Assembly: GCF_018736105.1 (NCBI RefSeq)
Contig: NZ_CP076135.1
Span: 4,338,001 to 4,402,000 of the forward strand
Direction of reading: 5' to 3'
From: Bradyrhizobium sediminis
GTDB lineage: Bacteria > Pseudomonadota > Alphaproteobacteria > Rhizobiales > Xanthobacteraceae
Length of the DNA stretch: 64,000 bases
The notes beneath the pieces were generated by a model. It had not been told where the DNA came from, ran no database searches, and saw only the letters and a program-made list of their open reading frames with translations. How positions within the stretch are numbered: position 1 is the stretch's first letter; the number at the start of each line of letters is the position of its first letter. The translations under genes were made by a program, and so were the position numbers. Shown in pieces: positions 1 to 64,000 of the stretch.

Positions 1-181
1 CGACTTCAATCTCGTCAGCGAGCCGTCCGATGACCTCGCCGAAGGTCCAGATCTCGTCCTCGCTGTAGCGGCCGGTGATCATCAGATCGGTCGTATGCCA
101 CAACGCCCGCATGCGGCTTTCAGCCGTTCCCCGCGAAACCGCCTGGTCGAGATCCCTCAGGAAGGATTTTGCCCCGCTCAT
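1..181 (-). CDS. DUF2336 domain protein, N-terminal part only
   Basis: The 60 visible residues start with MSGAKSFLRDLDQAV and run into RALWHTTDLMITGRYSEDEI; the gene leaves the window at its left edge, so the C-terminus is missing. The N-terminus resembles the DUF2336 proteins common in Bradyrhizobium, whose function is unknown to me. The ATG at 179-181 is preceded by an A-rich stretch rather than a strong ribosome binding site. The family call rests on remembered sequence likeness and not on a catalytic motif. Confidence 0.65.
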   Translation of the reverse strand, partial: MSGAKSFLRDLDQAVSRGTAESRMRALWHTTDLMITGRYSEDEIWTFGEVIGRLADEIEV

Positions 182-458
182 TTTTCTTAGACCTTAAGTC
201 GCAACCCACGCGCGCAAACGGCATCTGCGCGGATTGGACCCTACGCTGCAAACGCGATTTTTCGGTAAAGTCGGCGGATAAGTATTATCTCTAAGAATTC
301 GCTCAAATGCCGGTGAATTCGACCTTTTCGTCGTGTCCCGCGTCGTAACGTCGGCAGGCAAGTCCCCGAATCGGCGGCCGCGGCGGATACGAGGCCGGCG
401 GCATCGGCCGGTTGACCCAACTCAAGACCGGCACGCAATGGTCTGCTAACCATTCCCG

Positions 459-1676
459 ATGAGTTCGAAAATCGGAAAAGTCCCGTCCGCGACCTGGCGC
501 AACGTGCCTGCCAGCGTGTGGGCGCTCGGCTTCGTCTCCCTGCTGATGGACATCTCGTCCGAACTCATTCACAGCCTGCTGCCCATCTTTCTCGTGACCG
601 CGGTCGGCGCCAGCGCGACCATCGTCGGTTTGATCGAGGGCGTCGCCGAAGCTACCGCATCGATCGCCAAGCTTTTCTCCGGCGCCCTTTCCGACCGCAT
701 CGGCAAGCGCAAGCTGCTGGTCGGCATCGGCTACGGGCTGGCTGCGGTCACCAAGCCGGTGTTTCCGCTGGCGAGCACGGCCTGGGAGGTTCTGGCGGCG
801 CGCTTCGTGGATCGGATCGGCAAGGGTATTCGCGGCGCGCCGCGCGACGCGCTGATCGCGGATGTGACGCCACCCGCGATCCGCGGCGCCGCCTACGGCA
901 TCCGCCAGGCCCTCGATACGGTCGGGGCGTTCACGGGACCGCTGCTGGCGGTGGCCCTGATGGCGTTCTATGCCAACGACTTCCGCGCCGTGTTCTGGTG
1001 GGCGGCGGTACCCGCGGCGCTTGCCGTGCTCCTGATCGTCCTCGGCGTTCAGGAGCCGGACGGCGTCAAGGCCACGGCAAAGCGCGGCTGGCCGATCCAC
1101 AAGCAGGACCTCAAGCGTCTGTCGCCATCGTTCTGGATGGTCATTGCGATCTGCATGGTGTTCACGCTGGCGCGGTTCAGCGAAGCCTTTCTGGTGCTGA
1201 AGGCACAGGCCGAAGGCCTCGCACTGGCGCTGATCCCCTTGGTGCTGGTGTGGATGAATGTCGTCTATTCCCTGACGGCGACGCCGGCCGGCATTCTCTC
1301 CGACCGGGTAGGCCGGGTGAAATTGCTGCTATGCGGGCTCGGCGCGCTGTTGATCGCCGATCTGACGTTGGCCTTCGTTCCGGGACTTGTCGCGGTCTTC
1401 ATCGGCGTCGGTTTTTGGGGGCTGCATATGGGACTGTCCCAGGGCCTGCTATCGGCGCTCGTCGCCGATACCGCGCCTGAAGATCTCCGCGGCACCGCCT
1501 TCGGTCTGTTCAATCTCGTCGCCGGAGCGGCGCTGCTGGTCGCCAGCGTGCTTGCGGGCTGGCTCTGGCAAGCCTTCGGACCGACGGCAACGTTCGTGGC
1601 CGGCGCGGTGTTTTCGGCATTGGCGGCGCTGATCATGTCCGCCACCATGAGGACTGAAACGAAACCAGCCAGCTGA
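459..1676 (+). CDS. MFS transporter
   Basis: 405 residues with about 12 hydrophobic segments. The loop after TM2 carries the MFS motif A (GALSDRIGKRK, residues 75-85), and a second copy lies in the C-terminal half (GILSDRVGRVK, 278-288), as expected for the duplicated 6+6 fold. RFVDRIGKGIRGAPRD (115-130) is typical of a subgroup of uncharacterised bacterial MFS proteins. The substrate cannot be told from sequence. The stop codon overlaps the start of the following metallophosphoesterase, so the two are probably co-transcribed. No clear Shine-Dalgarno sequence precedes the ATG. Confidence 0.85.
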   Translation: MSSKIGKVPSATWRNVPASVWALGFVSLLMDISSELIHSLLPIFLVTAVGASATIVGLIEGVAEATASIAKLFSGALSDRIGKRKLLVGIGYGLAAVTKPVFPLASTAWEVLAARFVDRIGKGIRGAPRDALIADVTPPAIRGAAYGIRQALDTVGAFTGPLLAVALMAFYANDFRAVFWWAAVPAALAVLLIVLGVQEPDGVKATAKRGWPIHKQDLKRLSPSFWMVIAICMVFTLARFSEAFLVLKAQAEGLALALIPLVLVWMNVVYSLTATPAGILSDRVGRVKLLLCGLGALLIADLTLAFVPGLVAVFIGVGFWGLHMGLSQGLLSALVADTAPEDLRGTAFGLFNLVAGAALLVASVLAGWLWQAFGPTATFVAGAVFSALAALIMSATMRTETKPAS

Positions 1677-2659
1677 TGTCTGTCGTGAGCGACCGGAGAA
1701 ATTCCGAGGGACGTGGCCAGATGCACAAAGACCTTCTGACGAAACTGGAGCAGCGCCTCGGACGGGTGCATGCGAAGCAGCGGCTGGGGATCGAGACCGA
1801 TCACGAGGCGCAAGTGTTCGGGCAGGGCCTGACCTTCTTTCACCTCGAGAACTGGTACTCGGTCCATTCGGTGATCCGGAACGCGCTCAGGCTGACCGGT
1901 CTCTACGGACGTGGCAGAAGAAATGCCGAACGCATCGTGCTCAGGCATAACGACGTCTGGTTCAAGGACCTGCCGCCGCAGTTCGATGGTTTCACCCTGC
2001 TTCACATCAGCGATATGCATGCCGACATGAATGAGGCTACGATGCGCCGCCTCGTCGAACTGGTCGCCGACCTCAGCTACGACGTATGCGTGCTGACCGG
2101 CGATTTTCGCGGCAAGACGTTCGGACCGTTCGAGGCTGCCCTCGACAGCGTTTCGCGGGTACGGGCACACCTGAGGGGACCGGTCTACGGGGTGCTCGGC
2201 AACCACGACACCATCCAGATGGTTCCGGGGCTCGAGGCCATGGGAATCCGAATGCTGCTCAACGAGAGCGAGGCAATCAGGCGCGATGGCCAGCAGATTT
2301 ACATCGCCGGGATCGACGACGCGCACTTCTTCAGGGTCGACAACATCGAAAAGGCCGCGTCACAGATTCCGGACGGCGAGTTCTCCATTTTGCTGTCGCA
2401 CACGCCGGAAATCTATCGCCAGGCCGCCCACGCCGATTTCAATCTGATATTGAGCGGGCACACCCATGGCGGCCAGATCTGCCTGCCCGGATCGATTCCG
2501 ATCACGCTCGAATCCGCACTGCCGCGGCGCATGGGCTCCGGCGCCTGGCAGTATCACGACATGAAGGGCTATACCTCCGTCGGCGCCGGTTCGAGCGTCG
2601 TCGCCGTACGCTTCAACTGTCCGCCCGAAATAACCCTGCATCACCTGCGGCGCGGCTGA
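1676..2659 (+). CDS. calcineurin-like metallophosphoesterase
   Basis: 327 residues. The metal-binding motifs of calcineurin-like phosphoesterases are all present in order: DxH (D113, H115), GD (142-143), GNHD (175-178), H242 and GHTHGG (261-266). The order and the GHTHGGQ ending fit the YkuE/YaeI-like subgroup, some members of which hydrolyse UDP-sugar lipids or act at membranes. The roughly 100-residue N-terminal extension has no recognisable domain. The ATG overlaps the stop of the upstream MFS gene; an alternative ATG at 1721 would shorten the protein by 15 residues. The true substrate is unknown. Confidence 0.85.
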   Translation: MSVVSDRRNSEGRGQMHKDLLTKLEQRLGRVHAKQRLGIETDHEAQVFGQGLTFFHLENWYSVHSVIRNALRLTGLYGRGRRNAERIVLRHNDVWFKDLPPQFDGFTLLHISDMHADMNEATMRRLVELVADLSYDVCVLTGDFRGKTFGPFEAALDSVSRVRAHLRGPVYGVLGNHDTIQMVPGLEAMGIRMLLNESEAIRRDGQQIYIAGIDDAHFFRVDNIEKAASQIPDGEFSILLSHTPEIYRQAAHADFNLILSGHTHGGQICLPGSIPITLESALPRRMGSGAWQYHDMKGYTSVGAGSSVVAVRFNCPPEITLHHLRRG

Positions 2660-2671
2660 GGGCCGGCAAGA

Positions 2672-2793
2672 GCCTTTTCCGTTCCGGTTGAATCGGAACG
2701 GGGCTCCATCTTTTTGTCTTGACGCGTCTTCTTCACGCGAACCGGTATCCACCCCGGATCAAGTCCGGGGCAGGCCTTCGCTTGAAAACGCTC
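2672..2793. repeat. Bradyrhizobium-type intergenic repeat with hairpins
   Basis: Between two converging genes lies a hairpin (arms CCGTTCCG / CGGAACGG, 2679-2701, 7-base loop), followed by a T-rich stretch, an imperfect hairpin around GACGCGTCTTCTTCACGCG, and a 19-base palindromic unit CCCCGGATCAAGTCCGGGG (2752-2770). It ends at the stop codon of the minus-strand gene. The outer part resembles an intergenic repeat I know from Bradyrhizobium genomes; the inner palindrome looks inserted into it. The first hairpin could also terminate the metallophosphoesterase transcript. Confidence 0.5.
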
Positions 2794-3281
2794 TAATACG
2801 GCTCGTCGCGCAGATGCGCGCGGTAGAGAACCCAGGACAGAATCAGTTCACCGACGAAGAACAGCCCGACGCCAAGGGCGATGTCGACGGCCGTCAGCGC
2901 CAGCGCGGCACGGCATGCCAGCAGCGGCAACAGCGATTCCGGCAATTGATCCAGCCCGAGCGCCTGGCTGCTCGGCGGAAAATTCAAACGGCGCTTCACG
3001 AAACTGGAGCACAGATCGCCGGCCATGGCGGCAGCCGCCGCGATCGCACCAACGCTCCAATCCAGGCCGAGCAGCGGCGCGCCCAAAGCCGTCACCAGTA
3101 TGGAGAACACGATCCCGCGGATGGTTTTCGATGGTCCGAACAGGGGGCGTCCATCGAAAAACGTCAGTCCGCCATCCAGTGGAAGCGCAAAGGATGGCCC
3201 GAAGACTCTCTTGGCAACGACAGGCGTGCCGTTGGCCAGCGTCAGCAGGATCATCGCTTGCAGGATTGCAGAAATATCCAT
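2793..3281 (-). CDS. CDP-archaeol synthase-like (CarS/DUF46) membrane protein
   Basis: 162 residues, strongly hydrophobic, about 4-5 membrane segments. It carries DGRPLFGPSKTIRG (43-56), GDLCSSFVKRR (88-98) and LDQLPE (110-115), which match the CDP-archaeol synthase (CarS) family related to the CdsA cytidylyltransferases. In archaea CarS adds CMP to unsaturated archaetidic acid; bacterial members are widespread, and their substrate is not known to me. It is the last of three minus-strand genes, 39 bases after the flavoprotein. Family call is good; activity on archaeol in this bacterium is doubtful. Confidence 0.75.
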   Translation of the reverse strand: MDISAILQAMILLTLANGTPVVAKRVFGPSFALPLDGGLTFFDGRPLFGPSKTIRGIVFSILVTALGAPLLGLDWSVGAIAAAAAMAGDLCSSFVKRRLNFPPSSQALGLDQLPESLLPLLACRAALALTAVDIALGVGLFFVGELILSWVLYRAHLRDEPY

Positions 3282-3320
3282 CGGGAAGATCTATCGCGGT
3301 TCGCATCATCCGTCATGCGC

Positions 3321-3902
3321 TCAGTCGGCGCGCCCGCCGCTCCTGCGCAGGTCCTCGAGCCAGCGTGCCCGCTTCTTCTGGTTGGCAAAGCTGAGCCCGT
3401 AAAGGCTCTCGCGGACAGGTTTGATTCCGGCGAAGCTCAGCATGCTGCGCTCGAAAGCCCGCAGTCCATAGGCGCCAAAGTACCAGCGATAGAGCAGTAC
3501 CGGCATTCCCATGGTCACGACGATGCGGGCCGAACGGCCGGCGAGCAGACGTTTCGGAAAACCTTCCTTCTTGTACTCCATGGCAAAGCCGGGCCTGAAG
3601 ATGTGTTCGAGAAAGCCCTTGAACAGCGCCGGCATGGTTCCATGCCAGAGCGGAAACAGAAACACCCAATGCTCCGCCCAGCGCATGTCCTCGCTCGGTT
3701 GCACCAGAGCCGGCGGCAACGCGCCGGTCTCGAAATCCGCCTGCGTGCGCAGAAGCGAAAACTCGAGCTTCGCGACTTCGATGCGGCGAACCTCGTGCCC
3801 TGCTGCAGTTGCGCCTTCGGCGTAGGCGTCGGCCATCGCGTGTAACAGGCGATGGCCCGCCGGGTCTGGATGGCCCTGGATGATCGCGATGCGCTTGGCC
3901 AT
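3321..3902 (-). CDS. NAD(P)H-dependent quinone reductase-like flavoprotein
   Basis: 193 residues with the flavodoxin-like fold of the NQO1/MdaB/KefF family: an N-terminal strand and FMN/FAD phosphate loop (IQGHPDPAGHRLL, 8-20) and the central FPLWHGTMPALFKGF segment. Such enzymes pass two electrons from NAD(P)H to quinones or dyes. The ATG is preceded by GGGAG at a good distance. It lies between the AsmA gene and the CarS-like gene on the same strand, so a three-gene operon is possible, though the 90-base gap to AsmA allows a separate promoter. Confidence 0.8.
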   Translation of the reverse strand: MAKRIAIIQGHPDPAGHRLLHAMADAYAEGATAAGHEVRRIEVAKLEFSLLRTQADFETGALPPALVQPSEDMRWAEHWVFLFPLWHGTMPALFKGFLEHIFRPGFAMEYKKEGFPKRLLAGRSARIVVTMGMPVLLYRWYFGAYGLRAFERSMLSFAGIKPVRESLYGLSFANQKKRARWLEDLRRSGGRAD

Positions 3903-3992
3903 GTGCTGCTCCCTGGAGGGGAACCTTGATCGCGCGTTCGCTCAGACAGCTCATTGATATTGCGCAAGGTCTGAGTGTCAAGACGCCGATCA

Positions 3993-6900
3993 TTATGGAT
4001 TGGCAACCGGCGGCGTCAGCGCCAGCGGCGGCCGCGGCTTCGGCGGCTGCCGCACCACGTTCGGCGCCGGCCTGACCTCGATCGGCGGCGGCAGCGGCGC
4101 CGCCTGCTGCTGGCTCGCCATGGGCGCATTGGAACTTGCCGGGCTCGCCGCGTTGGGAACCGGCGTGCCGGGCGGATGCGGCACGCCGGCCCTGGCCTTC
4201 GGCGCGAGCCGGCGCGGATCGCGGCCTGGAATCGGCACTTCGGAAGTTGGCAGCGGAGGCAGGGCCGCCTCCGGTGGCTCGCTCGAAGACGAGGCGGTTG
4301 CCGGCGGCGGCAGCGAAGCCGGCAATGGCGGGGACGGCTCGCCGCGCTCGATCGCTTCGAGCCTTCGGGTTTCGCGATCGATCGCCCGCACCGCCAGCCA
4401 TGACGACAACGCCGCGACGTCAACCGTGCGATCGAGCGCATCGGGCGGGCCCGCGGCAAACAGCTGAATTTCCGCGCGGCTGGCCGCCGGCCCGGCCGCC
4501 GTCGAGGCCAGGTTGGCGCGGATGTCGGCCTGGTCGGCGGGAATGTCGTAGCCGCCCGACACGATGACGCGCGCGCCTTCGGCCTCCAGCGTGGTCGCGC
4601 CGACGCGGATCCGGCCATCCCTGATGTTGAACGGAACTTGCGCCGGCTTGATCGACAGCACACCCGCCGACAGCACCGGCTCCACGATCTGCCGCAGCCT
4701 GGCGTCGTCGGTCGCCTGCCCGCCGTCGCTGGCGCGGACCGCGGCCTCGAAGGCGCGCGGATCGAGCCCGGCAATGCGAGCGGATTCCAGCGTCACCGTT
4801 CCGCTTCCGGACAAGGCGCCGGTCAGCGCCGAAGCGCTGCGGCCCTGGCTCGCCAGCGTCATCTGCATCGAGGCGCGGCCTTCGGGCATCTTCAGCCCGC
4901 GATAGCGCAGCGCAGCACCTTCGACGCCGCTGAACTGGACGCGCGCATTCAAGGCAATTCCATTGGCGGTCGCTTTGGCGTCGATAGTGGCGCTCGCCTC
5001 GCCGCCGCCGATATCGCCCTTGATCGCATCGAAGCCCAGCGACTGGCCGTCGCTCCTGACCGCGCCGCTGACCGGACGCAATTCGCCGCCGCCCGGCAGC
5101 GCGCCGCGCAGCGCCTGGAACGCGATGCGGCCACGCCAGCCCTTCAAGAGCCCGGAGCCGAGCGGCTCGGCGGCATCGTGTCCCGCCGCGCCGATCGCAA
5201 GCGCGAAAGCCGGCCCGAGATCGAGCGTGTCGAGGCCGACTTCGCCCTCGACGTTCTTTTCCTCGTCAAGGACCAGCGCCATGCGGCCGCGCAGCCTCGA
5301 GCCCGATATCGTGCTGTCGAGATCGTCGAAGCTCAGCCTGTTGCCCGCAAGCGAGACGCGCGACGACAGGCTGATGTTCCGCGCCGGGCTATCGGACGGC
5401 TTGAGATCGAACAGCGGCGCAAGATCGACGCTGCGAGCCCTCAAATTGACGCTGGCCTTCGGCTCGGCCGCCCACGGCTCTGCTGTCCCCTCGGCTTCGG
5501 CGTCGAGACCGGTTCCCGACATCTTCACCTTCAGCCGCAACGGCGCACGCCACACGCCCGCCAGGGAACCTTCGAATTGCGCCGGGCCATCGCCCGCGGC
5601 GATCGCGCGATCGAGCCCCAGCGGCGCCAGCAACGAACGGCCCTGCTCTGCGGACAGTTTCGATTCGATGTTGATCTCGCTGCGCCCGAGCGCATCGAGA
5701 TCGATCCCGCGCACCGCGGTGATCACCGGCCTTGCCGTGATCGTGGCGGTGCCCTTGATCTGCGGTATGTCGAAATCGAACACCGCGCGTGCGCTGGCGC
5801 GATCGGCCTGCTGAGGGTTCTTGTCGAGATCGAGCGACAGTTTGAGGCGCACCGGGCCGGGGCTTGCCGTGATCGCATTGAGCCGCGCCGCGACCGCCGG
5901 CGCCAGCGGCACGATCAGGCCGGTGATCTGTCCGAGCGACGCGGCGCTCGAATTCAGCGTCAGCTTCCCGGTGGTGTTGACGCGGTCGAAACTTCCCGTG
6001 CCCTCGACCGTCACGCCGCCGGCCTCGCCGATCTTCAGCTGATCCAGCGAGAACATCTTCGCGCCATAGCCGAGCTTCGCCATCAACGGCCGCAATTCCT
6101 GACCGGCCGATGTCGCGCGGCCGATATCGAGCGTCAGCTGCGCCTCGTCCGGCCACTCGGCTTGCGGACCCGCCAGCGAACGCGCCAAGGCGAGCGCGGC
6201 GTCGAGATCGAGACGTTCCGCCTTCAACCCAGCCTCGAACCGCGAGCCGCCGCCGCCCGTGGAAATCGCAACCCGCCCCTCGACGGTGTTGCCCTCGATC
6301 TCGGCCTTCATGGCTTCGAGCCCAACGCGATCCTGACCCACGGTCAGGTCGCCGCGCAGCCGCAGCGGCTTTTGACTGCGATGGATCACCTCGCCGCGGC
6401 CCTGCAGCCACGTCACCAGGGCATCCGGATCGGAGGAATCGACGCTGAGCGCACCGGTGAAGCTGCCGGGCTGCGGGTTGGAGCCGCTCAAGCTGACGCG
6501 GGTCGCGCCCGGCGCCCGAAACTCAAGCCGGTCGATGCTCCAGGATTTGGCGTCGGTCTGCAACCCGGCGGCAAGATTCTGCACCGGGCGCCCGCCCAGC
6601 ATGATCTGTTCGGCGCTCAGTTCGATCTGCGCCGGGACCGGTGAAGTCTGCGGGATCGCGGCCATCACTGCGCGCAAGCCCGGCAGCAGCCGGGCCGGCT
6701 CACCGGCGCCATTGCCCTTGGCGACGAACCGGTCGGCGTCGAGCTGCCGCGCCGACAGCGTGGCGCGAAGCAGCGGCGAAGCGCCGAAGCGAATGTCGCC
6801 GGCGCCTGAAAATCTCAGCGCGTTGTCCTCGGTGCCGTAGCTGGCCTCGATTTGCTCAAGCCGCGCGGCGGATGGATCGGCCTTTGCCTTGGCCGATATT

Positions 6901-7667
6901 CGCCACGGCGTGATGGGGACATCTGTGGCGGTCTTGAGTCCGGCGGGAGTGGCCAGCGTTACCGCGCCTTCGAAACGCGGGGCGCGCGCCTCGAAAGAAA
7001 GCACGCCGTCGAGATCGGCCGATAACGCACGCGCGCCGGGATCGATATTGAGATGAACGCGGGTGCCGTTGCCGTCGGGGGTCTGACCGGACGACACCCG
7101 GAACGGATAGCGCACCCCTGACAGCACGAAATTGCCGTCGCCGCGCACCGAGCCGGCCAGCGAACGCACGTCGCCGCTGAAGGCGATGTCGTTCAGCTCC
7201 AACGTGCCGCGGCTCGAGGCGTCGTGCAGCGCGATGCGGCCGGTCAGGTTCAACCGGTCGATCGCCAGCGACCCCAGATTGAATTTCCCTGAAGATGCCG
7301 GCCAGTCGATCCTGCCTTGCGAATCCAGACCGAGATCGAGCGCCATGCCGTTGATGGTCAGTTCGGTGGCACGCCATTCGCCGCGCATCAGCGAGCCCAG
7401 GCTGAATTCGACGTCGAGCTTGTCGGCGCGAACCTTGCCGAGATCGTTGGCGCCGCCGACCGTCACCGAGCGCAGCCGCAGCGACGGCGCCGGCAGCAGA
7501 CGCGCGTCCAGTTTACCGGCGACGCGTACCGGCGCGCCGATCACCCGGGTGGCCTCGGCCTCGAATTGCGGCCGGAACTGGTTCCAGTCGATGAAGTATG
7601 GCCCGATCAGCGCGGCTACCAGCGCGATGATGAAGGCAATCGCCAATCCGAGCAGCGTCGTCTGCAC
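3993..7667 (-). CDS. AsmA family protein
   Basis: 1,224 residues. An N-terminal membrane anchor (about residues 5-25) is followed directly by the DWNQFRPQFEAEATRVIGAPVRV start of the AsmA domain, then a very long beta-rich region, a typical AsmA C-terminal domain near 880-1080, and a Pro/Ala-rich low-complexity tail of about 120 residues. Proteins of this family form long bridge-like folds thought to move phospholipids between inner and outer membranes. The start is GTG with a strong GGGAG site seven bases upstream. Large open frames on the opposite strand here are shadows of its GC-rich codons. Confidence 0.85.
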   Translation of the reverse strand: MQTTLLGLAIAFIIALVAALIGPYFIDWNQFRPQFEAEATRVIGAPVRVAGKLDARLLPAPSLRLRSVTVGGANDLGKVRADKLDVEFSLGSLMRGEWRATELTINGMALDLGLDSQGRIDWPASSGKFNLGSLAIDRLNLTGRIALHDASSRGTLELNDIAFSGDVRSLAGSVRGDGNFVLSGVRYPFRVSSGQTPDGNGTRVHLNIDPGARALSADLDGVLSFEARAPRFEGAVTLATPAGLKTATDVPITPWRISAKAKADPSAARLEQIEASYGTEDNALRFSGAGDIRFGASPLLRATLSARQLDADRFVAKGNGAGEPARLLPGLRAVMAAIPQTSPVPAQIELSAEQIMLGGRPVQNLAAGLQTDAKSWSIDRLEFRAPGATRVSLSGSNPQPGSFTGALSVDSSDPDALVTWLQGRGEVIHRSQKPLRLRGDLTVGQDRVGLEAMKAEIEGNTVEGRVAISTGGGGSRFEAGLKAERLDLDAALALARSLAGPQAEWPDEAQLTLDIGRATSAGQELRPLMAKLGYGAKMFSLDQLKIGEAGGVTVEGTGSFDRVNTTGKLTLNSSAASLGQITGLIVPLAPAVAARLNAITASPGPVRLKLSLDLDKNPQQADRASARAVFDFDIPQIKGTATITARPVITAVRGIDLDALGRSEINIESKLSAEQGRSLLAPLGLDRAIAAGDGPAQFEGSLAGVWRAPLRLKVKMSGTGLDAEAEGTAEPWAAEPKASVNLRARSVDLAPLFDLKPSDSPARNISLSSRVSLAGNRLSFDDLDSTISGSRLRGRMALVLDEEKNVEGEVGLDTLDLGPAFALAIGAAGHDAAEPLGSGLLKGWRGRIAFQALRGALPGGGELRPVSGAVRSDGQSLGFDAIKGDIGGGEASATIDAKATANGIALNARVQFSGVEGAALRYRGLKMPEGRASMQMTLASQGRSASALTGALSGSGTVTLESARIAGLDPRAFEAAVRASDGGQATDDARLRQIVEPVLSAGVLSIKPAQVPFNIRDGRIRVGATTLEAEGARVIVSGGYDIPADQADIRANLASTAAGPAASRAEIQLFAAGPPDALDRTVDVAALSSWLAVRAIDRETRRLEAIERGEPSPPLPASLPPPATASSSSEPPEAALPPLPTSEVPIPGRDPRRLAPKARAGVPHPPGTPVPNAASPASSNAPMASQQQAAPLPPPIEVRPAPNVVRQPPKPRPPLALTPPVANP

Positions 7668-7818
7668 GGTGTCTCCCTTTGGGCACGCCCCGGCGCGATG
7701 GCGGCCCGGGACGGCCCACCCGCCGCCACGCTGACATCAACGCCGGAGCGGGACCATATATAGAGGCAATAGTGGCGAAGTCACAGCGGCGCGTGCGACG
7801 GCTCGGCGCCGGAAGCCG

Positions 7819-9051
7819 TTACCAGCTTGCCGGCAGCCGCTTGAGGCCGCGCAGCACGAAGGTCGGCCGCCATTCCGGATTCTCGGCATCGTCGAGCCGC
7901 AGCTCCGGCAGCCGCCGCAACAGGGTCCCGATCGCGACTTCCGCCTCGATTCGCGCCAGTTGGGCGCCGAGGCAAAGATGAATGCCCCCGCCAAAGGACA
8001 GCGGACGGATCTTGGGGCGGGTGATATCGAGACGCTCCGGCCGATCGGGATAAACCGCCGGGTCGCGATTGGCGGAACCCAGCAGGCAGAGCACGGTCTC
8101 GCCCTTCGGGATTTTCTTGCCGCCGAGGTCGTCGATGTCTTCCAGCGCCACCCGGCCGGTCATCTGCACCGAGGAATCATAACGCAGGAATTCCTCGATG
8201 GCGTTGGTGATCAGCGCGGGGTTGGCCTTGAGCAGCGCGAGCTGATCGGGGTTGCGGTAGAGCGCGAGGAGCCCGTTGCCGATCAGGTTGACGGTGGTCT
8301 CGTGGCCGGCGCCGAACAGCAGGATGATGTTGGCGGTCAGTTCCTCATTGGAGAGCTTGCTGCCGTCTTCCTCGGCCTGCACCAGCTGCGTGGTGAGATC
8401 GTCGCCGGGATTCTTCCGCCGCAGCTCGAACAGCTGCTGGAAATACATCTGGGCCATCGCGTTGCTGGCGTTGCCCTGCTCGATTTCAGCCTTGGTCAGC
8501 GGCACCGGATCGAGCAAGCGGCCGCCGTCGCGCGAGCCGTTGTAGAAGGTCTCGCGGTGCTCCTCGGGAATTCCGAGCATGTCGCAGATGATCGTGACCG
8601 GCAGCCGGAACGCGAAATCCTCGATCAGGTCCATATGCCCCTGGGCAGCGATGCGGTCGAGCGTGTCGTCGACCACCTGCTGGATGCGCGGACGCATGTC
8701 CTCGACCCGGCGCGCGGTGAAGGCTTTCACCACCAGGCCGCGCAGCCGGGTGTGGTCGGGCGGGTCCTGCTGCAGCATCCAGTGGCTCATGCTGCGGAAC
8801 ACCGGCTCGTCCATGATCTGCGGCCCGTAGCGCCGCTTCGAGCGCTCGACATAGTCCTTGCCGAAACGCTTGTCGCGCAGCACCAGGCTGGCCTCGGCGT
8901 GGCGGCTCGCCACGAACATGCCGAGCGGCGTCAGATGCATCGGATCGGTGGTGCGCAGCCGCTCGTAATGCGGATAGGGATCGCGAATGAACTCCGGCGC
9001 CAGGGGATTGAAAAGCGGCGCGCTGGTCGTCGTCTGAACATGCTCGTTCAT
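7819..9051 (-). CDS. cytochrome P450
   Basis: 410 residues, the usual length of a soluble bacterial P450. Visible: the I-helix oxygen-binding motif AGHETT (248-253), the K-helix ExxR (E287-R290) and the heme loop FGGGIHLCLG with the thiolate ligand C360. The start at 9051 is preceded by GAGG; a longer frame begins at 9177, but it would run through the operator shared with the divergent TetR gene and lacks a good site. No dedicated ferredoxin or reductase gene is adjacent. CYP family and substrate cannot be assigned by eye; control by the neighbouring TetR regulator is likely. Confidence 0.9.
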   Translation of the reverse strand: MNEHVQTTTSAPLFNPLAPEFIRDPYPHYERLRTTDPMHLTPLGMFVASRHAEASLVLRDKRFGKDYVERSKRRYGPQIMDEPVFRSMSHWMLQQDPPDHTRLRGLVVKAFTARRVEDMRPRIQQVVDDTLDRIAAQGHMDLIEDFAFRLPVTIICDMLGIPEEHRETFYNGSRDGGRLLDPVPLTKAEIEQGNASNAMAQMYFQQLFELRRKNPGDDLTTQLVQAEEDGSKLSNEELTANIILLFGAGHETTVNLIGNGLLALYRNPDQLALLKANPALITNAIEEFLRYDSSVQMTGRVALEDIDDLGGKKIPKGETVLCLLGSANRDPAVYPDRPERLDITRPKIRPLSFGGGIHLCLGAQLARIEAEVAIGTLLRRLPELRLDDAENPEWRPTFVLRGLKRLPASW

Positions 9052-9152
9052 GGTGACCTCAATCAGTTGCCGCGCTGAAATACCCGCACATTCGGGCGGA
9101 TTGGCGCTGTCCTCAGGGCCGGACCGGTTGTCATCCGGACCATTTGAAATTG

Positions 9153-9168
9153 GATACACTGTTGTATC
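9153..9168. promoter_or_regulatory. TetR-type operator between P450 and tetR
   Basis: GATACACTGTTGTATC is an inverted repeat with perfect 6-base arms (GATACA / TGTATC) around 4 bases. It lies 29 bases before the TetR start and 102 bases before the P450 start on the other strand. Position and symmetry fit an operator bound by the TetR protein to control both genes. Confidence 0.6.
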
Positions 9169-9196
9169 GAGTTGCATTCTGAACTAAAATTGACTG

Positions 9197-9808
9197 ATGT
9201 CAAGAGTTCGAACCAGACCGACCAGGGACGACACCTGCGAAAAGCTGTTCGAGGCGGCGGCGCGCGTGTTCGAGGAACAGGGCATCGGGGGCGCCAGCAT
9301 CGAGGCCATCGCGGCGGCGGCCGGCTTCAGCCGCGGAGCGTTCTATTCCAACTTCAAGAGCAAGGACGAACTGATCATCGCCATGCTCGAGGATCACGTC
9401 GCGCAATCCATCCGGCGCAGTCTCGATCTCCTCGCCAAGCACAGGAGCCTCGCGGATTTCATCGATGCGCTGAAGACCATGGACCGCAGCCAGCAGGATC
9501 CGCTCGGGCGTTCGCCGCTGCTGCACATGGAGATGATCCTGTTCGTGGCGCGCGCCGAAAAGCGCAGGCCCGACCTCGCCAAGCGCCTGCGCGCCCGGCG
9601 AAAACTGGTCGCGGACATCGTCGAGACCACGTTGAAGAGCAACGGCAAGAACGGATTCATCAATCCGGCGTGGACCGGCGCAATCCTGCTGGCGCTGGAG
9701 GACGGCTTCCGCCTGCACCGCCTGATCGATCCGGAGACCACACCGGCCGACAGCTTCCTGCGCGCCATCGGCGATCTGCAGCGAGGGATGGGTATTTCAT
9801 CGAGCTGA
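9197..9808 (+). CDS. TetR/AcrR family transcriptional regulator
   Basis: 203 residues. The N-terminus holds the TetR helix-turn-helix (about 34-53: SIEAIAAAAGFSRGAFYSNF, followed by KSKDEL), with the characteristic FYxNFxSKDEL ending. The remainder is a mostly helical ligand-binding domain of usual length. It is transcribed away from the cytochrome P450 gene, with a palindrome in the 145-base gap, so it probably represses the P450 and itself until a ligand binds. The ligand is unknown. Confidence 0.9.
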   Translation: MSRVRTRPTRDDTCEKLFEAAARVFEEQGIGGASIEAIAAAAGFSRGAFYSNFKSKDELIIAMLEDHVAQSIRRSLDLLAKHRSLADFIDALKTMDRSQQDPLGRSPLLHMEMILFVARAEKRRPDLAKRLRARRKLVADIVETTLKSNGKNGFINPAWTGAILLALEDGFRLHRLIDPETTPADSFLRAIGDLQRGMGISSS

Positions 9809-10068
9809 ACCGCGCCTGACGCGGCGCTTGGCCCACAAGCCGCCGATATCGGCAAGCCTGTAAACGGGATATCACGGCAAGCATCTCAAAATGTCACAGT
9901 CAAGCCGCCGCTTCGACCGGCGAAGGTCCAGTGGCCGCAAAATCAATTGTCGGCCGCAGCATAATGTGAACATGAATAGGACCGGACGGGACTGGAAGGC
10001 GGCGCGGCGCCGATTGCGGATATCGCAAGATTTTTTTTGAAGTCATATTGCTCCCACAGGACCACGTT

Positions 10069-12492
10069 ATGCGTCGCTTAGGCAGCCTTCCGCGCGCGTC
10101 CCTTTACGCGCTGCTGGCCATCATCGGCTGCTTTTTCGCAAGTGCCGGGCCTGCCGTGAGCCAGCCGCTGGTGAAGTCCGCCATTCAGGTTGATGCAGGC
10201 AATACCAAGCTGGTCGGACAGACCTTCGCATTCCGGCTGACCTACAACTGCACCAGCATCTCCGGACCGTGCCTCAACGGGGAAGTCGATGATCTCCTGC
10301 CTGCCGAGGTCACTTTCATGTCGACCGTGCCGGCAGCGCCGACCGGCGATATCGCGGCGGTCAATGTGACGCCGAATTTCGGCGGGTCTGGCCGAACCCG
10401 GGTTCAATTTGTTTTTGTCAGTCCACTGACCGCCGGCAACAGCGGCGACCTGATCGTCAATGTCCAGTTCCCGGCCGGCACTGCGGCGGGCACGACGGCC
10501 TCCAACACCGCCGACGCCATCAATCTCGGAGCCTCACCGGGCACGTTCACCACGCCGGCGGTGACAGTCACGGCCAAGGCTGCGCCAACCGTGACGGCGA
10601 CCGCTCCCACCACCGGCACCACACTCGGAGGCACGGCCGTCACCATTACCGGCACCAATTTCATCGGCACCCCAACCGTGACCATCGGCGGCAATCCAGC
10701 TACCGGCGTGACGGTGGTCAACGGCACCACCATCACCGCCACCACGCCGGCACATGCCGTCGGTGCGGTCGATGTCGTGGTGACGACACCGGGCGGCACC
10801 GGCACCGGATCGGGACTCTACACCTACACGACGCCGGCTCCGGGCGTGACGGCGATCACCCCCAACAGCGGCACCCGCCTTGGCGGCACAGCCGTCACCA
10901 TCACCGGCACCAACTTCACCGGCACCACTGCCGTAGCCATCGGCGGAATCGCCGCGACCGCCTTCGCCGTCGTCAACGACACCACCATCACCGCGACCAC
11001 GCCCGCACATGCGCCGGGCACGGTCGACGTCGCGGTGACAACGCCGAGCGGCCCCGGAATCGGAGCGGGCCTCTATGCCTTTGCCCAGACCTCAACCAGC
11101 ACGACGCTGACCTCATCGCTCAATCCCGCCACCGTCGGCCAGGCAGTGACGTTCACGGCTGCCGTGAGCAGCGGGAGCGGCACACCGACCGGCAGCGTGA
11201 CGTTCATGGACGGGACGACAAATATTGGGAGCGCGGCCCTGTCCGCAGGCACAGCGTCGCTCACCGTTTCGACCCTGACAGTAGGTGTGCATTCGATCAC
11301 CGTAGTGTATGCGGGCAATGCGAATTTTGCATCGAGTACGTCGGCCGTGCTCGCACAATCCATCAATGTCCCGGCCGACAGCACGAATCTGCGCGCGCTT
11401 CAGATTGCCGCGACGAAAATGGTGGCACAGGGCTCCGGCCAGGCGATCTCCGGCGCCATCGATGCGGCGATCTCGGACGGATTCAGCGGCAACCAGCCGC
11501 CGGTCTCGCCGTCGGGATCCGGGCTCCGGTTCAATTTTGGCGCCGAGGTTCCGGACGGTGCCCATAGCGGCGCGACGCAATACACCCTGCGCGATCCCGC
11601 GATGTCATCAGGACCAGGCAGCGGCCGCGTCGATCACGCCTTCTCGGCGCTGGCCTCGATCGACAAGGCAGCCAAGGCACCGCCGCCGCGCGCGACACCG
11701 CGCGAGTGGCTGGCCTGGGCCGACGTGCAAACCAGCCGCGTCAACCAGCAGCATGGTGCGCTCACGGGGCCGACATTCTATGGCGGTCAAATCAATGCGC
11801 TGATCGGCCTCACCCACAAACTCGCGCCGGACGTTCTGGTGGGCGTGCTCGGCGGCTATGAGACATTCGACTACCGATCCGACGCGCTGGTCGGTCGCCT
11901 GAAGGGCGACGGCTGGACCGTCGGTTCTTACCTCGGCTGGAGAATATTGCCCGGACTGCGGTTCGACGCCGCCGCGGCCTATTCGGGCATCGGCTATGAC
12001 GGCACCGCCGGCACCGCCGCCGGCACGTTCAATGGAAAGCGCCTGCTGGTGACCAGCGGACTGACGGGCAGCTACGTGGCCGGCGGTTTCACCATCGAAC
12101 CATCGGCCAAGGTGTATGCGCTGTGGGAACGCCAGAACGCCTATGTCGATTCGCTGGGCACGTCGCAGGCCGAGCACAGTTTTGCGACCGGCCGCGCCTC
12201 CGGTGGCTTGAAGGTGATCTATCCGGTGGCGTGGACATCGAGCGTCGGCATTGCGCCCTACGCCGGGCTTTACGCGGACTACTATTTCACCGGCGACGAT
12301 GCAGCGGTGCTGATCGCTCCCGGCTTGCTGGCGTCGCAGCCGTTCCAGACCGGCTGGTCCGCGCGCACCGTTGCGGGTATCGCGACAAGCTTTGCGAACG
12401 GCGCCGTCGTTACGCTCGGCGGAGAGTACGGCGGCATCGGCAGCCATACGCAGCTGTGGACCGTCCGCGGCCGTGCCAACGTTCCGTTCTGA
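10069..12492 (+). CDS. TIG/Ig-like repeat autotransporter adhesin
   Basis: 807 residues from the ATG at 10069 (a TTG at 10048 would add seven). An N-terminal signal peptide (RRLGSLPRASLYALLAIIG, then AGPAVSQ) is followed by a domain of about 140 residues, two nearly identical 85-residue IPT/TIG domains (about 170-338), a Big_3-like Ig domain (341-434), a linker, and a C-terminal autotransporter beta-barrel (about 540-807) ending in phenylalanine. It should be exported through Sec and displayed on the outer membrane, most likely in adhesion or surface interactions. Codon use in the TIG region is rich in ACC and GGC (Thr/Gly). No cleavage site or partner gene is evident. Confidence 0.85.
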   Translation: MRRLGSLPRASLYALLAIIGCFFASAGPAVSQPLVKSAIQVDAGNTKLVGQTFAFRLTYNCTSISGPCLNGEVDDLLPAEVTFMSTVPAAPTGDIAAVNVTPNFGGSGRTRVQFVFVSPLTAGNSGDLIVNVQFPAGTAAGTTASNTADAINLGASPGTFTTPAVTVTAKAAPTVTATAPTTGTTLGGTAVTITGTNFIGTPTVTIGGNPATGVTVVNGTTITATTPAHAVGAVDVVVTTPGGTGTGSGLYTYTTPAPGVTAITPNSGTRLGGTAVTITGTNFTGTTAVAIGGIAATAFAVVNDTTITATTPAHAPGTVDVAVTTPSGPGIGAGLYAFAQTSTSTTLTSSLNPATVGQAVTFTAAVSSGSGTPTGSVTFMDGTTNIGSAALSAGTASLTVSTLTVGVHSITVVYAGNANFASSTSAVLAQSINVPADSTNLRALQIAATKMVAQGSGQAISGAIDAAISDGFSGNQPPVSPSGSGLRFNFGAEVPDGAHSGATQYTLRDPAMSSGPGSGRVDHAFSALASIDKAAKAPPPRATPREWLAWADVQTSRVNQQHGALTGPTFYGGQINALIGLTHKLAPDVLVGVLGGYETFDYRSDALVGRLKGDGWTVGSYLGWRILPGLRFDAAAAYSGIGYDGTAGTAAGTFNGKRLLVTSGLTGSYVAGGFTIEPSAKVYALWERQNAYVDSLGTSQAEHSFATGRASGGLKVIYPVAWTSSVGIAPYAGLYADYYFTGDDAAVLIAPGLLASQPFQTGWSARTVAGIATSFANGAVVTLGGEYGGIGSHTQLWTVRGRANVPF
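10575..11084 (+). repeat. two tandem 255-bp TIG-domain repeats
   Basis: Two imperfect direct repeats of 255 bp (about 10575-10829 and 10830-11084) encode the two TIG domains of the adhesin. Shared stretches such as GTLGGTAVTITGTNF / GTRLGGTAVTITGTNF and TTITATTPAHA occur at exactly 255-base spacing, which points to a tandem duplication. Confidence 0.75.
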
Positions 12493-12500
12493 AGTGCTGC

Positions 12501-13793
12501 TCAGGCCGGCCTATTCGCTTTATGCAATTGCCCCGCGACGGCCCGGACCTTGCCGGGCGACGCCTGCCAGATCGCGACCGCGGACAACATGCTAAGGCCA
12601 ATACCGATCGCAAAGGCGACCGTATAGCTGCCCGAGAGATCGTGCAAAAAGCCGGTGAACCAGGGTCCCGCGGCGCCTCCCGCCAGCGCGGCGAGCATGA
12701 TGGTGCCGAAGATGCTGCCATATTGCTTGCCCTGAAAGATCTCCAGCACGATCGCGCCGATGATCGAGGTCATGCCGTAGCCGAGCGCGCCTTGCGTCAG
12801 AATCATCAGGTAGACCAGCAGCACGTTTGGATGGAACTTCAGCGCGATCAGGGCCGCGAAGCAGATCGCAAAACCCATGCAGCTCGCCGTCCAGATCCAT
12901 TCGCGCCCGATCCGGTCGGAGAGATGCCCGAGCCATATCTGGCCGGGAATGCCAAGCAGGCTGACCACGCCCAATGCCCAGACCGCGACGCCGGAGCTGA
13001 AGCCGATGTCGAGCAGGTATTTGGTCTGGTGAACCTGCACCGCGTACCAGACGTACAAGCCGCAGAAATAGCCTGATGAGAGCCACCAGAAGCGCGCGGT
13101 GCGCATCGCGCGCCGCAGGGTCCAGTCGATGCCGGCCCAGACAGGATCGACGATGTTCGATATCGGCTTCGCCGATGTCGCCGTCGGCGCGGCATCGCCG
13201 TCGGGCAACAGCCCGACGTCCTCGGGGCGCTTGCGCAGCAACAGGTTGATCGGCGCCAGCACGACCAGGATCATGATCCCCATCGCGGTGCAGGCGGTGC
13301 GCCAGCCGGTCTGCTCGATCATCAGCTGCACCCAGGGCAACAGGGTGACGGAGCCGATGCCGACGCCGGCGAAGGCAAGGCCCATGGCGAGACCGCGTCG
13401 GCGGTTGAACCAGTTGGGCAGGAACAGCGACTGGCCGGAATAGCCGAGACAGACGCTGCCGGCGCCGACCATGACGCCGATCGTCAGGTACAGATGCCAG
13501 GGTTGCGTCGTCAGCGGCGCCAGCAACAGGCCGCCCGCCATCAGCGCGACGCCTGTTTCCATCACCGCACGTGGGCCATAGCGGTCCATCATGCGGCCGA
13601 TCAGCGGGCTCACCGCGCCGGAAACCACGAAGCCGAACGAGAAGGCGCCCGCGGTGACGCCGCGCTCCCACCCGAACTCGTCGATGATCGGCGGGAAGAA
13701 CAGCGAAAACGCCGTGCGCGCATTGACGCCGATCGCCATGGTGACGAACGTCACGACAACGATGACCCAGCCGTAGAAGAAGGGAAGCCGCAT
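12501..13793 (-). CDS. MFS transporter, monocarboxylate/OFA-like
   Basis: 430 residues with about 12 membrane helices. The start FFYGWVIVVVTFVTMAIGVNARTAF followed by FFPPIIDEFGWERGVTAGAFSFG is typical of the oxalate/formate antiporter and monocarboxylate-porter-like MFS group; motif A appears as LIGRMMDRYGPR. Substrate is probably a small organic acid, but this is a family guess. The stop lies eight bases past the end of the adhesin gene, so the two genes converge. AAAGG precedes the ATG. The gene stands alone; the next one upstream, cytochrome c', is on the same strand after a 120-base gap. Confidence 0.85.
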   Translation of the reverse strand: MRLPFFYGWVIVVVTFVTMAIGVNARTAFSLFFPPIIDEFGWERGVTAGAFSFGFVVSGAVSPLIGRMMDRYGPRAVMETGVALMAGGLLLAPLTTQPWHLYLTIGVMVGAGSVCLGYSGQSLFLPNWFNRRRGLAMGLAFAGVGIGSVTLLPWVQLMIEQTGWRTACTAMGIMILVVLAPINLLLRKRPEDVGLLPDGDAAPTATSAKPISNIVDPVWAGIDWTLRRAMRTARFWWLSSGYFCGLYVWYAVQVHQTKYLLDIGFSSGVAVWALGVVSLLGIPGQIWLGHLSDRIGREWIWTASCMGFAICFAALIALKFHPNVLLVYLMILTQGALGYGMTSIIGAIVLEIFQGKQYGSIFGTIMLAALAGGAAGPWFTGFLHDLSGSYTVAFAIGIGLSMLSAVAIWQASPGKVRAVAGQLHKANRPA

Positions 13794-13913
13794 CGGATAC
13801 CTTTGCTGTCGGGATATCCGGATATGTGCAGCCGATCAATCTTTGCTTTTGGGTACCCCCTGCGCGGCGCGCTGCCCTTGACCCCAAGCGAACATCGTGC
13901 CGGCGTTGCGGCG

Positions 13914-14390
13914 CTATTTTATGCGGTAGCTGGCGTGACAACCGACGCATTGCGCCGTGATCTCGGCCAGCCCCGCAAACGCCGGCTTCAGGTCGCCGGT
14001 AACGACCGTATCCTGAGCCGCGATTGCAAAGCGGCTGGCCGCGCGGTGCATCGCCGTTCCGGCATCCTGCATTCCCTGCGGCATGTGTTTGGAAGCTTCC
14101 GCTGCGCCGTGCAGCCCCAGCGACGACATTCCGAGCCGCGTCTCCGCGATGCTGGCGGCCTTGTCCGCATGACCCATGCCGAGTTGCGACTGAATCTCCT
14201 GCAGCGCCTGCAGATGATCGCGCATGTTGGCGAGCGTGTCCTCGACCAATGCCGCGGGAAACTTGACGAACTGCCGAGCGTCCGGCGCGCGCGGAACGGG
14301 AGGATCATGCCGGTGCTGATGCTGGGCAACGGCGAGTGTCGCGCTGCCGCCGGCCAGAACCGCAGCAACGATGGCCACCAGAATTCGCAT
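13914..14390 (-). CDS. cytochrome c'-like protein
   Basis: 158 residues. A signal peptide (MRILVAIVAAVLAGGSATLAVAQ) sends it to the periplasm. The only heme site is CVGCH at 148-152, close to the C-terminus and followed by ASYRIK, which is the arrangement of class II cytochromes c' (four-helix bundle with C-terminal CxxCHxxYR). Members bind NO or act in electron transfer. GAGAGGGG precedes the ATG. It is divergent from a Crp/Fnr regulator gene, and an 18-bp Fnr-like palindrome lies between them, so it is likely controlled by that regulator. Confidence 0.8.
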   Translation of the reverse strand: MRILVAIVAAVLAGGSATLAVAQHQHRHDPPVPRAPDARQFVKFPAALVEDTLANMRDHLQALQEIQSQLGMGHADKAASIAETRLGMSSLGLHGAAEASKHMPQGMQDAGTAMHRAASRFAIAAQDTVVTGDLKPAFAGLAEITAQCVGCHASYRIK

Positions 14391-14439
14391 AAATCCCCTC
14401 TCGATCGTTCGGCACTGTAGCGCGATCCGCGCTCAGCTT

Positions 14440-14457
14440 GTATGATTTGGATCATAC
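14440..14457. promoter_or_regulatory. Fnr/Crp-like palindrome
   Basis: GTATGATTTGGATCATAC has perfect 7-base arms around 4 bases and fits the Fnr/FixK core TGAT-N4-ATCA. It lies between the divergent cytochrome c' gene (start at 14390) and the Crp/Fnr gene (ATG at 14478), where it could serve both promoters. It would sit inside the coding region if the regulator began at 14442, which supports the later start. Confidence 0.6.
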
Positions 14458-14477
14458 GGCCGAGCGGGTCCAGGAAA

Positions 14478-15074
14478 ATGCTCACACCAGAGAAATTGCT
14501 GTCGGCATTGCCCGCCGAAGCGCTCAAGGCCGCTTCGGAGCGGGACCTTGCCAAGGGAACCCTGCTGTTCGCACAGGGCGCCAGGCCGAAAGCGATGCAT
14601 TGCGTGCTGTACGGCGAAATCAGGCTGGTGCGCACCTCTTCTGCCGGTGCAGACATCATCCTGCAACGATCGCGCGGCGGTTTCATCGCCGAGGCCAGCC
14701 TCGACCAGGCCTCCTATCACTGCAACGCCGTGGCGATCGAACGATCGCGCGTTGTCGCCATCCCCCGGGACGCTTTTCAAAGGGCGCTGGCGACCGCGCA
14801 TTTCAGGGACGCCTGGATCGGCTATGTCAGCGCGGAGTTGCGCCGTGCCCGCGCCCAGAGCGAACGTCTGATGCTCCGGACCGCGCGCGAACGCATCAGC
14901 CACTTCATCGAGACGGAGGGCCGCAATGACGCGGTCAAACTCGACTATACCAAGAAGGCGTGGGCCGCCGAGCTTGGCTTGACCCACGAGGCGCTGTATC
15001 GCGCACTCGCGTCGATGATCGCGGCAGGAGAGCTGTTCGAGCCGCGCCCCGGCCTGTTGAGCCTCGTCAAATGA
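14478..15074 (+). CDS. Crp/Fnr family transcriptional regulator
   Basis: 198 residues from the ATG at 14478 (AGGAAA just upstream). The N-terminal half is a cyclic-nucleotide-binding-like beta roll (ALPAEALKAASERDLAKGTLLF through QRSRGGFIAEASLD), followed by a long dimer helix and a C-terminal winged helix (KKAWAAELGLTHEALYRALASMI). It lacks the N-terminal cysteine cluster of oxygen-sensing Fnr; only two scattered cysteines are seen, so the signal is not an Fnr-type iron-sulfur cluster. It is divergent from cytochrome c' and precedes a multicopper oxidase, suggesting redox or metal control of these genes. Confidence 0.85.
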   Translation: MLTPEKLLSALPAEALKAASERDLAKGTLLFAQGARPKAMHCVLYGEIRLVRTSSAGADIILQRSRGGFIAEASLDQASYHCNAVAIERSRVVAIPRDAFQRALATAHFRDAWIGYVSAELRRARAQSERLMLRTARERISHFIETEGRNDAVKLDYTKKAWAAELGLTHEALYRALASMIAAGELFEPRPGLLSLVK

Positions 15075-15107
15075 AGACCCGCCGGCGGAAGGAGGACCAA
15101 CCGGCCA

Positions 15108-16865
15108 ATGCCCTTGCCAAGGCGGCGGCGGGAATGGATCATCAGAAAACGAGCAAACGGGGTGGCAATGTTATCGAGACGACGCCTGCTCTGGATCGGC
15201 GGTGGCGTCGTTGCCGGTCTGTCGCTGTTCCCAAAGAGCGCACGAAGCCACGGCCCGGCTGCAAGTCATGCCGGCAGTCCGAAACTGCAAAAATTCGTCG
15301 ATCCCCTGCCCCGGCTCGATCAGGCGCTGAAACCGAGCGGCACCCACGAAGGCAGCCCACTCTACGAGATCGCGATGCGCGCCGTCCGTCAGCGCCTGCA
15401 TCGTGACCTGCCGCCGACGCCGCTGTGGGCCTATGCGGGTCAATTTCCCGGACCGACGCTCGATGTCCGCACCGGGCAGAGGATCTTCGTTCGCTGGGTC
15501 AATGAAATTCCGGACGGCGATTTCTTGATTCCACAGGCGTTCGACGCGCATCTGCACGGCACCCATCACGGCGAGCCGCCGACCAAGACCGTCGTGCATC
15601 TCCACGGCGCCGTGGTGGCGCCCGACAGCGACGGCCGGCCCGACGCATGGTTCAGCAACGGGTTCGCTCAGCGCGGAGCCGAATGGACGAGGGAGATCTA
15701 TGAATATCCAAACCAGCAGGATGCCTGCCTGCTCTGGTATCACGATCACGCGATCGGCCAGACGCGGCTCAACGTCCATGCCGGACTTGCCGGCGCCTAC
15801 CTCATCCGTGACGACCATGAAGACGCCCTTGGCCTGCCGGGCGGCGACCACGAAGTCCTGCTCATGATTCAGGACCGCAGCTTTGCGCCCGATGGCTCGC
15901 TGACTTACCCGATGGCGGAATCGGCAGGATCGGCGGATCGTCCGGGACCGTGGGTTCCGGAGTTCTTCGGCGATACCATTCTCGTGAACGGCAAAGCGTG
16001 GCCGCATCTGGAAGTCGAGCCGCGGAAGTACCGGCTGCGCATTCTCAACGGCTCCAATGCGCGCTTCTATCAATTGCGCCTCGCCGACGGCCGCAGCTTC
16101 CTGCAGATCGGGACCGACCAGGGGCTGTTGCCGGCCCCGGTGGAAGTGCGCCGCCTGTTGCTGGCGCCGGCCGAGCGGGCGGACGTCATCGTCGACTTCC
16201 GCGGCGCGCGCGGATCGATCCGCCTGTTGAACGATGCACCGACGCCCTATCCGAACGGCGAGACCCCGGACCGCCGAACCACGGCAAATGTCATGGAATT
16301 CCGTGTCGGCAGACGTCTCGCCCGGCCGGACACGGCGCGCATTCCCGACAAGTTGCGCGCCGTCAATCCGTTATTGGAACGCGAGGCCAAGGTGCGCTAC
16401 ATGGCCTTCAGCGAATACAAGAACGCGAAAGGCGAGCCGACCGCAGTCCTGCTCAACGGGCGAAAGTGGGATGCGCCGGTCACGATCCAGTGCAAGGTTG
16501 GCGATACCGAAGTGTGGCACCTGATCAACCCCACGGAGGACGCCCATCCGATCCACCTGCATCTCGTCCGCTTTCAAGTGCTCGATCGCCAGAAGTTCGA
16601 CGGCGACGATTACCTGAAGGCATGGAACGCGGAGATCCCCGGCGAAGGTCCCGATCCGATTTCAGCCGAGCCCTACCTGCGCGGCAGCCGCATCCCGCCG
16701 CCACCCCAGGAGCGCGGATGGAAAGATACCGTTCGGGTCGATCCCGGTGAGGTCGTCCGCATCATTGCGCGCTTCGATGGCGTTCCCGGAAAATATCCGT
16801 GGCACTGCCATGTGCTCGAGCATGAAGACAATGAGATGATGCTGCAATTCGAACTGGTGCCGTGA
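15108..16865 (+). CDS. Tat-exported multicopper oxidase (CotA/bilirubin oxidase-like)
   Basis: 585 residues. A twin-arginine signal (SRRRLLWIGGGVVAGLSL) points to folded export. All four copper motifs are visible: HLHG (H164, H166), WYHDHAIGQTRLNVHAG, HPIHLH and HCHVLEHEDNEMM, which provides the Cys-His-Met type 1 ligands. The NPTEDAHPIHLH context and early DVRTGQRIFVRW strand fit the CotA/bilirubin oxidase group. GGAGG lies 12 bases before the ATG at 15108; an ATG at 15168 gives a shorter signal of typical Tat length and is an equal alternative. It follows the Crp/Fnr gene by 33 bases, so it may be co-transcribed and regulated by it. Confidence 0.9.
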   Translation: MPLPRRRREWIIRKRANGVAMLSRRRLLWIGGGVVAGLSLFPKSARSHGPAASHAGSPKLQKFVDPLPRLDQALKPSGTHEGSPLYEIAMRAVRQRLHRDLPPTPLWAYAGQFPGPTLDVRTGQRIFVRWVNEIPDGDFLIPQAFDAHLHGTHHGEPPTKTVVHLHGAVVAPDSDGRPDAWFSNGFAQRGAEWTREIYEYPNQQDACLLWYHDHAIGQTRLNVHAGLAGAYLIRDDHEDALGLPGGDHEVLLMIQDRSFAPDGSLTYPMAESAGSADRPGPWVPEFFGDTILVNGKAWPHLEVEPRKYRLRILNGSNARFYQLRLADGRSFLQIGTDQGLLPAPVEVRRLLLAPAERADVIVDFRGARGSIRLLNDAPTPYPNGETPDRRTTANVMEFRVGRRLARPDTARIPDKLRAVNPLLEREAKVRYMAFSEYKNAKGEPTAVLLNGRKWDAPVTIQCKVGDTEVWHLINPTEDAHPIHLHLVRFQVLDRQKFDGDDYLKAWNAEIPGEGPDPISAEPYLRGSRIPPPPQERGWKDTVRVDPGEVVRIIARFDGVPGKYPWHCHVLEHEDNEMMLQFELVP

Positions 16866-16969
16866 TTCCCTGAAATTCGCCGCAGCGAACGGGCAGTCTT
16901 GAAAATTTGGTTTGACGAAGCGCGCCATTTTGCGCCCAACTCAGTCCTTACGATCTTGCAGGCCACAAA

Positions 16970-18565
16970 TTGCGACCACCCCTTTCAAAAACCATCGCTG
17001 CCGCGGGTGCCGTTCCATCGCGCCGCCATTTTCCGTTGCGCTTCAACCGCCCGCAATGGTGGATTGTCGTCTGCGTGCTGACCGTCGCTGGCCTGACCCT
17101 GATGCGCGGGATATTCGCCGCCAATTTTCCCCTGCGGGTGGATGAAGCTTATTACTGGACCTGGTCGCGAGAGAGCGTCATTTCCTATCTCGACCATCCG
17201 CCGATGATCTCGTGGTGCGTCTATCTGGGGACGCTGATCTTCGGCGACACCAATTTCGGCGTCCGATTCAGCGGGCTGCTTGCCATGCTGGTCATGCAGC
17301 TTCTGCTCGCCGACATCGTCTGGCGAACGCTGCGGGACTGGCGGTACGTCCTGCTGGCCGTGCTGCTGCCGGAAGCCGCGTTCGACTACGGTCTGCTGAT
17401 GGCGAAAGTGGTGCCGGATACGGCGCTGATCGCGTTCTCGCTCGCCATGGTGTGGGCGCTGGCGCGGCTGGCCTTGTCGGGCAATCTGCGATGGTGGCTG
17501 CTGGCCGGCGTATTCGGCGGGCTTGCCCTCTTGTCCAAATATACCGTCGTTCTGCTGTTGCCGGCGATCGCTGGATATGCGGTCGTCCCGTCGTGGCGAA
17601 GGACGCAGCTTTCGAGTCCCTATCCATGGCTGGCAGCGTTGATCGCAATCGCGATCTTCTCGCCGGTGCTCTACTGGAATGCGACCCACGACTGGGTGTC
17701 GTTCAAGTTCCAGCTCGACCGGCCGGTGCAGTTGCAGGGATGGTCGCTGAAATTCCTGGGCGAGTTCGTGGGAAATCAGTTCTTCCTGCTGGGTCCGATC
17801 CTGTTTCCGGTGGTTCTGGTCGGCGCGACCGGGCTCGGGCGGCGAGGATTTCGTGCAGGGGATCCGATCGCGATCCTGCTCTCGATGTGCGTCGCCGTTC
17901 CCTTCGGATTTTTCCTTTGGCGCTCGCTCTACGGCCGCATCGGCGATAGCTGGCCGCTGTTCGTCTGGCCGTTCGGGTTTGCCTGCGTCGCCATCAACAT
18001 CAAGCGCTGGCTGCAGGAAGCGCCGCATTCATCCGTCGCGCGGATGGGACCGTGGGTTGCGGCAACGGCAATTCTGACCGGAATAGGCTTCGTCGTGCTG
18101 GCGACGGTCTACTACACCGCAGGCAGCGCAAACTACCTGGCGAAAAACGATCCGATCGGGAAAGAGGCTGGTTTCGGCCAAGTGGTCGAAGCCGCCAATC
18201 GGGAGCGCGAAAAAGCCGGCGCGACCTGGTTCGCGACCACGGACTATCGGATCTACTCGATGCTGAGATGGCACCTCAGGGACCGTTTCCCCGTCGTTCA
18301 GGTCAATGAACGAAACCGCTATATCGGTTTTGGCACTACAGAGGCGGACATCGCCGGCCCCTCCGCGCTCTATGTTGCTCCGCAGGACGAGGCCGGCGGC
18401 GCGCTTTGGAAGACCACCACCGCGGTGCTCGAGCCCCTGGGATCGGCCGATCTGACCTGGCGCGGCGTGCGCTACGATACCTACCTGATGCAGAAGCTCA
18501 CCCACTGGAAGCCGGTGCTTTCACCGCCCCCGGGCGATCCGTTTTATGTAGGCAGACCGCATTAG
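16970..18565 (+). CDS. glycosyltransferase family 39/83 membrane protein (ArnT-like)
   Basis: 531 residues, about 10-11 membrane helices. The first periplasmic loop contains DEAYYWTW and SYLDHPPM, the acidic catalytic signature of the PMT_2/ArnT group, which uses lipid-phosphate sugars to glycosylate lipids or proteins. The frame opens at a TTG; no better start in frame lies between it and TM1, so the exact N-terminus is uncertain. The periplasmic C-terminal portion (about 370-531) has no motif I recognise. The acceptor is unknown. It stands alone on the plus strand after the multicopper oxidase. Confidence 0.8.
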   Translation: MRPPLSKTIAAAGAVPSRRHFPLRFNRPQWWIVVCVLTVAGLTLMRGIFAANFPLRVDEAYYWTWSRESVISYLDHPPMISWCVYLGTLIFGDTNFGVRFSGLLAMLVMQLLLADIVWRTLRDWRYVLLAVLLPEAAFDYGLLMAKVVPDTALIAFSLAMVWALARLALSGNLRWWLLAGVFGGLALLSKYTVVLLLPAIAGYAVVPSWRRTQLSSPYPWLAALIAIAIFSPVLYWNATHDWVSFKFQLDRPVQLQGWSLKFLGEFVGNQFFLLGPILFPVVLVGATGLGRRGFRAGDPIAILLSMCVAVPFGFFLWRSLYGRIGDSWPLFVWPFGFACVAINIKRWLQEAPHSSVARMGPWVAATAILTGIGFVVLATVYYTAGSANYLAKNDPIGKEAGFGQVVEAANREREKAGATWFATTDYRIYSMLRWHLRDRFPVVQVNERNRYIGFGTTEADIAGPSALYVAPQDEAGGALWKTTTAVLEPLGSADLTWRGVRYDTYLMQKLTHWKPVLSPPPGDPFYVGRPH

Positions 18566-18570
18566 AGCAT

Positions 18571-18706
18571 GGAATCGTAAATCGGTAATGCAGCCATCCT
18601 TCGAGACGGCCGCTTCGCGGCCTCCTCAGGATGAGGTCTAACTTTGTTGATACACAACGACCCTCATGCTGAGGAGCGAGCATCGCGAGCGTCTCGAAGC
18701 ATGGGC
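18571..18706. repeat. palindromic intergenic repeat, family C (copy 1)
   Basis: The core (18593-18706) begins GCCATCCTTCGAGACG and ends CGTCTCGAAGCATGGGC, which are inverted copies of each other. Inside is the hairpin GGCCGCTTCGCGGCC, then AGGATGAGG / CCTCATGCTGAGG arms. Copies lie at 46013-46188 and 56599-56733; the left flank GGAATC-N2-AAATCGGT is shared with the last one. Confidence 0.75.
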
Positions 18707-18739
18707 AACAAGCGACTCACTGGCCATTAATAGTGCGCA

Positions 18740-20164
18740 TTAGCCCTGCACCGCCGGCAATATCTTTCCGGGGTTGAAGATGTTCTGTGGATCGAGCGCT
18801 TTCTTCAGCGCGCGCATGGCGTCGAGCGCCTCGGGGCCGAGTTCGGCTTCGAGGTATTTCTGCTTGCCCTGCCCGATTCCGTGCTCGCCGGTACAGGTGC
18901 CGCCCATCGATTGCGCGCGCTCGACCAGCCGGTGCATGAAATCCTCGCCGCGCGCCATCTCTTCCGCATCGTCGACGTCGCACAACAGCGAACAATGGAA
19001 ATTGCCGTCGCCGACATGGCCGACGATCGGCGACAGGAGATTGAGGCGCTTCAGGTCCTCTTCGGTCTCGGTGACGCAATCGGCGAGCCGCGAGATCGGC
19101 ACGCAGACGTCGGTCGCCACCACGCCGGCGCCGGGACGCAGCGCCTTGACCGACCAATAAGCGTCATGCCGCGCCTGCCAGAGCTTGGTGCGGTCCTCGG
19201 GCTTGGTGGTCCAGGTGAAATCGCCGCCGCCGCATTCTGCGGCGATTTCCTTGAAATTCTTCGATTGCTCGGCGACCTCGATCTCGCTGCCGTGGAATTC
19301 GAGCAGCAGCAGCGGCGTCTCCGGCAGCGACAGCTTCGAATAGGAATTGCAGGCCTTGACCTGCGCTGCATTGAGCAGCTCGATGCGCGCCACGGGAATG
19401 CCGGTCTGGATCGCCAGGATGGTGGCCTGACAGGCGCCGCGCACCGTCTCGAACGAACATGCCGCCGCCGCGATGGTCTCGGGAATGCCGCGCAGCTTGA
19501 TGGTGAGTTCGGAGATGATGCCGAGCGTGCCTTCGGCGCCGACGAACAAATGCGTCAGGTCATAGCCGGCCGAGGATTTCTTGGCCCGCGTGCCCGTGGT
19601 GATGATCTCGCCGTCGCCGCGCACCACTTTGAGCGCCAGCACGTTGTCGCGCATGGTGCCGTAGCGCACCGCATTGGTGCCGGAGGCGCGCGTCGACGCC
19701 ATGCCGCCGAGCGAGGCGTCGGCGCCGGGATCGATCGGGAAAAACAATCCCTGGTCGCGCAGGTGCTCGTTGAGCGCCTTGCGGGTGACGCCGGGCTGGA
19801 TCACGCAATCCAGATCCTCGGTGTGGACTTCGAGGATCCGGTTCATGTCGCGCAGGTCGATGCAAATCCCGCCGGCCGGCGCATTGACCTGCCCCTCCAG
19901 CGAGGTGCCGGTGCCGAACGCGATCACGGGAACGCCATACCTGGCGCAAATCCGCACCACATCCTGGATATCCGAGGCCTCCTGCGCCATGACCACGGCG
20001 TCCGGCGGCTGCGAGGGCAACCAGGTCGTGGTATGGGCGTGCTGTTCGCGGACCGCCTGCGAGGTGATCAGACGGTTGCCGAACCGCGCGGCGAGCGCTT
20101 CGACGGTGCTGGCCAGCGCCTGCGGCTCCGGCCGCGGCAAATTATTGGTGATGATCAGGCTCAC
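18740..20164 (-). CDS. FAD-linked oxidase, D-lactate dehydrogenase-like
   Basis: 474 residues from a GTG start at 20164, chosen because GGGAGGATATC lies just before it; an ATG at 20194 has no site. The N-terminal FAD_binding_4 domain shows VIAFGTGTSLEGQ and the GADASLGGMASTRASGTNAVRYGTM segment; the C-terminal cap ends with GHVGDGNFH and GTCTGEHGIGQGK, which carry metal/substrate histidines of the D-lactate/glycolate dehydrogenase family. It should oxidise a D-2-hydroxy acid, probably D-lactate, passing electrons to the respiratory chain. It is divergent from the thioesterase gene with an 80-base gap. Confidence 0.85.
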   Translation of the reverse strand: MSLIITNNLPRPEPQALASTVEALAARFGNRLITSQAVREQHAHTTTWLPSQPPDAVVMAQEASDIQDVVRICARYGVPVIAFGTGTSLEGQVNAPAGGICIDLRDMNRILEVHTEDLDCVIQPGVTRKALNEHLRDQGLFFPIDPGADASLGGMASTRASGTNAVRYGTMRDNVLALKVVRGDGEIITTGTRAKKSSAGYDLTHLFVGAEGTLGIISELTIKLRGIPETIAAAACSFETVRGACQATILAIQTGIPVARIELLNAAQVKACNSYSKLSLPETPLLLLEFHGSEIEVAEQSKNFKEIAAECGGGDFTWTTKPEDRTKLWQARHDAYWSVKALRPGAGVVATDVCVPISRLADCVTETEEDLKRLNLLSPIVGHVGDGNFHCSLLCDVDDAEEMARGEDFMHRLVERAQSMGGTCTGEHGIGQGKQKYLEAELGPEALDAMRALKKALDPQNIFNPGKILPAVQG

Positions 20165-20244
20165 GATATCCTCCCGGCGAAAAGACCGTGGCAAAGGATA
20201 TATAAGGGGTCAAGAGACCAGATCGGACAGACAGGGATGGATCG

Positions 20245-20757
20245 ATGACGACTGCCACCGCCGCCAAGGATATGCCGCTTCCGCCCTCGCCGTTTTTGTC
20301 GTCGGTGATGCAGATCGAGCCGCAATGGATCGACTATAACGGCCATCTCAACATGGCGTATTATAATGTGATGTTCGACCGCGCGATCGACGAAATGTGG
20401 CTGCAGCTCGGGATCGGCCCGGCCTACATGAAGGAGCGCCACGGCTCGACCTTCACCGCGGAATGCCATGTGCGCTATTTGCGCGAGATCCACCTCGGCG
20501 ATCCCGTGCAGATATCGGTTTTTCTGCTCGGCGCCGACGAAAAGCGGCTGCACACCTTCGAGGAATTGCGCCACGCCACCGAGGGCTGGCTGTCCGCCAC
20601 CTCGGAAAACATGACCATTCACATCGACATGAACGCCCGGAAAACGGCGCCGTTTCCGCCCGACATCCGCGCCCGCATCGAGGCGGTGGCGAACGCCCAC
20701 GCCGCGGTGGCGCGCCCCGAGGGCACCGGCCGCAGGATCGCGATGCCTTCGAAGTAG
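20245..20757 (+). CDS. hotdog-fold thioesterase
   Basis: 170 residues. IDYNGHLNMAYYNVMFDRA matches the hotdog helix and catalytic Asp region of 4HBT-type acyl-CoA thioesterases (the xDxxGHVNNxxY pattern), followed by TAECHVRYLREIHLGD on the next strand. It resembles the thioesterase fused to carnitine dehydrogenase in some Rhizobiales, so a betainyl- or carnitine-related CoA ester is a possible substrate, but no carnitine gene is nearby. It is divergent from the D-lactate dehydrogenase-like gene. Confidence 0.8.
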   Translation: MTTATAAKDMPLPPSPFLSSVMQIEPQWIDYNGHLNMAYYNVMFDRAIDEMWLQLGIGPAYMKERHGSTFTAECHVRYLREIHLGDPVQISVFLLGADEKRLHTFEELRHATEGWLSATSENMTIHIDMNARKTAPFPPDIRARIEAVANAHAAVARPEGTGRRIAMPSK

Positions 20758-20999
20758 CGCTTCAAGTAGCGCTCCGGGCTGGGCGCGCAAGTTCCGCAGC
20801 GGTCCGGTTGCGAAACCGCTCAAAATCCCGATACCTCCGCGAACAAAATCCGCCCCGGCGGCGGGAAATGGCGCCTGTCTTGGCACGGGATAAAACCTGT
20901 CAAAACCACAGCCAAAGCCCTATACGCCTTTCAATCCTGCTATGAAGGCTCCCCTTCACGGCCCCGCGGTGCCATCGTGGGCGGAAGACGATTCGCGAT

Positions 21000-23615
21000 A
21001 TGACCGAACCGAAAAGACCGAGCCCTCACGGCGTCCCCGACCACCAGCCTGCGGCCGGCGGCATTGCCGCGCGTGCGCGGGCGGCGGCGACCCCGCAATA
21101 CCTCTCCGGCCTCAATCCCGAGCAGCGCGAAGCGGTGGAAACGCTTGACGGTCCCGTGCTGGTGCTGGCGGGGGCCGGCACCGGCAAGACCCGCGTGCTG
21201 ACCTGCCGGATCGCCCACATTCTCAGCCAGGGCCGCGCCCGGCCCGGCGAAATCCTCTCCGTCACCTTCACCAACAAGGCGGCGCGCGAGATGAAGCTGC
21301 GGCTGGGGCAAATGCTCGGCCAGGCCGTCGAAGGCATGCCGTGGCTCGGCACCTTCCATTCGATCGGCGGCCGCATCCTGCGCACCCATGCCGAGCTGGT
21401 GCAGCTGAAATCCAACTTCACCGTGCTCGATGTCGATGACCAGATCCGGCTGCTCAAGCAGCTGCTCGCCGCCGACAATATCGACGACAAGCGCTGGCCG
21501 GCCCGCATGCTGGCAGGATTGATCGACGGCTGGAAGAACCGCGGGCTGACGCCGTCGCAGGTGCCGCCGGGCGAAGCCGCGGTGTTCGGCAATGGCCGCG
21601 GCGGCAAGCTCTATGCGGCCTACCAGGAACGCCTGAAAATCCTCAACGCCGCCGATTTCGGCGATCTCCTGCTGGAAAACATCCGGCTGTTCCGCGAGCA
21701 CCCCGACGTGCTCCGGCAATACCAGCACCGCTTCAAGTTCATCCTGGTCGACGAATACCAGGACACCAACGTCGCGCAGTATCTGTGGCTGCGGCTGCTG
21801 GCGCAGGCGCCGTCGAAGCCGGGCGTCCCCCTCTCCTCGGTCATTCCGGGGCGCATCGAAGATGCGAACCCGGAATCTCGGGCGGCACAGGATTCAACTC
21901 GGGATTCCGGGTCTGCGCTTTCAGCGCAGCCCGGAATGACGGCGCCAAATCCCCCCAGGAACATCTGCTGCGTCGGCGACGACGACCAGTCGATCTATGG
22001 CTGGCGCGGCGCCGAGGTCGACAACATCCTGCGCTTCGAGCACGATTTTCCCGGCGCCAAGGTCATTCGCCTCGAGCGCAACTACCGCTCCACCGGCCAT
22101 ATCCTCGCCGCCGCCTCGCACCTGATCGCGCATAATGAAGGCCGGCTCGGCAAGACGCTGCGCACCGAAGACGTCGACGGCGAAAAGGTCACCGTCACCG
22201 GCTCCTGGGATTCCGAAGAGGAAGCCCGCGCCATCGGCGAGGAGATCGAGGAACTGCAGCGCGCCGGCAACAAGCTCAACGACATCGCGATCCTGGTGCG
22301 GGCCTCGTTCCAGATGCGCGAATTCGAAGACCGCTTCGTCACGCTCGGCCTGCCCTATCGCGTGATCGGCGGGCCGAGGTTCTACGAACGCGCCGAGGTC
22401 CGCGACGCGCTGGCTTACTTGCGCACCATCAATTCGCCGGCCGACGACCTCGCCTTCGAGCGCATCGTCAACGTGCCGAAGCGCGGGCTCGGCGACGCCA
22501 CCGTGCAGATGCTGCACGACCACGCCCGCAAGCGCCGGATTCCGCTGTTCGAGGCCGCCCGCGCCGTGGTCGAGACCGATGAGCTGAAGCCGAAGGCGCG
22601 CGGCTCCCTGCGCGACCTGATCGCCAGTTTCGATCGCTGGCGCGCGCAGCGCGAGGTGACCTCGCATACCGAACTGGCCGAGATCGTGCTCGACGAAAGC
22701 GGCTACACCGAGATGTGGCAGAAGGACCGCTCCGCCGACGCCGCCGGCCGGCTCGAGAACCTCAAGGAACTGGTGCGCTCGATGGAGGAATTCGAGAACC
22801 TGCAGGGGTTCCTCGAGCACATCTCGCTGGTGATGGACCGCGACGGCGGCGCCGAGGACGATGCGGTTTCGCTGATGACGCTGCATTCGGCCAAGGGGCT
22901 GGAATTCGACAACGTGTTCCTGCCCGGCTGGGAGGAAGGCCTGTTTCCGAGCCAGCGCACGCTGGACGAACAGGGCCGCGCCGGCCTCGAAGAAGAGCGC
23001 CGCCTCGCCCATGTCGGCATTACGCGCGCGCGCCGCCGCGCCAAACTCTATTTCGCCACCAACCGCCGCATTCACGGCACGTGGTCGACCACGATCCCTT
23101 CGCGCTTTCTCGATGAACTGCCGGCGCCGAATGTCGAGATCACGGAATCCAAGGGCGGCTCGGGCTGGGGCGGCAGCGGCGGCTACGGCCCCTCGCGCTT
23201 CGACAATGTGGAATCCTTCGGCTCCAGCTATTCGACGCCGGGCTGGCAGCGCGCGCAGGCCCAGCGTGCGCGCGGCCAGAACGGCGGCCGTGGCGGCGGA
23301 CAGGCCGGCGGCGGTTTCAATGAAAGCCAGTCACCGTTTTCAGGTTCGCGCGGCGATACCTCAGGTTCGCGCAGCGATACCTCAGGTTCGCGCGGCGAGG
23401 GCTTCTCGCGCAACAAGCGCGCGCCCCTGACCATCGAAGGCGAGCTGATCGCGAAATCCACCGGCACCACGTCGGAATTTTCGCTGGACGACCGCGTGTT
23501 TCACCAGAAATTCGGCTACGGCAACGTGGTGAAGATCGACGGCAACAAACTCACCATCGCGTTCGAGAAGGCCGGCGAGAAGAAGGTGGTCGATAGTTTC
23601 GTCGAGCGGGTGTGA
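21000..23615 (+). CDS. UvrD/PcrA-type ATP-dependent DNA helicase with in-frame repeat insert
   Basis: 871 residues, superfamily 1A. Motifs in order: Q-motif LNPEQREAV (38-46), Walker A GAGTGKT (58-64), motif II DEYQDTN (251-257), motif III GDDDQSIYGWRGAE (326-339), motif V TLHSAKGLEF, motif VI VGITRARRRA. The roughly 70 residues between motifs II and III include about 34 (281-314) encoded by a palindromic repeat that also occurs between other genes here. The C-terminal tail holds a Gly/Arg-rich stretch with a 7-residue tandem repeat and a final Tudor-like segment (FHQKFGYGNVVKIDGNKLTIAFEKAGEKKV) found in PcrA. It unwinds DNA in repair and replication restart; no exact uvrD/pcrA name is assigned because both subfamilies share these motifs. 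Confidence 0.9.
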   Translation: MTEPKRPSPHGVPDHQPAAGGIAARARAAATPQYLSGLNPEQREAVETLDGPVLVLAGAGTGKTRVLTCRIAHILSQGRARPGEILSVTFTNKAAREMKLRLGQMLGQAVEGMPWLGTFHSIGGRILRTHAELVQLKSNFTVLDVDDQIRLLKQLLAADNIDDKRWPARMLAGLIDGWKNRGLTPSQVPPGEAAVFGNGRGGKLYAAYQERLKILNAADFGDLLLENIRLFREHPDVLRQYQHRFKFILVDEYQDTNVAQYLWLRLLAQAPSKPGVPLSSVIPGRIEDANPESRAAQDSTRDSGSALSAQPGMTAPNPPRNICCVGDDDQSIYGWRGAEVDNILRFEHDFPGAKVIRLERNYRSTGHILAAASHLIAHNEGRLGKTLRTEDVDGEKVTVTGSWDSEEEARAIGEEIEELQRAGNKLNDIAILVRASFQMREFEDRFVTLGLPYRVIGGPRFYERAEVRDALAYLRTINSPADDLAFERIVNVPKRGLGDATVQMLHDHARKRRIPLFEAARAVVETDELKPKARGSLRDLIASFDRWRAQREVTSHTELAEIVLDESGYTEMWQKDRSADAAGRLENLKELVRSMEEFENLQGFLEHISLVMDRDGGAEDDAVSLMTLHSAKGLEFDNVFLPGWEEGLFPSQRTLDEQGRAGLEEERRLAHVGITRARRRAKLYFATNRRIHGTWSTTIPSRFLDELPAPNVEITESKGGSGWGGSGGYGPSRFDNVESFGSSYSTPGWQRAQAQRARGQNGGRGGGQAGGGFNESQSPFSGSRGDTSGSRSDTSGSRGEGFSRNKRAPLTIEGELIAKSTGTTSEFSLDDRVFHQKFGYGNVVKIDGNKLTIAFEKAGEKKVVDSFVERV
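21840..21940. repeat. palindromic element, family A, inside helicase gene
   Basis: 101 bp with 11-base terminal inverted repeats (GTCATTCCGGG / CCCGGAATGAC) and two internal hairpins: CGCATC-GAA-GATGCG and CTGCGCT-TTC-AGCGCAG. Related copies lie at 32968-33047 and (one-hairpin form) 39375-39413. Here it is translated in frame as part of the helicase. Confidence 0.85.
23340..23402 (+). repeat. three tandem 21-bp units in helicase gene
   Basis: The unit TCAGGTTCGCGCGGCGATACC is repeated at 23340, 23361 and 23382 (the last copy diverges at its end). It encodes SGSRGDT, SGSRSDT and SGSRGEG in the flexible C-terminal tail. Confidence 0.8.
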
Positions 23616-23784
23616 GAACCTGCATGCGCTGCCAAGCGCACGTCCGGACCCGCTCGCTTTGAGGCAAATTCTAGCTCCTGGGCATCCGTAAGCACTGTTG
23701 CCCTAAATTATCCTCGCGGAAAATCTGGACGTGCGGCACCTGCAGGCGCAAAGTTAAATCCTAGTATCCTTCGGAGAGGCCGCC

Positions 23785-23943
23785 ATGGATCTGGAAAAAT
23801 TTATTCACCAGCAGAACCTCGAACACTATCGCAAGCTCCTGGCCGACCCGAACAACGGGGATGAAGCCCGGCGCCAGATGCTGTTGAAGCTGCTCGCCGA
23901 GGAAGCGGCCAAGGACGAGCACCCTCCACCCAAAAGAAAATAA
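23785..23943 (+). CDS. small conserved-looking protein, 52 residues
   Basis: The frame begins MDLEKFIHQQNLEHYRKLL and ends PPPKRK. GGAGAGG stands seven bases before the ATG, a strong ribosome binding site. The predicted product is largely helical and charged, with no membrane segment. It follows the helicase gene by 169 bases and precedes another small protein on the same strand. The codon use and site suggest a real gene; I recall similar short proteins in Bradyrhizobium but no function. Confidence 0.65.
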   Translation: MDLEKFIHQQNLEHYRKLLADPNNGDEARRQMLLKLLAEEAAKDEHPPPKRK

Positions 23944-24006
23944 GGACCACCGCGCGAATTGATGCCGGTCAATGCCGGAGCGGCATGCCTGCGCCTCAAT
24001 TAGCGC

Positions 24007-24207
24007 ATGGCAACCTTCGTCTTTCAATGTCCGCAAACCGGCCTCAACGTTCAGCACACCTGGCCGGACGACGAGAAGCCTGCCGATGACAAGACCTACG
24101 TATTTGTCACATGCCCGTCCTGCACGCGGATGCATCTGATCAACCGATCCACCGGCCGGCCGCTGGGTAGCAAGGACGATCGCCGCTCACGCAATCAAGA
24201 GAAGTAA
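24007..24207 (+). CDS. small protein, 66 residues, possible zinc ribbon
   Basis: MATFVFQCPQTGLNVQHTW followed later by VTCPSCTRMHLIN. The three cysteines in CP-x(n)-CPSC and a nearby histidine suggest a small zinc-ribbon fold. It lies on the plus strand 63 bases after the 52-residue gene. Function unknown. Confidence 0.6.
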   Translation: MATFVFQCPQTGLNVQHTWPDDEKPADDKTYVFVTCPSCTRMHLINRSTGRPLGSKDDRRSRNQEK

Positions 24208-24308
24208 TCGCCGGTACCCGGCCGAGTCCGGCCCGCGGCGAAAAAGCCGGTCGATAGTTCGCCCGATCGGGGTTAAGGTCTGCATGAACCCTTGATCGGG
24301 GCAGCGGA

Positions 24309-25046
24309 TTGTTCGGCTGGTTGCATTCGAAAAGGCAGTCGTCTGAGGGCCCGGCGGCGAAGCGATCGCCGGGAGGCTTCGTCCCACCCGATGTTCTCCT
24401 CGAAGACCTCGGCAAGCGCGTTCCCCGATATCTCGCCGACGTCGACCAGGGCAAACTGATCTATCCGGCCTGCAAGCGAACGCTGTCGGACCTCGATGGC
24501 GATGTCGGCTCGGTCTGGGATCACACCCGGCTGGAAGCGATGCAGTATGTGATGGCGGTGCCCGGTCATGATTTCGGACTGCTGAGCGCCGCTTCCCGTC
24601 AGATCGAAATGATCGATGCCTATCTTTTCCAGCGTCCCCATGCCGACACCGTGATCGATTTCACCGGCACGGCGACGGCGGATTTCTCCATTGCCATCGT
24701 GGCCGGCCTGAACTGGCTGACCCACTGCGCCGAACTGGCCGGCGTCCCTCCGGCGCAACAATCCGGCACGCTGCGCAATTTCAGGAAGCTGGTGACGCTG
24801 TCGCAGCGCTGGTGGCTCACGGAAGGCGCCGTCGAGCGCTGCGGGCGCCTGCTGGCAAACGGAGAGCAGCCGCCCCTGATGCTTTACCTGATCTGGTCCG
24901 AATACACCCGGCTCGCCAAACAGATTGCCGCCGCCGCAATTTTCGGCGATTCGATCGATCGCTCGGCGAAACTGGTGTCGCTTCCCGCCGACCTGATCCC
25001 CCGTTTCGAAGCCGCCAGGAATCCCGGCGATTTATCGGGCCGTTGA
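24309..25046 (+). CDS. uncharacterised protein, 245 residues
   Basis: The frame opens with a TTG (GGGGCAG upstream), the only start near the N-terminus: MFGWLHSKRQ. The body is soluble and helical, with LIYPACKRTLSDLDGDVGSVW and a well-formed stretch around TADFSIAIVAGLNWLTHC. No catalytic motif or family is recognised. It lies between the small zinc-ribbon-like gene and an ABC exporter on the same strand, with a 141-base gap to the latter. Confidence 0.6.
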   Translation: MFGWLHSKRQSSEGPAAKRSPGGFVPPDVLLEDLGKRVPRYLADVDQGKLIYPACKRTLSDLDGDVGSVWDHTRLEAMQYVMAVPGHDFGLLSAASRQIEMIDAYLFQRPHADTVIDFTGTATADFSIAIVAGLNWLTHCAELAGVPPAQQSGTLRNFRKLVTLSQRWWLTEGAVERCGRLLANGEQPPLMLYLIWSEYTRLAKQIAAAAIFGDSIDRSAKLVSLPADLIPRFEAARNPGDLSGR

Positions 25047-25187
25047 ACCGAATAGTTTCAGCGCGAGCACCGATTGCAATCCGGTTTCTCCGTTCCTATC
25101 TGTTGCTGCTCGCCCCTCCCTGCCCGAAGCGCGCCGCGATGCCGCTCCAGGCCTCCCGCAATTTTCAATTCAAACCATCAAGCCCGC

Positions 25188-26107
<920 letters not shown>

Positions 26108-26111
<4 letters not shown>

Positions 26112-26869
26112 ATTTCCGGGCCGTCCGCGCGATCTATCTTTTCGAAATGGCGCGCACCTGGCGCACGCTGCTGCAAAGCATCGTCTCGCCGGTGGTTTCC
26201 ACCTCGCTGTATTTCGTGGTGTTTGGCGCCGCGATCGGCTCGCGCATCACCTCGGTCGAGGGCGTCAGCTACGGCACCTTCATCGTGCCGGGGCTGGTGA
26301 TGCTGTCGGTGCTGACGCAGAGCATCGCCAACGCGTCATTCGGCATCTACTTTCCGAAATTCGTCGGCACCATTTACGAAATATTGTCGGCGCCGGTGTC
26401 GTCTTTCGAGATCGTGCTCGGCTATGTCGGCGCCGCCGCAACCAAGTCGATCATCCTCGGCCTGATCATCCTCGCCACCGCTGCGCTGTTCGTGCCGCTG
26501 CACATCCTGCATCCCTGGTGGATGCTGACCTTCCTGGTGCTGACCGCCGTCACCTTCAGCCTGTTCGGCTTCATCATCGGCATCTGGGCCGACGGCTTCG
26601 AGAAGCTGCAGATGATCCCGATGCTGGTGGTGACGCCGCTGACCTTCCTCGGCGGCAGCTTCTACTCGGTCAACATGCTGCCGTCGGGCTGGCGCACCAT
26701 CACGCTGCTCAATCCGGTGGTCTATCTGATCAGCGGCTTCCGCTGGAGCTTTTACGAAATCTCCGACGTCAGCGTGGGTCTCAGCGTCGGTATCACGCTG
26801 GCATTCCTCGGCCTCTGCATGGTCGCGGTGTGGTGGATCTTCCGGACCGGGTACCGGCTGAAGAATTGA
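26108..26869 (+). CDS. ABC-2 type transporter, permease subunit
   Basis: 253 residues with six membrane helices: the NodJ/ABC2 group pattern with [24 protein letters not shown] after the first two helices and [21 protein letters not shown] before the last two. Overlap by four bases with the ATPase gene indicates translation coupling and a shared complex. LPS, capsule and Nod-factor exporters share this form, so the cargo is open. Confidence 0.85.
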
Positions 26870-27063
26870 CGCCTGAAGACTTTGCACTCGCGAAAACGCC
26901 CACACCGACGGCTGGATTGCGCCCCGCCTCCGCCTTGTTTGCGCCGCGCGCCGCATTAACGATGCTGTGAGGGCCACTGGAACCAAAACCGGAATCCGGG
27001 CATATTGGTTGCCGGGGGACGGAGAGCCGCGGCGCTGCAAGCGGACCTGGAGGCCAAAGTAAA

Positions 27064-27849
27064 ATGCGTTCCTTCCTCATTGCTTTCACCGGCCTGCTGC
27101 TGTTCGCCACCGGCACAGCGCAAGCCAAAATCGCCATCACCGTCGACAAGAATGCGCAGCTGATGACCGTCGCGGTCGACGGCGTCGAGCGCTACCAGTG
27201 GCCGGTGTCGACCGGGCTGCCCTCCTACGAGACGCCGAACGGCAGCTTCAGGACCTTCCGCATGGAAGAAGACCACTACTCCAAGGAATTTGACGACGCG
27301 CCGATGCCTCATTCGATCTTCTTCACCAAGATCGGCCACGCCATTCATGGCACCGACTCGGTGAGCCGCCTCGGCAGCCCGGCTTCGCACGGCTGCGTAC
27401 GGCTGTCGCGCGCCAACGCCGCGACGCTGTATGCACTGGTGGAAAAGGACGGCGTGCTCAACACCACCGTGAGCCTGACCGGTTCCTCGCAGATCGCCCT
27501 GGCGCGAAACCCGCGGGGCCGCGGCAACGCCGCGGTGGCGCGCCGCGACGCCGCGCCGCAATACAACGCCGCCGGCGATCCGATCGTGCTGACGCCGCAG
27601 CCGGGCGAGGTCGCGCCGCAGGTCGGGTCCCGGGCGCAGGTCGATGACGGCTATATCTATCCGGCCGACGGCTCTTCGAACGAGGCCCGCTATCCGGCGC
27701 CGAGCAACCGTCGCCTCTATGGCGCACAGGTCTATCCGCGGGAGCAATATTACTACGACCGCGGCTATGCCCCGCAATACGCACCGCCGGGCTACTATCA
27801 GCCGCGCCCGTATTATCAGCCGCGCGGATCCTTCACCTATCAGGACTGA
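27064..27849 (+). CDS. L,D-transpeptidase (YkuD domain)
   Basis: 261 residues. A Sec signal peptide (FLIAFTGLLLFATGTAQA) is followed by the YkuD fold: HGTD (95-98) and SHGCVRLS (108-115) with the catalytic C111. The rest is a Tyr/Pro-rich tail (residues 180-261, ending in PRPYYQPRGSF). Such enzymes make 3-3 crosslinks in peptidoglycan or attach outer-membrane proteins to it. GGAGG precedes the ATG by 12 bases. Single gene after the ABC exporter. Confidence 0.85.
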   Translation: MRSFLIAFTGLLLFATGTAQAKIAITVDKNAQLMTVAVDGVERYQWPVSTGLPSYETPNGSFRTFRMEEDHYSKEFDDAPMPHSIFFTKIGHAIHGTDSVSRLGSPASHGCVRLSRANAATLYALVEKDGVLNTTVSLTGSSQIALARNPRGRGNAAVARRDAAPQYNAAGDPIVLTPQPGEVAPQVGSRAQVDDGYIYPADGSSNEARYPAPSNRRLYGAQVYPREQYYYDRGYAPQYAPPGYYQPRPYYQPRGSFTYQD

Positions 27850-27868
27850 CGCGCGCCCTCATCGTTCG

Positions 27869-27907
27869 AGCCTGCCGCAGCACGTCCATGCGAGGCGCCG
27901 GCAGGCT
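27869..27907 (+). terminator. possible hairpin after L,D-transpeptidase
   Basis: Arms AGCCTGCC (27869-27876) and GGCAGGCT (27900-27907) pair perfectly over 8 bases with a 23-base loop that is itself GC-rich. There is no T-tract, so it is a weak terminator candidate. Confidence 0.3.
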
Positions 27908-28125
27908 GTTGCTCGTCAATTGATCCTCAAGGTTAACGGCGGCATACTTGGCGGCTTCCTTGGGCGCTTCGGAGCCGGGCTTCCATCATGCCGTTATGCC
28001 TGCTGACCATGTTTACCGACAACTTGAACGATCGCCGCAACCGGAAGTCGACGGCTGCCCGCTATCATTTGAAACAATTGCATTGAAGGGCGTTCGCGCG
28101 GGCGCTCCCACCTTCCGGTGACGTC

Positions 28126-30477
28126 GTGGTCGACAAGCTGAAAACACAATCCCAGTCGGAGGCATCGGATCGCGCGCGGCTGGCCAATTCTCCCGCGACG
28201 CCGGAAACCCATCGGCGCGACCTGCTGCTTGAAGCCATCGCCAGAAGCGCCAAGGAATTGCTGCGCGCAAGCGACCTGACGCGCTCGATTCCGAAGGTGC
28301 TCGAGCATGTCGGTCTCGCTACCAGCGTCGGCCGGGTGCACATGCTCGAAGTCGATCCGGCCGGACCCATCGACGAGGGCCGCATCATCGGCCACTACCT
28401 GTGGAGTGCAGCCGGCGTATCTACGCCTGCCTTCTTCAGCGATGCGCGGGGCCGCACCTTGGTCGATGTCGGCCTTCAGTCATGGGTGCCGAAGCTCATG
28501 CGGGGCGAGTCCGTCGCGGGACTCGTCCGGGAATTCGAGGATCCCGTGCGCCGATTCTTCGAACTTGGCAGCGTCAAATCGACGGTGGCGGTTCCCGTGT
28601 TTGCCGAGGACCAATGGTGGGGTCTGATCGGTTTCGATGATTGCCGCAGCGAACGCAAATGGTCACCGCGCGAGATCGATGCACTGAGGACGCTGGCGGA
28701 ACTGGTTGGCGCGGCGGTCACCCAAACGCGCCGCCTGCAGAAATTCTCCGATGCCAACCGCATCGTCGAAAACAGTCCGACGATGCTTTACCGGCTGAGC
28801 GCGCAGCCCCCGTTCGGGCTGATCTACCTGTCGCAAAACGTCCGGCGATACGGCTACGACGCCGAAGAACTGCTGGCGTCGCCGAGCAGATGGATGCAGC
28901 TCATCGAAAGCGAATACCATCCTGCTATCGCGGCCGACATCAAGTCCATCATAGAAGGAAGAGTGGATTCCACCCTGCTCGAATTCCGCCTGAAGAAGTC
29001 GGATGGCTCCCTCGTCTGGCTCGAAGGACGCGGATACGCAGTGCGCGACGAGGAGCACCGGCTCGTCGCTATCGAGGGCGTCCTCAACGATATCACCGAG
29101 CGGAAATCGGCAGACGAGAAGATCGCGGCCATGGTGCGAACCGATCTTCTGACCGGGCTCGCCAATCGGGCGGCCTTTATCGAACGGCTGCAACTGGCGT
29201 TCGCTCGCTCCCAACGCGGCGCCAATCCGTTCGCCGTCCACTATCTCGATCTCGATCATTTCAAGGATGTCAACGACACGCTGGGACATCCGGCCGGGGA
29301 CACGCTGCTGCGGGCGGTCGCCGATCGCCTCCGGGGCTGCGTGCGCGAAACCGACCTGGTCGCCCGCTTCGGCGGTGACGAGTTCGCGGTGCTGCAGGAC
29401 GATATTTCGGACGTGGTCGGCGTCGAGGCGATGGCCACCAAGATCGGCGCCAGCCTTGCCGCACCCTTTTTGATCGATGGCAATCAGGTGCATACGACCG
29501 CCAGCATCGGGATCGTCCCCTATGATTCGGACGCGGGCGGGCCCGAGGCGATGATGAGGAAGGCCGACCTCGCGCTCTACCGGGCGAAGGACGAGGGGCG
29601 CAACCAGTTTCGCTTCCATATGGCCGAACTCGATCGGCAGTTGCGCGAGCGGATGATGATCGCCGCCGACCTGCATCTGGCGATCGAACGCCAGGAGTTC
29701 GAATTATACTACCAGCCGCAAGTGGAGCTCGAATCCGGAAGGATCGTCGGACTGGAGGCGCTGATCCGCTGGAACCATCCGACGCGCGGCTTGCTGCTGC
29801 CGACGGTCTTCATTCCAATCGCGGAAACCACCGGGAGCATTCTGCCGATCGGAGAATGGGCGATCGAGCAGGCCTGTCGGCAGATCAGACTCTGGCGAGA
29901 CCAGGGGGTGGTGCCGCCGCTGGTGGCGGTGAACATCTCCGCCGCACAGTTCAGGGGGACGTCCGACCTCGATCGGATCGTCGCGAACAGCCTCGCCAGG
30001 TTTGGCGTTGCCCCATCCGCGCTGGAACTCGAGCTGACCGAATCGGTCCTGATGGAAACGTCGCAGAAGCACAAGGGATCGCTTGAACGACTACGGCAGC
30101 TCGGAGTCCGGCTCGCCATCGACGATTTCGGTACCGGATATTCGTCGATGAGCTACCTGCGACGATTCCCCTTCGACAGGATCAAGATCGACAAGTCGTT
30201 CATCGACGATGTGGCGACGCAAAACGAGAGCATCAAGATCGTTCGGGCGATCGTGACCCTCGCGGAGGGGCTAGGCATGTCCACGATCGCCGAGGGCGTG
30301 GAAAGCGCAGACCAGGTCGACAAACTACGCGAGCTCGGCTGCGACCAGATCCAGGGTTTCTTTTTCGCGAATCCGCACCCGGCGGGCGAGATCGCCGGAT
30401 TGCTGGCGCAGCGGCTGGAAGGCGCGGATGCCGCGGCCGGATATCCGCCTCCCAACGACGGCGCAGCGTCCGGCTGA
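28126..30477 (+). CDS. GAF-PAS-GGDEF-EAL cyclic-di-GMP protein
   Basis: 783 residues; the start is GTG with little upstream site. Order: GAF (about 45-200), PAS/PAC (about 210-330, ending LVWLEGRGYAVRDEEHRLVAIEGVLNDITERK), GGDEF (about 335-500; RFGGDEFAV, GGDEF at 416-420) and EAL (about 515-770; EALIRW, E544). Both active-site motifs are intact, so it could both make and degrade cyclic di-GMP, with input from the sensor domains. No membrane segment is seen, so it is likely cytoplasmic. Stands alone on the plus strand. Confidence 0.9.
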   Translation: MVDKLKTQSQSEASDRARLANSPATPETHRRDLLLEAIARSAKELLRASDLTRSIPKVLEHVGLATSVGRVHMLEVDPAGPIDEGRIIGHYLWSAAGVSTPAFFSDARGRTLVDVGLQSWVPKLMRGESVAGLVREFEDPVRRFFELGSVKSTVAVPVFAEDQWWGLIGFDDCRSERKWSPREIDALRTLAELVGAAVTQTRRLQKFSDANRIVENSPTMLYRLSAQPPFGLIYLSQNVRRYGYDAEELLASPSRWMQLIESEYHPAIAADIKSIIEGRVDSTLLEFRLKKSDGSLVWLEGRGYAVRDEEHRLVAIEGVLNDITERKSADEKIAAMVRTDLLTGLANRAAFIERLQLAFARSQRGANPFAVHYLDLDHFKDVNDTLGHPAGDTLLRAVADRLRGCVRETDLVARFGGDEFAVLQDDISDVVGVEAMATKIGASLAAPFLIDGNQVHTTASIGIVPYDSDAGGPEAMMRKADLALYRAKDEGRNQFRFHMAELDRQLRERMMIAADLHLAIERQEFELYYQPQVELESGRIVGLEALIRWNHPTRGLLLPTVFIPIAETTGSILPIGEWAIEQACRQIRLWRDQGVVPPLVAVNISAAQFRGTSDLDRIVANSLARFGVAPSALELELTESVLMETSQKHKGSLERLRQLGVRLAIDDFGTGYSSMSYLRRFPFDRIKIDKSFIDDVATQNESIKIVRAIVTLAEGLGMSTIAEGVESADQVDKLRELGCDQIQGFFFANPHPAGEIAGLLAQRLEGADAAAGYPPPNDGAASG

Positions 30478-30521
30478 CCAAACGGCCGCCGCGCGGACCG
30501 TGCCGCGATCGGAACCGAACC

Positions 30522-32807
30522 TCACTCTTCCCCGTTCTTGAGCCGCCGCCACACCGCACCGAGCACGTTGGAGTAATCGTCGGTCCAGACCCGCTGCTTT
30601 TCGTCGGCTTCCTCAAGCGCCCAGTCCTCCGACGACGCCAGCTTGCCGACATCCGCTTCCTCGCGCGCCGAAACCACCACCGAGGTCGAAAAGATATATT
30701 CGTTGTCACGCCCGGAATCCTCGTTGTAGACCCAGCTCTTGAGGTCGTTGGCATCGGCGATGCCGACCACGACGCTGGACAGCTCCAGGTGCCGGTTGGA
30801 GACGTGCATCACGACGGCACCCTGCGGCGCCAGCTTGTCCTTGTAGATCTTCATCGCCTCTTCGGTGGCAAGATGGATCGGGATCGCGTCCGATGAATAG
30901 GCGTCGACGATGATCAGGTCGTAGATGCCGTCGGGCTCCCTGGCGAAGGTCAACCGCGCATCGCCGATCACGGGCTTCAGGTCCGGCTCGCATTTCCGGA
31001 TGTAGGTGAAGTATTTCGGGTCCTTTGCGGTATCGACCATCGACTGGTCGATCTCGAAGAACTTCCAGTTCTCGCCCGGTTCGGAAGCGCAGGTCAGGGT
31101 GCCGGAGCCGAGACCGATCACTGCGGCCCGCAGCGGCGCGCCTTTGCGTTGGCGCACCGCCGCGATCGCCTGACCGATGCCGCCGTCCTTGTGGTAATAG
31201 GTGATCGGCTCGGGCCGGCCGGTCACCGGGGTGCCGTCGTCGTTCTGGAATTTCTCGGCGCCGTGGATCGTGGTGCCGTGCATCAGCACGTGATACTGGC
31301 CGTTCGGCGTCACCACGATCTTGTGGACGCCGAAGAAGCTGCGCACGGTTTCCACCCGCCCGTCGTCGGACGGATAGGCCCGCAGCAGCACCAGCGCCAC
31401 CGCGACGGTCGCGAAAATCTTCCAGCGGTTGGCATTCAAGCCGAGCGCCAGCAAGGCTGAGAGCACGCCGACGGCGCCGATCACCCAGACCCGATGTTCA
31501 TCGAGCCAGGTGAACATCTTGCCCGTGTAGTAGGCCGGCAGGATCAGCCCTACCGCCAGCGCGGCGAGGAACGGCCAGTACCACAGGCTCCAGCGCGGCA
31601 GCCTCTCGTTGCCGCCGGACGGCCGGCACAGCGCCGCCAGCGCCAGCAGGATCGGATATTCGGCGATCCATGAGAACGTGAACGGCGCGATCAACCCGGC
31701 GAACAGGCCGCCGACCATGCCGCCGAACGACAGCGCGACATAGAAGCCGGTGAGATATTTCGCGGCCGGGCGGGTACGCGCCAGCTCGCCATGGCACGCC
31801 ATCGCGATGACGAAGAAACATAGCTGATGCCCGCCGAGCGTCAGCAGCAGGTTCTGCTCGCCGCCGAAGGCGAGCAGCACGATCACGCCCGCAATCGCCA
31901 GCGGCTGCAGCAACAGCATCCATTTGTGCGGCAGCAGCGGGCGCGACTGGAACACCAGCACCCAGGTCAAGAGATACAGCGACAGCGGCAGCACCCACAG
32001 AAGCGGCGCGGCGGCGACGTCGGTGGAGATATGCGCGGTCACCGCGATCAGGAGGCCCGACGGCACTGCGGCGAGAAAGATCCAGCGCGCCCGCAGGATC
32101 CAGGGTGGCGCCGGCGAGTGGGTGTCCTCGGCACGGATATCGGCCGCGGCCATGACCGGCGAGCGCAGCATCAGTACGGCGCAAGCCGCGATCAGCAGGA
32201 TCAGCAGGCCGTAGCCGCCGGTCCAGATCAGGTTCTGCATGCGCAGCGTGAACATCGGCTCCAGCAGCACCGGATAGGACAACAGCGCCAGGAAACTGCC
32301 GATATTCGAGGAGGCATAGAGGAAGTATGGATCGGGGCCGTTGGGATGGCCGGTGCGCACGAACCAGGCCTGCAGCAGCGGATTGTTGGCGGCGAGCGCG
32401 AAGAACGGCAGCCCGATCGACACCGCGAACAGGCCCAGCAGCCACAGAGCATAGCCCGAGGTCGGCGGCTCGCCCCACCCGCCCGCGATCGACAGCGGCA
32501 GCGACAGCAATGCGATCGCGAGCAGCACCAGATGGATCGCCACCGGAATGGTCCGGTTTCGTATCTGCATCAGGTAATGCGCATAGGCATAGCCGCCGAG
32601 CAGCAGCGACTGGAAGAACACCATCGCCACCGACCACACCGCCGGCGAGCCGCCGAGCCGCGGCAGCACCATCTTGGTGAACAGCGGCTGCACCGAGAAC
32701 AACAGCAGCGCGCTGACGAAAATCGCAGCGGTATAGGCCACCAGGACCAGCCGGTTACGGGCAATGGACGGCTGGCCCGCGATGACGGACGGCTCGGAAA
32801 GAATCAT
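30522..32807 (-). CDS. membrane protein fused to a spermidine synthase-like domain
   Basis: 761 residues from the ATG at 32807 (GGAG upstream). About 12 hydrophobic helices come first, beginning with LVLVAYTAAIFVSALLLFSVQPLFTKMVLPRLGGSPAVW; then a cytosolic Rossmann-like domain with GLGSGTLTC, FFEID and DLIIVDAYSSDAIPIHL, corresponding to the S-adenosyl/polyamine site of SpeE-like proteins. Such fusions are common in bacteria and annotated as fused MFS/spermidine synthases; their reaction is unproven. A longer frame to 33122 runs through the repeat upstream and is not adopted. The neighbouring oxidoreductase is divergent. Confidence 0.8.
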   Translation of the reverse strand: MILSEPSVIAGQPSIARNRLVLVAYTAAIFVSALLLFSVQPLFTKMVLPRLGGSPAVWSVAMVFFQSLLLGGYAYAHYLMQIRNRTIPVAIHLVLLAIALLSLPLSIAGGWGEPPTSGYALWLLGLFAVSIGLPFFALAANNPLLQAWFVRTGHPNGPDPYFLYASSNIGSFLALLSYPVLLEPMFTLRMQNLIWTGGYGLLILLIAACAVLMLRSPVMAAADIRAEDTHSPAPPWILRARWIFLAAVPSGLLIAVTAHISTDVAAAPLLWVLPLSLYLLTWVLVFQSRPLLPHKWMLLLQPLAIAGVIVLLAFGGEQNLLLTLGGHQLCFFVIAMACHGELARTRPAAKYLTGFYVALSFGGMVGGLFAGLIAPFTFSWIAEYPILLALAALCRPSGGNERLPRWSLWYWPFLAALAVGLILPAYYTGKMFTWLDEHRVWVIGAVGVLSALLALGLNANRWKIFATVAVALVLLRAYPSDDGRVETVRSFFGVHKIVVTPNGQYHVLMHGTTIHGAEKFQNDDGTPVTGRPEPITYYHKDGGIGQAIAAVRQRKGAPLRAAVIGLGSGTLTCASEPGENWKFFEIDQSMVDTAKDPKYFTYIRKCEPDLKPVIGDARLTFAREPDGIYDLIIVDAYSSDAIPIHLATEEAMKIYKDKLAPQGAVVMHVSNRHLELSSVVVGIADANDLKSWVYNEDSGRDNEYIFSTSVVVSAREEADVGKLASSEDWALEEADEKQRVWTDDYSNVLGAVWRRLKNGEE

Positions 32808-32967
32808 GAAAGCTCCGGCTTGAACCCGGCTGAAAGCCGGAGGCGGAAATCCGGCAGGGGTGCCGGTTGGGTCGGATAGAGCATACGGCAAGATCGCGAG
32901 CAATGCAGGACGCAGGAACCTATTTGGCGCTGTGCTGACATTCACATCTTCGCTAATGATTGGAAAC

Positions 32968-33047
32968 GTCATTCCGGGATGGTCCGAAGGACCAGACCCG
33001 GAATCCCGAGATTCCGGGTTCGATGCTTCGCATCGCCCGGGAATGAC
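32968..33047. repeat. palindromic element, family A (copy 2)
   Basis: 80 bp between two divergent genes, bounded by GTCATTCCGGG and its near-inverse CCCGGGAATGAC, with hairpins GGTCC-GAA-GGACC and CGATGC-TTC-GCATCG. Terminal sequence and hairpin order match the copy in the helicase gene. It is open in both orientations in one frame. Confidence 0.85.
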
Positions 33048-33072
33048 AAGGCAGATAATTCCTGAAGCGGAC

Positions 33073-34695
33073 ATGAACGAAACCGACGTCGTCATCATCG
33101 GAGCGGGACATAACGGCCTCACCTGCGCCGCCTATCTGGCGATGGCCGGCTTGCGGGTGAAGGTGGTCGAACGCCGCAAGGTGGTCGGCGGCGCCGCGGT
33201 GACCGAGGAATTCCATCCGGGCTTCCGCAATTCGGTCGCGGCCTACACCGTCAGCCTGCTCAACCCGCAGATCATCTCGGACCTGAAACTGGCCGATCAC
33301 GGCCTGCGGATCGTCGAACGCCGCGCCCAGAATTTCCTGCCCGCCCCCGGCGGCAGCTATCTGCTGACCGGCGAAGGCCGCACTCACGCGTCCGTGGCAA
33401 AACTCAGCGAGCGCGACGCCGGACGCATCGATGCGTTCAACCGCGAACTCGAGACCATTGCCGACGTGCTGCGCGCCTTCGTGTTGCGCGCGCCGCCGAA
33501 CCTCGTCGAAGGATTCGGCATCGGGGCAATCCGCGAGGCCTTCAATGCGCTGGGCACCGCCAACATCCTGCGCCGGCTCTCGCTGGAGCAGCAGCGTTCC
33601 CTGCTCGACCTGTTCACGCGCTCGGCCGGCGACATGCTGGATGACGCCTTCGAGAACGACCTGGTCAAGGCGCTTTACGGCTTCGACGCCATCGTCGGCA
33701 ATTACGCCAGCCCCTACGCGGCGGGTTCGGCCTATGTGATGCTGCACCACGCCTTCGGCGAGGTGAACGGCAAGAAGGGAGTCTGGGGCCACGCCATCGG
33801 CGGCATGGGCGCGATCACGCAGGCGATGGCGAAAGCGGCGCGCGGCCATGGCGCCGGGATCGAAACCGAGGCCGGCGTGCGCGAAGTGATCGTCGAGCGC
33901 GACCGCGCGGTCGGCGTGATCCTCGACAATGGCGAAACCATCCGCGCCAAATACGTCGCCTCCGGCGTCAATCCGAAATTGCTGTATACGCGCCTCGTTC
34001 CGGCGGACGCCCTACCCGCAGCGTTCCTCAACCGCATCCAACACTGGCGCAACGGCTCCGGCACCTTCCGGATCAACGTTGCGCTCAGCACCCTGCCCTC
34101 GTTCACCGCGCTGCCCGGCGAAGGCGATCACCTCTCGGCCGGCATCATCATCGCCCCCAGCCTCGGCTACATGGATCGCGCCTGGCAGGACGCCCGCGAG
34201 CACGGCTGGAGCCGCGCGCCGGTGGTCGAGGTCCTGATCCCCTCGACGCTGGACGATACGCTGTGTCCGCCCGGCCAGCATGTCGCCAGCCTGTTCTGCC
34301 AGCACGTCGCGCCGGAATTGCCCGACGGAAAATCGTGGGACGACTATCGCGAGGAGGTCGCTGACCTCATGATCGCGACGGTGGACCAATACGCGCCCGG
34401 TTTTGCCGCAAGCGTGATCGGCCGGCAGATGCTGTCGCCGCTCGACCTGGAGCGCCAGTTCGGGCTGCTCGGCGGCGACATCTTTCATGGCGCGCTGACG
34501 CTCAATCAACTGTTCTCGGCCCGGCCGATGCTCGGCCACGCCGATTATCGCGGGCCGCTGAAGGGTCTCTATCATTGCGGCAGCGGCGCCCATCCCGGCG
34601 GCGGCGTCACCGGCGCCCCCGGCCACAACGCCGCGCGCGCGATCCTCGGGGATCACCGGGCGCTGTTCGGGCAAACGGACGGGAGCAGACGATGA
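33073..34695 (+). CDS. FAD-dependent oxidoreductase, phytoene desaturase-like
   Basis: 540 residues from the ATG at 33073. The dinucleotide fold starts at residue 6 with VVIIGAGHNGLTCAAYLA (GxGxxG 10-15) and ends its first helix with VVERRKVVGG. The C-terminal FAD contact is seen in LYHCGSGAHPGGGVTGAPGHNAA. The body matches the amine oxidase/phytoene desaturase (PYROXD2-like) group, whose bacterial members are uncharacterised. The reading frame continues open upstream through the repeat at 32968-33047, but homology starts here. Overlaps the chagasin-like gene by four bases. Confidence 0.85.
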   Translation: MNETDVVIIGAGHNGLTCAAYLAMAGLRVKVVERRKVVGGAAVTEEFHPGFRNSVAAYTVSLLNPQIISDLKLADHGLRIVERRAQNFLPAPGGSYLLTGEGRTHASVAKLSERDAGRIDAFNRELETIADVLRAFVLRAPPNLVEGFGIGAIREAFNALGTANILRRLSLEQQRSLLDLFTRSAGDMLDDAFENDLVKALYGFDAIVGNYASPYAAGSAYVMLHHAFGEVNGKKGVWGHAIGGMGAITQAMAKAARGHGAGIETEAGVREVIVERDRAVGVILDNGETIRAKYVASGVNPKLLYTRLVPADALPAAFLNRIQHWRNGSGTFRINVALSTLPSFTALPGEGDHLSAGIIIAPSLGYMDRAWQDAREHGWSRAPVVEVLIPSTLDDTLCPPGQHVASLFCQHVAPELPDGKSWDDYREEVADLMIATVDQYAPGFAASVIGRQMLSPLDLERQFGLLGGDIFHGALTLNQLFSARPMLGHADYRGPLKGLYHCGSGAHPGGGVTGAPGHNAARAILGDHRALFGQTDGSRR

Positions 34696-35075
34696 TGCGC
34701 GCCCTGTCAGCGTGTCTGTTGCTGGCCGCAGCAATGCTGACAGCGGCTGGTGCCAAGGCGGACGCCGCCGACCAGACGCTCCAGCTGACGGTCGGTCAGG
34801 AAGCCGCCATCGAGCTCGAGGAGAATCCATCGACCGGATACCAGTGGACGATCGACGCCAGGGCGGGCGTCAACGCCTCGATCCTGCGCATCACTGACCG
34901 CGGATTCTCGCGAAATGCGGACGGCAAGCGCCTGCTCGGCGCACCCGGCATCCATCGCTGGAGCATCGCGGCCACCAGCGCCGGCAGTGCGAGCGTCACC
35001 TTCGTCTACCGGAGGTCCTGGGAAGCAACCCCCGTCCGCCGGCATCAGGTGACGGTACAGGCCGTTGCGCGGTGA
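34692..35075 (+). CDS. chagasin-like cysteine protease inhibitor (family I42)
   Basis: 127 residues. A signal peptide (MMRALSACLLLAAAMLTAAGAKA) gives a periplasmic protein of about 105 residues. All three inhibitor loops of the I42 family are visible: NPSTGY (45-50), GAPG (83-86) and RRSWE (107-111, the RxW loop). Family members block papain-type proteases. The ATGATGA overlap with the oxidoreductase suggests coupled translation. No protease gene is adjacent, so the target may be imported or host-derived, or a cell-envelope enzyme. Confidence 0.8.
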   Translation: MMRALSACLLLAAAMLTAAGAKADAADQTLQLTVGQEAAIELEENPSTGYQWTIDARAGVNASILRITDRGFSRNADGKRLLGAPGIHRWSIAATSAGSASVTFVYRRSWEATPVRRHQVTVQAVAR

Positions 35076-35252
35076 ATGGCGGGCGGCCCCTGACTACAAA
35101 ATACGGCACACTCGGTATTGCCGGTGTTGCGCAAACAGCGCAGCTTGGGAAAATCGCCCGGACCGGGTCCAAAAGATGAATTGATCGGCCCTCGACCCCG
35201 CCGACGGGAGTAACCTTCATCCACTCGCATATCGGGACGGAAGGAAATTCAG

Positions 35253-35984
35253 ATGCAAAGGGTCGCTTTTGCGCTTCTGGCCGGGTTCGCATTCATCATT
35301 GCCGGCAACAGCGGCGCGTCCGCCGCACCCGCGGCACCTTTCGCATGGACCGGCTGCTATCTCGGCGCCAACGTCGGCTATGGCTGGGCTCCGACGAAGT
35401 GGAATGACAACGGCATCGAATTCACCTCACACAGCGCCAACGGCGTGATCGGCGGCGGACAGTTTGGCTGCGATTACCAGAGCGGTGCCTGGGTGTTTGG
35501 CATTCAGGGGATGATTGACGCTGCGGGAATGAAGGGCAGCAGCGCCAATTTGTTACTCGATCCGGGCGGTGCTGTGATCGACTCCACCAATATCTCCAGC
35601 TTTGCGACCCTCACAGGCCGCTTCGGTTACACCGTCGAGCCTGCGACACTGCTCTACGTGAAAGGTGGTGCAGCCTGGGTGCGCTCAAGTTTCAGGGAAT
35701 GCTGTGAGCCGACGGTCGTCATTTTGGATACCTTGGGACCGCTCAACGACGGCATTGCAGACGTGACGCGGACCGGCTGGACCATCGGCGCAGGCTTGGA
35801 GCGCATGTTCGCGCCCAATTGGTCGGCCTTCGTCGAATATGGTTACATCGGGCTCGGCAGTTCGTCGGTTAGATTCAGCCCGATCAATGGCTCGCCGGGA
35901 CCGTTCATTTACCACATCGACCAGAACGTTCACACGGTCCTGCTGGGCCTCAATTACCGGTTTGGCGGATTTGGCAGCCGGTAA
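35253..35984 (+). CDS. outer-membrane beta-barrel protein (Omp25/31-like)
   Basis: 243 residues. A signal peptide (MQRVAFALLAGFAFIIAGNSGASA) leads to the typical FAWTGCYLGANVGYGWA start of the Omp25/Omp31 family, and the end GLNYRFGGF closes an eight-strand barrel. A strong GGAAGGAAAT site precedes the ATG. Such proteins are porin-like structural barrels in Rhizobiales. The two extra cysteines (ECCEPT) are unusual in a short loop. A 177-base gap holding no recognised feature separates it from the chagasin gene. Confidence 0.8.
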   Translation: MQRVAFALLAGFAFIIAGNSGASAAPAAPFAWTGCYLGANVGYGWAPTKWNDNGIEFTSHSANGVIGGGQFGCDYQSGAWVFGIQGMIDAAGMKGSSANLLLDPGGAVIDSTNISSFATLTGRFGYTVEPATLLYVKGGAAWVRSSFRECCEPTVVILDTLGPLNDGIADVTRTGWTIGAGLERMFAPNWSAFVEYGYIGLGSSSVRFSPINGSPGPFIYHIDQNVHTVLLGLNYRFGGFGSR

Positions 35985-36271
35985 TGGCCGGCTGTTGATG
36001 CCGCCATCGAAGATTCCAGACCGCGCACTTCGCGCCACCCGTCGGCACCTCGCAATGACTGGCACAACCGGTTGAAAACCCGGTGGATCCGCTGTGGAAA
36101 ACCTGTTGATGACTACGCGGAAAAGGCGGTGGATTTGTTGTGCGGGACGGGTCCCCCGGCTGTGGGTAATGCCGGTATGTTTCAGTGTATAACGCTGTCA
36201 ACAAGCCTTGCTTTGAGCGCCGACAGGCGGTGAACAAAACGACCATCTGCTTCAATCGCCCGGACTCCCTG

Positions 36272-37168
36272 ATGACCTCCACCCTCACCCCCGCCACCAC
36301 CCGCGCCAGCTTTGCGATCGGCAGCGAACAGACCGCAAGACGCGTGGTCGATCTGTTGACCGAAAGCTTTTTCGAGGGCCAGGCCGCGATCGCCGCGTTC
36401 GAGGGCGCCGGCGGGCGCTGGGACATCACCGTGCATTTCGCCGAGCCGCCGGATCAGGCCTCGATCCGCGAACTGATCCGTCTCGCCGCCGGCGACGAGG
36501 TCGCGGGGGATATCGCCTTCGACACCGTCGAGGCCAAGGATTGGGTCAAGGCGACGCTGGAGGAACTGGTCCCGGTCCGCGCCGGCCGCTTCATCGTGCA
36601 CGGCCACCATGACCGCTCAAAAGTGCCGGCCAACAAGCTCGGCATCGAGATCGAGGCGGCGCTGGCGTTCGGCACCGGCCATCACGGCACCACCCGCGGC
36701 TGCCTGTTGCTGCTCGACGAGGTGCTGAAGGCCTGGCGTCCGCGGCGCGTGCTCGACCTCGGCACCGGCACCGGCGTGCTGGCCATCGCGGCGGCGAAGG
36801 CGCTGCAAATCAATGTGCTGGCGAGCGACATCGATCCGCTGTCGGTGCGCGTGGCCGCGGAGAACGCCCGGCTCAACGGGGCAGGCGACCTGGTGGAGAC
36901 GATCCGGGCGACCGGGTTTTCGGCGCCGCAATTCGCGCAGCGCGGGCCGTTCGATCTGGTGCTGGCGAATATTCTCGCCAATCCGTTGCGGCAAATGGCA
37001 ACGCCGATGGCGCGGCATCTCGCACCATCGGCGCTGGTCATTCTCTCAGGACTGCTGCCGCCTCAGGCCAGCGGCGTCGTTGCCGCCTATCGCGCGCGCG
37101 GCCTGGTATTGGTGCGTCAACTCAGGATCGAAGGCTGGAGCAGCCTGCTGATGCGCAAAGTAGCGTAA
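36272..37168 (+). CDS. prmA: ribosomal protein L11 methyltransferase
   Basis: 298 residues from the ATG at 36272. The SAM site is VLDLGTGTGVLAIAAAKAL and the catalytic motif DLVLANILANPL is complete; AFGTGHHGTTRGCL is typical of PrmA. The enzyme methylates several residues of ribosomal protein L11. Upstream in-frame codons from 36185 lie in the intergenic region and are not homologous. The 286-base gap before it contains a DnaA-box-like sequence but no gene. Confidence 0.9.
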   Translation: MTSTLTPATTRASFAIGSEQTARRVVDLLTESFFEGQAAIAAFEGAGGRWDITVHFAEPPDQASIRELIRLAAGDEVAGDIAFDTVEAKDWVKATLEELVPVRAGRFIVHGHHDRSKVPANKLGIEIEAALAFGTGHHGTTRGCLLLLDEVLKAWRPRRVLDLGTGTGVLAIAAAKALQINVLASDIDPLSVRVAAENARLNGAGDLVETIRATGFSAPQFAQRGPFDLVLANILANPLRQMATPMARHLAPSALVILSGLLPPQASGVVAAYRARGLVLVRQLRIEGWSSLLMRKVA

Positions 37169-37172
37169 AGGC

Positions 37173-37358
37173 TCAATCCGATGGCCGGTGCTTGCTGCGG
37201 GCGATCACGCCCTTTTCATCGCGCGATGTCCGCTTGACCCGCGCCTCGACGAAGCGATCCAGAATCTGGACGATGACACCCCGTTGCTTCTTTTCGATGG
37301 ATGGAATCGGGCCGCGGCGAACCGGGGGCGAAATCTTCTCAAACGTAAAAGCAGGCAT
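37173..37358 (-). CDS. small uncharacterised protein, 61 residues
   Basis: MPAFTFEKISPPVRRGPIPS is followed by a basic helix ending RSKHRPSD. GAGGGG lies eight bases before the ATG, and the frame ends four bases from prmA on the opposite strand. The product is highly basic and soluble with no known motif; I recall near-identical short proteins in other Bradyrhizobium genomes. The true function is unknown. Confidence 0.6.
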   Translation of the reverse strand: MPAFTFEKISPPVRRGPIPSIEKKQRGVIVQILDRFVEARVKRTSRDEKGVIARSKHRPSD

Positions 37359-37542
37359 TGTGTATCCCCTCGTCGTTGAGTTGAAACACTCCTGGAATTC
37401 CCCCCGGATATCGTTGGAACAACTGCCTGTGAGAGCAAATCATTCCATCACGTCTGACGCCAGCATATAATTTAAGCACATTCCATGCCAGATCGGGTTG
37501 ATGATTGCGGAGGCCTCTCCGCAATCCTAAGATGAGCAAGCA

Positions 37543-39372
37543 ATGTTCGAAGCCCATTTCCAGACATTCGAAGACCCTGAAGCCGGCGTGGCGCTGACGG
37601 CGCGGCTGTCGGCGTTTCGCGAGGAGCTGGCGCGGCGCAAGCTGACCGGATTCGTGATTCCCCGCGCCGATCAGCAACAGAATGAGTATGTCGCCCCCTC
37701 GGAGGAGCGGCTGGCCTGGCTGACCGGCTTTACCGGATCCGCCGGCATGGCGGTCGTGCTGACCCGGCAGGCCGCGGTGTTCGTCGACGGCCGCTACACG
37801 CTGCAGGCAGCGAAACAGGTCGATACCAGGGCCTGGCAGGTCGAGCCGCTGGCCGATCCGCCGCCGGAAAGCTGGCTGGCGCAGCATCTTGCCGCCGGCG
37901 ACCGCCTCGGATTTGACCCGTGGCTGCACACTTCGGCGGCAGCCGAACGGCTGGCCGCGGCCTGCGCCCGGGCCGGCGCGGAACTGGTCGCGGTCGACAG
38001 CAACCCGCTCGATTCGGTGTGGACCGAGCGCCCGCCCCCGCCGCTCGGCCCGGTCGCCATTCACGGCCCGCAATTTTCCGGCGAAGCCGAAAGCGAAAAG
38101 CTGAAGCGGATTCGCCTCGAGATCGTGCGTCTCGGCGTCGACGCGCTGGTGCTGTCGGATTCGCACGCGGTGGCCTGGACCTTCAATATCCGCGGCGCTG
38201 ACGTCTCGCACACGCCGCTGCCCCTGTCCTATGCGCTGGTGCCGAAGGACGGCCGGCCCACGGTCTTCATCGATCACCGCAAGCTCTCCAACAGCGCCCG
38301 CGATCATCTCGAACAGTCGGCCGATGTCGAGGAGCCGGATGCGCTGGCGCCGAGGCTCACCGCGCTGGCGCAAGCGCAGGCGTCGATCGCGCTCGACAGC
38401 GCCACCGCCGCCGACGCGCTGAGCCGGCTGATAGCGGCCGCCGGCGGCAAGCCGGTGCGCGGCAGCGATCCCGTCAGCCTGCTCAAGGCCGTCAAGAATT
38501 CGACCGAGATCGAGGGCACGCGAACCGCGCACCGGCGTGACGCGGTGGCGCTGACGCGTTTCCTCGCCTGGATCGACCGCGAAGCGCCGAAGGGCGCGCT
38601 GACCGAGATCGACACCGTCGAGGCGCTGGAGACCTTCCGCCGCGACACCGGCGCGCTCAAGGACGTCTCGTTCCCGACCATCGCCGGCACCGGGCCGAAC
38701 GGCGCCATCGTGCATTACCGCGTCACCCGCATGACCAACCGGCGGATCGCGCCCGGCGACCTCTTGCTGATCGATTCCGGCGCGCAATACGAGGACGGCA
38801 CCACCGACGTCACCCGCACCGTCGCGATCGGCGAGCCGACGGACGAAATGCGCGACCGCTTCACCCGCGTGCTGCGCGGCCATATCGCGATTGCGCGGGC
38901 GGTATTTCCCGACGGCACCACCGGCGCGCAGCTCGACACGCTGGCGCGGCAGTTCCTGTGGCAGGCCGGCATCGACTTCGAGCACGGCACCGGCCATGGC
39001 GTCGGCAGCTATCTTTCCGTACACGAGGGTCCGGCGCGGATCTCGAAACTCGGCGCCACGCCGCTGAAACGCGGCATGATCCTGTCCAACGAGCCCGGCT
39101 ACTACAAGACCGACGGCTTCGGCATCCGGATCGAGAATCTCGAACTGGTGATCGCCGCCGACATTGCCGGCGCCGAGAAGCCGGTTAACGCCTTCGAGAC
39201 GCTGACGCTGGCGCCGATCGACCGGCGATTGATCGACCTCGACATGCTTGATGGTGAGGAGCTGGGCTGGCTCAACGACTATCACGCGAGGGTGCGCCGC
39301 GAGGTGCGGCCACATGTCGACGAGGCCACCAAGGTGTGGCTCGATGCAGCGACCGCGCCGCTGACGCTGTGA
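37543..39372 (+). CDS. aminopeptidase P family protein
   Basis: 609 residues, the long three-domain form of M24B peptidases: two creatinase-like N-terminal domains (about 15-300) and a catalytic pita-bread domain (about 310-540), followed by a C-terminal tail. The five metal ligands are visible at D411, D422, H485, E517 and E531 (IDSGAQY, TTDVTR, GTGHGVG, SNEPGYY, IENLEL). It should remove N-terminal residues before proline. The gene is preceded by 184 bases with no other feature. Confidence 0.9.
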   Translation: MFEAHFQTFEDPEAGVALTARLSAFREELARRKLTGFVIPRADQQQNEYVAPSEERLAWLTGFTGSAGMAVVLTRQAAVFVDGRYTLQAAKQVDTRAWQVEPLADPPPESWLAQHLAAGDRLGFDPWLHTSAAAERLAAACARAGAELVAVDSNPLDSVWTERPPPPLGPVAIHGPQFSGEAESEKLKRIRLEIVRLGVDALVLSDSHAVAWTFNIRGADVSHTPLPLSYALVPKDGRPTVFIDHRKLSNSARDHLEQSADVEEPDALAPRLTALAQAQASIALDSATAADALSRLIAAAGGKPVRGSDPVSLLKAVKNSTEIEGTRTAHRRDAVALTRFLAWIDREAPKGALTEIDTVEALETFRRDTGALKDVSFPTIAGTGPNGAIVHYRVTRMTNRRIAPGDLLLIDSGAQYEDGTTDVTRTVAIGEPTDEMRDRFTRVLRGHIAIARAVFPDGTTGAQLDTLARQFLWQAGIDFEHGTGHGVGSYLSVHEGPARISKLGATPLKRGMILSNEPGYYKTDGFGIRIENLELVIAADIAGAEKPVNAFETLTLAPIDRRLIDLDMLDGEELGWLNDYHARVRREVRPHVDEATKVWLDAATAPLTL

Positions 39373-39374
39373 TC

Positions 39375-39413
39375 GTCATTCGGGGCGCGTCGAAGACGCG
39401 AACCCGGAATGAC
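39375..39413. repeat. palindromic element, family A, single-hairpin form
   Basis: 39 bp between GTCATTCGGGG and CCCGGAATGAC with the hairpin CGCGTC-GAA-GACGCG. It equals the left half of the other family A copies and lies two bases after the stop codon of the aminopeptidase gene. Confidence 0.75.
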
Positions 39414-39522
39414 GAAGTCATCTCCGCCTCGGCGAAAACGGAATAGCCGCATTCCGAAACGTCCGTATTCCCCCTGAGGGATAACGCTACAGTTCGATTG
39501 ACACGATCGGAATTGGACCAGC

Positions 39523-40803
39523 ATGCACGGAGTGATGGGCAAGCCGCCCGGTACGGCGAACGACGGCGGCGTCGCGACGTCCAGGATCACGCTGCTGCTG
39601 CTCGTCGCCATGACCGGCGTCGCGCCGATTTCGCTCTATATGCTGGTGCCGGCCCTGCCGGTGCTGGCCACCACGTTCGGGCGCGACATCTCCATCGCGC
39701 AGATGACGGTGTCGCTCTACATGGTCGGCATCGCCTGCTCGCAGATCATCATGGGGCCGCTGTCGGACAAGTTCGGGCGCCGCCCGGTGCTGCTGGCAGG
39801 CCTCGGCCTGATGGTGGCGGCGAGCGCGGCCTGCATCTTCGCCGAGACTTTGCCGCAACTGATCGCCGCGCGCTTCCTGCAGGCGCTCGGCGGCGCCACC
39901 GGCATGGTGGTGAGCCGCGCCATCATCCGCGACCTCTACAGCCGCGACCGCGTCGGCGCCATGATCAGCCTGGTGGTCGCCGTCATGATGATCGCGCAGA
40001 TGCTGAGCCCGCTCACCGGCGGCCTGCTGGAGATCGCCTTCGGCTGGCGCGCCATCTTCTATCTTATCACCGCCGCCTCGCTCGTCATTACGGTCGCCAT
40101 CGCCGTCGCGCTGCCGGAGACGCGGCGCGACCGCATCGAGGCCGGTGGATTTCGCGGCGATGTCGGCAGCCTGCTCACCAGCCGCGCCTTCATCGGCTAC
40201 ATGCTGTGCCAGGTGCTGGCCTCGCAGATCATCTTCATCTTCGCCGGCGGCGGCCCCTATATCGTGGTCACGCAGATGGGCCGCTCCAGCGCCGAATATG
40301 GCGCGTGGTTCGCGACCACGGGCCTGGCGTTCCTGGTCGGCAACCTGTTCTCCGCGCGGTTCTCGCCGCGCCACCAGCTGGAGAAACTGATCTGGTTCGG
40401 GCTGGCGCTGCAATTGGCCGGCAGCCTGCTCAACCTCGTCTGGGGCGTCACCGGGCTCAATCAGGCGCCGTCATGGCTGTTCGGCACCCAGATGATCGTG
40501 ATGTTCGCCAACGCCTTCGTGATGTCGAACTCGGCGGCCGGCGCCATCAGCATCCGCCCGGAGGCCGCCGGCACCGCATCGGGCGCGATGGGATTCCTGC
40601 AGATGGGGCTCGGCTCGCTGGTCTCGCAATTCGGCGCCTGGCTCGGCGGCCATTTTGCCACGCCGGTGCCGCTCAATATCGCCATCGTCGTGCTGTCGAT
40701 CGCCTGCGCCTCGACGATGGTGTTCCTGATCCCCCGCCGCGACGTGGTGGTCAGCGAGGAGCTGATCGAGAAGGCGGAGGAGGAAGAGTCGGGGATGCTG
40801 TGA
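39523..40803 (+). CDS. Bcr/CflA-type multidrug efflux MFS transporter
   Basis: 426 residues, 12 membrane helices. Motif A appears as GPLSDKFGRRPVLLAGL and the N-terminal half includes PALPVLATTFGRDISIAQMTVSLYMVGIA, both typical of the drug:H+ antiporter Bcr/CflA group (12 helices). RFLQALGGATGMVVSRAIIRDLYSRD is the conserved loop at TM4-5. It should export drugs or other small molecules. It stands alone, followed by a family B repeat. Confidence 0.85.
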   Translation: MHGVMGKPPGTANDGGVATSRITLLLLVAMTGVAPISLYMLVPALPVLATTFGRDISIAQMTVSLYMVGIACSQIIMGPLSDKFGRRPVLLAGLGLMVAASAACIFAETLPQLIAARFLQALGGATGMVVSRAIIRDLYSRDRVGAMISLVVAVMMIAQMLSPLTGGLLEIAFGWRAIFYLITAASLVITVAIAVALPETRRDRIEAGGFRGDVGSLLTSRAFIGYMLCQVLASQIIFIFAGGGPYIVVTQMGRSSAEYGAWFATTGLAFLVGNLFSARFSPRHQLEKLIWFGLALQLAGSLLNLVWGVTGLNQAPSWLFGTQMIVMFANAFVMSNSAAGAISIRPEAAGTASGAMGFLQMGLGSLVSQFGAWLGGHFATPVPLNIAIVVLSIACASTMVFLIPRRDVVVSEELIEKAEEEESGML

Positions 40804-40834
40804 GGAGAGCGTAAACTGGCATAACAAAACCGGT

Positions 40835-40935
40835 GTCATCGCCCGGCTTGACCGGGCGACCCAGTACGCCGCGGCTTCTCGGCCTATCGCTGACGTCTCT
40901 GGAATACTGGGTCACCCGCTTTCGCGGGTGATGAC
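40835..40935. repeat. palindromic element, family B (copy 1)
   Basis: 101 bp that starts GTCATCGCCCGG and ends GCGGGTGATGAC. Three stems: CGCCCGG-CTTGA-CCGGGCG, a middle one with arms CCCAGTA / TACTGGG, and ACCCGC-TTTC-GCGGGT. The second copy is at 58052-58153 and shares CCAGTACGCCGCGG and CTCTGGAATACTGGGTCACC. Confidence 0.75.
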
Positions 40936-40963
40936 GACTGAGTATATGACGAGCAACGAATCC

Positions 40964-43126
<2,163 letters not shown>

Positions 43127-44815
43127 CTACGCCGTCGCCGCGCGCAGCAGCCGCTCGGCGGCGGCGCGGGCCTCGGCGGTGATCTCGGCCCCCGCCAGCA
43201 TGCGGGCGATTTCCTCGCGGCGGTGATCGGCGGCGAGCGCGTTGACGCGGGTGGCGACGCGCTTGCCCTTGTCGAGCGCGTCCTTGGAAATCAGAAGATG
43301 CTGGTTGGCCCTTGCGGCGACCTGCGGCGCATGGGTCACCGCCATCACCTGCACCTTGGAGGCCAAGCGCGCCAGCCGCGCGCCGATCGCATCCGCCACC
43401 GCGCCGCCGACGCCGGTGTCGATTTCGTCGAACACCAGAGTGGGCGCCGAACCCTTGTCCGACAGCACCACCTTGAGCGCCAGCAGGAACCGCGACAGCT
43501 CGCCGCCGGAGGCGACCTTCATCAGCGGTCCCGGCTTGGTGCCGGGATTGGTCTGGACCCAGAACTCGACGCGATCGAAGCCCTGCGGGCCCGGCGACTT
43601 CGGATCCGAATCGATCTGGGTCATGAACCTGGCGCGTTCCAGCTTCAGCGGCGCGAGCTCGGCATTGACTGATTTGTTGAGCTTCTCGGCCGACTTGGTT
43701 CGCGCCGCGGAGAGCTTGGCAGCTGCCGCGCCGTAGCGCTTGTCGGCCTCGTCGGCCGCCGCCTCCAGCTTCTTCAATTGATCGGCGCCGGCGTCGATCA
43801 GCGCCACGTCTGCGGCGTATTTCGCGGCCAGCGCCGCCAGGCCGTCGACCGGCGTCGAGTATTTGCGCGATGCGGCGCGCAGGGCGAACAGCCGTTCCTC
43901 GATGCGCTCGAGTTCGGCAGGATCGAAATCGGCCGCGACCAGCGCCGCCGTCAGATGCTGGTCGGCTTCTTCCAGCGCATTGATGGCGGCATCGATCGCC
44001 TTCACCGCGGGCTCGACCAAGGCCGGCGCGTTGCCGGCCCGCCGTTCCAGCCGGCGCACCGCCGCCGACAATGCCGCGACCGGCGAATGATGGCCGCTGA
44101 CGGCGTCCTGGGCCTCGCGCAGGTCGGAGGCGATCTTCTCGCCCTGCATCATGGTGGTGCGGCGTTCGGCAAGCGCGGTCTCTTCGCCGTCCTTCGGCTT
44201 CAGCTTCTTCAGTTCATCGGAGGCATGGCGCAGATAGTCCGCCTCGCGGGCGGCGCGCTCCATGCCGGCGCGATGCTCGTCGAGCGCGGCACAGGCGGCG
44301 CGCCTGGCATCCCACAGCGCCTCCAGCGCCGCGACGTCCTTCTCCAGTCCGGCGAAGGCGTCGAGCAGCCGCCGGTGGGTCGAGGCGTCGACCAGCGCGC
44401 GCTCGTCATGCTGGCCGTGGATCTCGACCAGTGCGGAGCCGACCGCCTTCAGGGTCTGCACGCTGATCGCCTGATCGTTGATGAAGGCACGGGTGCGGCC
44501 GTCGGCGAGCTGCACCCGGCGCAGGATCATCTCGCAGGAATTTTCAGAAACCGTATCCTCGAGCCCGTTGTCGCGGAGGATGGCCGCGGCCGGATGGCCC
44601 TTCGGCACGTCGAACACCGCGGTGACCTGGCCCTGTTCGGCGCCATGACGGACCAAGCCGGCATCGCCGCGGCCGCCGAGCGCCAGCGCGAAGGCATCGA
44701 GCAGGATGGATTTGCCCGCGCCGGTTTCGCCGGTCAGCACCGCGAGGCCACGGGAAAACTCGATATCGAGCCGTTCGATCAGGACGATGTCACGGATCGA
44801 CAGACGCGCCAGCAT
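43127..44815 (-). CDS. recN: DNA repair protein RecN
   Basis: 562 residues. Walker A GETGAGKS (29-36), a long coiled coil (about 150-360), the ABC signature [10 protein letters not shown] and Walker [14 protein letters not shown]. RecN is an SMC-like ATPase in double-strand break repair. It lies 26 bases downstream of bamD on the same strand, and 15 bases before ligA, so these two repair genes share transcription with bamD. Confidence 0.95.
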
Positions 44816-44841
44816 GCCAGGTAATTTCCTAAACCAAATTC

Positions 44842-45750
44842 CTAGCCGAGACCCAGTTTCTTGAAGGCCCTGGAAATATAGGAACCCTTGTTCTCGCTCG
44901 GCTCGAGACCGCCGGACTTTACAAGATTATAGGCGTCCTTGTACCAGCGGCTGTCAGGAAAGTTGTGGCCAAGCACGGCGGCGGCGGTTTGCGCCTCGCC
45001 GACGATACCTATCGCCATATAGGCCTCGGTCAGGCGCGCCAGCGCTTCCTCGACATGCCGCGTGGTCTGGTACTGGGTCACGACCGTCTTGAAGCGGTTG
45101 ATGGCGGCGGTGTAGTCGCGCTTTTGCATGTAATAGCGGCCGACATTCATTTCCTTGCCGGCGAGCTGATCGCGGGCGCCTTCGAGCTTGGCCTTGGCGC
45201 TGTTGGCGTATTCCGACGTCGGATATTTGCGGATCACTTCCTCGAGCGCGGCAATCGCCTTCTCGGTCCGGGTCTGGTCGCGGGAAATGTCCGGAATCTG
45301 GTCGTAATGCGAGGCCGCGATCAGATATTGCGCGTAGGCGGCATCGGAGCTGCCGGGATGCAGGGTGACGTAGCGGGTCGCGGCGCCGATACAGTTGTCG
45401 TAGTCGCCGGCGCTGTAGAAAGAGTAGGCCGACATCAGCAGCGATTTGCGCGCCCAGTCGGAATAAGGATGCTGGCGGTCGACTTCCTCGAACTTCTTCG
45501 ACGCCGCCTTCGGATCCTTGCGCTGGTTCATCAGGTACAAGCCCTCATTGTAGAGCTTGTCCGCCGGTTCTTCGACGAAGGTGTCGTCCTTGGCGAGGAA
45601 CTTGTCCCACATCGCGCCGGTGCCGCATCCGCTCAGGGGGATCGCCAAGGCCACCAGGCCCGCGGCCATCAGCAGCTGCCGCCCGCGGCGCCTGAGGACC
45701 GAACGAGCCGAAAGCCTGCGTAGTTCGAGCGTCATACGCTGTGCCGACAT
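44842..45750 (-). CDS. bamD: outer membrane protein assembly factor BamD
   Basis: 302 residues from the ATG at 45750 (an ATG 39 bases upstream is less likely). The lipobox LSGCG places the acylated cysteine at about 42, after an Arg-rich start. TPR repeats with NEGLYLMNQRKDPKAASKKFEEV and HPGSSDAAYAQYLIA fill the rest. BamD is the essential lipoprotein of the BAM complex. In alphaproteobacteria it is commonly next to recN and the dcw cluster, as here. An intergenic repeat (46013-46188) lies before it. Confidence 0.9.
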   Translation of the reverse strand: MSAQRMTLELRRLSARSVLRRRGRQLLMAAGLVALAIPLSGCGTGAMWDKFLAKDDTFVEEPADKLYNEGLYLMNQRKDPKAASKKFEEVDRQHPYSDWARKSLLMSAYSFYSAGDYDNCIGAATRYVTLHPGSSDAAYAQYLIAASHYDQIPDISRDQTRTEKAIAALEEVIRKYPTSEYANSAKAKLEGARDQLAGKEMNVGRYYMQKRDYTAAINRFKTVVTQYQTTRHVEEALARLTEAYMAIGIVGEAQTAAAVLGHNFPDSRWYKDAYNLVKSGGLEPSENKGSYISRAFKKLGLG

Positions 45751-46012
45751 AGAATTAAGACCTGACGCCTGTGATGCGGTGCCCGCCACGCCTGGGCGTG
45801 GTCATGGACGCAATGATCGCCGTGCCCGTAGCGCCTTGTCGCGCAACCGCGGGCCTATTTAGCTGAAAAACATCCGTTAACCAACCGAATACGCAGGCAT
45901 TTCGCCCGGATTAAGGCGGCCGGGCCGGATTGCGGCCGATCATGGTTACTGCGGAAAATCCGGGCATTGGCCAGGCGTATCCGCCGGAACTTACTTACGT
46001 GAGTCGCTTGCT

Positions 46013-46188
46013 GCCCATGCTTCGAGACGCTCGCGTCGCTCGCTCCTCCCGAGTGAGCGCGAAGCGCTCATCCGGGCATGAGGTTGTTGTGCTTCAACAG
46101 GTTAAACCTCATCCTGAGGAGGTCACCAACGGGTCGCGCGAACGCGCGCGCCCGATGACAGGCTCCGTGACCGCCTCGAAGGATGGGC
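46013..46188. repeat. palindromic intergenic repeat, family C (expanded copy)
   Basis: Opposite orientation to the other copies: GCCCATGCTTCGAGACGC starts it and CCTCGAAGGATGGGC ends it. Two extra inserts are present: a hairpin with arms GAGCGC / GCGCTC, and a GC-rich stretch of CGCGCG runs near 46135-46155. The gap 45751-46215 between bamD and lpxC holds this element and no gene. Confidence 0.7.
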
Positions 46189-46215
46189 TGCAATGTGGCT
46201 GTCTGATTTCAGGTG

Positions 46216-47175
46216 TCAGGAAACGTCGGGGCCGTAGGCCGGGGCGACCATGCCGCCCACCATTCCGCTGCCGACTTCCGCATAGGCCCGCGTGCGGCGA
46301 GCGGTTTCGGCCTCGATCACCCGCCAGGCGCTGCGATCGGCCATCAGGGCGGTCAGCACCGCGTGATTGAGCTTGTGGCCGCCGCGCACCGAACGAAAGG
46401 CGCCGAGCAGCGGCAGCCCTGCCAGCGCGAGATCGCCGACCGCGTCGAGAACCTTGTGGCGCGCGCATTCGTCGCTGTAACGCAGCCCCTCGGCGTTGAG
46501 CAGGCGCTCATCGTCGAATACCACCGAATTCTCGAAGGACGCGCCGAGTGCAAACCCGGCGCTCCACAGCTTCGCCACGTCGCTCATGCAGCCGAAGGTA
46601 CGGGCGCGACAAATCTCGCGGCGGAACCGTTCGGGGCTGAGATCGAGCATGTAGCTCTGACGGCCGATCACCGGATTGGCGAAGTCGATCTCGACCTCGG
46701 CGCGGAACCCGGCCGCTTGGGGGCGCAATTCACCGAACGATTTGCCCATCGTTACCTGCACCGGCTTCAAGACCTGGATGAAGCGGCGGGAAGCGGATTG
46801 GGTGAAGATACCGGCCTGATCGATCGCGGCGACGAAAGCTGCGGCGCTGCCGTCCATGATTGGAACTTCGGGACCATCGACTTCGATCACGGCGTTATCG
46901 ACGCCCATGCCCCGCAGCGCAGCAAGCACGTGCTCGGCGGTCGAGACCAGCGGGCCGTCACGATCGCCCAGCGTGGTGGCGAATTCGGTGGCGATCACGG
47001 ATTCGGCTGACGCCCGAACTTCGCGGTCGCAGCCATCCAGTCCGGTGCGGACAAAAATAAAACCTGCATCGATGGGTGCAGGTCCGAGGGTCAGGTTGAC
47101 GGGTAAACCGGAATGAACGCCGACGCCCGTCACGGTGGCTTGCGACCGAAGCGTTGTCTGCCGGCTGAATTTCAT
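46216..47175 (-). CDS. lpxC: UDP-3-O-acyl-N-acetylglucosamine deacetylase
   Basis: 319 residues with the zinc ligands H82 (TAEHVLAAL), H240 and D244 (HKVLDAVGDLAL), and DGSAA at 108-112. LpxC catalyses the committed step of lipid A synthesis. Three GANTC sites lie just upstream (47206-47234). It follows ftsZ in the transcription order with a 348-base gap that includes a hairpin terminator for ftsZ, so it likely has its own promoter. Confidence 0.95.
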   Translation of the reverse strand: MKFSRQTTLRSQATVTGVGVHSGLPVNLTLGPAPIDAGFIFVRTGLDGCDREVRASAESVIATEFATTLGDRDGPLVSTAEHVLAALRGMGVDNAVIEVDGPEVPIMDGSAAAFVAAIDQAGIFTQSASRRFIQVLKPVQVTMGKSFGELRPQAAGFRAEVEIDFANPVIGRQSYMLDLSPERFRREICRARTFGCMSDVAKLWSAGFALGASFENSVVFDDERLLNAEGLRYSDECARHKVLDAVGDLALAGLPLLGAFRSVRGGHKLNHAVLTALMADRSAWRVIEAETARRTRAYAEVGSGMVGGMVAPAYGPDVS

Positions 47176-47205
47176 TCTTAACTGCCCACTACCGACTTAC
47201 TTAAA

Positions 47206-47234
47206 GACTCTGACTCGATTGAACGCGCCGATTC
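47206..47234. promoter_or_regulatory. cluster of three GANTC sites upstream of lpxC
   Basis: GACTC (47206-47210), GACTC (47212-47216) and GATTC (47230-47234) fall within 29 bases, 31-59 bases before the lpxC start. GANTC is methylated by CcrM in alphaproteobacteria, and the density is far above chance in GC-rich DNA. Confidence 0.4.
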
Positions 47235-47467
47235 GTCTTTAGGTGTCCCCAAGTCACGGCAGACAATAATCACCGCCTGAAAGAGCGCCAACTCACGCTT
47301 TTTTACCGATTGTTACCCCATCTCTGCCGTATTCATGCCAAAGCTTAACCAAATTGCGGCACGGCCGGTGACGATTTCCGCCCCATTACCTCACCACGGA
47401 ATACATAATTAATCATTGAATATCAGTTGCTTGGCGGATGCGCTTTTGACCTTCCCGGCGCAAAAGC

Positions 47468-47500
47468 AAAGGTCCCGGCCTGGGAGGCCGGGACCTTTTT
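47468..47500 (-). terminator. rho-independent terminator after ftsZ
   Basis: Perfect 14-base stem: AAAGGTCCCGGCCT and its inverse AGGCCGGGACCTTT (47468-47481 and 47485-47498), 3-base loop. A T-tract lies on the plus-strand side and a T-rich tail follows on the minus strand, about 24 bases after the ftsZ stop. The rest of the 47176-47523 gap, apart from the GANTC cluster, shows no gene; a further weak hairpin (GCGCTTTTG / CAAAAGC) lies next to it. Confidence 0.7.
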
Positions 47501-47523
47501 CGTCGTCAGAATTGTAACAAACT

Positions 47524-49332
47524 TCAGTTCGACTGGCGGCGCAGGAAGGCCGGGATATCCAAATGATCGTCGCCCTGTGGCGCTGCCGCAACAGGCGCCG
47601 GGCGGCCGTGGACGTCCAATCCCTGGGGCGCCGGGCGGCGAGCGTATTCCGATACCGGTTCGTGGGCCGCGATCTGCTGCGCCACCGAGCGCTGGGGCTT
47701 GCGGTCCGGCAGCGGCGGCATCGGTGCCATGGACGGACCGGAGGCGCGGGCCGCGATCGGCGGCTCGGTCTCTTCGTCGCGGCGGCCGAGGCCGACATTG
47801 GCCAGGCGCTGCAGCAGCGACATCCGGGTCTTTTGCGGATGCTCCTCCTCGACTTCGCCGCGGGCCTGCCGGATCTCGTTTTGCGCGGGCATCGGCAGGT
47901 CTTCGAATTTCGGCATCCTGGGGGCGCGAACCGGCGGACGCTCGGCTGCCTGCGGGATGAAGGTTTCGGGCGTCGCCGGTTCAGGGGTCTCGACGCGCGC
48001 GACCTCGTGATCCGGGAACAAGGTCGGCTTCTGCGCGATCGGGCGAACCGTGACATCGCCGTAGTTCGCCGGCTGCAGCGGCGCGGCAACCGGCTGCGGC
48101 ACTTCCGGGGCGACCGCCGCGGCGATGGCGGCGAGCGCCGCGCGTTCGACGCTGCTGGAGGCGCGCTGTTGCGGCGCGGCGGGAGCCGCCGGCGCCGGAC
48201 TGGCGGATTCGAGCTTCTGGGCGCGCTCGGCCAGGCGCGCATTGTCGGCGCGCAGCCGCGCCGTCAGGTCGGCGAGGCGGGTGTCCGGGGTGGTGGCGGC
48301 CGGGGCGGACGGCGCCGCCGCATTGGTGGAGGTCGCGGCAGGCGCCGTGGCGTTGCGCGCGATCATCGCCTGCTCGATGCCGGTGGCGACCACGGAGACG
48401 CGGATGATGCCGTCGAGGCTCTCGTCGAAGGTGGCGCCGACGATGATGTTGGCGTCCTGATCGACTTCCTCGCGAATCCGGGTTGCGGCTTCGTCGACCT
48501 CGAACAGGGTCAGGTCCTTGCCGCCGGTGATCGAGATCAAGAGCCCGCGGGCGCCCTTCATCGAGGAGTCGTCGATCAAGGGATTGGCGATCGCGGCCTC
48601 GGCCGCGGTCAGGGCGCGCTTGTCGCCGGAGGCTTCGCCGGTGCCCATCATCGCCTTGCCCATTTCCCTCATCACCGCCCTCACGTCGGCGAAGTCGAGG
48701 TTGATCAGGCCTTCCTTGACCATCAGGTCGGTGATGCAGGCGACGCCCGAATAGAGCACCTGGTCGGCCATCGCGAAGGCGTCGGCGAAGGTGGTCTTTT
48801 CGTTGGCGACCCGGAACAGGTTCTGGTTCGGGATGATCAGGAGCGTATCGACCACCTTGTGGAGTTCGGCGATGCCGGACTCCGCGGTGCGCATGCGGCG
48901 CTGGCCTTCGAAGTGGAACGGCTTGGTCACCACGCCGACGGTGAGGATGCCCATCTCGCGCGCGGTCTTGGCGATGACGGGGGCGGCTCCGGTGCCAGTG
49001 CCGCCGCCCATGCCGGCGGTGACGAACACCATGTTGGCGCCCGAGAGATGGTCGCGGATTTCGTCGAGCACTTCCTGGGCCGCGGCCGCGCCGACGTCCG
49101 GCTGCGAACCGGCCCCCAGGCCCTGGGTGACCTGGGTGCCCATCTGGATGATGCGCTGCGCCTTCGACATGGTCAGCGCCTGCGCGTCGGTGTTGGCGAC
49201 GACGAAATCGACACCCTGAAGCCCGGCGGTGATCATGTTGTTGACGGCATTGCCGCCAGCTCCGCCGACGCCGAAGACGGTGATCCGCGGTTTCAGCTCG
49301 CTGATGTCAGGGGGGGTAAGATTGAGTGCCAT
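47524..49332 (-). CDS. ftsZ: cell division protein FtsZ
   Basis: 602 residues. The tubulin-like GTPase core (about 10-320) carries the signature GGGTGTG (109-115) and NTDAQAL. After it, a very long, Ala/Pro-rich C-terminal linker (about 320-585) leads to the conserved membrane-anchor peptide [13 protein letters not shown] at the end. Typical FtsZ is 350-400 residues; Bradyrhizobium relatives also have long linkers. FtsZ polymerises into the division ring and recruits the divisome. It follows ftsA by 90 bases. Confidence 0.95.
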
Positions 49333-49422
49333 GGTTGCCTCTCGATTACGACGCGCGCGTTGGTTCGCCCCGGCCGGCGGCCGCGGGAGTTGGTGAAAGC
49401 CGTGGGTTGCGGAAAAAATTCA

Positions 49423-50745
49423 TCAGAAGCCCTCGCGAAGCCATCGTCCGACCTTTCCGAAATAACCGTCAGTCCCTGTCCTGAGCTGCCGCGTATGCCG
49501 CGGTTCGACATGTTCAAGGTGAGCGTATTGCGGATAGACCAGCAGGCCCGAAGGCACCGCGAACGACGCGCTCTTGGCCTCGTTGGGCAGCCGGCCGAAG
49601 CCGAGCGGACGGCCGATGCGCACCGGCCGGCCGAGGATCTGGGTCGCGAGTTCCGGAAGGCCGGTGAGCTGCGAAGCGCCGCCGCTCAAGACAACTCGCG
49701 CCCTCGGCTCTGCCGCAAAGGGGGAATCCGCGAGCCGGTCCCTGACCATTTCAAAAATCTCCTCGGCGCGGTGCCGGACGATGTTCGCGATCGTGGCTCG
49801 AGACACGATCTGCGGTGCATCCCGCTCGTTGTCGCCGGCCGCCGGCACGGACATCAACTCACGCGCGTCGGACCCGCCGGTCAGCACGGTGCCATATAAC
49901 GTCTTGATTCGCTCGGCATCCGCAATGCATGCCGAGAGGCCGCGCGCAAGATCCATGGTGATGTGTTGCCCGCCGACCGCAAATCCGCCGGCATGCACGA
50001 AGCGCCCGCCGGAATAGGTGGCGATGGTGGTGGTGCCGGCCCCCATTTCGACCACCGCGGCGCCGATATCGGCCTCGTCGTCGGTCAAGACCGAAAGGCC
50101 TGCGACATAAGGACTCGCCGCCATGGCTTCGACGTTGAGATGGCAGCGCTCGACCACCAGCATCAGGTTCTTGGCCACGGTCGCATCGGACGTGACCACG
50201 TTCATGTCGACGCCGAACTGCCGCGCCACCATGCCCCTGGGGTCGCGAATGCCCTTGACGCCGTCGAGGGCGTAATCGACCGGCAGCGCATGCAGCACGG
50301 TGCGGCCCTCGCCGGTGGCATGGCGCATGCCGGCGGAGGTGATGCGGCTGACGTCGGCCTGCGTGACCGCGCCGCCCTTGATGTCGGCCGCGGCTTCGAC
50401 CAGATGACCCTGCAGCCGGCCGCCCGAGACCGAGAGCAGCACCGACTCGACCCGGACCTTGGCCATGCGTTCGGCCAGCGCCACCGCCTGGCGCACCGCC
50501 TGCTCGCATTCGGCAAGATCGACCACCGCGGCGGCCTTGACGCCGCGCGACTGGATCTGGCTGTAGCCGATCAGCTCGACGGCATGGCTGCGGCCGCGCA
50601 GCGCCTCGTTCGGCGGGCACGGCTTCAACCGCGCGATCATGCAGGCGATCTTGCTGGTGCCGATATCGAGGGACGCCACCAGCGCGGTGCGCTTCTGCGG
50701 CATCGGGCGCGTCTTCGGGGTCTGATAGCGGTCAAGGCCGGTCAT
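49423..50745 (-). CDS. ftsA: cell division protein FtsA
   Basis: 440 residues, actin-like. The ATP site is ASLDIGTSKIACMIA (about 28-42), with VEMGAGTTTIATYSGG and VVLSGGASQLTGL further on; the C-terminal membrane helix GYFGKVGRWLREGF ends it. FtsA tethers FtsZ to the membrane. The ATG overlaps the ftsQ stop by four bases, so the two are translationally coupled. Confidence 0.95.
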   Translation of the reverse strand: MTGLDRYQTPKTRPMPQKRTALVASLDIGTSKIACMIARLKPCPPNEALRGRSHAVELIGYSQIQSRGVKAAAVVDLAECEQAVRQAVALAERMAKVRVESVLLSVSGGRLQGHLVEAAADIKGGAVTQADVSRITSAGMRHATGEGRTVLHALPVDYALDGVKGIRDPRGMVARQFGVDMNVVTSDATVAKNLMLVVERCHLNVEAMAASPYVAGLSVLTDDEADIGAAVVEMGAGTTTIATYSGGRFVHAGGFAVGGQHITMDLARGLSACIADAERIKTLYGTVLTGGSDARELMSVPAAGDNERDAPQIVSRATIANIVRHRAEEIFEMVRDRLADSPFAAEPRARVVLSGGASQLTGLPELATQILGRPVRIGRPLGFGRLPNEAKSASFAVPSGLLVYPQYAHLEHVEPRHTRQLRTGTDGYFGKVGRWLREGF

Positions 50746-51725
50746 GCGTCACCGGCCTTCTTCTTCGACTTCTTGTCCTTGAACAGCTCCTCGCGGGCCT
50801 TGGCCGCGTCTTCCGACAGCTGCACCGTCAGCCGGTCAGGCAGGCGCATGTCGACGGCGACGATGTCGCGCGAGAACAGCCGTTCTTCCTTGTCGAGTTT
50901 CGACAGCGCCGCCAGCGCATTGCCGACGTTGTTTTCCGGCAGGCGGATATCGAGACCGTCCCTGAGACGCAGGTTCCAGCGCCGCTCGCCGACGAAGATC
51001 GCGGCCTTGGTGAGGTTCCTCACCTGCGGATAGCGCGCCAGCAGCGCCAGGAAATCGCGCGCATGGGTTTCGGCGCCCTTGCCGACCACCAGCGGCAGCG
51101 AGATGAAGCGCCGCGACAGATAGGGCTCGAGCACCGCGCCGTCGTCGGAAATCACCGCCAGCCGGCCGTCATGCTGCCACAGCGCGAACGCCGAGCGTTC
51201 GACGATGTCGATCTGGAGCCGGCCGGGATAGAGCTTCAGCACCGTGGCTTCGGCGATCCAGGGATTGGCTTTCAGCTTGTCGCGCACGGTGGCGGCGTCG
51301 AGAAACAGCAGCGACGAGCGGCCGTTGACGCCGCCGATCCCGAGCACCTCGTCCTGGGTCAGCTGCTTGCGACCGTTGATGGCGACCGTGGTGATGCGAA
51401 AGCCGGCGGAATTGGCGATCGCATTGCGGGTGTCGCTCAGCGCCGCGGTGAACGCTTCGAGATGCCCGCCCTTGACGACGCCGAGTCCGGCGCTGCCGAG
51501 CAGCAGCAGCACGGTGGCGGCAAGGCCGGCGCGGCGCGGCAGATGCTGCTCGATAAATCCGATCAGGCGGGGCGGCGGCTGGCGTTCGAGGTGCGGCCTG
51601 GCCTTTGCCCGCGGCAGGCCCAGCCGCTCGCGCAGCAGCACGACCGCGCCAATGGCGGCCGCTTTCAGGTCAGCTTGGGGCCCCAGCGATCTCAGCGATC
51701 GGGCGAGGCGTCCTGCACCATCCAT
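50742..51725 (-). CDS. ftsQ: cell division protein FtsQ
   Basis: 327 residues. Cytosolic N-terminus, one membrane helix (about 66-85, GLAATVLLLLGSAGLGVV), then POTRA (about 92-165, FRITTVAINGRKQLTQDEVLG) and the beta domain with ALWQHDGRLAVISDDGAVL. FtsQ links FtsA and FtsBL. The basic C-terminal tail KDKKSKKKAGDA is distinctive. Upstream 355 bases hold no clear gene. Confidence 0.9.
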   Translation of the reverse strand: MDGAGRLARSLRSLGPQADLKAAAIGAVVLLRERLGLPRAKARPHLERQPPPRLIGFIEQHLPRRAGLAATVLLLLGSAGLGVVKGGHLEAFTAALSDTRNAIANSAGFRITTVAINGRKQLTQDEVLGIGGVNGRSSLLFLDAATVRDKLKANPWIAEATVLKLYPGRLQIDIVERSAFALWQHDGRLAVISDDGAVLEPYLSRRFISLPLVVGKGAETHARDFLALLARYPQVRNLTKAAIFVGERRWNLRLRDGLDIRLPENNVGNALAALSKLDKEERLFSRDIVAVDMRLPDRLTVQLSEDAAKAREELFKDKKSKKKAGDA

Positions 51726-52080
51726 TGCACGAGCTCGTCAAATGTTATCCCCGCAAACGCTTGCGAGATCTGGCACAAATGACGTCTCGGACATGCCGGG
51801 CTGGGGTACTGGCCTCAAGGCAGCAGAGGCCACTTTTCCCTCGATGCGGTCGTCGAAGCGGAAATCCGCAACAGCTCACGCCCCGGCAGCCAAGCGCCAC
51901 ATGCGCCGCCAGCGTTAACCTTCGGACTTCCTGGTAAACAAAGGGTAAACCGGGTGCAGGCTGGAGCCGTTTTGGTCCGCCTTCTCCGTACTTTGCCCGG
52001 CAATCGTAACATTTTTATCAATGGAACTATTCAAGCCAGCCCGGCGCCCGGGCGCGCCCGAGGCGACCGCGCGGAGCCGG
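51726..52080. other. gap between ddl and ftsQ, no gene seen
   Basis: 355 bases in an otherwise tight cluster. A 68-codon open frame on the minus strand (51815-52021) lacks a Shine-Dalgarno site and family likeness. The AT-rich stretch near 52003-52035 and the paired GTTTACC copies near 51940 may be promoter elements for ftsQA, but no confident -35/-10 pair can be named. Confidence 0.4.
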
Positions 52081-53067
52081 CTACTTTTGCGTGTGCCGTG
52101 TCGCCAGAACGATCTGATCGTGCAAGAAATCGGCAAACCCGATGCCCTGGGCCTTGAGCGCCTTCGGATAGAGCGAAGCCTTGGTCAGCCCCGGCAGGGT
52201 GTTGGTTTCGAGGAAGACCGGTCCCCTCTCCGAGATGATGAAGTCCGACCGGGAGTAGCCGCTGCATGAAAGTGCTTTATGGGCTTTCAGCGCCTCGTCC
52301 ATGATTTGCCTGGTGATTTCGGGCGTGAAGCGCCCGGGGCAGATCTCCTGGGTCGATTTGAGCAGGTATTTGGCAGTGTAGTCGAAGCCGCCCTCGGCCG
52401 GAACGATCTCGATCGGCGGCAGTGAGAACACCGAACCGTCGGACTGTTCCAGCACGCCGCAGGTCGCCTCCACGCCCGAGACGAACGGCTCGATCAGATA
52501 ATCTTCGGTCCTGGCGGCGTTGCGGACGGCGGCGAGATCCTGCTTCGCGTTGACGAAGATCAGCCCATAGCTCGAGCCGTCGCGCGCCGGCTTGGCAATC
52601 AGCTTGCCGTATTCGGCAAACGCCGCGTCGATATCTGCCAGGGCAATGCCGGCCGGCGCCTTCACCCCCGCGATCGCGGCGAAGCGCTTGGCCGCCACCT
52701 TGTCGAAGGCCAGATGCGACGACGCCGAGCCGGAGCCGGTGAACGGGATGCCGCGCATCTCGCACATCGCCTGAAGCTCGCCGTTCTCCGCCCTGCCGCC
52801 GTGCAGGCCGAGCACCAGCACGCGGCCCTCCGCCTTCGCCTTGTCGAGCGCCTGTTCGAGCCCGACGCCACGGTTTCCGGGCTTGAAATCATCCTCGAAC
52901 GGCCGCGCATGGCCAAGCAGCGCCTCGGAGCGGACGTCATGCACGGTGTCGTCGACATCCCAGAACCACAGGTCGGCTTCAGGCAAGGCCTGATGCAGCG
53001 CCTGGGCGGAAGCGACCGAAACCAGGCGCTCCTTGTTGGTGCCGCCGAAAAGGATGGTAGCCCGCAT
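52081..53067 (-). CDS. ddl: D-alanine--D-alanine ligase
   Basis: 328 residues, ATP-grasp. GGTNKERLVS (8-17) replaces the more common GGTSxEREVS, and the glycine loop is LHGGRAENG instead of HGxxGEDG. Otherwise SYGLIFV of the omega loop, YLIEPFVSGVEATCGVL, LPPIEIVPAEGGFDYTAKYL and ETNTLPGLTKASLYP are typical ligase segments. It joins two D-alanines for the MurF step. The gene begins in the last codons of murB (one-base overlap). It sits at the usual ddlB place between murB and ftsQ. Confidence 0.85.
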   Translation of the reverse strand: MRATILFGGTNKERLVSVASAQALHQALPEADLWFWDVDDTVHDVRSEALLGHARPFEDDFKPGNRGVGLEQALDKAKAEGRVLVLGLHGGRAENGELQAMCEMRGIPFTGSGSASSHLAFDKVAAKRFAAIAGVKAPAGIALADIDAAFAEYGKLIAKPARDGSSYGLIFVNAKQDLAAVRNAARTEDYLIEPFVSGVEATCGVLEQSDGSVFSLPPIEIVPAEGGFDYTAKYLLKSTQEICPGRFTPEITRQIMDEALKAHKALSCSGYSRSDFIISERGPVFLETNTLPGLTKASLYPKALKAQGIGFADFLHDQIVLATRHTQK

Positions 53068-53993
53068 CAGTTTTGCTCGATTCCGATCCGCTTGATTTCC
53101 CAGTGTAGCTCAATTCCTGAATTTTCCTTCACCCGGGCGCGGACCGTCTCACCGAGGGTCTCGATATCGTGGCCGGTGGCGGCGCCGGTGTTGATCAGGA
53201 AATTGCAGTGCATCTCCGATACCTGCGCGCCGCCGACGCGCAGGCCGCGGCAACCGGCGGCGTCGATCAGCTTCCAGGCGCTGTTGCCGGGCGGATTCTG
53301 GAAGGTCGATCCGCCGGTCTTTTCGCGGATCGGCTGCGCGGTTTCGCGGTGGTTCTGCACCTCGTTCATCCGGGCGCGGATCGCTTCCGGCGCGGCGATG
53401 GTGCCGCGAAAGCGCGCCGAGGTGAAGATGATGGAGGGATCGACGCCGCTGCCCCGGTAGACGAATTTCATGTCGGCATTGCTGAAGGTATGCTTGGTGC
53501 CGTCGCGGCCGATGCCGGTGGCCTCGATCAACACGTCCCTGGTCTCGCTGCCGTTGGCGCCGCCGTTCATCCGCAGCGCGCCGCCGATGGTGCCGGGAAT
53601 GCCGAAGTAGAATTCCAGCCCGCTGATATTGGCCGCCGCCGCTGTCTCGGCCACGCGCTTGTCGAGCGCGGCGGCGCCGGCGCTGACGATGTCGCCTTCG
53701 GCGCGGACGTCGCCGAAACCGCGCGGCGACAACCGGATCACCACACCCGGAATGCCGCCATCGCGCACGATCAGATTGGAGCCGACGCCGACGACGATGA
53801 CCGGAAGCTCGCGCGGCAGATGCTTCAGGAAATAGGCCAGATCGTCTTCATCCATTGGGGTGAACAGCACCTGCGCCGGGCCGCCGACCCGAAACCAGGT
53901 CAGCTCGGCCAGCGACTGGTTCGCCAACAGCCGTCCGCGCAAACCAGGCATCGCGGCTTTGAGTTCGGGCGTGATGTCGGGAAAGTCCGTCAC
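53067..53993 (-). CDS. murB: UDP-N-acetylenolpyruvoylglucosamine reductase
   Basis: 308 residues from a GTG at 53993 that overlaps the murC stop (GTGA); the longer open frame upstream lies in murC and is a shadow. FAD-binding [21 protein letters not shown] and [19 protein letters not shown] are present; TFQNPPG with [12 protein letters not shown] carries the catalytic region of type I MurB. It reduces UDP-GlcNAc-enolpyruvate to UDP-MurNAc. Confidence 0.9.
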
Positions 53994-55399
53994 CTCTGGC
54001 CCAAGGCCTTCAATTCGCCGGGCAGCGCGTAGGCCCATTGCGTGATGTTGCCGGCGCCGAGGCAGACCACGAGATCGCCGCTCTTCGCCACCCCGGCAAC
54101 GATGCCGGCGAGATCGGCCGCATTCTGCAGCGGAATCACTTCGCGGTGGCCATGCGCGCGCAGGCCGAGCACGAAGTGATCGCGGTCGATGCCCGCAATC
54201 GGCGCCTCGCCCGCCGGATAGACCTCGGCGACCACGACGGTGTCGGCATCGTTGAAGCAGGTGCAGAATTCCTCGAACAGCGACTGCAGCCGGGTGAAGC
54301 GATGCGGCTGCACCACGGCGACGATCTTGCCCACGGTGGATTCCCGCGCCGCCTTCAGCACCGCCGCGATCTCGACCGGGTGATGGCCGTAATCGTCGAT
54401 GATGGTGACGCCGTTCCACTCGCCGGTCCTGGTGAAGCGCCGCTTGACGCCGCCGAAGCCGGCGAGCGCCTTGCGGATGGTGTCATCGGCCAGTCCGAGT
54501 TCGTGCGCCACCGCAATCGCCGAGGTGGCGTTGAGCGCATTGTGCCTTCCGGGCATCGGCAGCACGAGGTCGGCGATCTCGTGCGAGGTGCCGGCCTTGC
54601 GATCGCGGAATGCGACCTTGAATTTCGAGCCGCCGCCCATTGGAGCAAGATCGACCAGCCGCGCATCGGCCTGCGGATTCTCGCCATAGGTGATGATGCG
54701 GCGGTCCTCGATCTTGCCGACCAGGGTCTGCACCACCGGATGGTCGATGCACATCACGGCAAAGCCGTAGAACGGCACGTTCTCGACGAAATTGCGGAAC
54801 GCCTCCTGCACGGCATCGAAGGTCTTGAAGTGATCGAGATGCTCGGGGTCGACATTGGTGACGATAGCGACGTCGGCCGGCAGCTTGAGGAAAGTGCCGT
54901 CGCTCTCATCGGCCTCCACCACCATCCAATCGCCGGCCCCGAGCCGGGCGTTGGTGCCGTAGGCGTTGATGATGCCGCCATTGATCACGGTCGGATCGAG
55001 ATCGCCGGCATCGAGCAGGGCTGCGACCATCGAGGTCGTGGTGGTCTTGCCATGGGTGCCCGCGATAGCGACGCAGCTCTTCAGCCGCATCAGCTCGGCG
55101 AGCATTTCGGCGCGCCGCACCACCGGGATGCGCTGCGCGCGGGCCGCCATCAGTTCGGGATTGTCGCGCTTGATCGCGGTCGAGACCACCAGCACATCGG
55201 CGCCGGCGACGTTCTCGGCCTTGTGGCCGACGGTGACCTTGATGCCCTTGTCGCGCAGCCGGTTGACGTTGGCGCCTTCGGAAGCGTCGGAACCCTGCAC
55301 GGTGTAGCCGAGATTGCACAAGACCTCGGCGATGCCGCTCATGCCGATGCCGCCGATCCCGACGAAGTGGATGGGTCCGATCTCGCGCGGCAGTCTCAT
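53990..55399 (-). CDS. murC: UDP-N-acetylmuramate--L-alanine ligase
   Basis: 469 residues from the ATG at 55399. [13 protein letters not shown] (12-24) is the MurC-specific UDP-binding loop, ATP loop [10 protein letters not shown] (114-123), and DDYGHHP near 340. It adds L-alanine to UDP-MurNAc. The coding sequence overlaps murB by four bases and follows murG by 78 bases. The longer frame to 55450 has no support. Confidence 0.95.
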
Positions 55400-55477
55400 G
55401 AGGTTGTCCCTGTCATTGAGCCTACTGGATGCCTTGCTTCGGCACGGCATGACAAGGGCAATTTTGCCCGCAATCGC

Positions 55478-56581
55478 CTAGATTCCGGCGACTTTCTCGA
55501 CCAGATCGGCCAGCCGCTCGGCGGCGTCCAGCCGGCCCACGGTGCGGGCGGCCGCCGCCATCGCGGTCAGCCGTTCCGGTTCGGCGGCCAGCGCGGAGAT
55601 CTCGGCGGCCAGCCGGTCGGGCGTGAAATCCGTTTGCGGAATCCGGAGCGCGCCACCCACCTGCACCAGCACGCCGGCATTGGCGAACTGATCCTGATCG
55701 ATCGAGCCGGGCAGCGGCACCAGGATCGACGGCCGGCCGATGGCGCCGAGTTCGGCCACCGTGCCGGCGCCGGAACGCGAGATCACCAGATGGTTCGATG
55801 CCAGCCGCGCCGGCAGATCGGTGAAGAACGGCGCCAGCTCGGCTGATAAATTGAGCCGGTCATAGACCGCGCGCACCCGCGCCATGTCCTCTTCGCGCAC
55901 CTGCTGGGTGAGGATCAGCCGGTTCCACAGCGCCGGCTCCAGCCGCTCGATCGCCGGCGGCACGATGTCCGCCATCACCCGCGCGCCCTGGCTGCCGCCG
56001 ACCACCAGCAGGCGCAGTGGGCCGGTTGCTTCGGGGGAAGCATATTTCACCGCGGCCGCCGCCAGAACCGCCGGACGCATCGGCGTGCCGACCGTGGTGG
56101 TCTTGCCCGAAAGCTGCGGATCGCGATCGAGCACGCCGGGCAGCGAGGTCGCAATCGCGCTGACGCGACTCGACAGAAAGCGGTTGGCGCGGCCGAGCAC
56201 CGCATTGGCGTCGTGGATGATGCCGGGCACGCCGAACAGCCGCGCCGCGAGCAGCGGTGGCAATGTCGGATAGCCGCCGAAACCGACCACGGCTTTGGGC
56301 TTCAGCTTGCGCATCAGGTTGAGCGACACCACAGTGCCGGCGGCGAGCAGTACAACCGTCCGGGCCAGCGACCAGGGCGAGCGGCCGCGCAGGGTCTCGC
56401 TCGGCACCACGTCGATAATGTCCCTGGTGAACAGGCCGCTGTAGCGCAGCGCGCGGGAATCGGTGGCGAGGCGCACGCGATAGCCGCGCCGGATCAATTC
56501 GACGCCCAGCGCCTCGGCGGGAAACAGATGGCCGCCGGTGCCGCCCGCGGCCAGCAGAATCAGGGGCGAAGAGTTGTCCAT
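55478..56581 (-). CDS. murG: undecaprenyldiphospho-muramoylpentapeptide beta-N-acetylglucosaminyltransferase
   Basis: 367 residues, GT28. LAAGGTGGHLFPAEAL (10-25) and VVGGSQGARVMADI hold the G-loops, and SRSGAGTVAELGAIGRPSILVPLP is the donor-site motif. MurG turns lipid I into lipid II at the inner membrane face. A family C repeat lies directly upstream, between it and ftsW. Confidence 0.95.
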   Translation of the reverse strand: MDNSSPLILLAAGGTGGHLFPAEALGVELIRRGYRVRLATDSRALRYSGLFTRDIIDVVPSETLRGRSPWSLARTVVLLAAGTVVSLNLMRKLKPKAVVGFGGYPTLPPLLAARLFGVPGIIHDANAVLGRANRFLSSRVSAIATSLPGVLDRDPQLSGKTTTVGTPMRPAVLAAAAVKYASPEATGPLRLLVVGGSQGARVMADIVPPAIERLEPALWNRLILTQQVREEDMARVRAVYDRLNLSAELAPFFTDLPARLASNHLVISRSGAGTVAELGAIGRPSILVPLPGSIDQDQFANAGVLVQVGGALRIPQTDFTPDRLAAEISALAAEPERLTAMAAAARTVGRLDAAERLADLVEKVAGI

Positions 56582-56598
56582 GAGATAGCCCAGTACTT

Positions 56599-56733
56599 GG
56601 AATCACAAATCGGTGTTGCTGCCCATCCTTCGAGACGGCCACTTCGTGGCCTCCTCAGGATGAGGTTTAACCTGCTGAAACACAACAACCTCATGCTGAG
56701 GAGCGAGCAACGCGAGCGTCTCGAAGCATGGGC
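56599..56733. repeat. palindromic intergenic repeat, family C (copy 3)
   Basis: Core 56621-56733 begins GCCCATCCTTCGAGACG and ends CGTCTCGAAGCATGGGC; hairpin GGCCACTTCGTGGCC inside. About 90% like copy 1, including the left flank GGAATC-N2-AAATCGGT. It fills most of the 205-base gap between ftsW and murG. Confidence 0.8.
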
Positions 56734-56786
56734 CGCAAGCGGCTCACCAAGCTCACATAGTCAGTACTAGCGCGCGGCGTTGGTCA

Positions 56787-57938
56787 TCAAGCGTAGTTGG
56801 GCGCGGCGTTGGCGTTGCCGATCGATTCCATCTCGGTGCGCGGCCGGTGCCGGGTCAGCGCCAGCATCATGCCGACGCCGTAAGCCAGCGAGATGATCGA
56901 CGAGCCGCCATAGGAAATGAACGGCAGCGTCATGCCCTTGGCCGGGATCAGCTGCAAATTGACCGACATGTTGATGGCGGCCTGCACCCCGAACAGGATC
57001 GCCAGGCCGGAGGCTGCGAACCGCGAGAAAATGTCCTCGGTGGCATAGGCGCGCGTCAGCGTGCGGATCACGACGAAGGCGAACAGCGCCAGCAGCGCCA
57101 GGCAAAGGATGATGCCGAATTCCTCCGCCGCCACCGCAAACACGAAATCGGTGTGGCTGTCCGGCAGGCTGCGTTTGGCGATGCCCTCGCCCGGCCCGAG
57201 CCCGAACCAGCCGCCGTTGGAGAAGGCTTCCATCGCGGTATCGACCTGGAAGGTGTCGCCCGAGGCCGGATTCATGAAGCGCTTGATGCGGCCGGCGACG
57301 TGCGGCACGAACAGATAGGCGCCGAACAGCCCGGCGCTTGCGACGCCCGCCAGTCCCAGCACCCAGATCATCCGCATGCCCGCGATGAAGAACAGCGCAC
57401 CCCACACCATCAGGATCAGCATGGTCTGGCCGAAATCGGGTTCCATCACCAACAGCGCCACCAGCGTCAGCAGCAGCGCCATCGCCATCGAGGTGGCCGG
57501 CATCTCCGGCCGCCGCGCCGATTCCGCAAACAGCCACGCCGCCAGCACCACGAAGGCGGGCTTGGCGGATTCGGACGCCTGGATGTTGACGCCGATCAGG
57601 GTGATCCAGCGCCGCGATCCCTTGACCTCCGGCCCTATCAAGAGCGTCGCCACGATCAGCACCACGGAGACCGTGAACACGATCAGCGCGGCGCGCCGGA
57701 TCTGCCGCGGCGACAGGAAGGAGACGCCGATCAACACGATGAAGGACGGCAGCAGAAACAGCACGTGGCGGTTGAAGAAGTGGAACGGATCGAGCCCGAT
57801 CCTTGTCGCCACCGGCGGACTGGCCGCCAGCGACAGGATCACGCCGCCCAGTATCAACGCGATGATCGCCGCCAGCAGCAGGCGGTCGACGGTCCACCAC
57901 CATTCGCTGAGGGGGGTGCGTTCTTCACGGGAGATCAT
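56787..57938 (-). CDS. ftsW: lipid II polymerase/flippase FtsW
   Basis: 383 residues from the ATG at 57938 (GGGGAC just upstream). Ten membrane helices of the SEDS family; RRWITLIGVNIQASESAKPAFVV is the signature around the catalytic region, and the last loops hold MSVNLQLIPAKGMTLPFISYGGSS. FtsW polymerises septal glycan with FtsI. The TTG at 57950 is not adopted. It is separated from murD and murG by palindromic repeats. Confidence 0.95.
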   Translation of the reverse strand: MISREERTPLSEWWWTVDRLLLAAIIALILGGVILSLAASPPVATRIGLDPFHFFNRHVLFLLPSFIVLIGVSFLSPRQIRRAALIVFTVSVVLIVATLLIGPEVKGSRRWITLIGVNIQASESAKPAFVVLAAWLFAESARRPEMPATSMAMALLLTLVALLVMEPDFGQTMLILMVWGALFFIAGMRMIWVLGLAGVASAGLFGAYLFVPHVAGRIKRFMNPASGDTFQVDTAMEAFSNGGWFGLGPGEGIAKRSLPDSHTDFVFAVAAEEFGIILCLALLALFAFVVIRTLTRAYATEDIFSRFAASGLAILFGVQAAINMSVNLQLIPAKGMTLPFISYGGSSIISLAYGVGMMLALTRHRPRTEMESIGNANAAPNYA

Positions 57939-58051
57939 GGGCGTCCCCAAAAGGCAGAGGTAACGCCCATTGGTGGCCGAGGATGGTTTCCAAGGGGTTA
58001 ATGGGACGGGTCAACTTTTGAGATTGGGCACGAGAGCTGCACCACAAAAAA

Positions 58052-58153
58052 GTCGTCATCCCCGCGAAAGCGGGGATCCAGTACGCCGCGGCCCATCGCT
58101 TCTATCATTGGCGCCTCTGGAATACTGGGTCACCCGCTTTCGCGGGCGACGAC
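58052..58153. repeat. palindromic element, family B (copy 2)
   Basis: 102 bp from GTCGTCATCCCCGCG to CGCGGGCGACGAC, with hairpins CCCCGC-GAAA-GCGGGG and ACCCGC-TTTC-GCGGGC. It shares CCAGTACGCCGCGG and CTCTGGAATACTGGGTCACC with copy 1 and occupies the gap between murD and ftsW. Confidence 0.8.
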
Positions 58154-58180
58154 AGTTGTAGGCGACGCGGCCGTCAGCCC

Positions 58181-59581
58181 TCACACCACCGGCTTGACGC
58201 CCGGCAGCGCGGTGACGAGGTCGCGGAAGGCCGCGCCGCGGATTTCGAAATTGCGGTACTGGTCGAACGACGCGCAGGCCGGCGACAGCAGCACCACGGG
58301 ATCGGCCAGCCCCGAGGCTTCGGCGTCGCGGGCGGCGTTGGCGACCGCGACATCCAGCGTCTCGCTGATCTCATGCGGCACCCGGTCGCCCAGCGTGCCG
58401 GCAAACTCCTGTGCGGCTTCGCCGATCAGATAGGCCTTGCGGATGCGCGGGAAGAATTCGGCGAGGCCCGTGATGCCGCCGAGTTTTGGTTTGCCGCCGG
58501 CGATCCAGAAGATATCGGCGAACGACGACAGCGCATGCGCCGCGGCGTCCGCATTGGTGCCCTTGGAGTCGTTGACGAACAGCACCTTGCCGCGGCGGCC
58601 GACCTGCTCCATGCGATGCGCGAGGCCGGGAAAACTGCGCAGGCCGTTCTGCAGCACCTCGGTGGAGACGCCGAGCGCCAGCGCGCAGGCTGCGGCGCAG
58701 GCGGCATTCTGCGCGTTGTGCAGGCCGCGCAGCGAGCCGATGCCGCCGATCCGCGCGATCTCGCTGCGGGCGCCGCCGGCAGCGCGCAGGATGGTTTCAC
58801 GCTCGACATAGATGCCGTCGGCCAGCGGATTTTTCACGGAGATGCGAACCACGCGCTTGCCGGACTGTTCGATGCGGTCGGCAGTATTGCGGCTCCAGCC
58901 GTCGTCGACGCCGACGATCGCGGTGCCCTGCGGCTGCACGCCGGCGACCAGGCGCTCCTTCACGGCGGCGTAATGCTCGACCGTGCCATGGCGGTCGATG
59001 TGATCTTCGCTGACATTGAGCAGGATGCCGACGCTAGGGTCGAGCGACGGACACAGGTCGATCTGGTACGACGACATCTCGATGACATGGACCCGCCCCA
59101 TGCGCGGCGGCTCCAGCGACAGGATGGCGGTACCGATATTGCCGCCCATCTGGGTGTCGTAACCCGCCACCCGCATCAGGTGCGCGATCAGCGCTGTAGT
59201 GGTCGATTTGCCGTTGGTGCCGGTGATGGCGACGAACGGCGCATCCGGCGCGTGCCGCCGCCGCTCGCGGCAGAACAATTCGATATCGCCGATCACCTCG
59301 ACGCCGGCCTCGCGCGCCGCCAGCACCGACCAGTGCGGCGCCGGATGGGTCAGCGGCGCGCCGGGCGTCAGCACCAGGGCCGCGAAATTCGCCCACGACA
59401 CTTTGCGCAGATCCGCTGTCATGAAACCGGCTTGCGCGGCCTTGGCGACATTGTCGGCACTGTCATCGCCGGCGATCACCTCCGCCCCGCCCGCCTTCAG
59501 CGCGTGACAGCTCGCAAGGCCCGATCCGCCGAGGCCGAACACCGCGACCGTCTTGCCCGCGAAGGAGGTGACGGGAATCAA
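58181..59581 (-). CDS. murD: UDP-N-acetylmuramoyl-L-alanine--D-glutamate ligase
   Basis: 466 residues. [14 protein letters not shown] (13-26) binds the nucleotide, the P-loop is GTNGKSTTT (121-129), and [20 protein letters not shown] is the MurD-specific stretch; [18 protein letters not shown] is the C-terminal motif. It adds D-glutamate. The stop of mraY lies four bases upstream of it on the same strand. Confidence 0.95.
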
Positions 59582-59585
59582 TTGA

Positions 59586-60692
59586 TCACCGCAGCTTGAG
59601 CGTGGAGAGGCCGGCCAGCGCCAGCATCACCGAGATGATCCAGAACCGGATCACGATCTGCGGTTCGGTCCAGCCCTTCTGCTCGAAGTGATGATGCAGC
59701 GGCGCCATCCGGAACACCCGCTTGCCGGTCAGCTTGAACGAGGCCACCTGCACGATCACCGAAATCGCTTCCAGCACGAACAGGCCGCCGATTACGGCAA
59801 GCACGATCTCATGCTTGACCGCCACCGCGATCGCGCCGAGCATGCCGCCGAGCGCCAGCGAGCCGGTGTCGCCCATGAAGATCGACGCCGGCGGCGCGTT
59901 GAACCACAGAAATCCCAGCCCCGCGCCGAGCACCGCGCCGCACAGCACCGCGAGCTCGCCGGTGCCGGCGACGTAATTGATCTGCAGGTAATCCGAGAAC
60001 ACCGCGTTGCCGGTGAGGTAGGCGATCATGCCGAAGCTCGCCGCCGCGATCATGACCGGCACGATGGCGAGGCCGTCGAGACCGTCGGTCAGGTTGACGG
60101 CGTTGCCGGCGCCGACCATGACGAAGGCGCCGAAGATCACGAAGAACCAGCCGAAGTTCAGCACGATGTCCTTGAAGAAGGGAATCACCAACGAGGTCGA
60201 GAACGGGACGCGGCCGAGCCGGGTCAGCGCGTAACAGGCGGCGAGCGCGATCGCCGCCTCGATCAAGAGCCGGATCCTGCCGGCGAAACCGCTATGGGTC
60301 TGCTTCGTCACCTTCAGATAGTCGTCATAGAAGCCGACCAAGCCGAAGCCGAGCGTCACCGCCAGCACGATCCAGACATAGGGGTTGAGCGGATTGGCCC
60401 ACAGCACCGTCGAAACCACCAGCCCGGAAAGGATCATCAGCCCGCCCATGGTCGGCGTGCCCTTCTTGCTGATGAGGTGCGATTGCGGTCCGTCGGTGCG
60501 GATCGGCTGGCCCTTGCCCTGGCGAAGCCTCAGGTGATCGATGATCCAGGGGCCGAACAGGAAAACGAACAGGGCGCCGGTCACCATCGCGCCGCCGGTG
60601 CGGAAGGTGATGTAGCGAAACACGTTGAGGAATGTACGGAACACGCCCAGACCGGGAACCGTATTGGAAAGGTCAATCAGCCAATAGAACAT
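59586..60692 (-). CDS. mraY: phospho-N-acetylmuramoyl-pentapeptide transferase
   Basis: 368 residues, ten membrane helices. Diagnostic MraY motifs: [21 protein letters not shown] (D123-D124), NLTDGLDGL and [12 protein letters not shown] with MAPLHHHFE in the last loop. It forms lipid I from UDP-MurNAc-pentapeptide and undecaprenyl phosphate. murF starts 190 bases away with no gene between, and murD follows with a 4-base gap. Confidence 0.95.
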
Positions 60693-60882
60693 TCAATCCG
60701 CCCTGTACCGCGGCTTCGTCGTGCGCGACCTTGCCGGGAAAGCGCTTTTCGAGCGCGGTTGCAATCATTTTCATTTTCGCCAGCGCGAATCGCGGAAACT
60801 GGCTGCGGTCCACTTTATCGGCATACAAGCCCCCTTTACCCCTGGGAAGAGCGTCTCACAAAGCCGTGAGATATCGACCGAT

Positions 60883-62265
60883 TTAGGCCCTCGCCTGCAG
60901 GGCCGCCGCAAGCCGTGGCACGAACTTGTTGACCCAGAACATTTTTTTACTGCCCTTGACCACCACGACGTCGCCTTCCCTGAGCAAGCCGGCGATTTGC
61001 CGCGGCTCGAGCGTGGCCGGGTCTTCATGCCAGCCGAGCGCCTGGCCCGCCGGCAGCAGCCTGTACAAATGGCGCATCAAGGCACCGACGCAGTACACAC
61101 CATCGATTCCCGCCAGATGTTCGGCCAGGCCCTCGTGATAGGCAGGCGCCTCGACGCCGAGTTCCAGCATGTCGCCCAGGATCGCGATGCGCCGGCCGCT
61201 CTTGACCGGCCGCGCCTTCAGGCTGTCCAGCGCCGCCGCCATGCTGGCCGGATTGCCGTTGAAGCTGTCGTCGATCAGAACGGCGCCGCCGGCGGTTTGC
61301 TCCACCCCGCGTCCGGTCATGATACCGACGTCGTCGAGTTCGGCGGCAAGCGCCGTCGCATCCAGACCCGCGGCGTGAACCGCCGCCAGCGCCGCCAATG
61401 CATTCTGCAGCCGGTGCGGCGCACCTGGCGTCAGGCCGAACCCGATCTGCCTGCCGCCGACTTCGGCCGATACGTCCCAGCTCTCGCCGCGCGCCGAATG
61501 CTTCAGCTCCCGCACCTCCGAAGCGCCGCCGAAGCGGATGATCTTGCCGCGCCATTCCGGCGCATCGATTCCCGCCGGCAATACCAGGACGCCGTCGCTG
61601 GGCAGGCCGCGGGCAATGCTGACCTTCTCCTGCCGGATCGCGTCCAGGCTGCCGAGCTTTTCCAGATGCACCGGCTGCACGTTGACGACCAGCGCCACGG
61701 TCGGGCGCGTCAGATCGCTCAGCCGCGCAATCTCGCCCGCCTGATTCATGCCCATTTCGACCACCCACACGGCCGCAGCCGGGTTGGCGTTGCACAGGGT
61801 CAGCGGTACGCCCCAGAAATTGTTGAAGCTGCTCGGACTGGCATAGGCCCCCGGATAGGCCGCGATGAATTCCTTGGTGCTGGTCTTGCCGGCGCTGCCG
61901 GTCAGGCCGATCACCGGGCCCTTGAAGCGCGCGCGCGCCGCGCGGCCGAGCGCCCACAGGCCGTCGATCAGCGTGTCCTTCACCACCAGTTGAGGCACAC
62001 TCACGCCGTCGATCCGGTGCGGAACGATCATCGCCACCGCGCCGGCCTTCTCGGCATTTGCGGCGAACTCCCATCCGTCGCGCGCGCTGGCGAAACTCGA
62101 GACGAAGCCGCCGCTCGGCGTTCCGCTCAGCGCCACGAACAAACTTCCGGGCTTCACCAGCCGGCTGTCCTGGGTGACGAAGTCAATGCTGGCTTCGGGA
62201 AAGGTGCCGGACACGCCCAGTGCCCGGGCCACTTCGGCAATCGTCCATAACGGCGCTGCGCTCAT
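60883..62265 (-). CDS. murF: UDP-N-acetylmuramoyl-tripeptide--D-alanyl-D-alanine ligase
   Basis: 460 residues. P-loop GSAGKTSTKEF (122-132), SSFNNFWGVPLTL and the acceptor region VVEMGMNQAGEIARLS are MurF-specific; VLIDDSFNGNPASMAAAL follows. It adds D-Ala-D-Ala, the product of the ddl gene in this cluster. Its ATG overlaps the murE stop by four bases. The 190 bases after it contain only a short 6-base-stem hairpin (60854-60871). Confidence 0.95.
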   Translation of the reverse strand: MSAAPLWTIAEVARALGVSGTFPEASIDFVTQDSRLVKPGSLFVALSGTPSGGFVSSFASARDGWEFAANAEKAGAVAMIVPHRIDGVSVPQLVVKDTLIDGLWALGRAARARFKGPVIGLTGSAGKTSTKEFIAAYPGAYASPSSFNNFWGVPLTLCNANPAAAVWVVEMGMNQAGEIARLSDLTRPTVALVVNVQPVHLEKLGSLDAIRQEKVSIARGLPSDGVLVLPAGIDAPEWRGKIIRFGGASEVRELKHSARGESWDVSAEVGGRQIGFGLTPGAPHRLQNALAALAAVHAAGLDATALAAELDDVGIMTGRGVEQTAGGAVLIDDSFNGNPASMAAALDSLKARPVKSGRRIAILGDMLELGVEAPAYHEGLAEHLAGIDGVYCVGALMRHLYRLLPAGQALGWHEDPATLEPRQIAGLLREGDVVVVKGSKKMFWVNKFVPRLAAALQARA

Positions 62266-63722
62266 GCCACCCTCGAGGCCAGCGCGGATGCAACCGCGTC
62301 GTGGTCGTTGAACGGCAAGGTATTGTCGCCGACGATCTGTCCGGTCTCGTGGCCCTTGCCGGCGATCAGCAGCGCATCGCCCGGCTGCAGCGCCGCTATC
62401 GCTGATCGGATCGCCTCGGCGCGGTCGCCGATTTCGCTGGCGCCCGTGGCGGCGCTCAAGATAGCGGCGCGGATCGCCGCCGGATTTTCGCTGCGCGGGT
62501 TGTCGTCGGTGACGATGACGCTGTCGGCATTGCCGGCGGCTATCGCACCCATCAAGGGCCGCTTGCCGGCGTCGCGGTCACCGCCGGCGCCGAACACCAC
62601 CACCAGCCGGCGTTTGGCATAGGGCCGCAGCGCCTGCAGCGCCTTGGCCAATGCATCCGGCTTGTGCGCGTAATCGACGAAGATCGGCGCGCCGTTGCGC
62701 TCGGCGACCCGCTCCAGCCGGCCTTTTGCGCCTTCGAGCAGTTCGAGCGAGGCGAATACCGCTTTGGGCTCGCTGCCGGTGCCGATCGCGAGCCCGGCGG
62801 ACACCAGCGCGTTCTCGATCTGGAATGCGCCGACCAGCGGCAGCCGCACCGGATATCGGCGCCCGCGATGTTCGAGTATCAGCTGCTGCGCAAAGCCGTC
62901 GATGTCAGCCCCGGCCAGGCGAATGCCATCGCTTGCGCCGTCGCCCTTGCTGCCGACCGCGACGATGCGCAAGCCCCGCGCGCGCGCGGCGTCGATGACG
63001 TCCTGCGAGCAATCATGATCAGCCGAGATCACCGCGGCGCCGCCGGGCGCGACCAGATCGCGGAACAGCCGCAGCTTGGCATTGAGGTAATGGGCGACGT
63101 CGGGATGATAATCCATGTGGTCGCGCGAGAGATTGGTGAAGCCGCCGGCGGCGATGCGCACGCCGTCGAGCCGGTATTGATCGAGCCCGTGCGAGGAGGC
63201 CTCGAACGCCAGATGGGTGACGCCGTCGCCCGCGATTTCGTCGAGCTGGCGATGCAGCGCAATCGGATCCGGCGTCGTCAGCGAGCCGTAGACGGTGCGC
63301 TTCGGCGACACCAGCCCGATGGTGCCGATGCTGGCGGATTCATGACCGAGCCGCTGCCAGATCTGCCGGGTGAAGGCGGCCACCGACGTCTTGCCGCTGG
63401 TGCCGGTGACCGCGGCGATGGTCGCAGGCTGCCGGGAAAAGAATTTCGCCGCTGATAGCGCCAGCGCACGGCGCGGGTTCGGCGTCATGACGAAGGGCAC
63501 ACCGATGCCATCCGGCGGCGGATGATCGCCCGCGACCGCCACGGCGCCGGCAGAGATCGCCGCATCGATGAAACGCGCGCCGTCGGTCTTGCTGCCGGCG
63601 AGCGCAAAGAACAGGTCGCCGGGCTTGACCGCGCGGCTGTCCACCGCAAGCCCCGACACCGCGACCGCGTCCGCCTGCGGGGGAAGCGTGGCGTCGTCGC
63701 TGAACAAGTCGCGAAGTCTCAT
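62262..63722 (-). CDS. murE: UDP-N-acetylmuramoyl-L-alanyl-D-glutamate--2,6-diaminopimelate ligase
   Basis: 486 residues. The P-loop is GTSGKTS (107-113), SSHGLDQYRLDGV is seen, and the DNPRSE motif (VTDDNPRSENPAAI) marks a meso-diaminopimelate-adding MurE, not a lysine-adding one, consistent with Gram-negative peptidoglycan. It overlaps murF by four bases. The 107-base gap to ftsI contains a 10-base-stem hairpin. Confidence 0.95.
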   Translation of the reverse strand: MRLRDLFSDDATLPPQADAVAVSGLAVDSRAVKPGDLFFALAGSKTDGARFIDAAISAGAVAVAGDHPPPDGIGVPFVMTPNPRRALALSAAKFFSRQPATIAAVTGTSGKTSVAAFTRQIWQRLGHESASIGTIGLVSPKRTVYGSLTTPDPIALHRQLDEIAGDGVTHLAFEASSHGLDQYRLDGVRIAAGGFTNLSRDHMDYHPDVAHYLNAKLRLFRDLVAPGGAAVISADHDCSQDVIDAARARGLRIVAVGSKGDGASDGIRLAGADIDGFAQQLILEHRGRRYPVRLPLVGAFQIENALVSAGLAIGTGSEPKAVFASLELLEGAKGRLERVAERNGAPIFVDYAHKPDALAKALQALRPYAKRRLVVVFGAGGDRDAGKRPLMGAIAAGNADSVIVTDDNPRSENPAAIRAAILSAATGASEIGDRAEAIRSAIAALQPGDALLIAGKGHETGQIVGDNTLPFNDHDAVASALASRVA

Positions 63723-63758
63723 GATGTTCCAGTCCGGCCGGCCTTGGCGCCGCTTATC

Positions 63759-63810
63759 GGTTTGAAGTCTCTAAAGGAATTCGCGGCACCCACGGCAGGA
63801 ACTTCAAACC
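63759..63810 (-). promoter_or_regulatory. stem-loop between ftsI and murE
   Basis: GGTTTGAAGT (63759-63768) and its exact inverse ACTTCAAACC (63801-63810) form a 10-base stem around 32 bases. It begins 20 bases after the ftsI stop in transcription order and 37 bases before murE. It has no T-tract, so it could be an RNA processing or leader structure and is only a weak terminator candidate. Confidence 0.4.
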
Positions 63811-63829
63811 GGCGACAATGATATACGCC

Positions 63830-64000
63830 TTACTGGCTTCCCCTGGATGCCGCAAGAATAAGGCGCTCGGACGGCGGCAGATCGAACCGCGGCTCGACCC
63901 CCAGCAGCGGCGCAATGCGGGCGATCACCTTGCCGCCGGTCGGCACTGCGTTCCAGCCCGAGGTGATGAAGCCGTGGGTTTCCGGCAGCGGCTTCGGCTC
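63830..64000 (-). CDS. ftsI: peptidoglycan transpeptidase FtsI (PBP3), C-terminal part
   Basis: Only the last 56 codons are in the window. The residues include GFITSGWNAVPTGGKVIARI and LLGVEPRF, which match the end of the class B PBP transpeptidase domain; the stop is at 63830. It lies at the expected place upstream of murE in the dcw cluster. FtsI crosslinks septal peptidoglycan and works with FtsW. Confidence 0.85.
   Translation of the reverse strand, partial: EPKPLPETHGFITSGWNAVPTGGKVIARIAPLLGVEPRFDLPPSERLILAASRGSQ

Follow-up and report, generated by a model that had tools for sequence, protein, structure and literature searches.

Inverted pairs of REP sequences, or REPINs, are moved by RAYT transposases, and the element described here is likewise an inverted REP pair. 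Its nearest published counterparts are the CGTC-tagged REPs, which occur in Bradyrhizobium, carry an AT-starting stem of 8 bp behind the CGTC tag and form head-to-head dimers, with TGTC and CCTC as common tag variants and other loop lengths in Bradyrhizobium CGTC-1 (Di Nocera et al. 2013, PMC3733652). According to the same paper, many intragenic CGTC REPs lie in repair genes, the UvrD/Rep helicase and UvrA being named among the hosts; recB of two Xanthomonas species carries different REPs at about the same site, the one case comparable to ours, and other genes of a category carry REPs at different sites. RAYTs are tied there to GTAG repeats, and no transposase was found to be linked to the CGTC repeats. 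Palindromes inserted in frame into genes are also known from Rickettsia (RPEs; insertions reviewed in PMC10969869), where the host is different and the likeness to our element is one of description; PMC3733652 nevertheless groups RPE-4 and RPE-6 with the CGTC repeats, which makes the comparison with Rickettsia drawn in the initial annotation of this locus an apt one. In contrast, Hahn et al. (2016, PMC5082802) described Br-REP1 and Br-REP2 from intergenic regions and 3'-UTRs. Intragenic REPs, the UvrD/Rep helicase as a host and the bias towards repair genes are therefore already known (PMC3733652). What differs here is that several kinds of repeat make use of the same loop in different genera, and searches of the open-access literature yielded no report of different repeats reusing a single UvrD or UvrA loop.

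The locus lies in a 64,000-nt stretch of the Bradyrhizobium sediminis genome (contig NZ_CP076135.1, positions 4,338,001 to 4,402,000), referred to as the window in the rest of the text, in which we delimited the following features.

21000..23615, plus strand: uvrD/pcrA-type DNA helicase gene, 871 aa (open frame, profile and PDB match)
21750..21770, plus strand: helicase motif II, DEYQDTN, intact (sequence)
21807..21950, plus strand: additional residues (roughly 270-317) that the empty outgroup loops lack; boundaries approximate (loop comparison)
21840..21880, plus strand: left REP arm, 41 nt (inverted-pair analysis)
21881..21899, plus strand: spacer between the arms, 19 nt (inverted-pair analysis)
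21900..21940, plus strand: right REP arm, 41 nt, Br-REP2-like with small gaps (inverted-pair analysis)
21972..21998, plus strand: helicase motif III region, VGDDDQSIY, intact (sequence)

The best NCBIfam model for the 871-aa product is pcrA, with a score of 762.5 bits that lies below the model cut-off of 911.2, and PDB entry 1pjr, a solved PcrA, is matched with an E value of 1.4e-159. As initially annotated, the frame is continuous across the element, which sits between DEYQDTN and VGDDDQSIY (which we take to be motifs II and III), and the motifs on both sides, DEYQDTN and VGDDDQSIYGWRGA, are intact. DEYQDTN and VGDDDQSIY are separated by 67 residues, compared to 19 in the empty form, so that the extra stretch amounts to about 48 residues; the 34 or so extra residues first reported correspond to the recognisable element and fall short of the whole stretch. 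In the alignment with 1pjr, the blocks stop at residue 241 and resume at residue 244, indicating that the insert takes the place of a two-residue turn between helix and strand. In RecA-like folds, such helix-to-strand turns generally sit away from the nucleotide. An AlphaFold model built from 35 sequences, weak as a whole (mean pLDDT 68.4, pTM 0.42), gives pLDDT values below 50 at residues 279-317 and thus predicts a disordered insert between a helix (258-268) and a strand (321-327). From the intact motifs and conserved flanks, the enzyme is probably active. The C-terminal linker of the same protein contains a small direct repeat, SGSRGDT / SGSRSDT / SGSRGEG (window 23340-23400).

The observation is confirmed: the bases 21840-21940 comprise two units, in inverted orientation, of a Bradyrhizobium REP that is Br-REP2-like and CGTC-tag-like. 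The Br-REP2 consensus agrees with the reverse complement of the left arm at 36 of 40 positions and aligns with the right arm with gaps, and the 11-nt left half of Br-REP1 is also present. The arms are 73% complementary, the terminal 11 nt form a perfect inverted repeat (GTCATTCCGGG/CCCGGAATGAC), as had been claimed, and single-stranded DNA from 21836 to 21944 folds into a cruciform-like structure of -38.9 kcal/mol (shuffles -19.7, sd 2.8; z -6.85), a stability reached by none of 200 shuffles. The right unit has the tag CGTC, on the minus strand at the outer end, and the left unit GGTC. Like members of the CGTC superfamily, the element is multi-copy and frequently dimeric, and the stem of its left unit (ATTCCGGG/CCCGGAAT) has 8-9 bp beginning with AT. 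However, the 4-5 nt loop and CCA-like tail of that superfamily are absent, the loop being about 18 nt long and holding a small hairpin of its own, and the tail being CTCG; for this reason, we call the element CGTC-REP-like rather than a filed member of the superfamily. A search of Rfam returned two weak matches only, far under the thresholds.

At E <= 0.01, with 40 of 85 candidates scored, the element has 57 matches in the genome (5.45 Mb, a single contig). Some places are counted more than once among them, as two halves or on both strands, and about eight matches besides the query are full-length. Copies elsewhere in the window, initially described as near-identical, do exist, but the term is too strong: identity is 84% in each arm at 32968-33047 and 92% over one arm at 39375-39410. 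Other full-length copies are 74-81% identical, and single arms reach 100% over 37 nt. The copy at 32961-33047 was rejected as a coding repeat, as it lies between two divergent genes, upstream of the likely true starts; the dimer at 32953-33047, of the window element's type (type A, see below), lengthens the N-termini of two divergent open frames of 611 and 866 aa.

The matched blocks that flank the loop are at most 21 nt apart in 22 of 24 order-level genomes from different families, two being not assessable, and the spacing from DEYQDTN to VGDDDQSIY is 19-24 residues in all 29 class-level loci (the best 29 of 184 matching genomes). Empty or short loops were seen in Methylobacterium, Bosea, Ancylobacter, Stappia, Roseibium, Hyphomicrobium and Rhizobium, among others. 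The stretch in the window's UvrD is an insertion relative to these outgroups, and distant orthologues with the same residues, which would have spoken against the initial annotation, were not seen among the 29 class-level loci; its statement that a repetitive palindromic element entered the frame without breaking the gene is borne out. The chance that we are dealing with an ordinary conserved helicase loop merely resembling a repeat is practically nil: although the loop is long in every genome of the genus that was read, copies of this sequence are scattered over the genome, different repeat kinds occupy the loop and the outgroups are empty.

To classify the contents of the loop, we collected 198 uvrD loci (L031-L228), both motifs being found in 197. 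On the basis of peptide signatures, 14 rows being assigned by hand, 49 of the 197 loops were empty or short, 39 belonged to type A, 39 to B, 21 to C, 18 to D, 9 to E and 3 to F (Mesorhizobium and relatives); one was a doubtful A and 18 were unclassified. A blastn library of 84 repeat copies from the window's genome, minus the six in-frame candidates presented below, was compared with the 181 rows that had a usable CDS, and the DNA matches agreed with the peptide class for 39/39 A, 35/37 B, 19/21 C and 17/17 D rows. Three of the nine type E rows matched B and six had no match, suggesting that B and E may be one kind. No library match was found in the empty (38), unclassified (16) or F (3) rows. 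In total, the library matched the UvrD loop in 113 of the 181 CDS and other positions of UvrD in four; in L089, L219, L222 and L227, repeat matches lie outside the loop, late in the frame, so that the C-terminal linker may be another site where repeats are tolerated. Within the library, there were no matches between types save 12 short ones between A and B (17 nt in one example), and A and C, by eye, both bear CGTC-like tags. At least four kinds without detectable sequence relation to one another (A, C, B/E and D) thus occupy the UvrD loop. Each of the five genomes searched contains multiple copies of B, C and D, with 19-80 matches as lower bounds, some of them halves of one place (35 B, 33 C and 61 D in the window's genome). 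The sister rows L206 and L222, with type A and type E arms, respectively, have the peptide EGVSLEDTWD in common at the middle, as though only the arms around a retained centre had been exchanged. The loops of L192 and L195 carry DEDVPFDVHPDD and DDDIPFDIHPDD, which are reminiscent of the acidic motif at the tail of single-strand binding protein.

A uvrD match was obtained in 34 of 35 related genomes of the genus in the first search, and these, together with the window's own genome and 22 further ones (G270 left out), make up the 57 genus genomes read. The loop is filled in all 57 and the frame is kept in 56. The gap that the initial annotation expected in other Bradyrhizobium orthologues was therefore not found, the loop being often filled by another repeat kind. 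In the genus member L504, the uvrD frame is broken within a type-B loop repeat, either by a real loss or by a sequencing error in the hairpin. Outside the genus, loops of at least 38 residues also occur in representatives of 28 genera of the family, picked mainly for a match bridging the loop. Since the 60 loci L169-L228 were selected from rows with such a match, their filled fraction is no estimate of occupancy; family genera with a split match fall mostly outside the loci covered, and Ancylobacter is empty.

We followed nine loop states on a FastTree phylogeny of the 197 flank proteins, from which the insert was omitted. At least six pairs of rows represent the same genome reached twice (five with identical flanks, plus L103/L207), and support is modest, with 66 of 189 inner branches reaching 95. 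Loop states change 76 times on this tree, compared to a minimum possible of 8 and a shuffled mean of 125. If only the well-supported branches are considered, the minimum numbers of changes are still 11 for label A, 13 for B, 13 for C and 14 for D. A single clade with 61 rows of the Bradyrhizobium group contains 30 A, 22 B and 9 C, and different types are found at 95.5-96.1% flank DNA identity (L044 A and L047 B; L090 A and L099 C; L059 C and L082 B; L097 D and L175 C). Of 115 rows compared by flank DNA, 59 have a nearest neighbour of another type. In L041, L047, L118 and L506, type B sits right behind the remnant of a type-A arm, an arrangement that suggests landing in or beside an older repeat. 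We infer that refilling of the loop would result from new insertions and not from template switching among repeats.

A single ancient insertion, the types being swapped between species as cassettes by homologous recombination via the conserved flanks, is very unlikely in our view. It finds some favour in the C and D inserts, whose closest similarities are those between uvrD copies from different genera; in five genomes each, their best matches outside their own genome were uvrD copies of other genera. In pair analyses that omit 51 of the 197 rows, whose flanks failed gap-free alignment, same-type inserts were more alike across genera than the third codon positions of the flanks in 184 of 190 C, 89 of 105 D and 12 of 15 E pairs, the corresponding counts being 349 of 630 for A and 347 of 703 for B. 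Such likeness across genera counts against fresh insertion, as constraint or exchange would account for it equally well or better, and for C and D recent insertion is not favoured. However, membership of the same type brought no added similarity to the 20 codons before and the 20 codons after the insert (difference -0.0013, permutation sd 0.0031), a value as high as the observed one being obtained in 1319 of 2000 permutations, which argues against exchange together with the flanks.

Repeats from the window's genome were also examined for other coding locations. The 90 places considered (41 A, of which two are halves of one dimer, 13 B, 20 C and 16 D) are the best matches to loop-derived queries, a choice that may favour certain repeat shapes. 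Six of them are situated within an open frame that continues for 60 codons or more, with coding-like composition, to either side, five in recognised genes, and four of these five genes function in repair or translesion synthesis: uvrD, dnaE2 (error-prone polymerase; type A in frame), uvrA (type D in frame) and uvrB (type B, in the tail, past the end of the family profile). The gene for pyruvate dehydrogenase E2 (L279) carries type D in a linker. The sixth candidate, L258, passed the composition test and was dropped by eye, without a family search. Assuming roughly 60 repair genes in some 5,200, the chance that at least three of the four genes other than uvrD would be repair genes is about 6 in a million, an indicative value only. 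An even sample of 1.26 Mb (60 stretches and the window) contained 80 repeat places and two accepted interior cases, uvrD and pyruvate dehydrogenase E2; a 24-nt match in L459 was taken as chance, by eye.

Among 30 UvrA loci from the bacterial family, with frames chosen by motif, the library matched 16 (8 B, 5 D, one of them over 18 nt only, and 3 C), in all cases in a single loop ahead of the FSEKFACP segment. DnaE2 was matched in 4 of 27 readable loci, in the same loop in the window's genome and G021, nearby in L338 and far upstream in L332. In DnaE2 of L345 and L354, from two genera, repeat-like stretches without a library match were noticed by eye after ADAF.SLGL.RR.ALW. In the only two control genes, MutS gave a single 18-nt match in 29 loci and GyrA gave none in 30; a MutS hit in L379 was rejected because the frame there is not MutS. 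SOS control was considered as a factor that the decorated genes might share. A GTTCN7GTTC box, the pattern of the SOS box, lies upstream of the uvrA frame at L277:620-634 and may be there by chance, as 24 of 294 loci contain one. No such box was found near uvrD in the window, which has one in its whole length compared to 1.77 expected, or around dnaE2 in L325.

When loops were sampled by type, the loop was the most stable stretch of its own gene in 29 of 32 cases for A, B, D and E together, compared to 1 of 8 for type C, 1 of 3 for type F and 0 of 7 for unclassified loops, which have neither a recognisable repeat nor excess structure. Long loops thus persist without repeat or structure, an observation more in keeping with tolerance and decay than with a hairpin that is required. 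The opposite reading is that selection retains repeats in repair genes, the hairpin, in the gene or its mRNA, or the disordered peptide tuning the expression or activity of nucleotide-excision repair, so that lineages refill the loop after a loss. This would suit the four decorated repair genes of one genome, the single UvrA loop reused by B, C and D, the filled loops throughout the genus and the strong folding of A, B, D and E, and PMC3733652 likewise argued that the presence of repeats in repair genes is not due to chance. Yet several genera keep loops devoid of repeat and structure, C and F are seldom the most stable stretch, neither the repeat sequence nor the peptide is conserved, and the loops of Rhizobium, Bosea and Methylobacterium are empty or short; we therefore regard such retention as rather unlikely.

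The best explanation, which we consider probable, is a permissive loop that receives repeats, lets them decay and has them overwritten by others, the frame being kept by selection. The helix-to-strand loop of UvrD would have received a dimer from a dispersed REP family; this loop may tolerate some 20-90 extra residues, so that copies that keep the frame would survive. Over time, old copies would decay and others, often of a different kind, would land in or beside the remnant, while purifying selection on the helicase would maintain the frame. The inserted peptide would need no function, and the insert is presumably tolerated rather than used. Passive tolerance does not explain, however, why four of five decorated genes are repair genes and why MutS and GyrA are free.

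It is conceivable, though unlikely, that in this bacterial group genes for nucleotide-excision repair and translesion synthesis are the preferred hosts of coding repeats and that the repeats act as exchangeable regulators of mutability, in which case different repeats would be attracted to, or retained in, the same UvrD and UvrA loops because the hairpin or the loop affects repair or the mutation rate. Altogether, our results suggest that such repeats can settle harmlessly at certain sites of some repair proteins. A single protein loop makes testable the printed remark that REPs in repair genes look non-random: the UvrD loop supplies many natural alleles with different repeats, close relatives differ from one another at this position and two other genes stay free of repeats. 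The loop also forms a natural series of coding sequence gained from repeats, decaying and being replaced.
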